From: Perkinsus marinus ATCC 50983
Lineage: Eukaryota; Perkinsozoa; Perkinsida; Perkinsidae
Assembly: GCF_000006405.1 (NCBI RefSeq)
Contig: NW_003209345.1
Location: 1-64,000, forward strand
Direction of reading: 5' to 3'
DNA length: 64,000 nucleotides
Below, piece by piece: positions 1-64,000 of the stretch. The position numbers were made by a program, and so were the translations under genes. The stretch's first letter is position 1, and every line of letters starts with the position of its first letter. The notes under the pieces were generated by a model that did no database searches, was not told the origin of the DNA, and saw only the letters and a list, made by a program, of their open reading frames with translations.

Positions 1-467
1 GCAGTAGAGATTAATTGTCGGGAGAAATGCAGTCGGCGGGCATCGAACGTGCGTCAATTATAAGGGACAAAATGCTTCGAACTCAGCCTTCATCGTTCGT
101 CTGAATATTGTTAGGAAAGCATCACTTAGTGCTATTTCATGCATCAAAGTGTACATCCAGTCATCCGGCTCTCAATTTGTGGATTTACCGCTTTCAACTG
201 CTGGTGGAGAAATGATTCGTACGCATGCACACTAAAAATCAGCCGAACTACAATATAGAGCTCCCCTCGATACGCAAAAACTATCTTCGCGTTGTTCCAT
301 GATGTCAATTACTACTCCAAAGATGGGGGTTCCATCATAATTGTGAATAGGCTGTTGCTCGAGCAGGTACGGCACTGACGTCAAGGTCGAGCACAGAATT
401 AGGAATTTCGTGGCGCAGCGAGAAGTTTGTGCAACTGGCACGACCACAATTCCGACCCTTGTATGTT
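1..467. other. no recognisable gene
   Basis: I see no exon with family similarity, no tandem repeat and no RNA gene in this stretch. It ends directly upstream of the spliced-leader sequence and so may contain the promoter of that RNA gene. I recognise no promoter motif. Confidence 0.4.
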
Positions 468-560
468 ACCGTAGCCATCTTGGCTCAAGGTAGATATCAG
501 GTCCTCTCGCTAGGCTGCAGCCGCAAGGTGAATGCCGGTGACGACCCTTTTGCTCCCCGT
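468..560 (+). ncRNA. candidate spliced-leader (SL) RNA gene
   Basis: Bases 468-489 match the 22-nt leader that dinoflagellates and Perkinsus add to nuclear mRNAs by trans-splicing: an A, then CCGTAGCCAT, CTT and GGCTCAAG. The leader is followed immediately by GTAGAT, a 5' splice donor, which is how an SL RNA gene is built (leader exon plus short intron). This distinguishes it from a retroposed leader relic, which would continue into mRNA sequence. The following bases contain a small GC-rich stem candidate (GGCTGCAGCC at about 512-521) and a short T run near 547. The 3' end given here is an estimate, because perkinsid SL RNAs are under about 100 nt. It lies about 280 bp from a tRNA gene on the other strand. 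It could be a silent copy. Confidence 0.6.
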
Positions 561-768
561 TCCCCTTGAACAAAGTTATCTCTCACGAATTCACAGTCTT
601 CCCGCTATCATTGGCGGAGACAGATCTCACTGATCCGAAAAGAGAGAGGAAAAGGGGAACATTAGCAACATTGTCCAGGGGATAGGGGCGATTCCGAACG
701 GCGTCGTGGGACTGCAGCATATCAGTAAGATTAGCGGAAGACATCGTTTGCAACATAATCGGAATCAT

Positions 769-840
769 TCCGATGCGGGGACTCGAACCCCGGTCGCGTG
801 GGTGAGAGCCACGAATCCTAACCAGCTAGACTACGTCGGA
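769..840 (-). tRNA. tRNA-Glu (anticodon CTC)
   Basis: Read on the minus strand, these 72 bases fold as a tRNA. The D-arm contains AGCTGGTTAGGAT. The anticodon stem CGTGG/CCACG closes the loop CTCTCAC, giving anticodon CTC (Glu, GAG codons). The T-arm is CGGGG-TTCGAGT-CCCCG. The acceptor stem TCCGACG pairs with CATCGGA except for one C-A mismatch at the sixth pair. No intron is needed. There is no clear T-run terminator directly downstream, and the mismatch leaves some chance that this is a decayed copy. Confidence 0.75.
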
Positions 841-1770
841 CACAACGCAATGAGATTGATCGGGTATGTTATATTTGCCTCTGCATGGGCATGCGGCACC
901 TCATATTACACCCGGGGCTTCTCTCATGCCCAAACATCACTCTCAAAAAGAGCACTCGATACAGAACCAACGAGGCGTGGTACAAAAGTTGGACCACAGT
1001 CGCAAGTCGACGGGGGAAACCATAAACTTTGAATGCTTCTTTCTACACCCAGCATTGAATGTCGAGCAAAGTTGAAGCAGAAATCATGGTGACACGGAGT
1101 GAAAATTTAGGTAGATAATATGACTCGGAAATCTAGCTCCCCTCATAGAGTGCGTGGGGTTTGATACGAAGTTTGCAGATTCGACATATTAACCCGGTGT
1201 CATCCGCAATGACAATCCCCCCAATGTGTGTTCCATCAGCAACACCACACACTCTTACAACAGTACAACGGAAGCCCTACCTTACCGTGTTTGCAGTTCA
1301 CGACTATCATCAGAATCACGAGGATGCAGGCAACTTGCTTTGAGAGTGGTACTTTTTATACCTCGAACCAATGACAGCAGTGCTAACCCACTGGAATCAA
1401 CATCGATGAGGTTAGCTATATACATGCAAGAAACTCCAACAACGCCAGCACCTCAAACACCCGACAGATGCTCAAACCTTGAACATCTGTACCCAGCCAA
1501 CCCAACAAATCTAGTGACAGGATAACACACATATGGTGAGTAATAGGAAGTCATTGAGGGAATAATAAATATAGATCCACTGTCGTCCCAATAATAGCAT
1601 CCATGAGAGATCTGATTATCACACCGTCTCAACGGTGACTGTTTGTACGTTACTATGCATAGAGTCTACTGGCAGGTAGAACAGCAATATTCGCACTTTA
1701 GACGAGAAGTATAGAACCGAACCATCACAATGAAGCAGCCGTGATGAACAAACGGGAGGCATCGCATTAG
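841..1770. other. no recognisable gene
   Basis: Reading frames here are short and none shows family similarity or convincing splice-site pairs. I see no repeat or RNA gene. Confidence 0.4.
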
Positions 1771-1773
1771 AAT

Positions 1774-3338
1774 CTAACTATCATACCAAACCTTGTACTC
1801 ATCATAGTCCGATTCCTCGTGAGTAACACCCTGCCTTTCAAAAGTCCCCCCGTCGTGTACCGTCGTCATATTGGGTGGTTGTCGGACTGTAGTTTCCTGT
1901 GGGTTGGTTAGATATTCGAGCTTGTTCGATCGGGGCGGCCGGCTGAGTTTTGTCCATCGCGGTAAAGCGGACACTGGTATACCAGGAAAGTAGTATTGAT
2001 CCAAATAACTACGGAATATACCATTACGTTCCGATCGTACCTGAGTAGAACACAGAGTAAGTGGATACGAGGCGGAAGATGACCTACTGTCTGGGCAGTA
2101 GCTCCACTGACGAGCTGTCTGAGAGCAAAATCCCATGCATCTATGGCAGCAGTCATCTTCGGCGTGTTCCCTCTCCCCACTCTAGAATCTCTCGTGATGA
2201 CGCTAAGGAGTATCCTAGCAGTATCCCCATCCTTAGAAGGGTCCTCCACTTGTCTAAGCACCACTCCGACATCATCGTCCCTAGTAAGACGATACATGAA
2301 ACCATTGAGAGCCCATCCCTCACCGACTGATTGGAAGTGAGGTGTCTCAGGTGACATCAATACTTGGAAAAACTTAATGGCCTCATGACGTACCTTATAC
2401 GATGGCGACCCTGGCCTGCTCAACGACATATCGTACTCCCGTTTCACAGCACCAGATGGAATAAATCTACTTGCTATAGACCATCCAAGAGGGAAGTTGG
2501 GCTCACGAGTCGAAGCATTTAGTTCAGGCTGTGAGCTAATACAAGCGTCCTCGCCTTGCCCAGCATCCTTAATCGGTGGTGGATCTACTTCACCATCAGG
2601 TTCTTGAGACGACGAGTCATACTTCTTTTGAAGGCTGGGTGAGACCTCGTTACTTCTCTTAGGAATATTCTCCTCAGCCGCTCGCTGATGCGAGTAAGCC
2701 ACGGGCTTCCGGACTGTGGCCTCATAGATACCAGCCTGGATCCTATCGCGGTAGTTATGTGGTTGTTGATAGTAGTTCGACCCTCCATAGGTGGTTACCA
2801 GATGATCATACGCAGGGGCGGTATGGTAGGTTCGACGTGATTCGGAATATGAACGGTCCAATTGGGTCGTTCCTGTAACCTGAAAAGGCTCCGATATAGT
2901 CAACAAACACCGGCTGTAGTACATGTTGGCTAGAGAGTGGTGGACTCTCGTGATAGTAGGTAGTTTGCTCTTGCGATGTGTAAGGAACTAAATGAAGACA
3001 TCATTGATGCCCGATGAGCTGTATCCATGATACCCACCTCCATGACCATCAAACATAGACATGCCTCCAGCCTGCACGCGTTGAAGATGATGACCATCAT
3101 AGCATCGAGTCGATGGCCCACCCCTCATTGTGCTTATGAGAGGGCTTGACATAATGCTTACGGAAGACATACTGGCATGTTCATACTCGTTGCCATCAGC
3201 AGGTATACTCTGCCTGTACATACCCCTACGTGCATAGGGATCACCTCGATGGAGTGGTTGCTCAGTTACAGACGGAGGAGCTGGCGGTGGGGCACGCCGC
3301 GGAGGGTTCGGATGGGGACGATAGTCATTACCCACCAT
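1774..3338 (-). CDS. uncharacterised protein, at least three exons
   Basis: I do not recognise the family. Exon 1 begins at an ATG at 3338 and encodes a Pro/Arg-rich, then Ser/Gly/His-rich segment (NPPRRAPPPAPPS). Exon 2 is 2088-2879, preceded by a TTTTCAG acceptor and ended by a GTAGGT donor. It encodes a disordered N-terminal half, then an ordered region with HEAIKFFQVLMSPETPHF and a helix around AAIDAWDFALRQLVSGA. Exon 3 is 1774-2040, enters in the same phase after CTACTCAG, and ends in an acidic, Tyr-rich tail (SDYDEYKVWYDS). The exon 2/3 junction is well supported. The exon 1 donor is not obvious, so the first joint is uncertain. The ordered part could be a small domain with disordered flanks, with no functional clue. 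Confidence 0.55.
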
Positions 3339-3344
3339 GGGCAC

Positions 3345-4029
3345 TAGTTATTCAGGAACCTCAAACCTGCATGCCTCGTTAGCTCTCACCCCTTCTAAGC
3401 AACTGTATGATCCAGAAATGACGAGTATATTTCCACGTAACGATGATAAAATGAACTTAATCGACAGTGAGATTCAATGAGCCTTACTGAAGAGCCAGAT
3501 ATGTAACTCATTGATAGTTATCCTAACATACATCGTACATGATCCATAACCTCGGATAGTAAAACGGTAGCATACAGTCAAGAACGGCCAAGTGAGGTCG
3601 ATTCCGTCTAATAGGAGCCAAAAAACTCCGCGCGGCAGCTTAATTTATGAATTTTGCGCATTTCTTCCTTGAGTGTTGCTCACGCATGACAACGAAGGCT
3701 CACGTGCCTCGACAATACCACAAATCAACTTGAACCCCAATCCAAATGTTACTTAAGCTAGAAAAACAGCGAGCACGATGAAGTTGTTGGAATTCGAGAG
3801 AAAACGAGCGAGTCACGCGGATGGTCTCGCAGCATGTCCCTCACACTAGTGTGTAAATGACAGGGTTCGAGGGGGAATCCATATGCGATTATATTAACGC
3901 GACTTCAACTAGATATTAAAGCCGAAGAGTGGTAAGTCCAGATCAACTATGCAATAATAGAGAAACTGGATATACTAAAATCTTGAGTAGGAGAACTTCT
4001 CGCATGTGTACAACAGATATTGGAATAGT
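3345..4029. other. intergenic, no recognisable gene
   Basis: AT-rich sequence upstream of the minus-strand gene ending at 1774 and downstream of the kinase gene. No exon, repeat or RNA gene was recognised. Confidence 0.4.
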
Positions 4030-6248
<2,219 letters not shown>

Positions 6249-7249
6249 AAGACAAATAATCCAAAAGATTCAAAACTGCAATAGTCCTGGTAAGTCCCTC
6301 CCCCTAGAGACGATTACAGGTGAATTAGTATGAGGAGCCACTACAAAGGACGAGAAGTTCGATAAGATGAAACATAGTGCATGTAAAGGTATTGAGTCTG
6401 TACCATCGCACAGCCTATCATAGTAGCGGACTAATATAATCCTAGTATATCTACAGCACACTCCCTCACATGGACTTCATTACTACCCATCCGACAGGGA
6501 CATAACCAATCGATCACCTTCACAGAGGGATGTTAACTGTCTTCGGGACTACACCCTCACTCACCCGATAAAGCAGACTACACCCTCTCTGAGTCGTTCA
6601 AATCGATCTCTTTGGAAGTTGCAAAAAAGAAGGGTATAACGGATTGGTAAAACAAACCCAGTAATCTGTCAATTACCGCCAAATACCTGCAGCAACCAAT
6701 TGCTAGCTAAGTGAAGAATGGGCAATAAGCTACGCCTGCAAATGATGGATAACAAGACCCAGGTAGAGGCCTGCATAACCCCCAACTACCGAAGCACATG
6801 CTATTCTTCTATGTTTATTGGTCGAGTATGTAAGAGCCTAAGTGACGGCAGGAAGTGCCATCGTAGGTACCATGTCACACAGCCCTGCACGGATAGTACC
6901 TAGGATGATATAATTGAATGGGTCTTGGGCTATGGCATTACTCAAGACTGTCATGTTGGCTAAGAACCTAGCGGGGCATAAACTAATATAGAGGAGATGA
7001 TGCAGTACAAGGATCTCGCGAGTACATACTTCCCATCTGCACGTAGACCAACCCTCTAAAACATGATGATGATAATCATGAGAGAGGATTTACAGACACT
7101 GATCAATGAACGGAGCATATGTGGAGGGTGAGTAGTAGAATGGAAGAGCTTAGAGAGCTACGGTGCTCGTAACATAGGAGCTCACAGACAAGGAATACTA
7201 CCCGACCAAGGGTTACCTATCAGCACTATTGAATACATCACCGCCGTCA

Positions 7250-7303
7250 TTCTCTTCCAGGAGCATCATTCTGACCTTCTCCTCCAAGAGCATCATTCTG
7301 ACC
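7250..7303. repeat. 2 x 27-bp tandem repeat
   Basis: Two 27-bp units (7250-7276 and 7277-7303) share the 16 bases AGCATCATTCTGACC plus flanks and differ at two positions. On the minus strand they would read as a repeated GEGQNDA peptide, but no gene context supports translation. Confidence 0.7.
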
Positions 7304-7507
7304 AGATCGATACCAACAAAGAGCTCCTGGTTTGATTTCCAGCTCGGAAGGAACCTCGACCATTGTGTATAAATGGACCCATAGAGGAACTGAGAGCAGC
7401 ACCGAAAGACAAGGATAGGTAGTATAGAGTGAACCTACCTTTTCGTGCCTTGATAAGCTCTTAAAAACCTCTATCAACTAATCCAAGCTATTTATCTCAG
7501 TCAGTTC

Positions 7508-7552
7508 GGCTTTGTCACCTGAGGCTTTGTCACCTGAGGCTTTGTCACCTGA
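7508..7552. repeat. 3 x 15-bp tandem repeat
   Basis: Three perfect copies of GGCTTTGTCACCTGA in tandem. Confidence 0.9.
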
Positions 7553-7943
7553 GACAAGCTCCATCTATTCAGACGGAGCTGTTATTGATCAGTGATCTAT
7601 AATAACAGGGTGTTGGACATCTATTTCAACACTTCCAACTGTTGGGAGTAATTCACTCCGAGTGAATATAGAATCTGTTTATGGCCCTCAAGCTGCTAAC
7701 TTAGTCCCATGAACGAGTGTGTCAAGCGCCGTCACAGAGTGCGCTGCTGACATTCATCTTGAATTCTTGTATCGCCTCGTATTTCCTCATTTTCGGATCG
7801 CAACAAGATTGCTTGGCGTTGAACAGGTACTGCGGATGTGTTGACATACCCAACAAAGCTATTGGTATGCTCTATGGCAGGGATTGGTCGTTTTGTATTG
7901 GATTAGACTCTTTAGACTTTGGTTAATCGGTAATTACTCCAAC

Positions 7944-8813
7944 ATGGCCGAGGAGCGCGAGAAGAACGTGTATATCAGCAAGCTAGCCGAACAGGCTGAG
8001 CGTTACGACGAGATGGCAGATTACATGAAGGCAGTTGCCGAGACCGGCACTGAGCTGAGTGTTGAGGTAGGGGATCAACTACCTTATAACAATTCATATC
8101 CCTTGAGCCTCGCTGAGAACATGCAGAGTGTTCCCCCTTTCGAGCTGTTTATCTCACTGTAGCATGTGATTATTGTTATTGTTTCTCCTGCTTCGTAGGA
8201 ACGTAACCTACTCTCGGTTGCTTACAAGAATGCCGTTGGATCTCGCAGAGCTTCGTGGAGAATTGTCTCTTCTGTTGAGCAGAAGGAGTCCAGTAAAGGC
8301 AACACCACTAACGCTGAGATCGCCAAGGGTTACAGGGAAAAGGTTGAAGCTGAATTGCAAGAGATCTGCGATAAGATTCTCGGCCTCCTCGATAAGTACT
8401 TAATCCCTTCTTCCCAGTCCGGCGAGTCACAAGTCTTTTATTATAAGATGAAGGGTGATTATTATCGCTATATCGCCGAATTCAGTTCGGGTGATACCAA
8501 GAGCAAGGCTGCTGATGATGCCCATCAGGCTTATAAGGAAGCTACCTCCATCGCTCAGAAAGAACTCCTCGTTACCCATCCTATCCGTTTGGGATTGGCA
8601 CTCAACTTCTCTGTCTTCTACTATGAGGTGCTCAACCAGCCCGATGAGGCTTGTAAGATGGCCAGGCAGAGCTTCGAAGATGCTATAGCTGAGTTGGACA
8701 ATGTCAGCGAGGATAGCTACAAGGATTCTACTCTTATCATGCAACTCCTGCGCGATAACCTCACCTTATGGACCTCTGATCAGGACGGTGGTGCTGAAGA
8801 TGGTGCCAACTAG
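7944..8813 (+). CDS. 14-3-3 protein
   Basis: Phosphoserine/phosphothreonine-binding adaptor that works as a dimer in the cytoplasm. There are two exons: 7944-8066 (41 codons, phase 0) and 8199-8813, separated by a 132-base intron with GTAGGG donor and CGTAG acceptor. The protein is 245 residues, the normal family length. Signatures are the N-terminal [20 protein letters not shown], the joint [20 protein letters not shown], the core [15 protein letters not shown] with phosphopeptide-binding Arg/Tyr residues, [10 protein letters not shown], and the C-terminal [16 protein letters not shown]. The tail [10 protein letters not shown] is acidic and variable, as usual. The ATG at 7944 is the only start that gives the conserved first helix. 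The identification is secure. The isoform is not assigned. Confidence 0.97.
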
Positions 8814-10894
8814 GCAGTTTTCGAGGGTAATGCTGGCTGTCAAATGTTATATCATGGCTGCTGCAGTAACTGAGTGATAGCTGATATGCTGAATTATTAT
8901 GTGTCGGTAGTGATGCGCTTACTCAAGACAGTATTATCGCTCCTCATAACAATAATTGTTAGCTTATTTGGTTTTGTGTTATTGAGTACCCGTACGAATT
9001 AGGTATGACCTTGATTGTGTGAGGGTTCCACCTCATGTCAATTGAATTCACAATGCTGCTGCCTCTTTGATTGTCTAAGTACTTCCATCTATCAAGGTCA
9101 AGTGTTTGGCCGACCAATTCCAATAGTCAACTCGTCCCAAGTTATCTGCCGGGCGTTGTATGGCACTAGCATTCGTAATATGAATGATCAACTATTTCGA
9201 ATTGGAGTTACGAGCCTGTATGCCTAGCTAGTGAAATGCTCTGAGTACGGCAACGTGTCAGACACTAAGAATGATAACTGCATCAAGAGATCCAGTGTAG
9301 GTGAAGGTGTGGGTGGGAACGCGAGTGCGAATGAGCATGATACGTGTTACTTACGTAGACATCAGCATCGATAAGATCGAACCATCGGCTGCCATCCAGG
9401 GTGAAGGTTACAGCAAGTTACAGTGTATCCAAGTACCCGATGAAAGAGGATCGGCATCAAATTTTGTTAGTCATTGATAGAAGCTTGCCATTGGAAGGCA
9501 CTAATAAAGCGAATCGTCGGTCCTTGTTCGAATAGTGCGATGACTTCGATGTGTTGAGGATTATTCAGAGATTCCGGTTCGGAGTTACTTCCCACTGTAC
9601 GAACACTGACACGATTCGAACTCGTGAAACTGTGAGCGGCGTTTTGCACAACAGTGGCTAGAATGGTGGAGGATTTTTGGGTTGTATGATTCTGTGAATA
9701 ATTAGTCATCACTGATTCCAGCCAGCGATACTGAGGAAAGTGCATGGACCAGACGCAGATTGGAGCGACACTGAACTCGAGTACACCGATGTAGACCATA
9801 CATGAAACAATTGAGCCAATGCATGAAAGAATTTCGGCCCAATGCCCATTGATTGTATATCCTAGACATCAGACTAGCACTGTAGTGTGTTACAGGCTCT
9901 CCATGAACTTCTAACATTATGCCAGGGCCCAGGCGGAGTATGCTAGCCGAGAATAAGGATCAATCCAACAATAATAATTACAACAACATGACCATCATCA
10001 TCGTATCGAGGACGGACCTACCCCTTCTGTTCGTACTAAGGAACAGCCGAGGTATTGTACTCATTGACTCCTGAAGTAACTCAATCTCGGGGAGCGTTGG
10101 TGATAACAAGGTCTCACTGCTAAAAACTCCTCAGCGGCCATTGCTCGAGAGGAATATTGACGCGACACCTGAGAGAGCAGACGGTGGTTGCTGATCAACC
10201 CTCGAGGGTGGGATGCGGTTTCCTGTTTGCACTAACGTTGTATCGCACAAGAAACGGAAATCAAAGATGTCTAATCCTCCGTTGTTGGCGGCAAAGCCGA
10301 CTTGTGAAGATACTTCCAAATGGATTTCTGAATAGATGAGATGCAGATGACGGGGAAAGCATACACTACTATCCCATCAAGGGTCTCTTTTATTAATGCT
10401 AAGCCGAAAACTTGAGGGCTCGCTTAGGCATCTCGGACAGCGGAGGAATGAAATGACGCGATGTATACACATGCGCTCAACCTCAACCACTTGACCGGCT
10501 ACTGTCTCTTTGAGATGAGCTGTAATCAAACGAACAGTGTACATAAACTCCACATGGAACCATGAACATGTACTCTTGTCGGCCTGTCCGGGACAGGCTG
10601 TCCCGGCCATAGCTTCCACCACATCATGAGAATCCTCGACCTCACAGCGACTACTGCGGTGACTGATAGTGTAGTATCAACACCCAAATTCAGTTCCCAC
10701 ATTGCAGTCAGTTGAGCCATACCTCCAATGGCCACCTTTGATAACACTATGATAGGAAGGCGTGGATGACTAGGTTGTAGTGATAGAGAAGTGTAGTGGG
10801 GTTCGCGACAGGGGCACAGGTCTCACGGTAACCCAATATTCGCAATAATGAGGAGATTAACAAGAATTAACAATTGCTCGATGAGAAAAAGCGC
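8814..10894. other. about 2.1 kb without a recognisable gene
   Basis: Open frames on both strands are short and none matches a family I know. A T-arm-like motif at 9613-9625 was examined and rejected as a tRNA. The sequence before 10894 probably contains the 3' UTR of the minus-strand CSN4 gene. Confidence 0.4.
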
Positions 10895-12854
10895 TCACTG
10901 TAATACCAAGTCCTGGAGGAGAGTAGAATCGTCATCAAAAACTCCGTCTTGCCGCAATAGTGATATCAACAATGGCATTGCTTGTGCTATCGATACTAGT
11001 GCATAGACCTCGTAACTAATGATATGGATGACGAGCATAGACCACAACGGGAAGCACCATGAGCACGTTACATTCTTCCCCCATCCTGATACAGCCAACA
11101 TTGTATCCGAATCAAAGTGATCGAACAGCATGTACTGGGATAGTTGGTCTATCCTGGCCTATACACATGGATGATTCATAACCAACAGAGTTATCCTCTT
11201 GCTAAGGCTGCTGCTGCTCATCCTTTTACCTTCAATCGTCCCTCGGCGATCATATTGGATGCTAACACCTCCACTTGAGCTGGTGTTCTATCTAGGATAT
11301 CACCAAGTCGTGCTAGAGATATGTTCTTGTACTGGTGGGATATGGCTACTATGTTATGCTCAGTTATAGCACGAGAGAGGACGGTCATACCTGGAAGATG
11401 CTGATCATTTCTCGAAACAACGAGGGAGTAGACTGGTGTTGATGATGATGATGATGATAGTGATAACGCCACGCTTACCGTCCGGACCTAGTGCTAGATG
11501 ATGTTCACTCAGGCCTTTCTCGAACTCCTTCAACTCCTTGGGATCTATAACCCTATAGTTCTTCACCTTTGTGAGGACATCCCACTCACAACAAGACGGT
11601 ACTGCCTGTTCGCACCTGAACATAATGCGTATGAGCAGTATTTCGCTTTCGGACATCCAACCTAGGATCGCTAGTCATCATCTGTAGTATTCGCCTCTTC
11701 TTAGGACCAGCAGGGGCCAAGACGATACAACGAGCAGCTCCAAGTAGTAGCTGTGATACATCATCCGAGTCGATAGAGGAGCTGAATGGACCTAGAGCTA
11801 CCTCCAAATACCTGATAACCAATCAAGCAACCTGTAACATAGCATACAACTGGAGTCCAGTACAGAGGACCTACTTATAGGCAGCATCGAGGAACTTCCG
11901 TCTCGCATCGAATATCCTAGCCTGGCATACCTTAAACCTCAACTGTAACGCCACATTGTCGGAACCCAGATCTGGAACCTGGACGAAAGGGATAAGAAAG
12001 CAAAGGTGGGAGGCGCTCACTAGCATGACAGCTCTCGATATGTGGGTTTCAGCGGATAGATCGTCGCCTCCCTCCAAGTAGAGTTCAGCTATCTTGGTGA
12101 AGTGTTCACATCGCGATAGACTACTGCGGAGGCTTCTGACAAACTCTACATAGCAGTCGCCCATATCCTACAGGAGTGAAAAGCTAGCTCACAGTGGTGG
12201 TCCCAATCCTCCTCCTCCTCCTACTCCACCACCACCACTACCACGGCCATCAACATCTATTCGATCAAGATCTCTGGCAGCGGCAAGGAAGTCTCCTTCT
12301 GCTTGATGAACCTATTACCACATAATTCGACATCCACTCTACAACATATTAAGATACCTCAGAGAGGTTGACCCGTAGTTGCATGATCTCCTCTCCCAAC
12401 CCAGCCTGCCGTTCACTACCATTTGGTGGTGATGTTGTTGATGATAAACCACCATGTTCTAGACCTGGTGATGGGGCCGAGACTGATGATGATGAGGAGG
12501 AAGAAGAAGGATCTAATAGCTCTAACATTTGTAACTGGCATATCAAGTCATATGTGGATGGACGAGGACGGTGGGTCCTGAGCTAATTACAGAGAAATCC
12601 TCCAAAGCCGAGTTAGGCAGGTCAGACGTTAGCCGGCACATAGACTGTATGACCGCTCGTGTGAAAGGCTGATTATCTCTACAATTATTGATGACCTGCG
12701 AGACACGGATCAGCGGGCGACATAGATGGTCACGTATTACCGAGCGAGCGATACTCAATAGGTATCCAATGTTGTCGTGTTCACATCTGAGTACATTTTC
12801 TATAGCAAGAGCATCAGGATAGGCCGCACTGAGCTCCCGAAGAGTCTGGTCCAT
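10895..12854 (-). CDS. CSN4: COP9 signalosome subunit 4 (CSN4), PCI-domain protein
   Basis: Scaffold subunit of the COP9 signalosome, which removes Nedd8 from cullins and so regulates SCF-type ubiquitin ligases. Several exons line up with CSN4 in order. The N-terminal helices start at the ATG at 12854 (NQPFTRAVIQSMCRLTSDLP). Then come EEIMQLRVNLSEV, GDFLAAARDLDRI, FTKIAELYLEGGDDLSAE, RFKVCQARIFDARRKFLDAA, LLLGAARCIVLAPAGPKKRR and the winged-helix of the PCI domain (AITEHNIVAISHQYKNISL, RTPAQVEVLASNMIAEGRL). After a GTAAAAGG donor the next exon reads ARIDQLSQYMLFDHFDSD, and the last piece ends DLVLQ. Two low-complexity insertions are unusual: a Ser/Pro-rich stretch after LELLDP, and a Gly-rich run after DRIDVDGRG. 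The start could be upstream of 12854 by one short stretch. The final splice joint is unresolved. Confidence 0.85.
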
Positions 12855-13043
12855 TGATACACTGGGGAGAATTACTCCTATCAGGGGAGTAAGGACCACG
12901 TCGTTGCACACATGATATCTACAGCCATACTCATCACTCCAACCAGGTGATGATGATGATGATCAAACAGTGTAGAGAAACCAATTCCCATGATAAGGCT
13001 TACACGTGACAGAACACAAGAAGGGTACAGCTAGAGAAAGTAA

Positions 13044-15752
13044 TCAACCGATACCACCAGCAGCACCAGAAGCACCCAAGGAGGACGAGGTGGACGATGA
13101 TGATGATAATGGTAATGGCGGTTGCGTAGCGATATCTGTCATACTAGACTGACGAATGTACAGTTGGATAAGCTTATGATGAGCTCTAGCTAACCAGACA
13201 GGCCAGAACTGTCTAGGTATTTTTAAAGGTAACTGCCGCAGAGTGCATGGACCCGAAAACCGTCCTTGTATTAGATTCAAGGTGTAGTACACCTGAACTA
13301 GGATATAATGACATCACCACTACTGTGGTTACATGGGCGGCTGTGATCCGGTCGTCCTGGCCCATTAGAATATCGGTATCTACTGAGCAGTCCAAGAGAG
13401 AGGATTCCTGATGATGAAGAGGACTGATGGTGAGTCCAAGCGATTGGATACTTTATGCACCTTTGCTCCACCAAAATCATCCATTTTGTGTGGATAGTTG
13501 AATATGGACATGATAGGAGTTGTCACATGCATCACAGACTGTCCATTGACCATAGACCGTGTAGCTGCTGTACTATGAGCAGCTCCCCCCACCGTTGACA
13601 CCTCTCTCAATTGGATACTGGACGACGAGGACGTTGATCGATCCTTCGCTGAGAGAGTAGCAAGCATTGACAAAGCAGGTCGTGTGTCTATGGTGTACAT
13701 GATCCATTACCTGTGACGACCTTGGTGCACGATCCTGATCCTCCTATTGATCCTGATACATCATCCTGCATCATACTACTCTGGCTACAACGATGCTTTG
13801 CTGCATCCAGATTCTTCTTGTCCTCCAAGATTAGTCCAGCCAAGCTAGAAATTAATGTCCCTGAAACAACTCAAGGAGACATCCACAAGATAATATATTA
13901 CATGCCACAGCTTTTATAGCATTGCATGCTTCCTTAGACACACCCCCACGATATGCCGTCCTGCTAATCAGCCTCCTTTTCACAGTATCCTCGGCTAAGG
14001 GTACTTTATCAAGATCTGAGCATTCAGATACCTTGAGGATAGCACCCAGAGAATACACTATATTACACTCCCCATTGTGGCCTTCCATCATAGATAGAGG
14101 TAGAGCCAGTCTCTGCCTTTTATCCATAGGCTCAGCCGGTAGTATGGCTGGCCTCTTCTTTCTCGGATTACTACTCTTTGATGCCGTTGTTAACGCTGAT
14201 GGTTCCTCATCACCATACCTAACAATAATACCTATCTACATCTAGCCAGCTCCATCCTGTTGTCCTACATAAGCCTCAGGAGGGCTTGTTCATAGCCTAC
14301 GTCGATGCCAGCAAGGACTTTCACATCTCCCCCCATGCACACAGCTCGGGCCAGATGACGCTCCTTTTCAGTAGGATTCATAGGCATTGGGCGTCGGAGG
14401 ATGCTACCTAAACAACAGCGAAGACGCATGTAAGATATTCCAATCTGATGGATGCCCCTCTTCCTCTTTACTTGCTGTTATGCCTCCTCTGGTATTGATA
14501 CTGCCAGACTGGCTAGCGGCCACTGACGATGCTCTGCTCCCAGGCTGTGGTGATGTAGGATCTCCTGGGTAGGGAGAGTAAGGAGAGCTAGCCTACATAA
14601 TGTCCTATCGTTATATGAGTACATGCCTATACCACTCACCCGCATGTGCCGCATATTGGCAGCTGCAGCGGCCGCCGCCGCAGCCGCTAGCTGTCGAGGA
14701 GGTACTGAAGGACCCTGGAGAAGGTTGACCGAGCGAAGAGCTGCTTGGAGTGCAGGCCTGAGTTGCGGATATAGATTTGCTAGTCACAGCATGAGCTAGC
14801 TATACTAGGGTATATGTGAATGGCAATGCTCAATACTACATGCCTATTATGGCCACGACTTCTTGTTGTATATTCTTATTATGCGTACTCCAAGTGAGGC
14901 GATTCAACTGCAAGAGTGATGATGATCATCTTCTACGACTCCAAGAGGAGATACGGGGCTTACTCGATCCAACATGCCCTGTTTTGCTTCACGTGTTCCT
15001 GGATGAGCGGAAGATGCTACATAACCTTTCACGACTTGTTCTAGCATATCGATGGATACCGCTATACGGTTTCCCCCGACAGATCTGACTCCTCCTGCTT
15101 TACCATAAGGCGGTGGAGTAACAGGACGCTGTTGTTGAGTGAGACTGGCTCGACGAACAGCTTGAGCGGCCACTGCTGCTGCCGGCAGGCCTACCATATA
15201 TGCATAGTTTGAAACACAAGATATACTCAAGCAAGTGAGGTCACCTCACTAAGGTGTAATAACAGATTCCATATCGTGAGAACCAGCGATCACCAACGAC
15301 GCCAGCATGCATAGCACCTTGTTGTTGTCCAGGGTTAACTGCATGCAATGCTGCTCCTGCTCCTATTCCAGGCATATTCTGGTAAGCCGATGATGCAGTA
15401 GACTGGGGTACAGCAGACAACTGCGACCCCCGTTGTTGTTGGAGTTGCTGTTGGGTATAATGCTGCTGATACGAGGCAGGGAGAGCTCTTGCTATCTGAA
15501 GAGCCCTCCTATCGTCCTATGCAAGTGGGTGCTCGGAACTCCTACATTCTGTTGTTGCTGTTGTTGTTGTTGTTGCTGCGACTGTTGTTGTTGTTGGTCG
15601 AAGACACTGGTGGAAGGTTGGTCTGAGGTGTGTCCAGGGGACGGTGTCTTTGATATGGTCCCCTTGCTGAGCTCCCTCTTTAATGCCTCCATAGCGCTAT
15701 CTAGAGCACTCCCTCCTCCACCTCCCCCGAAAGGATTGTTAGAAGCCGACAT
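13044..15752 (-). CDS. uncharacterised Gln/Ala/Ser-rich protein, multi-exon
   Basis: Not recognised. The first exon (ATG at 15752) begins MSASNNPFGGGGGGSALDS and runs into a polyglutamine stretch near 15550-15600. Later minus-strand exon-like blocks include a Gln/Ala-rich segment (15250-15480), a block with SIDMLEQVVKGYVASSAHP (near 14980-15060), a ten-alanine run near 14670-14700, a basic block KKRPAILPAEPMDKRQRLAL followed by a possible helical bundle (SKEACNAIKAVACNIL, near 13900-14150), and a C-terminal block LARAHHKLIQLYIRQSS ending GAAGGIG at 13044. The mix of disordered homopolymer tracts with short helical blocks is typical of nuclear transcription-regulator subunits, but that is only an impression. 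Exon joints are mostly unresolved, and the blocks might represent two genes. Confidence 0.45.
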
Positions 15753-15789
15753 GAAGATCGAGCAACCAGTTAGGGCACTGCAATGAGAT

Positions 15790-16612
15790 GTACCTCAACC
15801 TTGGACACACAGGGACAACTCAACTATACCATCAAGCATTTCGTGTTGGGCCAATGTGGATGATGAATTCAACAATAGCCAATGAAAAGAAGCATGTGTA
15901 GCAGCCGATACGATTATACGCTGGAATCACGGAGAATCTCCACTAGAGAGGTAAGTGGAAGTATCATTCGTGGGGTTAGTTTCTCAAGTACCTAGGAATA
16001 ATGACGATTACATCAAGTTGTAGCCAATACACGACCGATACCTGAACTCCATGTTCCTTAACTTGATCCAATAGTCATCTTCGCCCCTGATAGGAGGACA
16101 TTAAGATGGAGAATGATCAAGAGGCTTCTGACCTCGGACTATAAGGGTCAACGCAGAACAAGTGGTCATTAACACTAGAGTACTAAGACTTCCTAGTAAA
16201 GCTACACTGAACAGCATTGCACCATACATCCTAGCCCAGAGGATCGCTGTAATTAAGTAAGGCGCAACACCCTCAACAATGTGCTGCAAAGGTTTACACT
16301 TCCCTTGAAGTTATCTGAATGGAAGTAAACTTCTACAAGACCATACTAAGAGAGGTCGGAGGTTTCGACACAATGATCAGAACACTGGAAAACATAAAGT
16401 ATGATGGGAAGAATACAAATGGGGAACAGAGAGCCGCGGCAACTGTTGTTCGGTTGTTGTTAGTAGTCATCAGTCGCATCATCAGAATAACTCTGGTGCC
16501 CCAAGAGAATCAACATTCTCCCATCGCTTATTAGCATCAACCTAAGAATAGTATGCATACAACACTTAAGTGGGAATGGATTTTAGAGGGATAGAAACAG
16601 CCCATTCGATAA
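15790..16612. other. intergenic or 3' exon region
   Basis: A minus-strand frame at 16101-16289 encodes a hydrophobic stretch (MLFSVALLGSLSTLVLM) that could be a transmembrane segment. It might be a terminal exon of the glycosyltransferase gene, whose penultimate exon ends with a clear GTAAGT donor, but no joint can be proved. Confidence 0.3.
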
Positions 16613-18470
16613 TCATACACTTACCCAGTTCTGTGCGGCAATGGGGTTGCCAGAAGTATCGTCCCTACACAGTTGGAATTCGAGATCTCCATTAGATGTA
16701 GAGGCTAGGCAGTAACTCTTCCACACAATGCGGTTTCCCTCCAATTCAAATTCTTGGTTATCATTCCCAACCATACACCAGTAGCTTACTGGACGCGCAC
16801 CCTCCTGGCGAGGGCTAGCTGCATCCAAGCAACGATCCTCCTCTGCTAAGGCCTTCAACATAGTCCCCTTATTCTGCCAATAGAATCTCTGTGCCTTATC
16901 ATTTGGATTGCAGTCTGACTCCACTCGGAATACTCCATCCCTATGTGCAAGACAACCCTCAGGTTTCTGCAGCATAAAACTCTCATATGCCATAGCATTG
17001 GCATATACCAATGGATCACGGAATTTAGACATGAACCAATCAAGATCATGAGGACACTTCCTGTTGACTTGTGCAATATCATCCACGAGCCACTCATTGA
17101 ACGGTACGGATGGCTGTCTCAGTTGAGATGCCGTAACTATATAATCTTGTGGTATGGTCACCTCAGACAACCGAGACACGATTATCTGAGTGTAAGATCA
17201 CGGTTAGGAGCTCGGAAGTACTATAGGAAACGCCCACATCACCTGTCCACCACACAGCCAAGTCCTCATGCTCAGGCTTAGAGAGCGATGCTCACTTAGG
17301 AGCTTCTGATTGGTATCTATTTCGTTAAGCCAGAACTTGGTAGTAGCGAATACTGCTAATTGGGGCATCACTGGACTCTGAGGTGATAAATAGGATCAAT
17401 GCAGGATGATTCAGAGTATTACTTCATCCATCTTTTCTATGTTCAGAGCCGCTATATGATAATCTTTATCAACTGCTCCCTGTACCCTACCATCACAGTG
17501 AATGTCTGCACTCAAGAGGCAGTTTTCAAGCATTACCGATCGGTTCCACCATAATGAACTACGGGTATTGCAATGCTATACTTCCTGACCAGGGCCTCTC
17601 GAGCGATACCATTGAGCCAGTCTCGCTTAAGACCAGTCACGCCAGCTTGAACCTACACGAAAACCATACCACTACTCAATATCCAAGGGTGCAGGTTTAC
17701 AAATATTATAGTATCCGTTTGCTCACTAGTACATTCCATGTACTTCGGGACGTCTTTAGATGAGCAGAAGCGGACCTGATGAAATATTCAATACATGCAC
17801 ATACAGTGTAGAAATATCTCACAAAAGGGTTAGTTGTCCTGGCTCCGCTGAGTAAATAATTCTCAGGGGCATAGAGTATAACCTCCTTGATGAGGGATTT
17901 GGAACTATTCTCCAACACCTCGTCAACTGTCCGAGATATGTCGCTAGAAGGTATCTTCCCAGAGCCTTCCAAGGAACGCGGAACGTATACCATAACCGAT
18001 ACATAGGGATAGCTTGCTGAACGCAGCTCATCCCCAGCTTTATATTCGACATGTTGATACCCCACGCCTGTAATGATATTATTACAATATTATCTGGACT
18101 GGTAGAATATTACTTGCTGGTGAGTCCATACTGTGTATCCATGCACTATTCATATTGTAATCACGTAGACTAACTATCAACGCGATTTGATTAGCAAGCA
18201 GTATTGCCGTGACTATGGAAAACATCATGTCCTTCCGCAAGAACAGATAAACCAAGGTACTCATGGCAGCCATCATCAAGGCCATGCTGATACCTACCGA
18301 ATCCATCCATTCTCCCCCACCAAATATGTACAAATCACTAGCCCCATACTATGTGTTATAATACTACCTGACCATCGCAGGGGCCTTATTATCCCCAGTG
18401 CCAGTACAGGACCAATGAGCAGGCAGATACGGGTTATGAGTGGACTACCGCGGCCGTGTTTACTAGCCAT
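16613..18470 (-). CDS. polypeptide GalNAc-transferase-like glycosyltransferase (GT27) with ricin-B lectin domain
   Basis: Predicted Golgi type II membrane enzyme that would start mucin-type O-glycosylation by moving GalNAc to Ser/Thr. The N-terminus (ATG at 18470, MASKHGRGSPL) leads into hydrophobic segments (ICLLIGPVLALGII; ISMALMMAAMSTLVYLFL). The catalytic part follows: a strand like the family's first Rossmann strand (YPYVSVMVYVPRS), EVILYA, a metal-site region LLSADIHCDGRV, and SLSMRTWLCGGQVMW, which matches the Gal/GalNAc-T motif (FRxWxCGG) well. The C-terminal exon contains the linker FNEWLVDDI and a beta-trefoil lectin domain with EGCLAHRDG, RCLDAAS and YCLASTS repeats. The last exon shown ends at a GTAAGTG donor, so a short further exon is expected below 16613. 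The hydrophobic N-terminus is longer than in animal enzymes. Activity is inference. Confidence 0.7.
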
Positions 18471-18650
18471 ATCGAAGGAATAAACGAGAATCAAACACTA
18501 TAGTGGCATAGTATACATCAGTCTGAATACCTAGAGACGAGTAATGCTACTGCTAGGGAGCATATAGGGCTCCAAGCTCTCCTTTGGATACAACCATTAT
18601 CCACTTCCTGACTCGCTGCCAACACAACATCAAGCTAAGATAATAGCTAT

Positions 18651-18777
18651 CAGTAATTATGTACAGAGTAGATATGATCTGGAATAACCCTTTACCCCGC
18701 CGGGGTAAAGAAGGCTCTTGCCTTCGAAAAGGAATGAACATATCTTCGGCCACGGTGATGTTATTAATGGTATCATC
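18651..18777. repeat. 127-bp repeat, copy 1
   Basis: Matches 20645-20771 with three substitutions. It contains the near-perfect palindrome CTTTACCCCG-C-CGGGGTAAAG. The segment after the palindrome is a variant of a shorter unit that also occurs at about 18901-18957, 19017-19072 and 20834-20890. Confidence 0.85.
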
Positions 18778-20213
18778 GAAATTAATACTTAGAAAGAACT
18801 ACCATTAATAATCTTAATGGTATCATCATCATCATCACCTTCTTCACGTGACCTCTTCGAGGAACAAGATGAGATAGCATCACACAAAGCTAAAGGAGGA
18901 TCTTGACTCCGAAAAGGATTGAACACATCTTCGGCCTTGGTGATGTTATTAATGGTAGAATCGATGTCCATGACGAGATAAAGCAGGGCCGTTGCGTACT
19001 TGCACCGTAAAGGAGGATCTTGACTTCGAAAAGGATTGAACCCATCTTCGGCCTTGGTGATGTTATTAATGGTTGTAGTAGAATGTCGAAGTCTCGTCAT
19101 CGATTACTAGGGCGTGCTCATTTCCTGTCCTGGAGCCGTCACGACGACGCGCACGCCATGGTGATCGATATCACTGCTTGTACTCTCCAGTGGACAGTCT
19201 ACACTTCTTCACTGACCGAGTACTATTTGTATTCTCCATAAAATTCCATGTGGATCGGTCTTCGTGACGGCTGTGATATAGCTCGAGACTTCTCTTTTCT
19301 TCCAGTTTGCTCCTTTTGATTGCGCATTCATTATGGTTTTTGGTCGTCTGGCTGCTCAGCTGAGGAACCGTGTTGACATAGCTGAAAGGATCTTCATTCG
19401 AGAGCTCAAGTATAAATTCAGGCAGCAGGAGCATAGACGTTACCGCATTGGACTACTGTGTCTTACTGATAGATGACATTCCTAAAGAAATTGATGCATA
19501 GAGAAAATCGGCTGCTTGACCACGCGACTTCTTCGTCGCGCGATTGCCCCTCAATAAGTACTGCGATAGATTTGAGTTGTACAATGGACACAATTTTGTT
19601 CATTTCTCGTATAGATCAATCATTGATTGATAATGTTCAAGATTACCTAGATCTGTAACGATTGGCAAATTAAATTTATGGTATCAACTTGAAACTTTCA
19701 AGTTCTCACGGTGAAAGCTGTGTGAGAGCTTAACGATGCAAAGCCAATAGCTAGTTCGTCATGAATACTCTATGAATACCCTGCATATGACAGCCCGAGT
19801 CCACAGTGGTTTATCTAAAGTGGCTTGCCATCACGGGACGTGCAGTACAGCTAAGTCGCAATCCGTGCAAAACGGTCACGACAATGACATCCTTTTACGT
19901 GGAATCAGCACTGGTAACTGCGGCCGGCTGCTTATACTTGCGGGTCTTCGCGAGTAATATCCGCCGAGTCATCCGCCCGAGTCTGCGTCTGCTATCGGGT
20001 ATCGGATGCTCCTGAGATCAGCTACTACCCAAAAATGTACAGGCATTCAGGTTGAATGTTCTCAATTAGAATGAATATTATTCAATGAATATCGTTTAGT
20101 TTCAGCGACTCAAAGCTCGTGTCAGGGGTTTTCCGCACGGGGTTGAGCACTTCACTTCCATCTGCCTCAACGCAACACTAGTGTTTGAACTAACTATTGA
20201 AAAAAAATCGGAG

Positions 20214-21580
20214 TTAGAAATTCAGACATCGGCAGCTGAGCTTCAACAGGTGAGGCTCAACCAAAGATGCACCATCACATCCGCTGCCGAACCCCACATA
20301 AACCGGCGACCAGCTGCAGATATTGATCCCGTGAGATCGCCCCCCCCTGTAGGATTGGTAATGCCTCAACCGCAGCTCTGCCTTACTCCTAGTCGACCTT
20401 GCTGCTTCGCCGGCGTCTATCGAGTTCAGCCTCAACTCAGCCTTCATCTGTAGAGACAGAATCTTGTTACCGAAAGTATTGAAAGTAGAGCGAGCCGTTA
20501 TTCCGTTCCCTAGGAACTGGTTGTATCCTTCACTCTGATACGCCCGTATCCACGATTTGGACAAATGGAACAAACAGCCTCTCAACCTTTCCGGATCTAT
20601 TTCCCATATCCTCAGAATGGCCTGACGCATGGCGGGTTCATAATCAGTAATTATGTACAGAGTAGATATGATCTGGAATAACCCTTTACCCCGCCGGGGT
20701 AAAGGAGGCTCTTGCCTTCGAAAAGGAGTGAACATATCTTCGGCCACGGTGATGTTACTAATGGTATCATCATCATCTTCACGTGACCTCTTCGAGGAAC
20801 AAGATGAGATAGCATCACACAAACTAAAGTAGGATCTTGACTTCGAAAAGGATTGAACACATCTTCGGCCTTGGTGATGTTATTGATGATAGAATACTCT
20901 TCCTGGGTCTTCCGCGCCATTACAATGAAGACCGCCGGAATGTAGTACCCCTGTTTCTCGATAAGAATGATCCACAATTGCTGCCATCCTTTGGGCGCCA
21001 CGGCAAATGTAGCATCAAAAATAAGACCACTGCTACCATTTAATGCGTTGAGATTGCGGTCTGCAGCCCATATGATCATTGGCCGACCGGCATCGGCATG
21101 TAAGAGAAGTCGTTGATCATTTCCCCTACACTTGTCGACGTCTCGCTGCACCAAACTAACGAAATCCTGATAATAGCCAACTCTATCCAGATCGAGGCTC
21201 TTTAGCGCAGCCGGTTGTCCTTGCGCTCTGGCAGCGCGATAGGCTACCTGCTCGAGGTTCCGCTGGTCCCGCAGCGTCGTGTTGGCCAAACCGCCGTCAG
21301 CAATGATACCTTCGACTAGCCCATCCGTTCTTCCATTGTTGGCCACTTCTGCCTGGATTCGTCGCCTCTGACGAGTCTGCGTCTCCCTTCCCTCATCGGG
21401 TTCTCTGTCGCACTCCGCTCCATGCGCACCTGGCCTCCTAGTGAAATACAGCCGGTCGTTGCGTACTTGCACCGTAAAGGAAGCATAACACTTTTTGGAA
21501 CAGCACTCATATCGACTCTTGGAATCTTCCAATCCCTTCTTAAACCGATACTGCTGTTTGTTTATCCATATGCTAGGGCC
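20214..21580 (-). pseudogene. MULE transposase with FLYWCH-type finger, interrupted
   Basis: The frame opens near 21580 without an ATG. It has a FLYWCH-like zinc finger (YRFKKG, RYECCSKKCYASFTV, RPGAHG). The MULE transposase core follows, with FDATFAVAPKGWQQLW carrying the first catalytic Asp, and IPAVFIVMARKTQEEY. There it is interrupted by about 240 bp of short repeats (20651-20895). Beyond the repeats, the next conserved part resumes: ITDYEPAMRQAI with the second catalytic Asp, and RLRGCLFHLSKSWIR with the zinc-ligand His. About 20 residues usually found between these blocks are missing. The C-terminus degenerates after NQFLGNG into a Lys/Ala/Glu-rich repeat (KAELRL twice). The lack of a start, the insertion and the degenerate end argue for an inactive copy. 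The interruption could instead be an intron. Confidence 0.75.
20645..20771. repeat. 127-bp repeat, copy 2, inside the transposase
   Basis: Second copy of the 18651-18777 block. It lies between two conserved halves of the transposase frame and is followed at 20776-20823 by a 48-bp block identical to 18841-18888, and then by one more short unit (20834-20890). Confidence 0.85.
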
Positions 21581-21872
21581 TACTAGGCCTAGCAGCTAGG
21601 CTTGTTCTTGTTGGTGGACGATATCCATCCCTCAGGTATGGGTATGTCCCCATGGAGAACCTGTCAACGAATCGCAATCAAGTTATTTTCCAATATTGTT
21701 CGATATTGGGACGATGAAAACTTACCCCCTCGGCATCACCTTCACTCTCATTGACGCTCTCTACTTCGGCTGCTGCTGCAGCAGCTCCAGCGTCCACTGG
21801 TACACCTTGTGGAGCAGGAGGGGCTTGAGCAGGAGGGGCTTGGGGAACAGGGGCTTCTTCTCCATAATCGAA

Positions 21873-22297
21873 CTATTGGCCACTGCGTATATAGAATTGT
21901 TGAATCTGTTGCTCGGTGATAGCAGGTCCTCGTGAGGGAATGATATCCTAAATGATGGACGAATGAAGTTTCATGAAGATGAGAAACAGTGACCGCTCAC
22001 TTTCAGCGCTCTTCCGATCTCATCTGGCTTATACATGAAATTTACTTGGAGCTCTCGCATTGTTTTCACGAACGTCGCCACCAGCGAGCTATTCGTCACT
22101 ATACGGCGTTTTATACGATGACAGCGAGGACAATACCATGGTATTTGAGTGCCAGCATGCACGGCGTTCTCAAACCTTGGAGCGCACGTTTCAATGTGGA
22201 ACCACAGTTCGCAGGAGTCGCATTGCACGCCCTCTTCCGGATCGCCCTGAGGCCAATATCCACCGCAAAGGCCGCAGTTGTACTGAATGGGGGACAT
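21873..22297 (-). CDS. PHD-finger protein
   Basis: Small zinc-finger protein of the PHD type, a fold that usually reads histone H3 tails. Exon 1 (22001-22297, 99 codons, phase 0) starts MSPIQYNCGLCGGYW and supplies the C4HC3 ligands in order: CGLC, CDSCELWFH with the conserved Trp and His, the following Cys, and WYCPRC. A GTGAGC donor ends it after RALK. Exon 2 starts at 21947 (acceptor ATTTAG) and reads DIIPSRGPAITEQQIQQFYI up to a TAG at 21873-21875. The same frame then stays open for about 43 Pro/Ala-rich codons up to a GTAAGT donor, so either the protein ends at the TAG (about 123 residues) or this copy has an in-frame stop. Spacing after the His differs slightly from the textbook PHD finger. 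Confidence 0.7.
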
Positions 22298-23010
22298 GGT
22301 TGGATCTCGTGAACTTATAAGTATAACTAATTACATTAACACTCATTAGATTCATATTTCCTATCAATCCCTATCGACCCTTATCCCGGTCTTTGCGAAC
22401 AGTCCACGTTCATACTTGCTAGCCTTCTGTGAGGACAAATGAGTGTTTCAATGCCTTCACCGCGATATTTTTGTGCGCACTTTGTTCAAGAAAACTAAGG
22501 ATATAAGGGCAGGGACAGATTCGAACAATTTGGCGAAATACCAGACATACCGACAAACTTCACCACATAGTTGTTGCGACACACGGGTTTTGCCGAAGTT
22601 CGTCAAATCTGGAATACGCAGTGTTTTGCCAAGCTCCTGGTTGGCGTAAGCCAGTACTGAACCCTGTTCCGCCAATCCCTAGACTGTGCAGGTAACGCCA
22701 ATTCCAAGTCTTCAAAGCATGTTAGACGAAGAGAGGTCCACGATGGACTGCGATTCCGCTGGATTCCGCCACGGTAGGGAGTCAGGACCACCGGCCCTGC
22801 GCTCATTCCTGAGGAATGAATTAGTCTATAGTTGTCATGGTCGGATGTCAGAGCTTATTCCTTGAAGATCTTGCATACACGATGCAACAGTTACACGAGT
22901 CGAGGAGCAAGGCCAAAGATGTCTACTAGTTGGTACAGCCAAAGACACTCATCCTCTCATTAGGTTGAATCAATGACGATCATGCGGGGATATACATATT
23001 CAAGTATTGA
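22298..23010. other. no recognisable gene before the gap
   Basis: No exon with family similarity was found. The stretch ends at a scaffold gap. Confidence 0.4.
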
Positions 23011-23110
23011 NNNNNNNNNNNNNNNNNNNNNNNNNNNNNNNNNNNNNNNNNNNNNNNNNNNNNNNNNNNNNNNNNNNNNNNNNNNNNNNNNNNNNNNNNN
23101 NNNNNNNNNN
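23011..23110. other. 100-N scaffold gap
   Basis: Exactly 100 N, the conventional placeholder for a gap of unknown length. The first bases after it form a hairpin. Confidence 0.98.
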
Positions 23111-23133
23111 ACTGAGTATTACTAATACTCAGT
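23111..23133. repeat. short hairpin beside the gap
   Basis: ACTGAGTATT, a 3-base loop ACT, then the exact reverse complement AATACTCAGT. The left arm starts at the first base after the N run, so the real stem may be longer. Confidence 0.7.
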
Positions 23134-23301
23134 CTTCGTCTGGCCATCCTCTACTCCCTAAACATCTCCATGATATCAGGGATGAGGTGTACATCGGAGC
23201 ACGGCGCATAATGACTTACATCTTGTCTTAACAGAGGAGCGGATTATTCTCTCTTGTCCTATTGGTTACGAGGTGCTTGGCATTGCCATCACAACCCTGT
23301 C

Positions 23302-23694
23302 CTAGATATGATACACCTCAACCGTGATTCGATCATCCACTAGTAGACGAGCAAAGGTACCAAAGTCCAGCGACATGGTTGCGGGACCAACAGGACCTTA
23401 ATTATTGACGCAGTAGAATACAGCATTGCCAATGGTCAAGGTCTCAAGCGGTACTCACCAAGCAAAAGCGACTTCGACCTCATCCACGAACAGGCAATCG
23501 GGCTGGTATATTACATAATCACCCACAGACCCCTGGACTCTACTGTCAGAGTTGGATACAGTCTCATTGAGTAAGAACTGGAGGACAGCTAGTGACAAAC
23601 TCAGCTTCGTGCTGGCAGCAGGGACGGCCCAAAGAGAGGGATACACCGAATATGCTCGTAGAGACTCCAGCCATGAAGGGACATATGCTTCTGA
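23302..23694 (-). CDS. uncharacterised protein, 3' exons
   Basis: Two convincing coding blocks on the minus strand. The first (about 23461-23694) follows a TTGGATTCAG acceptor, contains PSWLESLRAYSVYPSLWAVP and SVGDYVIYQPDCLFVDEVEV, and runs into a GTGAGTACC donor. The second reads GPATMSLDFGTFARLLVDD and TVEVYHI and ends at a stop at 23302-23304. The phase across the intervening intron does not close cleanly with the most obvious acceptor. The start lies upstream (beyond 23694) and was not found. Composition looks like a folded soluble protein. Family unknown. Confidence 0.4.
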
Positions 23695-23819
23695 ATCCAA
23701 TCACGTCCCAATTAATAGCTAAGGTTATAATGCTATACTTGACTCATACAGCGAGCAGTCATTATTAGCATTAGGAAGTCCATTAGAACTCACAGTATCT
23801 CCATTCTTGTTTGCCTCTC

Positions 23820-24643
23820 ATGAGTAAGCGTACAGACCGCGGCAAGCCATGGAAGAAGAGAGACAAGACCGAACAGGAGATGCTACTGGAGAGCAAACAG
23901 CAAAGGGGGGTGAGTGGTCTGAAATATTTCGGTTGGAGTGATGCCATTCGTATAGATAAAGGTAATAAGGCAGACAATTAGTGGAACACCTGCAATACAG
24001 AGCCTATCAACATAGAGAATGAGCAGTGGGAAATGCAATACCGAGGCTTTTCTCCCTCATTCTTCGACAGACCATCTCATAGGTACTATTCCAATATACC
24101 TGGCTTGTTCAAGCCTCGTGAGGACTCAATGCTATGAAGGAGACCATGAAGACCAGTCTACAAGTGTCTATATGTATCAACCCTACCTCGCCTCTGTGGA
24201 GGGATGTTGTCAATCGTTGTGAGGTGGGTCTTCACCAATCACTGCTGGAATGTCGGTCATCACCATGGATCCGGAACTATCCAAGGAGACCAGTGAATCA
24301 GGTGTAAAGGATGTTGAATATGATGATACAGTGAGAAAGGACATGCAATCGAGAGCTCTCGACGGGTAATGCATACAGCTAACTTGTATGGTACATATTG
24401 CTTCACAGGTACTTCGATGGTTTCGAGGAAGCTATCCCAAAGAGATGCTGGCAATGGCATTCTGTGGGGAGGAGGGCCGTGAAGAAGAAGGCTGAGTTGA
24501 AGGGGTTACATCAGTATTTTGTCAGCCAGGAGCTAAGAATAGTGCAGACTGATTTACCAAACAATATGTTGCCATCAAAATTAAAAACGTATCTTGTCCG
24601 ACCCTTCATGACACTGCGTTGTCAGTCGATTTGTCAACTATGA
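23820..24643 (+). CDS. small uncharacterised basic protein
   Basis: Not recognised. A possible first exon starts at the ATG at 23820 (MSKRTDRGKPWKKRDKTEQE ... GLKYFGWSDAIRIDKG). The better supported part starts at 24250 (MSVITMDPELSKETSE), runs to a GACGG|GTAATG donor, and rejoins after TTCACAG as DGYFDGFEEAIPKRCWQWHS. This is followed by a Lys-rich helix (VGRRAVKKKAELKGLHQYF) and a stop at 24641-24643. Whether the 23820 exon belongs to the same gene is unclear. Confidence 0.4.
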
Positions 24644-24752
24644 TGTACAGGGTTTTTAACTCCACTCTTATCCCCATGTTATCATTTACTAACAACCAAA
24701 GGGTAAAGTATATAGATGTCACGCCACAATACTGCATCCCACTACTACTACT

Positions 24753-25571
24753 CTATGCATCCTCACACCACTTATTCTCTTCACGTAACTGAGGTTGGAG
24801 GCTGTACTCCACTTAAACGGGGTCTTATGGATAGTACCTGTGCCTCTTCCTCGGGAGTGAAGTCGTTTACTATATTGAACTGCTGACGAATCTCCTCAGT
24901 AGTCTTCCCTTTAATCATCGATGCAACCTACATCACTGGACCACCTATATCCGGGTTTAGGCTTCGACATCACCTTGGCACAAGTTAGATCGAGTAAGGG
25001 CTTGATGTCCATGTAGTTGGCGGCCAGAATAAGCTCGAACAGCATCTCCTACAATATTGTATTTATCACAGTGAGTGGCCTACATTGAGAGCTTGACAAT
25101 ACCTGTTCGATATTAACGTATCCACAATCCCAATCGCTGACACCACACTCCGCCAAGTTGGTAGACTTCAAAGGTTTACTTATCTCATCAGGTGGGTTGC
25201 TCTTATGGTGCTTACAGTAATCGATCACCTGTATGATAGCTATGAATAGTTTGATCTCTTCCCACTATCTACAACAATGCATCGTACAAAGTAATGAAGC
25301 CTCTGTAAGCTACGTCTCTAGTAATGAGAGCATCACCTTAGCCAATATAGCAGTCTTAACATTAGGTAGCGGTATTTCCTCATCTACACCGCCATCTTCT
25401 ACCATATTCTGGATCAGATTGGACATGCATGCAACATTGGTCTGACATCACTTAATGTATCCTGTTTACCATCGAGATCACCTTTCACATTACCGGAACA
25501 TCAAACACCTCTCCTTGCGAGGATCGAAGCTTCACAGTCTCCCCATCCGCAACACTTCCTGTAGCGGGCAT
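24753..25571 (-). CDS. SKP1: SKP1-like SCF ubiquitin ligase subunit, copy A
   Basis: Adaptor that links cullin-1 to F-box proteins in SCF ubiquitin ligases. Six exons resolve cleanly, all phase 0: 25494-25571, 25337-25441, 25103-25228, 24974-25048, 24838-24927 and 24753-24788. Together they encode 169 residues (human SKP1 has 163). The N-terminal BTB/POZ-like part includes [14 protein letters not shown] and [20 protein letters not shown]. Then come [68 protein letters not shown] and the F-box-contacting C-terminus [10 protein letters not shown]. All introns begin GT and end AG. The last 96 bp of exon 2 are identical to copy B, although other exons differ at many silent sites. Confidence 0.95.
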
Positions 25572-25719
25572 TGACCACAATAGAAAATATACAAGTCTGG
25601 CCGAGTGGCCTATAGCTACTACGTATTCAGCAAGTCACCCACACTAACGAAAAGCCGAGTATATGATAAGTGATACTCCAATCACATATCGTCGTGCCGC
25701 AAGTATGAAAAAAGCGATA

Positions 25720-26631
25720 TTATGCATCCTCACACCATTTATTCTCTTCTCGTACCTACGAGTGAGCACTCGTACTATTCAAAAATACGACTAACTGAGT
25801 ACAAGTAGTAACACCAGTGGAAATGCATAGTCTAGGACGTTACTACAACAATTCACCTTAGCCTCTTCTTCCGGTGTAAAATCGTTGACGATATTGAATT
25901 GTTGACGAATTTCTTCAGGTGTCTTGCCCTTGATCATAGATGCAACCTATAAACATAGTCTCGAGGATTACAGAGGGAGTGAACTAGATCGATGTATTAC
26001 TTTAGCGCATGTTAGATCAAGCAGAGGCTTAATGTCCAAATAGTTAGCAGCTAGAATTAGTTCAAAGAGTATTTCCTAACGACACATACGGCGATTGGTG
26101 ATATTAAGCCTGGTAGCAGTAGCATGAAAAGTATGTATCCTTACCTGTTCTATGTTCACAAATTCGCAGTCCCAATCACTGACTCCACATTCGGCAAGAC
26201 TCGTAGACTTCAACGGCTTAGTTATCTCATCAGGAGGATTCTCCTTATGATGCTTACAATACTCGATCACCTGTAAGAGAGTTTACAACATGCCATATCC
26301 CAATAGAACAGCATAACCATACTGTAAGGCTCATAGTAGTACCATACATGCAACCCATTCTACCCAATTACCTTAGCCAATATAGCAGTCTTAACATTAG
26401 GTAGCGGTATTTCCTCATCTACACCGCCATCTTCTACCATATTCTGGATCAGATTGGACATGCATGCGACTGTTGACTGAAATAATTGAGCTTCAAGTTG
26501 AATATATGAGCAGCAAATGACAAGGCAGCCTTCAGTGAGCATGATAGGCGAGACACTGTTTGTACTACCTCGACCTCGAAGACTTCACCCTGCGAGGAGC
26601 GAAGATGGATCATCTCAGTAAAGGATGTCAT
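25720..26631 (-). CDS. SKP1: SKP1-like SCF ubiquitin ligase subunit, copy B
   Basis: Tandem paralogue of the gene ending at 24753, same strand. It has the same six-exon structure with identical exon lengths except the first: 26569-26631, 26372-26476, 26145-26270, 26001-26075, 25857-25946 and 25720-25755. It encodes 164 residues. Signatures are the start [91 protein letters not shown] and EENKWCEDA. Relative to copy A there are few amino-acid changes but many third-position changes. The exception is 26370-26467, which is base-for-base identical to 25335-25432. Both genes appear intact, and both have an upstream or shared promoter of unknown extent. Confidence 0.95.
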
Positions 26632-26861
26632 GATTATGGTAGTGGAAGGCGATCCACAAGCCTGTTCAAAGACTCTCTAATGCCGAGTAAGATCATTATC
26701 AGATTTCGATCCCCCCCCCCGCGGTTAACAGCGTCGCTCCGCCGCAAAATCCCAGTTATTATCAGAAGAGCTGGGTCATCTTGGCTGACTCCTTGGAGAT
26801 GTTCAGTCTGTTAATACATGGCATCGGGTGCACCGTCTATGTATGAAGCTATATTACAGGA

Positions 26862-26890
26862 CCCGACTACCTGTAATACAGGTAGTCGGG
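26862..26890. repeat. perfect 13-bp hairpin with AAT loop
   Basis: CCCGACTACCTGT, loop AAT, then ACAGGTAGTCGGG. The arms match exactly. Confidence 0.9.
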
Positions 26891-28694
26891 ACTATGAGCT
26901 ATACGTAGCGAACTCTCATGAGTAAGGATATGCAGCTTTCACACAGCATTTCGGGTCCATATATGGCTATTACTATCACTATTAACACGAGTACGAACCT
27001 CCTATCGACCTTCGGCAGAATTGTGGAATTCGCAAGGTGCATACAATTTTTCCGTTCCGTATTCGTACCTCCTACTTCGCGTGGTCCGACGAGATGGATG
27101 GTTCCAAGAACTAGAACCTCCAAGGGTGTATAAATATTATTACGGCATAACTCTTTTACTCTGTGATACACTGATGGATAAGGACGAAGGGCAGCTGATC
27201 CTTACCGATGAGGTTGCTGATACCTTAGTTGAGTGCCTCATCAATTCTTGGACAAGGATAACATGTCTAACAAGGATTTTGGATTGATAATAGGTACGCC
27301 CCCATGTTCTGGCTGCTGCCTCCACCTCCCTGCCGTATTCCGTGGCATAATCATAATTATCGCCATGCTCTTGTCTGATGTCTCTGTCACACCATCGTAG
27401 CGTTAAGTCTCATATCATACGATAGTTACAGGCCCGTCTATCATCAAAGTATGAAGAGTGATGAAGCATCAGATGAAGCCGTTAAAAAGGCGGTGTCCGC
27501 CAAGACACTCCTTGCCAGTAGCAGCACTGGCACTAAGACATCTATACTCCAGCGCAGATTCATGAGGTCGTCGAATGAGTCAGAAAACTACCTCCAGCTT
27601 ACTGAGCGTTACAGATACTCGGCTGCTCCTGCTGCCAGTTGTACGAATAGATTATCTAATACACCACTGAGATGATATACGGACAGGAGCATCGATATCC
27701 AGACAGGTCATAGGGTCCTAGAGGGGTAGCTGTGGGTGAGGACAACTTAGGTCTGTCATCTCTTGGTAGGAGTAGGAGACTTCGGTCAGAATGCATCATG
27801 GGTCAGGTAATGAGGTCATCAATCTAACAACTCGAATGACCTACTCTAAGCAGGAGTTAGCTACACCTAGGATACATGAAGATGAGTGCCTGGCACCCAA
27901 GAAGGAGCATGGTAGGACATTATCCGTGTTATGAGAGGTTGATGACCTTAGTGCTCAGTGAGTGAAAGGATAGACCGACTAGCGTATCCAGCCGACTTAG
28001 CCTCTCGCTTCGATGATACACTCAACCGAATGACACCTGTATCAGAGGAGAAGAAGGCGGGCAAGAGTCCGCAGGAGGTATTACCTACTAGTCAGTGTCA
28101 TTGCAGCATGACTCTAGTATTATAGAGACGATCAGCATATAAAAAAGCCACAACCTTAGCGGCGAAGGCTTTCGCCCACCCTGCTCTGCCTCCGACTAGA
28201 CGCCACTTCTCGAGGTGATGTTGTTGCCCATACTCGCTACGTTCGCGGCTTGGGAGGTGCTCTGCCACTGCACGCCCTATTGCTGCAATTCGGAAGACCA
28301 CCGAAGCCGTGGCTCGCACTGTTAGACGTAAAAGGGATGCTGGTTTACTGTATCAGGTGGAGGACAGTAAATCCCCTTCACATTCAAAAGGCGGAGATCG
28401 GCAGGGCTCTCTGACTCTGGGAAGCGGTCAAGAGTCTCACATGATTTGGCGTCTATTAAAACAAGCCTATTTGTGCACATATAATCATCTTTACAGAGAA
28501 CCCCATGGCATATAACCCTAAATCGCTCATCTCCATAACTTTACGATGGAATGGAGAGTCGCACGGAGGGACATACACCATGGTCCTCACGATCCGAGAT
28601 CATTCTTATCGTCGCTTGAAGTCGGTCAAATAGATACTTGTAGTCCAATACACTACTTGACAAACTTATCCACTCATATATGGGTATACACACC

Positions 28695-28772
28695 TGAAAC
28701 CCGAAGGGAATAACAAGGAAACCAGAAACCCGAAGGGACTAACAAGGCAACCAGAAACCCGAAGGGAATGAC
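28695..28772. repeat. tandem repeat, 29-bp unit, 2.7 copies
   Basis: Units start at 28695, 28724 and 28753. The shared core is GAAACCCGAAGGGA, and units differ at two or three positions. Confidence 0.85.
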
Positions 28773-31105
28773 AGTGTAAACCCCTAGCCCGATGCGAACC
28801 GCGGTTGGGACGTTATTTACCTTAAGTATGGACGCTATGACGTGGTTAGTGGTGACCTAGGACACCAATTCTAGGGACATCGTCTGTTTGGGCCGCGCCT
28901 TGACTATTTGCAAGAATAAACGGCGCGGGGCGAGCGAGAAATCACCTTGACTATTGACGATTTCCCTTGAAAATCTGACTTTACCCGCCAATCGTGGTGA
29001 TCATCATCATCAACTCTCTGGAGGTTGCCTGCTGTAGAATGGTAAGTTATGGTTCTATTGAGCAGGAAGGATTCTTCATTGGATCTCCAGGAGGTAGGTT
29101 GATGTTCACTACCACTGATTGGCGCGGTACGTAGTCCTCAGAGCCTCGTCAAGCACCATCATTCATAGCATCGTGCTTCCGTTGGTTACCGTTTAGTACA
29201 CGGGGTAGCGGCCTATTGTCATGGTTATGCTACAGACGAGATCATATTGAGTGTAGTACTGCAGAAGAGGGGGTCGGTCTTATTAAGGGTCATACAAAGG
29301 GAGACACTACTAACGATGCACTCCATTCTGGTTCATCCTTCTTGGTTATGTTGCCTCCACCACAAATTGACCATCATCCAGGTAAGACCCCAGTAGCTTA
29401 TATATATGAGTACTTTGTCTTAGAGGTGCTGCTGCATGCTCGGGAGTTAAGCCTCCCTCCGGAGCAGCATAGTGATGATGGAGAGGAATCCACCTTATTG
29501 GGCCAGGAGGAAGATGATGATGATGCACAGTCCTGTCTGTCACTTAGTGGTACATCCCCTTTCATGTCATCTTGCATGAGCGGCAGTGGTTCGGAAGGGT
29601 AATATCCAACGTGCTTGATCTGTGATGCATCATGATGATTACAGTTACCTAACGCCGATGGAGGACTCAATGAGTGGAATGGGGTTGGGACTACACCAGT
29701 GCCGTATGTCCTATAATCGCTCACTAGCAATGTCGTTAAAGCCTGGTAAGCTGCGACATGGTATAACGAAGGATATCGCCTTAATGACCGCAACTGTTAC
29801 GAATATCGGTGATGGTAATGATTCACGACTTGAGCATAGGAAGATCTGTAGATACCACTCCAAAGGGGGATCGTAGTGAATCCTTGAAAAAGCTCGCGTT
29901 CGAACTACACGATGCAGCCTTCGCTAGCTGCACTGAGAATCCATACAAGTAGGTCATAGACATAGCAGTAGCCGCAGAGTGATGATCACCATTACGCAAC
30001 TGTCAGCAAGAGTCTTCTAGCATATTTCGAGAGTATGACCCAACCTGTGATCCCAGTGGGAGGCCGTAGACCAATGTGCTTGAGGGTAAGAGTGGGATGG
30101 GTACACACTCCTGTAGGACTGTGTTATACAGATATGGAAAAGGGAATCCCAACAAGCATGTCTTGTTCGGGGGGAATTTTATGTTGAGGCCACCCCTAGA
30201 GCCTTCTGTGAATTTCGTAGGATTACGGTTATCGATCGTACTCGCAGTTTTAAGAATTCCCCTAGGTTGTGATAACCTAGCATCAAGCAGTCCTCCTTTG
30301 ACGAAAGGCATTACTACAGGGCGTATCATTGAGAGTATCGATGAAGGCATTGATATAACCCATCTCGAGCTCGAGCCGTTCTCAGAAGATGTAGTGTCGG
30401 GGACAGGCTGACATGGAGAGCTACCAATGGTTGTCATCAGGCCCCACACAGAGACACTGTACTCTTGCGTGTTAGCCGTCCTGGCCCTAATGGTGCATAC
30501 ATCATATCTTCATGTAGCATTGATCATGCAGAGTATCCTACCGAAGGAATGGTGATATACTCGAGTGATGTTCTGGCCCCGCAGCCGTAGTAGTAGTATT
30601 CAGGTCAGTGGCGATGATATTAGGATAGCATATTGCGTTGCACATCCGCTACATAAGCATGATATTAGTGGTAACTAGTGGAATCGTTATACCATCAGGA
30701 CTGTCTTATCTCAGATGGTATTATCGGCTCGAGAGTAGACTTCCTGATAGAGGGTGATATCAAAGCCCTTCTACCATCTGGTATTAAGCTCGGAAGCTGT
30801 TATGCAAGGCTCAACGTGTTCTAGGTACTCTTAAACATGTCATAGACGAAGTGATTCCTACGTCTATACTAGCTCATGTAGAAGCACTTTATTCCGCTGC
30901 ATCTAGGACTGGCCCTCATGAGTCATGATGATTATGCTCACCTATGCGGATTCAACATGTCTTTGTGATACTTGTGGCCTTTCTGGGGATAGTATCTTGT
31001 TATCAGTAAAGTATGCCTGTTGAGTTGAGTCCATCACCACCACCACTATGGTTACCATGGTATGGAGCAGTTCCCTCCCTTGATCCACAATAGCTCTATT
31101 CTCCT

Positions 31106-33997
31106 ATGGGTACCTCACGAGAGAGGAGTCGTGATGATAGATCCTCTGAAGGGCGTAACCCACGTGATGATAGTAGACGTAGACAGGGTGGATCGGACAG
31201 GCACCGATCGGGGCATAAATCGGATGATGACGAGGGCAGTCCCAAGAGGAGCAGGAGAAGGAACGAGAGCATCACCAGAGGCCATGATGAACAGGGTGAT
31301 GATGATGGACGAAAGGATAAGCAGCGGCATACCCGTGATGAAGACTCTGGGGATGGGTCCAATCGCAAGCGTAGACGTGATGATAAGGAAGATGAGGATA
31401 GAAAGGACAACAGGAAGGACTATGATCGGATCACTCGTCGTAGTAGTAGGGATGATCGGGCGTCTAGAAGGAAGAGGAGTCGTAGCAGAGGTAGTAGCAC
31501 TAGCGGTACCTATCGGCTTGACATAGATATCTTTATCAGACCGGAGGGATGATCGTAGGGATGATCGTAGGGAGGGGTATCATCATCATCAACATCGTCA
31601 CCATGACCACTACCGTCACGACAGTCGGGAACGTTCTAGACGTAGAAGCCCGAGTAGACGTCGTGAGCGAAGGCCTAGGGATAGGGGGAAGGGCCGCCGT
31701 TGGAGCCGGTCTCCCTCTGAGAAGCGGAAGCCTTTCAAGTATCGCTATCTCATTCTACTGTGGGTGTATTGATCCTTCATCCGTTATCATCATTAGATTC
31801 GATTCGCCCCCGAAGGAGCTAGCAGCACAACTAGCCGCTGGGACATCAATGGTAAGGGTCAACCAGTCCTAACAATAGGTCATGCACTTTTATCAGCTAC
31901 CCCAAACTGTGGTATCGTCCTCTTCTACTATAAAGGAGGCTTTCAATGCTACTCTAGCAGCAGAGAGGCAGAAGATTGCCAGAGAGCTCTACATTGGCCA
32001 GATCCCACCTGGAGTACTACTATCACTAGCTAACAGCAATCATTCGGTGATGGTGATGTCAGATATCAGCAGCAGAGTTGATTGATGTATTGAATGATGG
32101 TTTGATGAATATGGGAGCTAACGCTATGCCGGGCAGGCCTATTGTGCATGGATGGTTAGGTAGTAATAGTAGGAGTATAGTTGTAGAACGAAGAAGAGGA
32201 GGAGAAGGAGGTATGATGATGATGATGCGTTCAGGTGGGGATGGTCTATTCGCCTTCGTTGAGTTCCGTACACCAGAGGAGGCTAGTATTGCTTTAGAGA
32301 GGCTTAATGGACATCAGCTCAAATCCTATGGTACCCTTACTACTACTAACATGCTACTCACTATACTAGGAATGCATCAGGAGTAAGCATCAAAGTCGGG
32401 CGTCCTAAAGGCTACATGGGCCCTGCAGCACCAGACGATTCAGTGAATGCTTATACTGCGGGTCATGCAGCGACATCGAGTACCACACCAGGAGGTATAT
32501 CCGCGGCTGAAGGTATGATGCTTATAGAGATGGTCATGGTGGATATGTATCATGCTTGGTGTTTCATTAGTATCATCTGATACTAGCAGACTATGCCTTA
32601 TTGGATTCCCTCTGAAGGCGAGTGAACACTCTATTAAACGGGCATTAAGGAATGCATCTAAGGGGGAGATACGTCATCTTGAGCTACTCAAACATACTTG
32701 GAATGATGAAGAGATTGTAGTACACCAAACGACGATGGCGACCGTCACCTATGCTGTTCAACTTGATGTCGTGTTGTAGGTCATGGCTGTCTTTGAATGT
32801 GTGAATATAGAGGATGAACATAGACTCAAGAAGAAGGGTGAAGTAGAGGTACAAGGTGTGAAGGCTAGGATTATCAATCCTAAGGATGCTATCGTCAAAG
32901 GGTAAGGTTAATAATACTATTACTACTGCTATCATGATGATGATGAGTGTAGTTACATGAACTTTGATGGTGACATAATGAAGAAGGCTATGGGTTTGGA
33001 GATAGTACCTTCCAGGATACTAGTCATGACTAACTTTGCTGGTAGTGTTGAGGAACTGTTAGATGATATCAACTACAGTGACCTAATGGATGTAGTACAT
33101 GTAGAAGACATAGGCATAGTTGTATTATGGCTCTATGATCAGGATATCAAAGTGGAGTGTAAGTCGATAACTGCTGGTGCAGATGTCCGTAGCATCATTA
33201 TTCCTCGTCCCGAATCCACTATGCAACCAGCCAATGGTAATGATGTGGATACACCTGTTGGGCAGCAACCACCCAATGGGGATATTAATCATCATGACTC
33301 GGCTACGATGGAGGATGACGCCGGTGACCAAAGGGTAGTAGTACTTAGCATGGCTTGTGATATCATAAACAGTTGTGGTCTATCTCAGAGGAATACAGCT
33401 GCAGTACCAGCAGTCGATATGCAAGTACCTGGTCTTGGATGCTGTTTTATTGAGTTCCGCAATGTCGAAGAGGCCGGCCAGGTGAAACGAATATTAGATG
33501 GCCGTAATACCCCACTTACTGCTGTATGAGGTCCGCTTATTATCATCACCTCCGTTACGATTCACGTATCTTTGGTGGTCATGAAGTATTTGTCACTTAC
33601 TTCTCGGAGACACGCTTTAAGAGGGGTGACTTTGCTAATCCGATGCCTAATACCGATGAACCAGGTGATAATAATGATATCCACTGTCTGAAGAGATATT
33701 ACCTAGTACATTAGTGATGCTGGATTGTTCTTCAGAAGTCGGATTGAAGGACATTGGAATGAATGCACCACTGCTGGACGATGGGATGGATACATCTGAT
33801 AATGAGGAGGAGGAGGGTATGGGTGATGCTACGAATAGGGATGACGACGAGGAGAATAGGATGAACGTACTTGATGATGCCAAGGTAGTAGTAGTAGTGT
33901 TATGAAGAACTTGTGGACACATGCATATCAGGCACGTAAGAAGGGCAAACAGCCATCACCATCGTTGGCCGCTGAAGACCTCGAGATTATTGACTAG
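31106..33997 (+). CDS. U2AF2: U2AF large subunit (U2AF65-like splicing factor)
   Basis: Nuclear factor that binds the polypyrimidine tract at 3' splice sites and recruits U2 snRNP. Multi-exon. The N-terminus is an Arg/Ser/Asp-rich RS-like domain (31106 to about 31740). Next is a short linker whose likely ULM reads KPFKFDSPPKEL, with Phe where U2AF65 has the key Trp. RRM1 has ARELYIGQIPPGV and FAFVEFRTPEEAS. RRM2 has SRLCLIGFPLKAS plus a further exon AVFECVNIEDEHRLK. RRM3, the UHM-type domain, has VEELLDDINYSDLMD, PGLGCCFIEFRNVEEA and VFVTYFSETRFKRGDFAN. RRM3 carries a long acidic/Asn-rich insertion of about 80 residues before the second conserved strand. The C-terminal end is uncertain. One reading stops at 33712-33714. 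Another splices at CCAG|GTGATAATA to an acidic exon (SDNEEEEGMGD), then ends LEIID at 33997. Methionine- and glycine-rich runs expand RRM1. Confidence 0.88.
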
Positions 33998-34164
33998 AGC
34001 CGTTATGGCCCTCCCTACTACTAAACCTCTACTGTACAATTGTTATAACTCTTCTCCCCAACTTGTGGGCTCCAAGTTCAAGTCTATCAATTCAAGTCTG
34101 TCAATCCATAATGCGTATAGGAGACTGTGTCGTCGCTTCTGGTCAACTTTGTTTATTTATCTTA

Positions 34165-36207
34165 ATGAGTTCGCCCGAAGAGCAGCCCCTTTTAGCCCCA
34201 TCCACAGGCAACAACATTGTTAACCCTGAGTCAGTGAATCAACAACAACAAGAAGAGGAGGAGGGAGAGGATGCAGAGATGAAGTCTCTCATGGAGGACT
34301 TGAAGAATATGAGTAATAATAACACAGTCGAGTCAGAGGTGTCTATCTCCAATTGGTATCATACATCATTAGGTACTGAGGGGATCCAGCAGAGGGCCCG
34401 GCTTATCCAGAATGACATACGAGTTTACAAGTCAGAGGTTCAACGTTTGACGCATGAACTCAACTCTATTAAAGAGAAGATGAAGGATAATCAGGTAGGT
34501 TAGCACCACCACCATCATCCTGGTGGTAGATCAATGTTCTTGTCGTAACGTTTAGGAGAAAATAAACCTCAATCGGCAATTACCCCATTTGGTTGGTAGT
34601 GTTGCAGAGATCCTGCCTGCAGATGAGGATGAGGCCGATCTTCCCGAAGCAGGTAAACCAAAAGGAGGACGACGACATCATATTGGTACTATTGGGTTTA
34701 GGATCTGCAATAAGCACACTACAACGAAAAGATAAGAAGGAGAAGAAGTCTATGGTAGTTAAGACGACCACTCGTCAAACTATCTACCTACCCATCATTG
34801 GCCTTGTAATGGCCTTGCATCTACAATATAGAGGACTCTTCTAACTGTCATTAGGTCCCTGTGGATGAGTTAAAGCCTAATGACCTAGTCGGCCTCAATA
34901 AAGACTCTTATCTCGTCCTCGATAAGTTGCCTCAAGACTTTGATTCGAGAGTTAAAGCAATGGAGGTTGACGAGAGGCCCACTGATCAGTACTACTACTA
35001 CTACTACTACCATTCCTAGGCTTATCTGTTCATCATATGCTCGTATTATTGCTATCTTCATGAGGTACTCTGATATCGGAGGGTGTGATAAGCAAATCCA
35101 AGAGATGATAGAGGCTATTGTGCTACCAATGACCCATAAGGAGAGGTTCGATAAGATTGGCATCTCCCCACCTAAAGGGTTATTACTTTATGGCCCTCCT
35201 GGAACTGGTATGTGATAATGATAATGATGATGATGATGATGATGATGATACTCATTGCCATACTACTGTCATAGTGCTCACCTTAGCTTGTCAGGCAAAA
35301 CCATGATGGCCCGATCATGTGCTGCTGCGACTAATGCTACCTTTCTTAAGCTCGCTGGACCACAATTGGTTCAAATGTTCATTGGTGATGGCTCCAAGAT
35401 GGTATATCAATATGTTGATGGAGAGTGGGGTAGTACTGCTCCCACTCAGGTCCGTGATGCATTCAATCTTGCTAAGGAAAAGGCTCCTGCTATCATATTT
35501 ATCGATGAGTTGGATGCTATCGGTGAGTCGTACTACCTCCACTCTAGTAACGGTGTCCATTAGGAATGAAACGATCGGCTGGTGGTGAGCTGTCTGGGGT
35601 GAGGGAGGTCCAGAGGACTATGTTGGAGTTGCTGAACCAATTGGATGGATTCAGTAGTGATGATCGTGTTAAGGTATTGTTAGGAAAGATTCTATCATAC
35701 TATTAACAAGCAGCATTATCCTTATTACTAGGTCATCGCCGCAACCAACAGAGCTGACATGCTTGACCCTGCTCTATTGAGAAGTGGTAGATTGGATAGG
35801 AAAGTTGAACTGCCTCTACCTAACGAGGATGCTAGAAAACGGTAGGGGGGCAAGCACTAGCTGGCATGACGCTTGCATCACTATCGAGTCAAGGAGGATT
35901 CGAGTTTTAGAATCCTTCAAATACACTCGCGTAAAATGAATGTGAACAAGGATGATGTAAACTTCGATGAGTTGGCCCGGTCTACAGATGATTTCAATGG
36001 CGCTCAGCTCAAGGCGGTTTGTGTCGAGGCTGGTAATATCAACAACGCCTACTTTCATTGAACACCTACTCGCTTACTGTTCGCTGCTGGTTCCTAGGTA
36101 TGGAGGCTCTCAGACGTGGCGCTACCGAGCTGCAGCATGAGGACTTTATGCAAGGTATAGCAGCAGTACAGGCTAAGAAGAAGACTAGTCTCAACTATTA
36201 TGCTTGA
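34165..36207 (+). CDS. RPT5: 26S proteasome regulatory ATPase Rpt5 (PSMC3)
   Basis: AAA+ ATPase of the proteasome base, which unfolds ubiquitinated substrates. Eleven exons, all GT-AG, give 479 residues (human 439): 34165-34494, 34556-34652, 34702-34805, 34855-34988, 35065-35207, 35295-35401, 35450-35522, 35564-35673, 35732-35841, 35911-36032 and 36098-36207. Features are an N-terminal coiled coil ([18 protein letters not shown]), the OB region ([14 protein letters not shown]), Walker A GPPGTGKT, Walker [12 protein letters not shown], sensor region [15 protein letters not shown], arginine fingers RSGRLDRK, and a C-terminus ending NYYA. That last motif is the HbYX-type tail of Rpt5 that docks into the 20S ring. 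The extra length is in the acidic, Gln-rich N-terminus. Introns are 41 to 87 bases, one of them containing a GATGAT run. The upstream U2AF65-like gene is on the same strand. Confidence 0.97.
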
Positions 36208-36996
36208 GTAATCATACTGTATCGTTGTTGATGATGATGATGACCCTAGTACTATCATTCCTCGTGTGTTGTATTTTTGTGCTCTCATCACAGTATACCG
36301 TGGCACAGAAACTCATCGATGCAAAGTTTCCCTCCACTCTGTCGCTTGTTGTTAATAGCTATTCCCGCTGTGTGTATGGAGACGGTATTGTTACTGCTTG
36401 GCCATACGACCATCGCAGTCCATTAACGAGGATATCACAAATTTGTATGTCCAAGCGCGTGACGATCATGCCGGAAGAAATGCAGTTTGCTTGACGGATA
36501 CAAAGCGATCGCTACTGTGTGGCATTTACGTCACACATTAATAAAGTTCTCCACAATATAGTTTCAGGAAATTGGGATATTTTCATTTAGCCCTTGACAT
36601 CCCCAACATGCTAGCCTAGTATAGATGGTTATCGTCGCAAAATCTTCGGCACTCTTCATGAGTTTAATTGCCGGTACGTTGATGATCTGAGCATGCGATA
36701 TGGTTTTTAGCTTATGTGGTACTACATCAGTATTCGATATTTATCAACACAAAACCCAACAAGTAGGGTTTATTTATCGTGTTCTCGATATCTGCATAAA
36801 AAGTCAGTAAAAGTGTAGCAAGTAGCAAGACACGTCCTTTTAGCGATTTGCCAAAAGCTTCGACAATATATCGTGACAAGGCACTCAAACCTCCGCCACA
36901 GGTCTATGGTTTCCTTATCTACGATCAAAACGAGTGCGGTAGACTTTTCAATGATAGCATATAGCGCCTGCGGCAACCCACTCTCGCCAAAAAAGA
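36208..36996. other. intergenic between convergent genes
   Basis: Space between the 3' ends of Rpt5 (plus) and arginase (minus), presumably both 3' UTRs. No repeats or RNA genes were recognised. Confidence 0.5.
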
Positions 36997-38725
36997 TTAT
37001 ATAATGGTTTTGCCGAGGGCGCTCTCAACCAATTCCAATCCAAGGCGAACCTGATGTGCATGGGTATGGGATGAATGTGGCTTAATTCGTTCTACAGTTG
37101 GTGTGCCTCTTATAAGAGGATTATCTCCATGAAGTTGCTCCTCAAACTCACTGTCATCTAATTTATTCTCATCATCAGCAGGCTGGGCAGCGTTGGCTGA
37201 CCAAGTGCTATTTATATCCCTACATCTATCTAATCCCCACTACATGACTGTATCGGAGACGTCTTCGGACTGCTCATATCACGGGATTTCCGCAGAATTT
37301 CCATATCCATAATGGGGTTGATCTCCACGAGATCCATGCTGCCCAACTGTCCTGTCATGGCCAACCTCTCACAGATGTAATGAGATTCTCTGAATGTACA
37401 CTTACTCTACACGACACACTCCATGGATAGTTACCTATAGGTAAGACCGCCCTTAGCCTTCGTACCCGTACCCGGGGCAATGACTGGATCTGAACATCAA
37501 CTGACCATGGACATGTACCGTATCATCTTCACCTATGCCATCAATGTCGAGAGAGAGGTGGATAGGACGATCGCCTCTTGGATTAATATGCTTTAAAGCT
37601 TGCTCCATAACCGCTGAGATACCCAAGCGATCGACATCAGTCATGGTGAAACACTGTAAAAAGGCCATGATAGTACACACACTATATGGGCTCATCACCT
37701 TGACACGGGATTGTCTTAGGAGCCTCCTCTCCTCGGGATCGATATCTCGCAGGCCAATGAATGCTAATGTAAACATACATGAGACTAGACTGATCGATAT
37801 TCCTTACCGATCCTATCTTCCTTCAATGGGTGGGATAGATGTTCATCCAGCCATTCGAAACCTCTAGCTCGCTTTTCAAACCACCCCATTACGTGGGCAG
37901 CAGGCATACCTGATTACTACAGTACACCACCTGATAGGTAGTGGTGAACCAACCATGGTAGTTCCCAGATGGACTGGTCTCGGGATGGTTGCAATCGCCA
38001 TGAGCATCGACCCAGATGACACAAGTTTCTGGTCGAGCACGCATGATACCTGATGAATCCTTTATACATTCACGTTCGCTGATACATTCACGTACCAGCA
38101 ATAGTAGGACATCCCAGACTATGATCACCACCAACAGTCAAGACAAACTTACCCTCGCTGGCTGCATTATACACTGCATCAAATATCTGATACCACAATG
38201 ATGTTGTTGAAATAAGAATACAATTCTTGAGGAGCTCACATGTCCACATGCCCGACCGATTTTTTCACAGTTCTTGATTTTGGCATTGTCATAATATGGA
38301 ATGGCGGCTCGAGAAGACGGCACTGAACATCTCCGATAACCCTGATTAACGTTGCAAACGATATTACCCAATGGAGCATTAGAGACTGGTGTGTTGGCTA
38401 ATAGATCAAAGTCGAGATCACCACGATCCTCGAAGGCCCAGCCTACCTCTTTGGTGACCTAAACATCAGTACCATCACTTGATCACAAAGATGAGATGGC
38501 ATAACAACTTACCGCTTCGAGACCACCATCCCTGAGGGCTTGGGGGAGCCTTGTCAACTCTGAGTCGTAGTCCTGACCATCGGATATAGGAGCACCTGTA
38601 AGCATAGGGTGAGTGGATAGAGGAGAGGAGTAGGAGTCACCTATCATAGCGAGGGTCTTGGGCTCACGGAGAGTTCTTGAAGTTGGTTCACCACAGCCGA
38701 TCATAGTAGAAAAGGATGAGCCCAT
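36997..38725 (-). CDS. arginase
   Basis: Binuclear manganese enzyme that hydrolyses L-arginine to ornithine and urea. Exons read in order from the ATG at 38725: 38513-38725 ([21 protein letters not shown]), 38240-38458, one starting at 38186 with the metal-site motif [15 protein letters not shown], then [20 protein letters not shown] with the DAHxD metal ligands. Next come [56 protein letters not shown], and [20 protein letters not shown] with the DxD ligands. Further on are GGLTYRE and LVEINPIMD, and the C-terminus [17 protein letters not shown] ends at 36997. All metal ligands of the family are present. Introns are about 45-90 bases. The exon before the last may use one of two donors, so a few residues there are uncertain. 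No signal peptide is seen, so a cytosolic enzyme is likely. Confidence 0.92.
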
Positions 38726-38834
38726 ATATTGAATGAAGAATGAATGATGATATAGTCTGAAGGCACCTGTGATGGTATAGGACTAGGAGAAACCTTCACG
38801 CTGCTCAAACGACGCCAGATTTCTGAAGACCACG

Positions 38835-39065
38835 TGTCACGCCTGATGACCAGCCGTGATAGTCTACTCGCTCGCCCTGGAGAAACGCCCCGAAGCCGTG
38901 ATGATTCGTTATATATTGAGTATTGAGTATTATTGCTAATTCAGTGACTGCATGTATACTCCGTAGCCATCTGGCTCAAGTATTCTCTTTGCTTGTTTAT
39001 ACGATGGCGAGTAGCGTTCGGCAGTCGGAGCATGCGGAAGCCTCACGGACCAACGTGCCACAACA
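38835..39065 (+). repeat. 5' LTR (231 bp)
   Basis: Identical to 45284-45514. It contains TATATATTGAG near 38910, the spliced-leader-like sequence at 38960-38980, and the gag start codon at 39004, so the first 20 gag codons lie inside the repeat. Confidence 0.95.
38960..38980 (+). promoter_or_regulatory. spliced-leader sequence inside the 5' LTR
   Basis: T, CCGTAGCCAT and CTGGCTCAAG: the perkinsid leader with one T fewer than the copy at 468-489. It is followed by TATTCTC rather than by a GT donor, so this is leader joined to mRNA sequence and not an SL RNA gene. The gag ATG follows 23 nt later, the position expected for a trans-spliced 5' UTR. Confidence 0.85.
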
Positions 39066-40659
39066 TGGTGACAGCTGTGCACGAGGTGGTGAAGGAGAGG
39101 TTCCTGACGACTGCACCGTCGATCACTTGCAAAAGCAGTTACGTTCTCTCCGCATGAAGAGAGGCCGTGCCCGTGGTAATCAGAAACGCATTCGCGAGGC
39201 CATTGACAACATCATTCTTGATGAGCTGGCACCAGCGGAGCAGGTGCGCGAAGATTGTGAAATGATCGATGCACTCCATCAGAAGGAGGACACTATTGCC
39301 GCAGAAATTGAGTCTCTTGACGCCGACATTGCTGAGACCATAGCCAAGGTCGATCTTCTACGGTCAACACGAGCTAGGGAGCAAGGTAGATCCCGGGTAG
39401 GTTCACCAACCCCCTCGGTGAACGACGGTTGCTCGAGTACTAGATCTTATGGGGAGCTCAGTCTTGGCCAACATGGAGCTCCCGTATGGGTACCCACGGA
39501 TCACAGAGGAAGAACGGCACCTCCTATGAGCTCCGACTCGGCATCCCGAGCTCAGAGTTTGAAGAGTGTGGTGGCCCAATCTGTGCCCGTGCCCGCGCTA
39601 GAAGTTTTTCCATCTGTGTCCCACCGCCCGGCAACGTCAACCGAAGTCTCGCGCCTCAAATTCGCCCAGTGCGAGGACGCTATGAGCTTATCCAGGCATT
39701 ACACGTCTGTGGAGGCAATCCTGGCGGAGGCCAATGCTGGAACGCTCTCGGGAGAGACCTTCGTACCGCACAGGCATCTGCGCGTGGCATGTGTTTCGAG
39801 ATTGGTGTCTTCTCTCAAACCCGTGGCTCTGAAATCTGCGGCGGAAGATCAGGCACTGAGTACCCAGTGGGACTGGTGTGGGGTTAAGGCTGCTCTTCTG
39901 GGACAGTTCTGTCGAAGATCAATACTACAGAAAGCATACGCCACGTCCATCTCGCGCCTGTCATTCCCGGGTGTGGCTCACTGCGACAACTTCCTAAACG
40001 AGGCCGATAGAATTGTCAATTTGCATCGAGATGCCTTCGAGGCTTCATCGAGTGAAAGAAGAGTGGTTATCAGGGCCATAGTCGGACGACTCCCTCGAGA
40101 GATCCGGGGCCTAGTCATACGGGCTATCAGAGACTGTCGCTTGGATGTGGATGCTCTGGATAGGGAGTGGGAACTCCTTCTTCCTTGGCGAGGGAGGGTC
40201 GCTGGCGATCTCAGATCAGTTCGAGAAGTGATTCGATCCATCTGTCGTTCGAGTGAGGACGTCGAGCTGGCCGCCAATCCTCTCGAAGCAATGCCAGTGC
40301 CCAAGCATGATCAAATATCATTCGCGGGAGGTTCTGCAAAGGGTGAGACCAAAGCTGCGCGAACCTCGGGAAACTTGGAGAACTGGGTTAAAGGCTTTGC
40401 AAAGGCGCTCGTTGTTACCGGCGATGGCTGTGAGGACGAGTTTCAAATGAGAGATATCCTTTTTGCTAAGGACGCTCGCTTCTTTCGCTCTCGTCGGGGC
40501 GCTGCCAAGCCATATGTTATCGCCTGTTACGGCACCGAGTCCGCGGCCATTGAGGCCACCGCTCGTCTAGAAGGTAAAGGGTACAAGCAGCGCCCCTTTG
40601 TCTTCCGGGGCGTCTCAAGCTCTGCCAATCCCGCCAGTATGGAGTCGGGAAACTGCTAA
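39004..40659 (+). CDS. retrotransposon Gag-like protein
   Basis: 551 residues from the ATG at 39004 (MASSVRQSEHAEAS), the first ATG after the leader sequence. An in-frame ATG at 38923 would lie upstream of the leader and is unlikely to be used. An N-terminal charged coiled coil (LQKQLRSLRMKRGRARGNQK and the following Asp/Glu-rich helices) spans roughly residues 35-115, then a Ser/Pro-rich linker, then a probable capsid-like helical region (around residues 210-430). No CCHC zinc knuckle is present. The frame overlaps the 5' LTR and the primer-binding site. It ends at 40659, in a different frame from pol and 92 bases before pol's frame opens. Confidence 0.85.
   Translation: MASSVRQSEHAEASRTNVPQHGDSCARGGEGEVPDDCTVDHLQKQLRSLRMKRGRARGNQKRIREAIDNIILDELAPAEQVREDCEMIDALHQKEDTIAAEIESLDADIAETIAKVDLLRSTRAREQGRSRVGSPTPSVNDGCSSTRSYGELSLGQHGAPVWVPTDHRGRTAPPMSSDSASRAQSLKSVVAQSVPVPALEVFPSVSHRPATSTEVSRLKFAQCEDAMSLSRHYTSVEAILAEANAGTLSGETFVPHRHLRVACVSRLVSSLKPVALKSAAEDQALSTQWDWCGVKAALLGQFCRRSILQKAYATSISRLSFPGVAHCDNFLNEADRIVNLHRDAFEASSSERRVVIRAIVGRLPREIRGLVIRAIRDCRLDVDALDREWELLLPWRGRVAGDLRSVREVIRSICRSSEDVELAANPLEAMPVPKHDQISFAGGSAKGETKAARTSGNLENWVKGFAKALVVTGDGCEDEFQMRDILFAKDARFFRSRRGAAKPYVIACYGTESAAIEATARLEGKGYKQRPFVFRGVSSSANPASMESGNC
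39066..39083 (+). promoter_or_regulatory. candidate tRNA primer-binding site
   Basis: Starts TGGTGACAG at the base directly after the 5' LTR. TGG pairs with the CCA end of tRNAs. It lies inside the gag reading frame. The primer tRNA is not identified. Confidence 0.55.
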
Positions 40660-40814
40660 GGTCGGCGCGGGTTGAGGGACCCCCGTCGATCGTTAATACT
40701 CTTCCCTCTCATCAGCATAACTCTCGTTCACCGTCGCAGTTGTCCACGTGAGGTATTGGGCAATCTCAAGCTGGACGAGATGTTCCTGATGCTGTTTACC
40801 CGTATTCCTCCGCT
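40660..40814 (+). promoter_or_regulatory. gag-pol spacer with possible trans-splice acceptor
   Basis: 155 bases between the gag stop and the pol ATG. A pyrimidine tract ending in CAG occurs at about 40699-40715 (CTTCCCTCTCATCAG), with a second CAG at 40739. The pol frame first opens at 40752. A short upstream ORF starts at 40780 and overlaps the pol start out of frame. No frameshift overlap is possible. Confidence 0.45.
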
Positions 40815-43800
40815 ATGCCGAAGCAGGTCACTAACTCTTGCCTGAGCTGGTCGCACTGTTCGAGTTCCGCGAGAGGTGAGCCGGAAGCAGGTCTGTCAAC
40901 ACCAAAGTCATGCGACATAAGTCGGCCTTCTGGAACAGAGCTGCCATGTCCTGTTCTTACTCACTCCATCAGCCCCCAGCCCGTGAGTATGCCTTCATCG
41001 CCATCGTCGTACACGCTCGCCTTGCACAAGGATCCGGTAGAGGATCGACTATGCTCGGTGGCCTTGGATATTCAACACCGCACGGTTTTACTGGACTCCC
41101 CACCCGAGTTAACAATCTCGGTCGACATAGTGGATGCTGCTCTGTCGCCAAACTCTGTGGGTCTCCATAAACCACCTGCCCGTATATCAAGAATTCGCGG
41201 GGTCGTGGACTCGGGGGCGGGCAAGAGCTATATAATGTTCGGCAACTCCTCTGAGCATACTACTGAGTCGGCCAAGTTTCATAGGATACCCACATCGGTT
41301 TGGGTGGGACTGGCTGATGGCAGTCGCTGTAGCATCACGGAGATGATTGCGGTTGTCGTGACCGTGAGAAAGCCTTTGGAGGCCTCGCTCGGTCCAGTCA
41401 ACGTCTCTGTCCTCCCAAACCATGAGCGAAACAGCGAGACATGTATGCTGATTGGACGCGACCTCGGAGCAGCCTTGGGCCTCTGCTTGGACCTGGGTGC
41501 AGGTGTTGTTCGCAGCGCTGAGAAATCAGCCGACGAACCTATCGTGGACAACTCCGATTTCGTTCGGTATGTTGATCAACTCAGTGCCACTACTGCTGCC
41601 CAGCCCAGACTTGTCGATGCATGCACGACGGAATATCTAACGCCATCCTTACCTGAAGACCTATCCAAGAAGGTCGAGGCCTTGATAAACCGTTCGGTCG
41701 CGGAGGGCTTTTTCCAAGAGCCAACCTTGCCAGGGTATCGACTTGCTTTTCGTAACCTCAGTGAAGAGGACAAACCGGACTGTGTCGAACAGGTGGCGGC
41801 CCTCTTCGTAGATCTCCCGGATACTCCAATAGCCACTGCCAAAAGCCGTCTATATGCACTGCATGCCTACAAGAAGCTCGCAGAGGGCCAGAAATCAGTG
41901 TACAGCAAGCTCATCGAGGCATACGTGGCGAGAGGTTTCTGGCGGCCTGTGTCCGGTGACGAGGCCACTTCAACTAGGATCACTTTGCCGCCGTGTCCAT
42001 GCTTCGTCACGAATTGGGAACGAAAGCCCAGGGTGGTGCTGGACTGCAGACCGGTTAACCAAGCTTTAGGCAAAGTTTCAAGTCCACGGGTCATCCCCTG
42101 GACTCTGATCCTCGCGATGCGTTTGCAGGGAGATGTTGTGCTGCTACAAGGCGACTGCGAGGCCGCATTTTACAAATGCAGGCTCTTGCGTCATACTGTG
42201 TTGATTCAGGCGGCTACTGGTCTCTTTGAGTGTCTGAGAGTGAGCTTTGGCCTCCATTTCGGCCCTGGGTCTTTGACGACAGGGATTCACCGGATTGAGA
42301 CTAGCATCCGCAACGTGCTGACTGAGCTGTGGCCCTTAGTCAACATGGTGATCCGGTGGTATGTGGACGACCTCGTCATGTCGGCAGACGATGTGGCGAT
42401 AGCAGTCGCAGGGTTTGCTATGGTCATCTATGCTCTACTGCTCCTCGGTTTCAGCGCACAGATGGCGAAGGTGGCCGCCCTGGTCCATTCCTCAGTGGTC
42501 AACCAGTTCAAGGAGGCGTGTCGTCAATACGGCGTTCAGCTTCCGGTGAAGGAGCGGGTTGAGATTCTTGGCCTCACAGCTTCCTTCGACGACAACCACC
42601 TAGTTCTCGACTGCAATCGACAGTCTCGGTGGTCTGTAGTTGAGGCATTTCTCGAGTGTCGTTCACCAACAAAACGTCTGGCCTTCCAAGCGGCTGGCGC
42701 GGCTGCGTATGATGTGGGACAAATCCATCCGATCGAGCGCCTGGTCTCGGATTGCCTTCGAGCCATAGTGGGACGAGCCTTTAGTCACCTAGCTTGGGGT
42801 ACGGAGTACGACATCGGCAAGCTGTCCGACCGCTTGAGAGAAGCGTACTGTGCCATACTTGACTGGCTGAGGGAGCTCACTCCCGCTGATAAATGTATGC
42901 ACCGGTCGCTACTGAGATCCTGCAAGAGCGAACCGGTGAGGTTGATCCTAGAGACTGATGCCAGCTTGACTGGAGGTGGCTTCTCGCTGTGGGTAGGCTC
43001 GGATAGTGCTCAAGTCGGCGACTGTGGTACATTCGAATTGGGTAGTGCGGCATGGCGGTGGACTGCGAGATCCAGCTGTTGGCACAGTAACAGAAGGGAG
43101 CTGGCGGCCCTGTGGCGTGGCATCCTCTTCACCAGCACATTACTCACAGCCTGGATTTCCTCGCAGTCAAGTCCCGATCGAGCCGTTCTGGTTATACGGA
43201 CGGACAACGCCGCTTGTGCTCGGTGGGCCAACGACGTCAAGGTATCTCGTGCACTGGAAGCACGGGCACTGCAGAGACTGGCGGCAGCAATTCGGGCTGA
43301 GATCGTGCTGATCAAAGCCCATGGGGTAGAAGTCAGTATGCGGCATCTCCCCGGAGTCTTAAATGTGCGAGCCGACAGGCTTTCGAGAGCTCTGGAGCGT
43401 AAGACCAGGGGTGGGTCTCAGCTAGGGCGGCTCATGCAAGACCATCTCGACCCACCGGTGCGAGTCGCTCAGGAACTGGACGATTTTGTCTGCCGTCTGG
43501 GTGAGCTGCCAGTTGCCAAGAGGGTCGACGTCCCCCAGTTTGAGCCTATCGGTCAGCCTTTCGACCGAGTCTGTCAGTTACAGGAATGTGATACCCCGGT
43601 CGAGACACATCCCGTTGGCCTGGCCGACACCGTGGCTTCTCGGAGCTGGGATGTCGACTGCGCTCTGCATGGATGGAAGACGCTCCGCTTTGCCTTTCAG
43701 GCGTGGTCGGGATCAGTGGCTATACCGTCGGACTATCCCACGGCCTACAGTGACGAGGATGTCTGGTCTTTCATACGATCCTTACAGCGGTCATCGCGTG

Positions 43801-45308
43801 CCGCGGTAGTGGATGGTGCGGAGAACCGGAAGCTACCTACCAAATTCCATGTCGATAAGGATGGCACACTTTTCTACAAGTGCGTGGGCGCGGATGGCAA
43901 GCTGTTCCTCGCCTTTTACGTGCCCAGTGATTGTAACTTTACACGCCGGCTACTGGCGCGGGTCTACCATAAGGCCGGTGCACACTGCAGTGCCCAGGCG
44001 ACCGTTGAACGTGCTATTGAGGCGGGGTTTTTTACCCCCAGGCTCCGACAAGTGGTCACCAACGAGATGGCGACATGTGTGAGATGCCAGGTCTTGAGCA
44101 GTAGGCGCGAATGGGCGGTCACTCCCGGCCAAGCGGGGGGAGGCCCGGGATTCGATCTGTACAGGCTGGCCCTCGAAACCCCCGAGCCCTACCTCTGGGT
44201 TGGCATCGACGTCCTATCCCTTGGGCCCTTCAAGTGCCTGACGTGCGTTTGCCTCCTTACGAAACACGCCTGCTGGATCGCGCTGGGTGGCGGCCAGACG
44301 GCTGAAGAACTGCTTGAGGCGACTGAGAGGGTCGCTCGCCGGCAAGGCGGTTGCAGGTTCCGGTACATAGTGTGTGATGGAGCGGTAGGGAGCAGGACCT
44401 ACACCATGGAGGTAGGGAGACGGCTGAACGCGCAAGTCGTGTTGCAGGACCCAAGAGCCCCTTGGGCCGGCGGGTTCGAAACTCATCACCGGATCGGGCT
44501 CAAAGCAGCACGAGTCTTGTTTCACGGCTACAGTAGGAACTGTGACTGGGGAAACTCGGTTGTTGCCCAGGACTTCTGCGACGAGGTGTGCAGTATCATC
44601 AACTCGCGTCCTTTGACTAGCGGCGACGTCACCCAGGACGCTCGGGTAGTCGCACTCACCCCGAACTCTTTGCGATTCGGCTATTCATTGAGAGGTCACC
44701 AAGGAGTGGGGTTGATCACCCCGGATCTTGCAGGGAGTTCTGAGGCGATGGATGATGCTGAGAAGTCTGCTTTCGTCGGCCGTCGCGCACATCTAATGAG
44801 ATCATTCGTCAACCATTACCTTCCGGCCCGTCGTCGAGCAGTCTTCGAAACGTTAAGCGGGGGTAGCCGCCCTACGCAACCCTTCCGAGTGGGTGACTCG
44901 GTCATCATTCATCAGCCGTCGCGGAAGCAGGACGCATGCTGGCGAACCGGATGGGTTGTCAGCTGCCTATCTACGCACAGATACAGAGTATTGCACTCGT
45001 CACCACGGGCTGGAGCAGAGAGGATCACCATCGAGAATCACTACAACCTGCACCCGTTGAAGCTTGCTTGTGAAGTGCACGCAGGTCCCACTCTGGTCGG
45101 TGCCAGACTTAGAGTCCTGCTGTCACACGCCGATGGCTTCCGGGATTATCATTGGGGTACCATCTTGGTTGATCGAAGCGAAGATGATCGTGTACTCATC
45201 GTGTGGGACGTTGCAGATGAAGGTGTGTCCGCCCGTGAATGGCTAGCTCTCTCTCAAGAGACTTGGGACTACGGGGAGGGGCATGTCACGCCTGATGACC
45301 AGCCGTGA
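40815..45308 (+). CDS. retrotransposon Pol polyprotein (protease, RT, RNase H, integrase)
   Basis: 1,497 residues. The aspartic protease active site DSGAGKS is at residue 132. RT blocks are KPRVVLDCRPVNQAL, FECLRVSFGLHFGPGSL and the catalytic YVDD at residue 516. RNase H starts at ETDASLTGG (Asp near residue 715) and includes SNRRELAALWRG and RTDNAACARWANDV. The integrase HHCC region has AGAHCSAQATVERA and CVRCQ (from about residue 1050). The integrase core has LWVGIDVLSLG, CDGAVGS and APWAGGFETHHR. About 140 residues follow the core, with a basic GDSVIIHQPSRKQ block and a C-terminal domain of unknown role. The last eight codons, including the stop, lie in the 3' LTR. The frame is fully open, consistent with a potentially active element. 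Confidence 0.93.
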   Translation: MPKQVTNSCLSWSHCSSSARGEPEAGLSTPKSCDISRPSGTELPCPVLTHSISPQPVSMPSSPSSYTLALHKDPVEDRLCSVALDIQHRTVLLDSPPELTISVDIVDAALSPNSVGLHKPPARISRIRGVVDSGAGKSYIMFGNSSEHTTESAKFHRIPTSVWVGLADGSRCSITEMIAVVVTVRKPLEASLGPVNVSVLPNHERNSETCMLIGRDLGAALGLCLDLGAGVVRSAEKSADEPIVDNSDFVRYVDQLSATTAAQPRLVDACTTEYLTPSLPEDLSKKVEALINRSVAEGFFQEPTLPGYRLAFRNLSEEDKPDCVEQVAALFVDLPDTPIATAKSRLYALHAYKKLAEGQKSVYSKLIEAYVARGFWRPVSGDEATSTRITLPPCPCFVTNWERKPRVVLDCRPVNQALGKVSSPRVIPWTLILAMRLQGDVVLLQGDCEAAFYKCRLLRHTVLIQAATGLFECLRVSFGLHFGPGSLTTGIHRIETSIRNVLTELWPLVNMVIRWYVDDLVMSADDVAIAVAGFAMVIYALLLLGFSAQMAKVAALVHSSVVNQFKEACRQYGVQLPVKERVEILGLTASFDDNHLVLDCNRQSRWSVVEAFLECRSPTKRLAFQAAGAAAYDVGQIHPIERLVSDCLRAIVGRAFSHLAWGTEYDIGKLSDRLREAYCAILDWLRELTPADKCMHRSLLRSCKSEPVRLILETDASLTGGGFSLWVGSDSAQVGDCGTFELGSAAWRWTARSSCWHSNRRELAALWRGILFTSTLLTAWISSQSSPDRAVLVIRTDNAACARWANDVKVSRALEARALQRLAAAIRAEIVLIKAHGVEVSMRHLPGVLNVRADRLSRALERKTRGGSQLGRLMQDHLDPPVRVAQELDDFVCRLGELPVAKRVDVPQFEPIGQPFDRVCQLQECDTPVETHPVGLADTVASRSWDVDCALHGWKTLRFAFQAWSGSVAIPSDYPTAYSDEDVWSFIRSLQRSSRAAVVDGAENRKLPTKFHVDKDGTLFYKCVGADGKLFLAFYVPSDCNFTRRLLARVYHKAGAHCSAQATVERAIEAGFFTPRLRQVVTNEMATCVRCQVLSSRREWAVTPGQAGGGPGFDLYRLALETPEPYLWVGIDVLSLGPFKCLTCVCLLTKHACWIALGGGQTAEELLEATERVARRQGGCRFRYIVCDGAVGSRTYTMEVGRRLNAQVVLQDPRAPWAGGFETHHRIGLKAARVLFHGYSRNCDWGNSVVAQDFCDEVCSIINSRPLTSGDVTQDARVVALTPNSLRFGYSLRGHQGVGLITPDLAGSSEAMDDAEKSAFVGRRAHLMRSFVNHYLPARRRAVFETLSGGSRPTQPFRVGDSVIIHQPSRKQDACWRTGWVVSCLSTHRYRVLHSSPRAGAERITIENHYNLHPLKLACEVHAGPTLVGARLRVLLSHADGFRDYHWGTILVDRSEDDRVLIVWDVADEGVSAREWLALSQETWDYGEGHVTPDDQP
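45267..45283 (+). promoter_or_regulatory. polypurine tract before the 3' LTR
   Basis: GGGGAGGGG, followed by CA, directly abuts the 3' LTR. This is the expected plus-strand primer site, and it lies inside pol coding sequence. Confidence 0.7.
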
Positions 45309-45514
45309 TAGTCTACTCGCTCGCCCTGGAGAAACGCCCCGAAGCCGTGATGATTCGTTATATATTGAGTATTGAGTATTATTGCTAATTCAGTGACTGC
45401 ATGTATACTCCGTAGCCATCTGGCTCAAGTATTCTCTTTGCTTGTTTATACGATGGCGAGTAGCGTTCGGCAGTCGGAGCATGCGGAAGCCTCACGGACC
45501 AACGTGCCACAACA
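45284..45514 (+). repeat. 3' LTR (231 bp)
   Basis: Identical to the 5' LTR. It holds the pol stop codon (45306-45308), a second leader sequence at 45409-45429 and the gag ATG at 45453. That ATG reads into flanking DNA for a few codons after the element ends. Confidence 0.95.
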
Positions 45515-46010
45515 ACGAGATAGATATTGATCACACTATTGCCTGATTTACGTGTAACTCCCACAATCTGAAAATGTATACAACTCCCACAAGACTAATA
45601 TACGGCTCTGGATAGTGTTAGACAACTTATCCATTCGAGCCGCTTTACGATACTCATGTGCGCCAGCCGGATCTTTGAATAGCGCGCGCCCAGTAATTCT
45701 ACTTCTTTGGAAACGATTATACGTGTAAACTTCAAGCGGCCCAAAGTGGTGCTGGTACTCGCTAACGTGATCTTACAGCCCTCACAGATAGCCTATGTGC
45801 CGGGATTTCCCATATGGCAAGGCCCTCTAGTAGAGGGTCTCTCCAGTAGAGGGTCTCTACTAAACTGCATGATGAGCTATGCACTATAACTTATGTTCGC
45901 TGTCATTAACTGGGACAGTGTGGGAAGACTGAATCATAACTAAACCCGTATTGACTACCATCCTCCTATCACTGTCTACTACAGTTGTTTTGATCTTTAT
46001 TTTATAATTC
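45515..46010. other. intergenic with a small repeat
   Basis: No gene recognised. AGTAGAGGGTCTCT is repeated in tandem around 45829-45859. The end of the stretch contains the promoter of the CWC16-family gene. Confidence 0.45.
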
Positions 46011-47212
46011 ATGTCGCAGTCTGGATTAGCAATCAAAGCAACTCGCGCTGATAACTTCTACTTCCCACCTGAGTAAGAAGTACTAACTTCTCTTGTCCTC
46101 ACGACCATTCCTATTCAGTTATGAAGAGCGGCATGGTAGTATCAATAAGATCAATAAGGCCCATACACTGGGGAAGAGGGCCAAGTACTACCTTTCCTGA
46201 TCATCGTCGATACATAACTATGTGTTGAAGGTACATATCTGATGGTATCATCATAATACGTTTCGAGATGCCATTCCATGTCCGATGTGACAAATGTCTT
46301 CAACGGACGGCTCAGGTAGCTGCGGATTGTAGTGAAGGGAAGGATCTAGGGGTGTTGTGTAGGGTGTAAGGTTCAACGCTCGGAAGAAGAAAGTTGGTTC
46401 GTATTATACAACACCTATATACGAGTTTACATTCCTATGCAAGAAGTGTGAGAATCCCTTCGTGATTCGGACAGACCCCGAGCATGCGGGGTACTCACTT
46501 GAGTCGGGATGCACTAAGTGTGCCATGGAATGGGATCCTAAGAGTGCTGGTAATAGGGGATAGAATGGGGAGGAGGTAGGATTGATAGTATAGGTACGAT
46601 TGAGGTTATTGATCCAGAGACACGGAGGGATATGGACAACGATCCGATGTTCAAGTTGGAGAAGACTGTAACTGATGAGGGACGGGTAAGGAATCAGAAA
46701 GATGGTAATAACGATACTATTCCGGGTGGAATATCACTAGTCTTGGGTATATAGGCTTGAGAGCTCTCCTACGAAGGGAAGATGAGCTCCATGGTGATGA
46801 TTACATGGCTAGTCGTATAGTGAGGAAGAGGTTCCGAGAGGAAAGTAAAATAATAGAGGAAGAGAAGAAAAGACGGCAGAAGAAGCATAACTTTGGTGAG
46901 ACCATATATATAGTATTTGATATTATTATTTATGATGATTGGTGGTAAGGTATGATACTAGCTGATGCAGATGAGGAGGATACACGTGAAGCTGCAAGAC
47001 TGAGGAGGGCTGGTATGTTCAAGACCAATGAACATCACGTGAACACTGCTATAAGTAAAGCAAAGAAGCTATCAGAGCCAATATTTGGGACGAGGAGGAA
47101 GAACAAGGGAGGGCGATCATCGTCATCATCATTGGATAGTAGTAATAGTCACTTAGTAGTAGAGCAGTCTGTGAGGATGTTGATGGCGAGGAAAGCTAGG
47201 GGTAACCGGTAG
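46011..47212 (+). CDS. CWC16/CCDC130-family splicing factor (Yju2/Saf4 type)
   Basis: Spliceosome-associated factor of the CWC16 family, which acts around the first catalytic step in yeast and animals. Seven exons with closed phases: 46011-46072, 46119-46184, 46231-46315, 46363-46549, 46594-46704, 46755-46895 and 46950-47212, giving 304 residues. Signatures are NFYFPPDYEERHGSINK, IIIIRFEMPFHVRCDKC, VRFNARKKKVGSYYTTPIYE and FLCKKCENPFVIRTDP. The two CxxC pairs form the zinc site. Then come the Glu/Arg-rich helical C-terminus (RKRFREESKIIEEEKKRRQK) and a Ser-rich tail. The Arg-Lys-rich core and IYEF segment fit the CCDC130/Saf4 side of the family slightly better than Yju2, but I would not decide. 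Introns are 44-54 bases. Confidence 0.93.
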
Positions 47213-47307
47213 CATTATTACAGGTCTTCTTGTGTTATTGGGATAATAGTAGTATCACAGTTTATTGTTCATCACTAAGCCGACCATTCTATCTCGTACT
47301 GCGTATA

Positions 47308-48171
47308 ATGTCACCTGCTACTATCACTACTACAGCCTTCCCAGTGTAAGTTTATCCCGGACTTTCTATCCTACATAGTACTTCTCTTAGATGGTTTGCG
47401 TATGATGATGACACCGACGGTGGCCACCACCACCACCACCACCATCACCATTCGTCGGTAGAATGGGAGTATGATGGTATGAGTGCTCTCATCTTGGAGG
47501 ACTTTATGCAACACAACTTGCTGTCGCACTCTGGCAACCACTTAGATGATAATACACATCGTCGACATAGCGTGAATACTATCACTGACATGCTTAATGA
47601 TATGATGAAGAGAAATAAGAGATCCTTAGGATGTAGTCATATGGCTGATCATCATGGCGAGGATGAAGAGGAGGAGGAGGAAGGCTTATCCCGATCTAAT
47701 GACAGCCTCGGACAACATGCCATACTCCCTCCTTATGTTGAGAACACCATACCATTCCATCAGGGTTCTGATAGTATTCTGCATGAGGGTGATCATGTCA
47801 TCAGCAACCGCCATGATATTCAAATCGACTGGGCGTCTCTCATTACGGCTCCGGTAGTGACCACAACACAATATACGAGCCTTCTCTCCTCACCTTATCA
47901 TACAACTCAAGAGGACTCCACTCTAGATGACACTCTGTCGGTGGCCTACTCTGCTGATTCTCCCTCCTCTGCTGGCAGTGGAGGCCAAGCTGATAGGGAT
48001 ACTATTGTTGGAGTGGATAAGGAGGATGATGGTATCACTAATGAAGAGGAGGAGGAGGAGGAGGGTGATTGGACACTCCTATATGATAGCACTGTTGATT
48101 ATGATGCTGAGGCATCACCTCCCACCCTCGACCTGGGCGATGCTGAGCTTCATGATTTCATCTTGCTGTGA
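47308..48171 (+). CDS. uncharacterised acidic protein with polyhistidine run
   Basis: Two exons: 47308-47345 and 47391-48171 (intron of 45 bases, CCAGT|GTAAGT to CTCTTAG), 272 residues. It starts MSPATITTTAFPVWFAYDDD. A run of nine His residues follows near residue 25, then MSALILEDFMQHNLL. The rest is rich in Asp/Glu/Ser, with two Glu runs of six or seven. The end is DLGDAELHDFILL. No domain is recognised. Composition suggests a disordered nuclear or regulatory protein. It lies 95 bp downstream of the CWC16-family gene on the same strand, close enough to share transcription. Confidence 0.7.
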
Positions 48172-50301
48172 TTACGAGGATAGGCGGAGTATGTCGGCGA
48201 GTAGCAGTTGTTAGCACTGTTGTTATCGTTGTTAGTATGACCCAGGCTTTGTCCTCGGTAGTCCGTTGCTGTTGTGCATCATGCTCATTACCACTACCTG
48301 TTTGGGTTTAGTATACCATACTTAGGCTGGGGTTTTGAAGTTGTGCCAAGGGTGGTACTATTACCACTAACCATCATAGACCACTATCATCTGTCTATAT
48401 TTTTATCATCATTAGGACCTCACATTTCAGCATCTTATCCGCTGTGATAGCAGCGATTCTGTCGAATCTCACTAGCACATGTAGCACTATCGAGGTTGCA
48501 GAGCTCATACTCATAGTACGTTGCTGCCTGTAAATCGTATTAATGTGGCTACTACACCTCTCTCAAAGAGAGTGTCTACCGCATCACTGCTTGGTTGAGT
48601 TCCAGTGGAGGCTGCATATGAATTCTCACTCATGTGCACGTTGTATCGATCCCATGATTACTATGGTGTTGGGTCTGAGATATAGTGTTCGATTTCTGAT
48701 GTTGGTCGTTGGGATAGCAATTTGGGGATGATATGGAAGTACGCTAGACATGAGATAAAATGGACCACGCTCAGCAGGGCGACGATCGAGATACCTACAG
48801 ACAACATTCGAGATGTAGTGAAGGTGTGGTATGCATAATAATGGGATTAGTATTCTTAGCCCTCTCCCTCTCCTTGGGAGCCTCTACCCATTCAGGGGTG
48901 TACCTCTTCAATCTAACACCTACCTGCCCCATGGTCTATATGATATGGCCCAGACATAGAACACCAAGTACCAGGATAGGAGCGCCAACCTAGAAAGGCT
49001 TCTCAGCTACGAACCACCATCGCGATGGGAATTCCTTAGCGAATTCACCATAATATCTGTGTATAGAAGTAATATGAAGGACAATACATAGCAGCCTACA
49101 CTGTATGGAATACGCCAGCATTCGTCATAGACCAATGTTTCTAAGTATAGCCATGATCGGATACAGGTTGATGTAGTGCATAGGTCTGGGGGGTTCCTAA
49201 CAAATGTGATCGGACAATGTAAGGTCAAAATTTCCGCTTTCGGGCTAGAGACGGACTTTGAAGATTTAAAGGCGAAAAAGGAATTTTAGAGGCGGTCGAG
49301 CAGTTCTCTGGGCGCCTGGGCAGTTTAGCGGGCCTCGGAAGGCTTATACCAGGAATCCTTTATCAACGAGCTGTCGAAATCGAATTTCTTAGAACAGCAC
49401 ATCGTCGAGATTGAAGTTCCTATGGGAGTATGATGTCAAAAGATGTAGTATGTTAGCACGAAAGTTTCGTCATACTGTACGAGGTCTGACGGCTCGTAAT
49501 GCTCACTTTACAGTGACGGCTCCGGGCTCTGTACGGGCAGATATTATCTGTGGTTAATAATTGACTAGGGATGATCCCAGACGAGTAGTGATGCTCACCT
49601 CAATGGGGTCGGTAAATGCTTGCGTTGGTCGTCGGGACGGAGCACACAGGTGGGAAGGTCTATGGCCTCGTAGCCTTGGTGAATGGTGTTAGTGTATATG
49701 CCTACTATGGAGAGAGCATGGCCCGTAATATGCCTGTTGCATGAGTTCTGGTATTGCTATTCGGTCTCTGTCTCCTTCCACATCGCCAAGTTGAATTAGC
49801 TTGTCGAACATGAAGAGGCTTGTTACTGTTAATACCGAGTCGTTATCGCTTCCTATCCCCTCTTCACTGGGTTGAATTGTAGTTGTAATGTGTCTTCTGC
49901 ACAAAAGTAGGGTGTGTATTAGTCATGGTCAGCACTATGCGCTGACCATGTAGAAGGCTGAGATGTGTATCAGTAAAACGAGCGTTCAGTGGGCTGTACT
50001 GACCTTGACTAAGGTAGTCTTCACCGCTATCCATGACAAAAGGAATAGGGTTCAAGAAAGTCTTGTTCACCGAAGCTAGGGGCCGAGAGGAATAGGAGGA
50101 GCTACAGTTAGCATTGAGAGTGTGAACAACATCACTTCCCTTCAGTGGGGTTGGCATTGTTATTATGATGAGCTCCTTCTCGTGGGTGTTCCTCCTCACC
50201 TCCCTATATCTCGCTACAGGGGCACCCCTGATACCAGCAAGGTGGCTTTCCCGGCACCTGTGCCTAGAAGTAGTATTATTACGTATTATGTAAGCAGCAG
50301 T
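48172..50301. other. about 2.1 kb of unclear content
   Basis: A plus-strand ATG at 48841 starts a signal-peptide-like sequence (MGLVFLALSLSLGAS) that could be a first exon of the membrane-protein gene downstream. On the minus strand, frames at 49864-50157 and 49689-49904 encode plausible peptide (SVNKTFLNPIPFVMDSG; SLFMFDKLIQLGDVEGD), but their junction does not close in phase. A 10-bp-arm hairpin lies at 49924-49950. I cannot assign a gene. Confidence 0.3.
49924..49950. repeat. 10-bp-arm hairpin
   Basis: CATGGTCAGC, 7-base loop, GCTGACCATG. Confidence 0.8.
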
Positions 50302-52325
50302 ATGATTGCTCATATTAGGCTGTGGGTCTTCATAGCAGTGTTTTCAATCTCAAGCCACTAGCTCGGGCGATAGACACCGAGGCAGCCCTTAATAACATCA
50401 CCATTGGAGAGTACACTGGTAATGCTACGATCATAGCTAGTGTTTGCCAAGGTGGGTGTCTACTCCTAGCTCCTCACAATCACTGCAGTAGCAGGTGTAC
50501 AGAGTGTACCATCCATGGCTAGTGGCTCTGACAACGCTACTGTTGGTGTGCTCAAGCTTCCTACTGGGGAACTAGTGCGGATAGGGGGTTGGGACAACAC
50601 CGACTGGCACTTAGCCGATCCTCATGGCATTAATGAGTCCTTCTACCTCCCGAAGTGAACCCTCGTTTACGACTGCTTGTCAGGTCGGTAGGGGTACGAC
50701 TCACACACAAAGCAGGTGATGGGAAGTACTGTAGATATGATAGAAATGGATGGGTTCTGCACCAAGAGTTCCCCTGCAATGCCTCTGCTAGTAGCGCACC
50801 TCACATCATTGAGGCAAGCTTCTATAATAACCCTGAAGGTAGGAAGTCTTCCCGTATGCCATAAACGATAAGGCAATGTCCCCATACCACAGCCTATCCT
50901 CATGCCTCAGATGGTTGCTCCATCTACCTCAGCTATAACCCCACAGCATCAGCTTGCCCAATACTCAATCTTGATGTTATCGGTCAAGAGATCGACCCGC
51001 ATCAGTAGCGCTACCATGGCAGTCCATCGCCTCATCTTCCTCCCTCAGGCCACGTGTATTCGGGGGATTACTCCTCCTTGCCATTGGTGTCCCTCTCTGC
51101 ATCAGGGGCCTGTTCATGGCCAAGCCTGGTACCTTTCTGCTCGGCTTCTTAATTTCGGGTCTCGTCACATTTGAACTGATGGCTCAGCTAGCCTTCCGAG
51201 ATTCGAACTATCAGGACTGGAACGATACTGGTGCCATGGTTCTATACACTTGTGCTTCTACTAACAACAATTCTTAGGTACTCCTCTGACGGGAATCTTA
51301 CCCCATGACAATGTGTTGGAGAGCATGTTCCTCCTGCTAGTCTCAGTGCTGGCCGCCTATATAATTGGCAAACTAGCAGTGCGTTGTTTACCCTTTATCG
51401 TAGCGATCATTGGTGCTTGGGCTGGCTGTTTGCTATGCTGGGTGTAGGCGTACAACCTAGCAGTCTGCCATCCTGATTGCTCGTCTCAGGATATTCGACG
51501 CTATCATGTCTCGTATGGCATCCGAGAGTGGTTATGGTGGAGGGGGTGGTGGAGGGCCAATGGAACAGCATGAGAACATGGGCTTCAACCCTATGGATCC
51601 AGATGACGAGGAGACAATAGCATGGCTCATGGGCCCGAGGAGTGTCGATATACTCAAACATGGTGGTGGTGCACAGCACTCCCTCTACACGGCAAGTGGA
51701 GGAGGGGGTATAGCACGGTTTATACTGTACATAGGTATGGCTGTACTATCCTTCATATTTGGTAAGCCTTATTGTTGGCTCTCTGCCTTCCATGTAATTA
51801 TCATCTTGTTGTAGCTCTACTATCTCTCGAATCAATGGCTCCCTTCATAATAATGGCGACCGCATTGGCGGGGGCAGCTCTCATAGTCCAAGGCATCGTG
51901 AGCACCGTCTTTGCATTTGGAGGAGTGTCACCCTCACATGCTCTTCTAGACCTCATCATTGACTCACCATCGGGTAGGTGGGATACCATACCAACAACTC
52001 CACTGTGGTATCTTTTCAGAGTGGTCAGATTGGTTCATACTCTTACTCTTGCTACTCATATTTGCTTGGGGTGTGGCTGTACAGTCTAAGGACTACGAGA
52101 AGGTTATCATCACCACGATGTGCTTCACGTTAAATGAGGACGATCATATTATCTCAGGTTCTCTATAGAAGTAACAATCTCATAGCCTCTCCCCGACACA
52201 CTATAGAGGAGCAGATAACCTGCCCAGTGCCTCAGCATCGAGCCCCCATCACACCAGTGGCAACAGCAGCAACAAGCAGTGCTGGTGTTGGTGCTGTCTA
52301 TCACAGACTGGATGACGGTGGTTAA
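50302..52325 (+). CDS. TMEM198/TM7S3-like multi-pass membrane protein
   Basis: Multi-exon gene for a secretory-pathway membrane protein. A possible signal peptide starts at 50302 (MIAHIRLWVFIAVFS). The luminal or extracellular part has several Cys and N-glycosylation sequons (NITIGEYTGNATII; SGSDNATVGVLKL; EFPCNASASS). From about 51050 come the membrane segments: LCIRGLFMAKPGTFLLGFLI, LESMFLLLVSVLAAYIIGKL, VAIIGAWAGCLLCWV, RFILYIGMAVLSFIF, FIIMATALAGAALIVQGIVS and WFILLLLLLIFAWGVAVQSK. This pattern of Gly-rich helices resembles the TM7S3/TM198-like domain. Clear splice joints include PS|EWSDWF (intron 51975-52019) and DYEK|VLYRSNN. It ends at 52325 with a cytoplasmic tail. The 5' structure is not resolved, and a Gly-rich exon near 51510 (GYGGGGGGGPMEQ) precedes the fourth helix. 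Confidence 0.6.
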
Positions 52326-52538
52326 GAACTTACTACTGAGTGGCTTGTTTCGACACTTAGCGTCGTCTTTGTTCTTGTTAGTTCGATGGCACCAACTATT
52401 GCTCCCCTTCATTGTACAGCACCTCATAGAATGCCAGTTAGGATTCACCACATTCGAATTTCAAATGGGGTCATTAGTATTAACCAGTACTTACCGTAGT
52501 CCTGTATGGTTATCATGCGATCAAGGCCTGCACTGTGA

Positions 52539-52585
52539 GTTTTCCTCCCCTGACTTACACGCTTAAATTCAGCGGGTAATCTCAC
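52539..52585 (-). rRNA. short fragment resembling the 5' end of LSU (28S) rRNA
   Basis: On the minus strand the sequence contains GAGATTACCCGCTGAATTTA, followed by AGC, and then GGGGAGGAAAA, which is the conserved start of eukaryotic 28S rRNA. Similarity is lost within about 50 bases and no 5.8S is found upstream. It is therefore a fragment or chance-preserved relic and not a functional rRNA gene. Confidence 0.45.
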
Positions 52586-52898
52586 GCACACCAGACCTTG
52601 TAATGATGACATATTGCCATAGTGCAAACCGACAAGCGTGTTATGATATATATAATAATCTCGCGACCAGACTGAACGCGTGACTCAAACACTTTTCTGC
52701 ATTTATCAATTGATTTGATGTAATGCGTTGAGGGGAGGTAGATAATGGAGTCGGTATCACAACCCCCGCGGGAGGAGCGTGTTGGAGTCCTCAAGCGATT
52801 GTCGCCCGGTGACCAAGGTGGGATAGCACCAACAATGATTGTGGACGTGCATTGTGGACGTCATGGCATGATAATCTCGCCTTAGTCACTCTACAGCT

Positions 52899-52967
52899 TC
52901 ATGATCCACCGAGTTATACTTGGTCTTCAACAATGTTGAAGACCACGTATAACTCGGTGGATCATGA
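52899..52967. repeat. 33-bp-arm inverted repeat (hairpin) with AAT loop
   Basis: Arms 52899-52931 and 52935-52967 match with a single mismatch and are separated by only AAT. The inner stem is TGGTCTTCAAC/GTTGAAGACCA-like. Such a sequence would fold into a long, nearly loopless hairpin as DNA or RNA. Confidence 0.93.
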
Positions 52968-53589
52968 TGTTGAATCAACATCATTATCCTCATATTGCTG
53001 GTGGCGCTGTGAGCTATTCTCATTCTGTGACAAGCCTCCAAGCATTGATCTTGAGTGCTGCCCATTGGTCACTGCACGACAGGGAGGAGACGCCTTAGGA
53101 AGTCGTCATCACACTTCATGGACTCTCACTGTCATTCGAGGTTCCTCGATATCCAACCACCTCTCGCTAGACCGATGTAGCGGTGGTACCAACTTGGTAC
53201 TACCAAGCCTACATATCTAAGAAGTGTCATTTTTCTTACCCAGACTGAGAAGTCCAGTATTGCTTGAGCTAAGTAACGTTTCATGCTGGAATTTCAACGG
53301 GGCTTAGATATAGTGATGAGCAAAGATAAACTGGAATGAATATTCGGAAGCATCACTCGTATATGGGAAGGAGCGGGAAACTCACACCCCACAACTGTGC
53401 AAATCTCGTAGGCGAATCATTTTAATCTCAACATTTCGTCTTGCCCCTGCCTTGGGACCAGTAACTCCACGACGGGCCGTGCTAAGGTGGTTACGTCAGA
53501 GCCTGCCACGCTATTGCATTGTCAACTTCATAATCCAAATCACTACGTACAAAGAAACAATCGCGCTATAAAATCATGGGATACCACGT

Positions 53590-53895
53590 TCAATATGTGT
53601 AAAAACCTTGCCCTGTCTTCTTCCCCAAGTGACCAGCGTCAACGTGCATTTGCAACAGAGGGGCAGGTCTATACCTGTGAATTACAGGCGAGGCATTCGG
53701 CAAAGAGTGACCGAGTATACGAAGGGTCGTACAGACCGCCATCGAATAACTCACTTCACATCAGCAAAGTCAGAAGAAGTGTGGCTTACTTATCGCCGAG
53801 CTCCCGGTGTAGAACTTGCATGATGAACAAGCAAGTGTCGAGGCCAATCAAGTCCGCAAGAGCTAGAGGACCAAGAGGAACGTTGGTGCCTGCGA

Positions 53896-53931
<36 letters not shown>

Positions 53932-55076
53932 TTCGATAGTTGACCCAGACACTCGTGTCTTGATCACAATAGGATACCCACCCAGCTTCATGATAGTGTC
54001 AATGTCTTCCTTACTCGACACACCATCCTGTAGGCAAATGATTGCCTCGTTGATGTATCTAAATATCACTAATCCACGCTTGCGGTATTATTGAAGGTGA
54101 ATGAAGCTTTGACGAGGATTGAGCTCTCCGAATTACGGCATCAAAAGGCGGTTCGCGATGAAGCCAGGACGATCCAGACTGGTAGCGGCAGTCTTCCCCA
54201 GACTGGCAACGAAATCCAGGGTTGTGGCGTGCGTCGCATCCGATGTAGATAGACCTCGGATAACCTGAGAGTAGGTTCCACACTGGAGGCGGAGGGACAG
54301 CAACTAACCTCTACAAGCTTCATAACAGGCACGGGGAGCATGAAGTGCGTGCCGATGACCTGTAGGAATCGTTGTTATTCTCACTCTCAGGGCTAACCTG
54401 CATACCTTATCCTCCATGCCCTTGGCATAAGCAGCTATCTTGGTTATACTGATGCTGCTTGTGTTAGTACCGAGAATACACTGACAGAGGATGGACCATC
54501 TCATGCCAACAACAACAACCTGTAGTTCACCTCTGGTTTCACGATCTCCGATAGCATCCCAAACAGGGGACCCTTCACAGCGATATTCTCTACGACTGCT
54601 TCAATGACCATATCGCATGAATCCAATGCCTAGGACATGTGCATCATAACAAGCTCTCACAGATGACTATCCGACCTGTTTCGACTCCACGGAGGCGAAA
54701 GATACCAGACTGTGGAAAGCAGTTACATCATCGGCTGACATTCGGCCTTTGGATATTTCCTTCCCCAACCAGCCCTGAGGGTCCATCAGACCATCATATG
54801 CCAAGATCGTCACCACATTGTGTAGTTACATTCTACGTGAATCTAACTTAGCGCCACATACCTCGACAAACTTCTCGGATTTTTTCAGAGCCTCCGCCGA
54901 GTTGTCCATCATCGTCACAGCACATTTACCATACCTACATCGTCCAGTACAGTTCGTTGTTGCTGTTGGCGTCACCTAGCAGCGACAATACCGATACCGG
55001 TACCCATCTGGCCAGCCCCAATAACATTGAGACGGGAGATGGTGGAGTAGAGAGGACGAGTAAAGCGACTGAGCAT
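53590..55076 (-). CDS. 3-hydroxyacyl-CoA dehydrogenase (HADH-type, mitochondrial)
   Basis: NAD-dependent oxidation of 3-hydroxyacyl-CoA in beta-oxidation. The start at 55076 gives a short basic/hydroxylated leader ([16 protein letters not shown]) suitable as a mitochondrial presequence. The Rossmann nucleotide loop [17 protein letters not shown] follows directly. Later exons read [52 protein letters not shown] and [11 protein letters not shown]. The last of these is the family's substrate-site region, in which the catalytic His is expected just before MLPVP. The C-terminal domain has [38 protein letters not shown] and [16 protein letters not shown], ending at 53590. One intron holds about twelve CAT/ATG triplets (near 53898-53932). 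Part of the 5' end is duplicated at 58703-58924. Confidence 0.9.
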
Positions 55077-55115
55077 CGTTAAACGACTGGAGATGAGCTA
55101 AGGCAAGCAGACCGA
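54894..55115. repeat. duplicated segment I, copy 1 (HADH 5' end)
   Basis: 222 bp that match 58703-58924 with about a dozen differences. It includes the HADH start codon and Rossmann-loop exon. Confidence 0.9.
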
Positions 55116-55325
55116 TTCGGCGGTATAGGAGTGCAAGCTTGAGATGCATCCAGTAGTGACAATGTGCCCTCATGAGCTATCACTAGTGGCATAGCCATGT
55201 AGCGCGATGGACATCCATATTGGTAATGCAACAACAAGAAAGAAAATACAGGAAAGCTATCGATATTCACTAACAATGCCAGTGCCCAGAGCCGGCCCAA
55301 TATTCAGAGGCATACATAACATTCT

Positions 55326-55549
55326 CGAGACTCCTATACTCCTCGGGGGTGAGAATTCTGTATCTACGGCATCATGACGATAAACGGAAATGTGAGATGT
55401 CCGTAAATCCCCACTTGTTGGTAGACGGGTGAAGCCAGATGACCTGGTCGGGCTTGCATGCCTCTGGATCGCATCCCGCCTGCATGAGCCTCTGCTTGAC
55501 TTGCTTGAAAGTGACTGTGTGGTGATGATCATCATCGTTATCTCTCAAT
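55326..55549. repeat. duplicated segment II, copy 1
   Basis: 224 bp that match 59277-59500 with about 15 differences. It carries the last exon of a FATP-like acyl-CoA synthetase and ends exactly at the N gap. Confidence 0.92.
55372..55549 (-). CDS. FATP-like acyl-CoA synthetase, copy 1, C-terminal exon (cut by gap)
   Basis: Minus-strand exon encoding the family's C-terminal part: TVTFKQVKQRLMQAGCDPEA, CKPDQVIWLHPSTNKWGFTD and ISHFRLSS, then a stop at 55372-55374. The rest of the gene should lie in the 100-N gap, because the sequence on the other side of the gap matches the 5' flank of the complete copy at 59.4-62.7 kb. In the complete copy the corresponding Trp codon is a TGA, so the two proteins would end differently. 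Confidence 0.75.
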
Positions 55550-55649
55550 NNNNNNNNNNNNNNNNNNNNNNNNNNNNNNNNNNNNNNNNNNNNNNNNNNN
55601 NNNNNNNNNNNNNNNNNNNNNNNNNNNNNNNNNNNNNNNNNNNNNNNNN
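55550..55649. other. 100-N scaffold gap
   Basis: Placeholder of 100 N. Flanks match 59500 and 62673 in the second copy, so roughly 3.2 kb is probably missing. Confidence 0.98.
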
Positions 55650-55960
55650 GAAGCCGTGAGTTTGCATTAACGGCAAACACTCCGTGGTCACCTCCTCACT
55701 AATTCGTCCCATGTTGAGATTATATCTTCACCGATTCGGTCCAGTTTGGTAGCCTTAAGGAGGCTGGGAAGACTGCGCCTACAGTAGTGTGACTACATGC
55801 GGCACAGAAGACGATCAGGCTCCGTAGATCAATGCCAGCAGCCGAATAGATGAGTATATGCCTACCATATCAACATCATATCATGGCTCAGCGCCAAGAA
55901 GTGGTCCAATCCCAAGAACGAGAGATAGCCCAAGCTAGCCGAACCGATGCTCCTTCCACT
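55650..55960. repeat. duplicated segment III, copy 1
   Basis: 311 bp matching 62673-62983 with only a handful of differences. It includes a conserved plus-strand ATG frame at 55883 (MAQRQEVVQSQEREIAQAS), which may be the first exon of a divergent gene. In this copy the frame is followed by a GTAAAT donor. Confidence 0.9.
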
Positions 55961-56429
55961 AGGTAAATCGAGCTCCCACATAGAATCCAAGCAAAGGGGG
56001 AACAAAAGAGCGCCGTTTCGGGTGCGAGAGCTCCCGCATCGAACTCGAGTCGACTACGACTCCGCTCCATGAACGACTCGTACGAGGTTGGACCACTGAG
56101 ACATCACTATAATCCTCAATGGATGTCGACAGCAAAAGTAGGTATCTCATGAGATGAGGACATTAACTGTATGAACTGGCAAATACGCTGCCCATGATGG
56201 CATGACTCTAGTCATGATAATCTGGGCATCCGATATATTATCCTATCCGTTGTAATCCTTGACTATAACACCACAAGAACTATATGTTCAAGGGCGCACC
56301 CGACCGAGAAGTGAAAAGGGTGCGATGTATTGAGTGGTACCGTCGTGATTATAAAAGTAGAGAAATATGATACCATCAACCTCTCTGACAGGCTCTCTTG
56401 CCTGTGTGGAAAACAGCTCAAGCTGTGAG

Positions 56430-57257
56430 CTACTGAATCTGGATATCGGCACAGTTCCAGAACTGTTCACCATTCCTGGTCCGGGCACAGTTATCCTTAT
56501 GCGAGTTAGACTGATCCCACGAAGAGTCCAGGTTAGGGTACTCCTTCTTAAACTTAGCGAAGTATTCCCTATACCCCTCCACTAGACAGGAGTTGCCAGT
56601 TATCCAGTTCCATTGGATAGTACAGCCAGAACAAGTGAGATTTTCTGGCAACTTGAAGGTCATCCTATACTTCATTCCGTCAGTACCAAAGTTAGGTGGA
56701 GGCAGATACCATCTTTCTGGATGCTCACTGTCTAGTGGTTGGCAGTCGTAATTGCTGGCGTCGATATTCGTAGCATTACGGCAGTCAGAGCGGGTTTTAG
56801 GATCGGGTCTCACGAGAAGATTCTTGTTGAGGCAGTCTTGACCAGTCTTCTGGGTCGAGTACTTCTCACCGTTTAATCCACCCTCACAGATACGGAACTC
56901 GAAGTGACCCCAATGATGGACGGTCAAGTGTATTTCGATGTCGATATTGTGACCATGAGTGTAAGTAGCCATAACTGGACCCTGTTGCATGTATGGTTGT
57001 TGGCTAAGAGGTGATAGACTACTCCCAGCCCCTTCAAAAGGATCGCCACACAAGCCGTGAGTGCCTTCCGCATCGTGATTATCAGGGAAAGGGGCGTTCT
57101 TAGCTTGGATCCGACCAACAACCCCGACACTGTTACCAGACTGAGGACCATAGCCATTCTTTGGACCAGGCACAGCATTCCTGGCCTGGGGGCTTGATAT
57201 CCAACCATGACCACTAACAATGGCGATGATAGAGGAGATGAGGACAACCTTGGGCAT
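56430..57257 (-). CDS. secreted lytic polysaccharide monooxygenase (LPMO, AA15-like)
   Basis: Copper enzyme that oxidatively cleaves chitin or cellulose chains. 275 residues in a single exon. The start MPKVVLISSIIAIVSG is a compact signal peptide. Cleavage after Gly16 would expose His17 (HGWISSPQARNAVPGPKNG), the N-terminal histidine that forms one arm of the LPMO copper brace. The second brace histidine is in VHHWGHFEFRICEGG. Conserved Cys residues (GLCGDPF, CSGCTIQWNW, NSCLVEGY, FWNCADIQ) would form disulfides. WNWITGNSC is typical of chitin-binding type 4/AA15 proteins. An upstream in-frame ATG at 57308 would bury the signal peptide and is less likely. No intron is seen, unlike nearly all neighbours. 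It lies inside the duplicated acyl-CoA synthetase region. Substrate is not deducible. Confidence 0.85.
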   Translation of the reverse strand: MPKVVLISSIIAIVSGHGWISSPQARNAVPGPKNGYGPQSGNSVGVVGRIQAKNAPFPDNHDAEGTHGLCGDPFEGAGSSLSPLSQQPYMQQGPVMATYTHGHNIDIEIHLTVHHWGHFEFRICEGGLNGEKYSTQKTGQDCLNKNLLVRPDPKTRSDCRNATNIDASNYDCQPLDSEHPERWYLPPPNFGTDGMKYRMTFKLPENLTCSGCTIQWNWITGNSCLVEGYREYFAKFKKEYPNLDSSWDQSNSHKDNCARTRNGEQFWNCADIQIQ

Positions 57258-58702
57258 AGTAAACGAATACACTGCTGTAAGCTCAAATACACCATCGTGT
57301 TGATCCATTCAGTCTACTTTCTCCCCCATGAATGAATACTATCGTCTCAATCAACTCGAGTTCGATACGACAGCTGTGCTTGCGTAAACTATTGGAGGAA
57401 TCGGATTCGTCTCCGGCCATATAGGGAACGCAAGGGTGGTCGATGGATCAAACTCGAGCTAACTAATCTACTTCACTTGAGCAAATGGACTCAAAGGAAT
57501 GCTTTGCACGCATGCCTACGTCCCTAACTGGAACACGAAGACGGCAAGCTACCTCAGACTCGAAGAGAGCTTGCGGGCACTTGCTGAGCCCTCGAGCCAA
57601 TTCGAGAGGTCCTTGGTGTGATTATGAGGGTTAGCTTGTTAACACAAGTTAAATGCCGATACGAAGGGCGCGTCAATAAGGAGCACGAGGAGCACCTAAA
57701 CGAACACCGATGCGCATGAAAGAGTCGACGCAGCGCTTCAATAAAGCTAAGATCATGGTTATTGCCATTGGATAAAACGAACTCGAAAACTTTACCATCA
57801 ACTCATCTGAGAGCAATCGGTCATGATCGTAGATCGCTGAAACGCCAAGTTGAGTATGCGGTAAAAATGCATGGTTCGGGGATAGATCATCCGCGGGTGA
57901 GACGCGCGGGCTGTCGGGAATAAGCGGAGCGAAGCTCGCATAAAATGGTAAGGAGGGTGCGATAAGGTGCATAAAGTACCCCCCGAGCAGTCTTACGGCA
58001 CCTTGCGTAAGGATCGCAAGGAGGGGCCCAAAAATGCCTCCTATGAAATCGCCTTACATGAGGAGGCCCTCCTTGCACCTTGTAGGATAAGGAGCCTTAC
58101 GGTGAGGAGCCTCATGCCACCTTACCTTACGCCAACCCCCCCAAATCGTAAGGATGTGAAAGCGACTTGCCATGAAACCGTAAGGTACCTTACAATTTTC
58201 GCTCCTTATGATGGCTTGTGAAATAGGCCCCAGGGTGCGTCGCGAAACGACCCGTGCGAGCGAATACCGCCGCAGCGTTACAGAACCAGCTGGCGTGTGC
58301 CGTGTATGACTCATTTCCCGGGAGCAAGCAATGGTTGGGCGACCGTGCGCGGCGTCGCATCGCCGGCGCGCACCCGCCGTCCCGCAACTGGCGCGGCACC
58401 AGCAGAGGCGATCGTCGGACTAACTCGATGCTTCGTGGGCTGAGAGCCGTAGACACCTTCTGTCTTCCATCCCACCAGACCCATCTGCCCAGGAGTGGGA
58501 TATTAAATCTCCGACGACGAGTAGGAATACACTACCAAGTATCGGCCGAGCTCGGAGGCAAGGGGAATAATCTCCTCGAGAATATAGGCGGGTACGAGAC
58601 TCGTATAATGGAACTGAAGGCAGAAGTTGACAGGAGCAGGAAGGCTTCGGCCACCTTTCTCCGCCCACTACTTGAGAGACGCCTGTGGAAGGTTTCATCA
58701 TT
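57258..58702. other. intergenic with CCTTAC-rich and GC-rich blocks
   Basis: No secure gene. 57945-58205 is dense in CCTTAC and its complement GTAAGG in both orientations, with local palindromes. 58220-58440 is markedly GC-rich (CGGCGTCGCATCGCCGGCGC) compared with its surroundings. A plus-strand frame through it (ALQNQLACAVYDSFPGSKQW) stays open to 58859 but has no recognised family. Confidence 0.4.
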
Positions 58703-58924
58703 CCGCCGAGTTGTCCATCATCGTTGCAGCACACTTACCATACCTACATTGTCGAGTACAGTTCGCTGTTGCTGTTGGCATCACCTAGTGGTGACAATAC
58801 CGATACCGGTACCCATCTGGCCAGCCCCAATAACATTGAGACGGGAGATGGTGGAGTAGAGAGGACGAGTAAAGCGACTGAGCATCGTTAAACGACTGGA
58901 GATGAGCTAGGGCAAGCAGACCGA
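58703..58924 (-). pseudogene. HADH 5' fragment (duplicated segment I, copy 2)
   Basis: 222 bp matching 54894-55115, containing the HADH start codon (58885 on the minus strand) and the [10 protein letters not shown] exon. The match stops abruptly at 58703 and no further HADH exons follow, so this is a truncated copy. Confidence 0.85.
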
Positions 58925-59048
58925 CTTACAAGTGCGGAAATGCGACACTCGATAATTTCATCAAGCTTGAGCTCAATGACAGGATACTCGCATGGCAACC
59001 AGATAGTACGAATTTGAGGTGCACCAACTTGTGTTGATGCTTCCTTAT

Positions 59049-59087
59049 GGTGTGTTATTAGTAGTATCATATTACTGATAACACACC
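59049..59087. repeat. 19-bp-arm imperfect hairpin
   Basis: GGTGTGTTATTAGTAGTAT, one base, then an almost complementary 19-base arm (two mismatches that become G-U pairs in RNA). CATATTACTAATATG, a second small palindrome, follows at 59098. Confidence 0.75.
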
Positions 59088-59276
59088 TTGAGAGACCATA
59101 TTACTAATATGAAGAACCATCAAGATGGACTCCCATTATGGGAGTTTTATATTGGTAATGCAACAGGGGAAACACATATAACAAGAAAGATACCAATAAC
59201 TACCAAGAAATGCCGCTGTTTAAAATTAGCTGAATGGAGGCATATATTCAGATTCTCGATGTTAACATCATGGCCC

Positions 59277-59500
59277 CGAGACTCCTATACTCCTCGGGCG
59301 TGAGAACTCTGTATCTACGGCATCATGACGATAAACGGAAATGTGAGATCTCCGTATATATTCACTTGTTGGTAGACGGGTGAAGCCAGATGACCTGGTC
59401 GGGCTTGCATGCCTCTGGATCGCATCCCGCCTGCATAAGCCTCTGCTTAACTTGCTTAAAGGTGACTGTGTGGTGATCATCATCATCGTCATTTCTCAAT
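59277..59500. repeat. duplicated segment II, copy 2
   Basis: Counterpart of 55326-55549. Confidence 0.92.
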
Positions 59501-62500
59501 ATACGAACCTGGGGGTAACCAGGGGAAAATACAAGACGTTATGAAGTCGAATAGTTCCAACAGGGAATCGTGTCGAAGTGGAATCTCCAACCCATGAATC
59601 GCATCCCTTGAATGGTCAACCCGAAACACCGAAACAGGTATTCAGTGGAGTACCAACGAACTCTAATCCCAATACATGTATATAAACCCAGCGAAAGGTT
59701 ATGTTATATTTCGAACAAACTTCGGTATCCGAGGGCATACAGAGAGCGGGCGAATTTGGATGACTCACGAACAAGGGCATAGAGAATGGTGGAAGGCGTG
59801 CTTGAAGGAAAAGTCTGAAGAGGTCCCAGCTTTCCTCGTTGAAGGGGTGGAGGCCCTTTGAAGACTCATCTGAAGATATCATCACCATCAGCTTCAACGC
59901 GCCCAGCGAATTACTACTAGAAGTGTTCTCCTCCAGCCTGATAGCAGCCATGCAACCCCGACCATCGGGCTCACCAGGCACCTTCACGCCGTACCTTGAG
60001 TGATACTTGGGGTCATACCATCTCAGCCGTTAATGGCTACACATTAACCTCAGCAATGCCTGGGTAATGGGATATGACCTCCGATACCTCCATGGTGGAG
60101 ACATTCTCGCCTTTCCACCTAATACAGACTTACCTCATATACACAGGACAAGGACTCACCTGAATGTATCGCCAATCCTATCGATGAAATAGAAACGACC
60201 TCGACGATCCTTCCGCAGAAGATCTCCAGTTCGGAAGTAGCGATCACCCGGTACAAATGCATTGGTGACGATCTGATAAGCGAATCGAGCTAGGCCCCAT
60301 ACACGTATTGGGAAGTGTTCAACAAAGCATGGCGACCAAGGTGATTACTTTCTGATCGGTGGATTTCTTGTCTGTGTAGCCAGCGAAGGAGGATTCCGGT
60401 CGGCCCTCCCTTATAGGCATAAGGAGCTCTCCAGGTTCATCTACAGCATACCACAAGCTAGAACATCGGTATCGACAACAGAGCAGAAGAGAATGCAGCA
60501 ACAACGATGACTACTTGTCCTAGCTTCAACACAGAAGCCCTTTCCATTCCTCTCCAAGGTTTCTTGCTCTACATTGAATCTACCGACAGACAGCACGTAC
60601 GAATGATGCTGTAGCAGGCAGGTTACTTTGCCAGTTTGTACCCAAGAGCTTTACTGATAATAAGCCCTTGGATTCCCACCGCACCCCGATCTCCAATGTT
60701 GGTGGCTGAAGAAGGGGCATTTTCTAACCCGAGCAGCAGCCCAGAGTGGAGACTTACAAATATTTACCAGCCCACCGTTGCCCTCTGTAGCACCATAGAA
60801 TTCGACCACTTGTGGAATTCCGAGCAGATCCAGGAAAGGCCCCCAAATCTGAGCACGCATGGAAACATATAACGGCATTAGAATTGATAGCCTCCGGTTC
60901 TGAGGCGGACCATGAAGTAATCATCTTCTCTATTACGTCTGGCCTCAAGCCGTTGCCGAAAGCAACACGAAGATGATGAGATCGATAGAGGGGATCATTG
61001 GGCCGCTGCCTAGCGGCCACCACGAGGTACCGACAGATCTCCCCGATGTAGTGTGCAACTGTACACCTGGAGGATGATGGAGAGGGGTTGCGGTGAGTCG
61101 AAGAGCAATGACCCTATCATAGGGATAACGACTACTGGGGCCGAATGAAAGCTTCCAATCGAACCGATGCGTGTAGCCGAACAGGCTGATGACTCTCTCG
61201 ATCGAGAGGAAGATTAGCAGATGGAATGGGAGCTCGAAAGGGGAGTTGCTTGTCATCTTCAACGGGTCTTTTTGGTCGAGAACTCCCAACATAAAATTGA
61301 CGTGACTATCTCCCTTAAAGGGAGTCCCTTTCAGCGAACACTCACTTGTATCGGTTGATATCTTGCCAGAACCTTCTCACAGAAAAGTGTCGGGCGAGCG
61401 CAATTGTGCATCCGGTATGAATAGCTGCACCAATCGCGAGCGCACCACCAGAGGAGTGGAAGAGAGGCAAGCACATGTAACTGAAGTGGACTCGTGAATA
61501 GGACAACTTTTACAGATGGTCGGTAGTTACATGACATCAGTCTCTGTTAGAGAGGTGCTTGCTGCCATAAAGGAGCCAAAGGCCCACATCCTCCAATGAG
61601 TGATGGCTGCTGCTTTAGGCATACCCTACAAATGGTTACTTATAACAAAGGAACACATCTCGTAATGATCATCATAACCCACCGTAGTGCCGGAGGTATA
61701 GATATAGCCAAACACACTCATCATGGTAACAACACTTCTGCGATATTCTTCGGTCCTGGCTGGGCGCGTAGTAGCTGCGCCGGGGAACCTGCATGCTGCA
61801 CTAGTGGTATTGGAATGCGTCCGTAGACGGCTCACTCTTGATTCAAGGCCTCAATAGTTAAGCATGTCGCCCCTGCCACCGGAGTCTCTAGGGAGTCCCA
61901 CTGTAGTAAGCGCCTACGAAGAGCTTGGGGACGAGAGATATAGGTTCCCTACACTCCGGCATTCTTAGCCCGAATTAAAGCTCCTGCAGATGCCATCTAG
62001 AAGGGTGGAGGAATGGGAAGCAGGGAACATGTGCTGGGTTTCACCTCGGCAGATGATTCGGCATCAAAAATGACCAAATCGGCTGCGGCACTGTCGATGG
62101 CACAGGCCAATGCATTAGACTTGATACTAGAATTAACAAATGCCGCCTGAGGAAGTTTACATCCGTCGTCATGCGGAGATCCGTACACTCACTTTAACAC
62201 CAGCTTTAGCAGCTGCTAGCCACCAACATACGAAATCAGGCTTGTTAGCCATGACCAAGGCTAGACAAGACAAACCTGGCTGAAGGCCGACATGCTCCGA
62301 CAGGTACCTTAGCAGAACGTCTCCATCCCTACCCAAAGGTGGCTTAGCTATCTCACCAGCACATGAGATTAGACAGTTCATCGACGTCTGCGAAGGTCAT
62401 ACGCCTGCCTTCGAATATCATAAAAACGTTATTCCCGTATCTTGACAAGAATTCGCTGAACTTACGAGCATTCGCGAGCATGAAAGGGCCCTCGAGATAG

Positions 62501-62670
62501 AATCTTCGACAATCTCCACTAATTCGTGAGTGATCCTATCCATAAGGGGACGCCAATTCTCTTCATGAGACGGTGATATCCAAGTACAAGTGTGGCATAT
62601 GACGCAGTCTGGCCTCATCCTGCTGGTATTTCTTTGAAACGTGCACACTATTTAACAATACGGATCGGCA
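59362..62670 (-). CDS. FATP-like (SLC27-type) very long-chain acyl-CoA synthetase, copy 2
   Basis: Activates fatty acids to acyl-CoA via acyl-AMP and can couple this to uptake. Many minus-strand exons in family order: ANARKFSEFLSRYGNNVFMI, EGRRMTFADVDELSN, CLALVMANKPDFVCWWLAAA, KAG, SNALACAIDSAAADLVIFD, and the AMP-binding P-loop YIYTSGTTGLPKAA (from about 61710). Then come YVGEICRYLVVAARQRP (with HHLRVAFGNGLRPDV), GIPQVVEFYGATEGNGGLVN (FATP signature), EPGELLMPI, YFRTGDLLRKDRRGRFYFID-like, RIGDTFRWKGENVST, YGVKVPGEPDGRGCMAAIRL and the final exon FKQVKQRLMQAGCDPEACKP. It ends at a TGA (59362-59364) just after HPSTNK, 13 codons before the stop of copy 1. The exact 5' end is uncertain. A hydrophobic exon (MVGIYSSIRLLALIYGA, near 62870) could supply the membrane anchor. 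Confidence 0.82.
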
Positions 62671-62672
62671 TA

Positions 62673-62983
62673 GAAGCCGTGAGTTTGCATTCACGGCAAA
62701 CACTTCGTGGTCACCTCCTCACTGATTCGTCCCATGTTGAGATTATATCTTCACCGATTCGGTCCAGTTTGGTAGCCTTAAGGAGGCTGGGAAGACTGCG
62801 CCTACAGTAGTGTGACTACATGCGGCACAGAAGACGATCAGGCTCCGTAGATCAATGCCAGCAGCCGAATAGATGAGTATATGCCTACCATATCAACATC
62901 ATATCATGGCTCAGCGCCAAGAAGTGGTCCAATCCCAAGAACGAGAGATAGCCCAAGCTAGCCAAACCGATGCTCCTTCCACT
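62673..62983. repeat. duplicated segment III, copy 2
   Basis: Counterpart of 55650-55960. The plus-strand ATG frame starts at 62906 here. The GT donor present in copy 1 (AGGTAAAT) is TTGGAAAA in this copy, so the exon end is not conserved. Confidence 0.9.
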
Positions 62984-64000
62984 TGGAAAATCGAGCATAG
63001 AATTCGCACGGGGAAGAGTAAAGGAAAGCTTCAAGAGAATGTTACGAAAAGAACCACCAACTCAATGATATGGTCAGCACAACCAATCTCTCCGGCCGGA
63101 GCAACTGAGCTATTCTAAGATATGGACAAGAAGGATCAATCTCGCATTGCAGATGGACTCACGTCCACTGTCGAATATGCGACCATGATTCTACAACCAA
63201 TGGAGTAAGAGGGAAGCAAAGATTCCCACGGAATATCTCCATCGCGGGGCTTCCAGGTGCTGCACGATATCTTCGCCGAGAGTTTCTCGGGTTATGCTCG
63301 TAACAGGAGTTCTGTGACAGCACTAACAAAGTTGTTGGTGCTGTTAATAACAACAATCCTAGGCCAAATAAGTTAGTACCGTAATATGAATAGAAGTGAC
63401 GGAGTGATAATCAAAGACACTCACTGAGGGAGTGTTCACCATAGCTGTTTGTCCTTCTGCTAGGTACGTCGAGCTACTGTGTAGGCGCTCGGAGCTGCAT
63501 AGGGACCCAATTATGAGAGAGGAACCCGATCAAGCCGATTCCAACGGCATTGGTGGTCTAGCAACTCTGATATTGGGGGAACTCCTCCGATTACCCTTAA
63601 AGATGTGGGAGCAAATTTCACGAACTACACCGATCACACGCTCTCAACGAAAAGTTAACGCCCTCTTGTATGTCCGGATGCAGTGAAGGGAGTCGATAGT
63701 AAACAAGCGTTCGCGATAGTGGCTGTCTCCCTCAAAAGAAGGTGGTCCGCTGATTCATAATATAGTGCACCCTACAATCCGTCCTCCAGCCTATGACTAA
63801 AACGCCACGCACTCTAGATGATCGTCGAGTTACCCGAGTTAGAGGCAAAAAAGTGAGAAGCATCGATTGATATGTGATGAGCCGTCCTGATGATAATAAT
63901 ATTGGGAATGATTGGAGGTAGGACCGAGCGATGTGAGAGCATCACACATCAACGACTAAACGAATAATGAAAGCCTCTCTTAGTCGTATCCTCGCCAGAC
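62984..64000. other. no recognisable gene at the window end
   Basis: A plus-strand frame at 63440-63686 (LATLILGELLRLPLKMWEQI) and a hairpin at about 63316-63342 (ACAGCAC...GTGCTGT) are the only structures seen. No family assignment. Confidence 0.35.

What the first reader, a model, noticed from the sequence alone, without database searches (positions are those of the whole stretch)
38960..38980. A spliced-leader sequence is built into both LTRs of a retrotransposon, just upstream of gag
Seen: 21 bases matching the perkinsid/dinoflagellate leader (one T shorter than the copy at 468-489) occur in both identical LTRs, 23 nt before the gag ATG, and are not followed by a GT donor. Known: these organisms trans-splice a leader to mRNAs, and leader relics are found in retroposed cDNAs. 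Inference: the element's RNA was once trans-spliced and the leader was fixed in the LTR by reverse transcription. It may now define the R region or RNA start, giving Gag RNA a leader-like 5' UTR without, or in addition to, trans-splicing. An LTR element that carries the host leader in its own repeat would be a new relation between retroelement and trans-splicing machinery.
Basis: partly seen in the sequence, partly recalled or inferred. Interest (0 to 1): 0.92.

Follow-up and report, generated by a model that had tools for sequence, protein, structure and literature searches.

The report
Retrotransposon repeats carry host spliced leader
In the genome of an oyster parasite, many families of jumping elements carry, inside their end repeats, the short leader that the host splices onto its messenger RNAs, and the copies look as if this piece is picked up anew from spliced RNA when the elements copy themselves.

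Summary
38960-38980 is the exact 21-nt (S-type) Perkinsus marinus spliced leader (SL), in both 231-nt LTRs (231/231 identical), 23 nt before the gag ATG. It is no isolated case. Genome-wide, SL sites without the SL-RNA intron fall into 15 families with mostly unrelated flanks (one, F4, probably a single insertion), and 16 of 16 aligned pairs are direct repeats through or up to the SL. Several facts point to capture from trans-spliced RNA, more than once. The inserted piece is the SL exon without intron. One family member carries a different SL, matching a third SL-RNA gene type. Separate insertions identical over 100-121 flanking bases differ in their SL. SL nucleotide 3 is a hotspot and agrees between paired LTRs. 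One family has the SL joined at two points. Some LTRs hold SL plus partial SL. The first ATG follows the SL by 19-36 nt in 14 of 15 5'-LTR copies. I infer that trans-spliced element RNA is reverse transcribed and that the leader serves as the 5' part of R. SL-less relatives exist (two LTR pairs seen), so it is not obligatory. No RNA data were available: the trans-splicing origin is strong, the role as R is inference.

The parts
38835..39065 (+). 5' LTR, 231 nt, TG...CA; contains the SL and the start of the gag-position ORF
   Evidence: 231 of 231 identical to 45284-45514, repeat stops at both ends
38960..38980 (+). S-type spliced leader (T + CCGTAGCCATCTGGCTCAAG) in the 5' LTR; proposed 5' end of R
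   Evidence: identical to the exon of 8 SL RNA genes
39066..39080 (+). putative primer-binding site TGGTGACAGCTGTGC, directly after the 5' LTR and inside the gag-position ORF
   Evidence: position and TGG start only, no tRNA matched
39004..40659 (+). gag-position ORF; ATG 23 nt after the SL and inside the LTR
   Evidence: called gag by position only, no Pfam family
40815..45308 (+). pol ORF: DSG protease motif (by eye), RT (WYVDDL), RNase H-like stretch (by eye), integrase (H2C2, rve); runs into the 3' LTR
   Evidence: all Pfam hits below curated cut-offs; 99% identical over residues 280-900 to Pmar_PMAR010102
45273..45283 (+). polypurine tract GGGGAGGGGCA directly before the 3' LTR
45284..45514 (+). 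3' LTR, 231 nt
45409..45429 (+). S-type spliced leader in the 3' LTR
468..489 (+). exon of an L-type SL RNA gene (A + CCGTAGCCATCTTGGCTCAAG), donor GT at 490; for comparison, not part of the element

Best explanation
This is an LTR retrotransposon of Perkinsus marinus whose LTR contains the host spliced leader because its RNA is trans-spliced and then reverse transcribed. Shown by sequence: the SL exon sits in both LTRs, without SL intron, ahead of a short 5' UTR and a long open frame, in many families. Inferred: a promoter in U3 makes a pre-RNA; the host spliceosome joins an SL RNA exon to an AG in the 5' LTR, often the AG that ends the resident SL, so that the product looks unchanged; the capped SL-RNA is translated and packaged; reverse transcriptase copies to the 5' end and so copies the SL; the SL already encoded in the 3' LTR gives the homology for the first strand transfer. 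The leader, donated in trans, thus serves as the 5' part of the terminal repeat R and is renewed whenever a trans-spliced RNA is copied. Splicing at another AG, or copying of modified nucleotides beside the cap, leaves the observed scars.
For: (1) Exon without intron: of 109 context rows only the 9 of the SL-gene cluster continue with GTA(A/G)ATATCA; none of the other 100 rows (23 clusters) does. (2) SL type switch: SL RNA genes at C21 have the exon CCGTAGCCGTTTGGCTCAAG. F5 copies at C15 and C343 carry ...CCATCTGG..., the F5 element on C37 carries ...CCGTTTGG... in both LTRs; outside the SL C37 differs from C15 at 14 of 302 aligned bases plus 1 gap. (3) Four F13 sites identical over 121/121 downstream bases carry three SL versions (CCG+L; CTG+L at both C251 sites; CTG+S); the C137, C251 and C108 insertions differ in outer flanks. 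Six F9 sites, three elements, with 100% identical U3 (101-106 nt) carry CCG (4 sites) or CTG (2). (4) SL nucleotide 3 accounts for 9 of 26 within-family alternative bases over 21 positions in 88 rows of 15 families (binomial 1.9e-6 for that one position, about 4e-5 after correction for 21), although all 13 SL RNA genes read ACCG. Paired LTRs agree at this site in 18 of 19 elements. (5) F10: C39 has SL+TGCGAG+TTTCG in both LTRs, C281 has SL+TTTCG in both: the same U5 joined at two points, the second right after an AG. (6) SL followed by SL suffixes at six sites: C235, C122, C176, C239, C37:24256, C343:339481. (7) First ATG 19-36 nt after the SL in 14 of 15 5'-LTR copies.
Against: No RNA: neither the 5' nor the poly(A) end is known. 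SL type mostly follows family (S in F1-F4; L in F6, F7, F9-F12, F14, F15), so renewal from the mixed SL pool cannot be complete in every cycle. The C176 relic is in the 3' LTR only, which a reverse-transcription event should not give. The relics CTCAAG and GCTCAAG do not begin after an AG. The C37 LTR pair differs by one base at SL nucleotides 2-3 and one elsewhere in about 206 bases. Two related elements have LTR pairs without an SL, so the leader is not needed in general. Sites were found by SL search, so SL conservation is biased upwards; the comparison between positions inside the SL is less so. Some of the 26 changes sit in old copies, and the events were counted as distinct alternative bases per family, not on a tree.
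Confidence: 0.72

Rival explanations
1. Fossil: each family captured the SL once from a trans-spliced RNA; since then it has been passed on by ordinary LTR copying and has no present role.
For: SL type mostly follows family; the SL decays with its flanks in old F1 copies; SL-less relatives live without it.
Against: SL replaced by another existing SL type in F5; several SL versions on otherwise near-identical insertions; nucleotide-3 hotspot concordant between LTRs; two attachment points in F10; similar 19-36 nt spacing to the first ATG.
Confidence: 0.18
2. Leader mimicry without trans-splicing: transcription starts at the first nucleotide of the embedded SL, so the element makes its own SL-like 5' end, R begins there, and cap-adjacent modification explains the hotspot.
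For: The SL lies where R should begin, with a short 5' UTR; the nucleotide-3 hotspot says only that an RNA 5' end lies there.
Against: Does not explain the exact match to a third SL RNA type, different SL versions on near-identical insertions, two attachment points, or tandem SLs; upstream sequences in the LTR clusters are not those of the SL RNA genes.
Confidence: 0.07
3. Gene conversion or recombination between LTRs and SL RNA genes placed and updates the SL.
For: Could in principle make an SL match a gene type.
Against: No LTR row shares the SL intron and the flank clustering keeps SL genes apart from all LTR clusters; the nucleotide-3 variants exist in none of the 13 SL RNA genes.
Confidence: 0.02
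4. Chance match or assembly artefact.
For: None.
Against: 70 matches to a 17-base spaced pattern in 54.5 Mb with 0 for the reversed pattern; 16 of 16 aligned pairs are direct repeats; many contigs. Some contigs are duplicates of others (C52/C69, C174/C197), which inflates site counts but not the pattern.
Confidence: 0.005

Closest known systems
Recycled SL-tagged retrogenes of dinoflagellates (Slamovits and Keeling 2008, not read; as described in passages of PMC3229502, and PMC7245778)
   Same: SL in genomic DNA from reverse-transcribed trans-spliced RNA; relics behind a newer SL, truncated after the AG at SL nucleotide 7
   Different: There host genes; here the SL is inside the self-copied terminal repeat of the element that supplies a reverse transcriptase, in both LTRs, and is inherited and apparently renewed
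Unexplained intron-less SL-like sites in P. marinus (PMC3101222, section 16)
   Same: Probably the same class of sequence: more than 100 genomic sites with SL but no intron, most starting with T, not expressed as SL RNA
   Different: That section does not place them in LTRs or retrotransposons; section 22 cites the retrogene idea for dinoflagellates and P. marinus genes
Cer1 of C. elegans (PMC3315495, passages)
   Same: LTR element whose RNA is an SL1 trans-splicing substrate
   Different: SL1 was found on the spliced 2.4-kb mRNA (also found without it); the 8-kb message was not trans-spliced at that site, and the passages seen mention no SL encoded in the LTR
LTR retrotransposons with integrase after RNase H (Ty3 or Bel/Pao type)
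   Same: LTRs, PBS, PPT, gag-position ORF, pol with integrase last
   Different: Host SL at the proposed 5' end of R; first ATG inside the LTR in the window element; RT too divergent for Pfam's cut-off

Membership tests
LTR retrotransposon | Two direct terminal repeats with TG...CA ends | tested here: met
   231/231 identical, TGTCACG...CCACAACA
LTR retrotransposon | PBS after the 5' LTR and PPT before the 3' LTR | tested here: met
   TGGTGACAGC... and GGGGAGGGGCA at the exact borders; which tRNA primes was not tested
LTR retrotransposon | pol with RT and integrase | tested here: met
   RVT_1 E 0.0033, Integrase_H2C2 E 0.00015, rve E 0.028, all below curated cut-offs; 59 related RT stretches in the genome
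LTR retrotransposon | Target-site duplication | tested here: inconclusive
   Only ACG is shared for the window element; GGCGG for C70 and CCAC for C221
Bel/Pao (Belpaoviridae) | RT and integrase of that clade | not tested
   Integrase motifs look Bel/Pao-like from recall only; no Bel/Pao-specific Pfam model among the hits
SL RNA gene | SL exon followed by the SL RNA intron | tested here: not met
   0 of 100 LTR-type rows; the 13 SL RNA genes are elsewhere
SL-tagged retrocopy | Genomic SL exon joined to transcript sequence at a 3' splice site, no SL intron | tested here: met
   No intron in 100 of 100 rows (6 of 109 rows have a changed last six SL bases); F10 joined at two points, one directly after an AG. 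Splicing itself was not observed
SL-tagged retrocopy | Truncated SL relics behind the SL | tested here: met
   Six sites; the canonical truncation after CCGTAG in one, C176, in only one of its two LTRs
Element using the SL as R | RNA 5' end at the SL and poly(A) site downstream of the SL in the 3' LTR | not testable with these tools
   No RNA data; the repeat runs 21-88 nt past the SL in 12 of 14 pairs, 136 and 223 nt in C74 and C286

The most novel reading that the evidence does not exclude
A group of LTR retrotransposons has outsourced the 5' end of its terminal repeat to the host: each RNA genome receives its R start in trans as a capped spliced leader, the 3' LTR keeps a matching SL for strand transfer, and the leader is refreshed from the host SL RNA pool. 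The LTRs would then be a genomic record of which SL was spliced on, at which AG, and of the modified nucleotides beside the Perkinsus cap (SL nucleotide 3, perhaps 1).
Probability: 0.5. Interest if true: 0.95.

Novelty: new variant of a known kind. Interest (0 to 1): 0.87.

Why it matters
Trans-splicing should break an LTR element: it removes the 5' copy of R that the first strand transfer needs. An SL encoded in the LTR would repair this and turn a host RNA-processing step into a part of the replication cycle. It would also offer an explanation for the intron-less SL-like sites reported in P. marinus in 2011, suggest a reverse-transcriptase source for SL-tagged retrogenes, and make the uncharacterised 5' cap of these mRNAs testable, because the reverse transcriptase seems to have left its misreadings at SL nucleotide 3 in the genome.

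Tried and rejected
Chance: rejected. SL RNA gene or pseudogene inside the LTR: rejected, no intron. CpG deamination as the cause of the nucleotide-3 variants (C3-G4 is the only CpG in the SL): disfavoured, because C3 also becomes A or G, G4 to A was seen in 0 of 15 families (G4 to C once, in F3), and paired LTRs agree in 18 of 19 elements (for the 17 C/T pairs full agreement has chance 4.7e-5). Duplicate contigs as the cause of 'copies': checked where loci were long enough. F4's two sites (C52, C69), the F2 sites L015 and L018, and L071/L072 share both outer flanks; the F13 and F9 insertions used above do not. Extra conservation of the SL in old copies: looked for in F1, not found. A single origin of the SL in one RT clade: in RT trees SL-bearing and SL-less elements are mixed (F12 beside SL-less C115; F7, F9, F15 with SL-less C285); with divergent RTs and open deep forks, gains and losses cannot be told apart (22 rows, quick, 21 rows, without the long F8 row; F3 left out of both, its stop-free stretch being short). 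For most rows labelled SL-less the label rests on no SL-like site within 3 mismatches near the RT among the listed places (one search lists 100 of 112); LTR pairs were inspected for C104 and C197:485929 only, and in C244 no LTR pair was found. In the unbiased U3 search for F9 (22 matches) I did not read the copies that are absent from the SL lists. The second such search used sequence downstream of the SL, not U3 as I had meant; it is reported as such. PDB search with RT-RNase H: 0 hits. No structure was predicted. SL in viral contigs: one contig, see Noticed in passing. Literature: nothing on an SL in an LTR seen in the listings (open-licence PMC only; two searches found 0 papers). Also opened: PMC9399869 (outline, first part of section 6), PMC12014239, PMC2868825 and PMC11549093 (passages); none of these changed the reading. 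I vaguely recall older nematode work on Tas elements and the SL that I could not check, so priority outside Perkinsus is uncertain.

Full report
Setting. The window lies in a 54.5-Mb, 347-contig genome (G000, contig C190). Its pol ORF is 99% identical over residues 280-900 to a P. marinus ATCC 50983 protein, with two P. olseni relatives at 62-67% (4 proteins in all), so the host is P. marinus or very near it. P. marinus uses two SLs, 21 nt (S) and 22 nt (L) (PMC3101222: abstract and sections 14, 15, 16, 22 read).

Observation. The LTR is 38835-39065 and 45284-45514, so the ATG (39004) lies inside the LTR and its frame runs on through the PBS.

The leader is general. The exact S-type 20-mer occurs 28 times in the genome, the exact L-type 21-mer 34 times, and CCGTAGCCAN{2,5}GGCTCAAG 70 times, with 0 for the reversed pattern. 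With up to 3 mismatches there are 112 L-like and 73 S-like sites, against 1 reversed-control site in each search (100 of the 112 were listed). Thirteen sites carry the SL RNA intron: 8 S, 3 L and 2 of a third type, CCGTAGCCGTTTGGCTCAAG. I read the surroundings of 109 distinct contexts, not of every site. Nine are SL RNA genes (one flank cluster of 24); the other 100 fall into 23 clusters, which I sorted by hand into 15 families with at least two sites (F1 = window) plus single sites whose LTR status I did not establish. F4's two sites are probably one insertion on duplicate contigs, and a few other rows are duplicates (short loci could not be tested). For 16 pairs I aligned the two copies: 14 are direct repeats running through the SL on both sides (169-364 nt); in C176 and C37 the gapless extension stops at an indel at the SL, and for C37 a gapped alignment shows the repeat continuing. 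By eye, a run of four or more G stands within 24 nt before the 3' repeat in 12 of the 16. In 14 of 15 5'-LTR copies the first ATG follows the SL by 19-36 nt (76 nt in F3). Of these 14, nine open a frame of more than 280 codons, two run open to the end of short loci, and three are short (45, 102, 143 codons). So the elements are laid out like a host SL mRNA: leader, short 5' UTR, start codon.

The leader came from trans-spliced RNA. None of the 100 LTR-type rows continues with the SL RNA intron; F6 continues with GTCTCAG or GTCTTAG, which shares only the GT. The clusters keep SL genes apart from LTRs by their flanks. A spliced RNA has this junction; an SL gene or SL RNA has not.

The leader is renewed. 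(a) F5 copies at C15 and C343 carry the S-type; the F5 element on C37 has the C21-type in both LTRs, two substitutions that match an existing SL RNA type exactly, while outside the SL it differs from C15 at 14 of 302 aligned bases plus one gap. (b) In F13 four sites identical over 121 of 121 downstream bases have three SL versions, and these are separate insertions (C137, C251 and C108 differ in outer flanks; C251 counts two sites); a fifth, C38, has a fourth version, CGG+L. In F9 six sites of three elements with 100% identical U3 have two versions. (c) F10 has the SL joined at two points of the same U5, 6 nt apart, concordant in both LTRs of each element; the shorter one follows an AG of the longer one. 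(d) Six sites have SL followed by an SL suffix, from 6 nt to a whole SL. Three of the start points fit an AG in the parent: CCGTAG|CC in C176, TTGAG|CCGTAG in C235, and, if the parent had an A at nucleotide 3, AG|TAGCC in C37:24256. CTCAAG and GCTCAAG do not fit an AG and stay unexplained.

The 5' end of the RNA probably lies at the SL. Over 88 rows of 15 families (12 of the 100 rows were left out: single sites, the second C235 site, C342 and other strays), SL nucleotide 3 holds 9 of 26 alternative bases at 21 positions (nucleotides 2-22) and varies in F7, F9, F12, F13 and F15, with three different bases in four of them (P 1.9e-6 for that position, uncorrected). All 13 SL RNA genes read ACCG. 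Paired LTRs agree here in 18 of 19 elements (12 CCG, 5 CTG, 1 ACG; C37 differs). For the 17 C/T pairs the chance of full agreement by shuffling is 4.7e-5. Three of the 19 pairs (C50, C137:1612984/1621782, C251:551968/554816) rest on spacing and orientation rather than. A change made before the LTR is duplicated, opposite a modified nucleotide near the cap, fits best. This is inference: the cap of the related dinoflagellates is undetermined and their first SL nucleotide is given as U, A or G (PMC6027434, passages). Nucleotide 1 also varies here (T, A, G).

Mechanism. Trans-splicing to the 5' LTR would normally destroy the terminal redundancy. If the 3' LTR encodes the SL, a trans-spliced RNA starts and ends with it, and the minus-strand strong-stop DNA can transfer. 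Splicing at the AG that ends the resident SL leaves no scar and refreshes it. That SL types mostly stay with families means either that unspliced RNA is also copied, that an element sees mainly one SL, or that refresh is rare.

Limits. No RNA was available. Results against the model: a relic in only one LTR of C176, non-AG relics, the C37 LTR mismatch, SL-less relatives (C104, C197:485929), and no extra conservation of the SL in old F1 copies. In RT trees SL-bearing and SL-less elements are interspersed, so the leader was gained or lost more than once, if the labels hold.

Known work. SL relics in retrogenes are known (PMC3229502, PMC7245778 and PMC12014239, passages). More than 100 intron-less SL sites in P. 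marinus were noted in PMC3101222, section 16, as not functional SL RNA genes. Cer1 makes an SL1-bearing mRNA, but its 8-kb RNA is not trans-spliced at that site (PMC3315495, passages). In the Echinococcus TRIM paper a solo-LTR transcript is spliced in cis to an SL acceptor site (PMC4558846, passages). My searches found no report of an SL inside LTRs.

Searches were added: they lowered the number of surely independent families (F4), put numbers on the F5 switch, and confirmed that the F13 and F9 insertions are separate.

Noticed in passing
L121:1936-2913 (IMGVR_UViG_3300045993_001077): An AT-rich viral contig (giant-virus-like by its ORFs, my impression) has two exact dinoflagellate leaders (CCGTAGCCATTTTGGCTCAAG) 147 bases apart; the second lies 45 nt before the ATG of a 254-aa ORF. 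It looks like a host gene captured by the virus from a trans-spliced mRNA.
   Followed up: partly
L098 and L099 (G000 C21, about 1279 and 2656): A third SL RNA gene type in this genome, exon CCGTAGCCGTTTGGCTCAAG followed by the usual intron start; PMC3101222 section 14 lists two major types, L and S.
   Followed up: partly
window 468-489: An L-type SL RNA gene about 38 kb from the element on the same contig.
   Followed up: partly
G000 C228 8612/13173 and C247 32368/36929: F6-type SL sites in inverted orientation about 4.5 kb apart, the same arrangement on two contigs.
   Followed up: no
L107 (G000 C164, about 155380): A partial leader (ATCTTGGCTCAA) lies directly upstream of a near-complete SL, the reverse order of the other relics.
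   Followed up: no
L095 (G000 C281 23135-24286): Three SL-like sites of family F15 (CAG at nucleotides 2-4) about 565 bases apart in one direction, perhaps a tandem of LTRs.
   Followed up: no
L002/L004 (C52, C69) and L015/L018 (C174, C197): Outer flanks are shared, so some contigs of this assembly are duplicates or alleles of others.
   Followed up: partly
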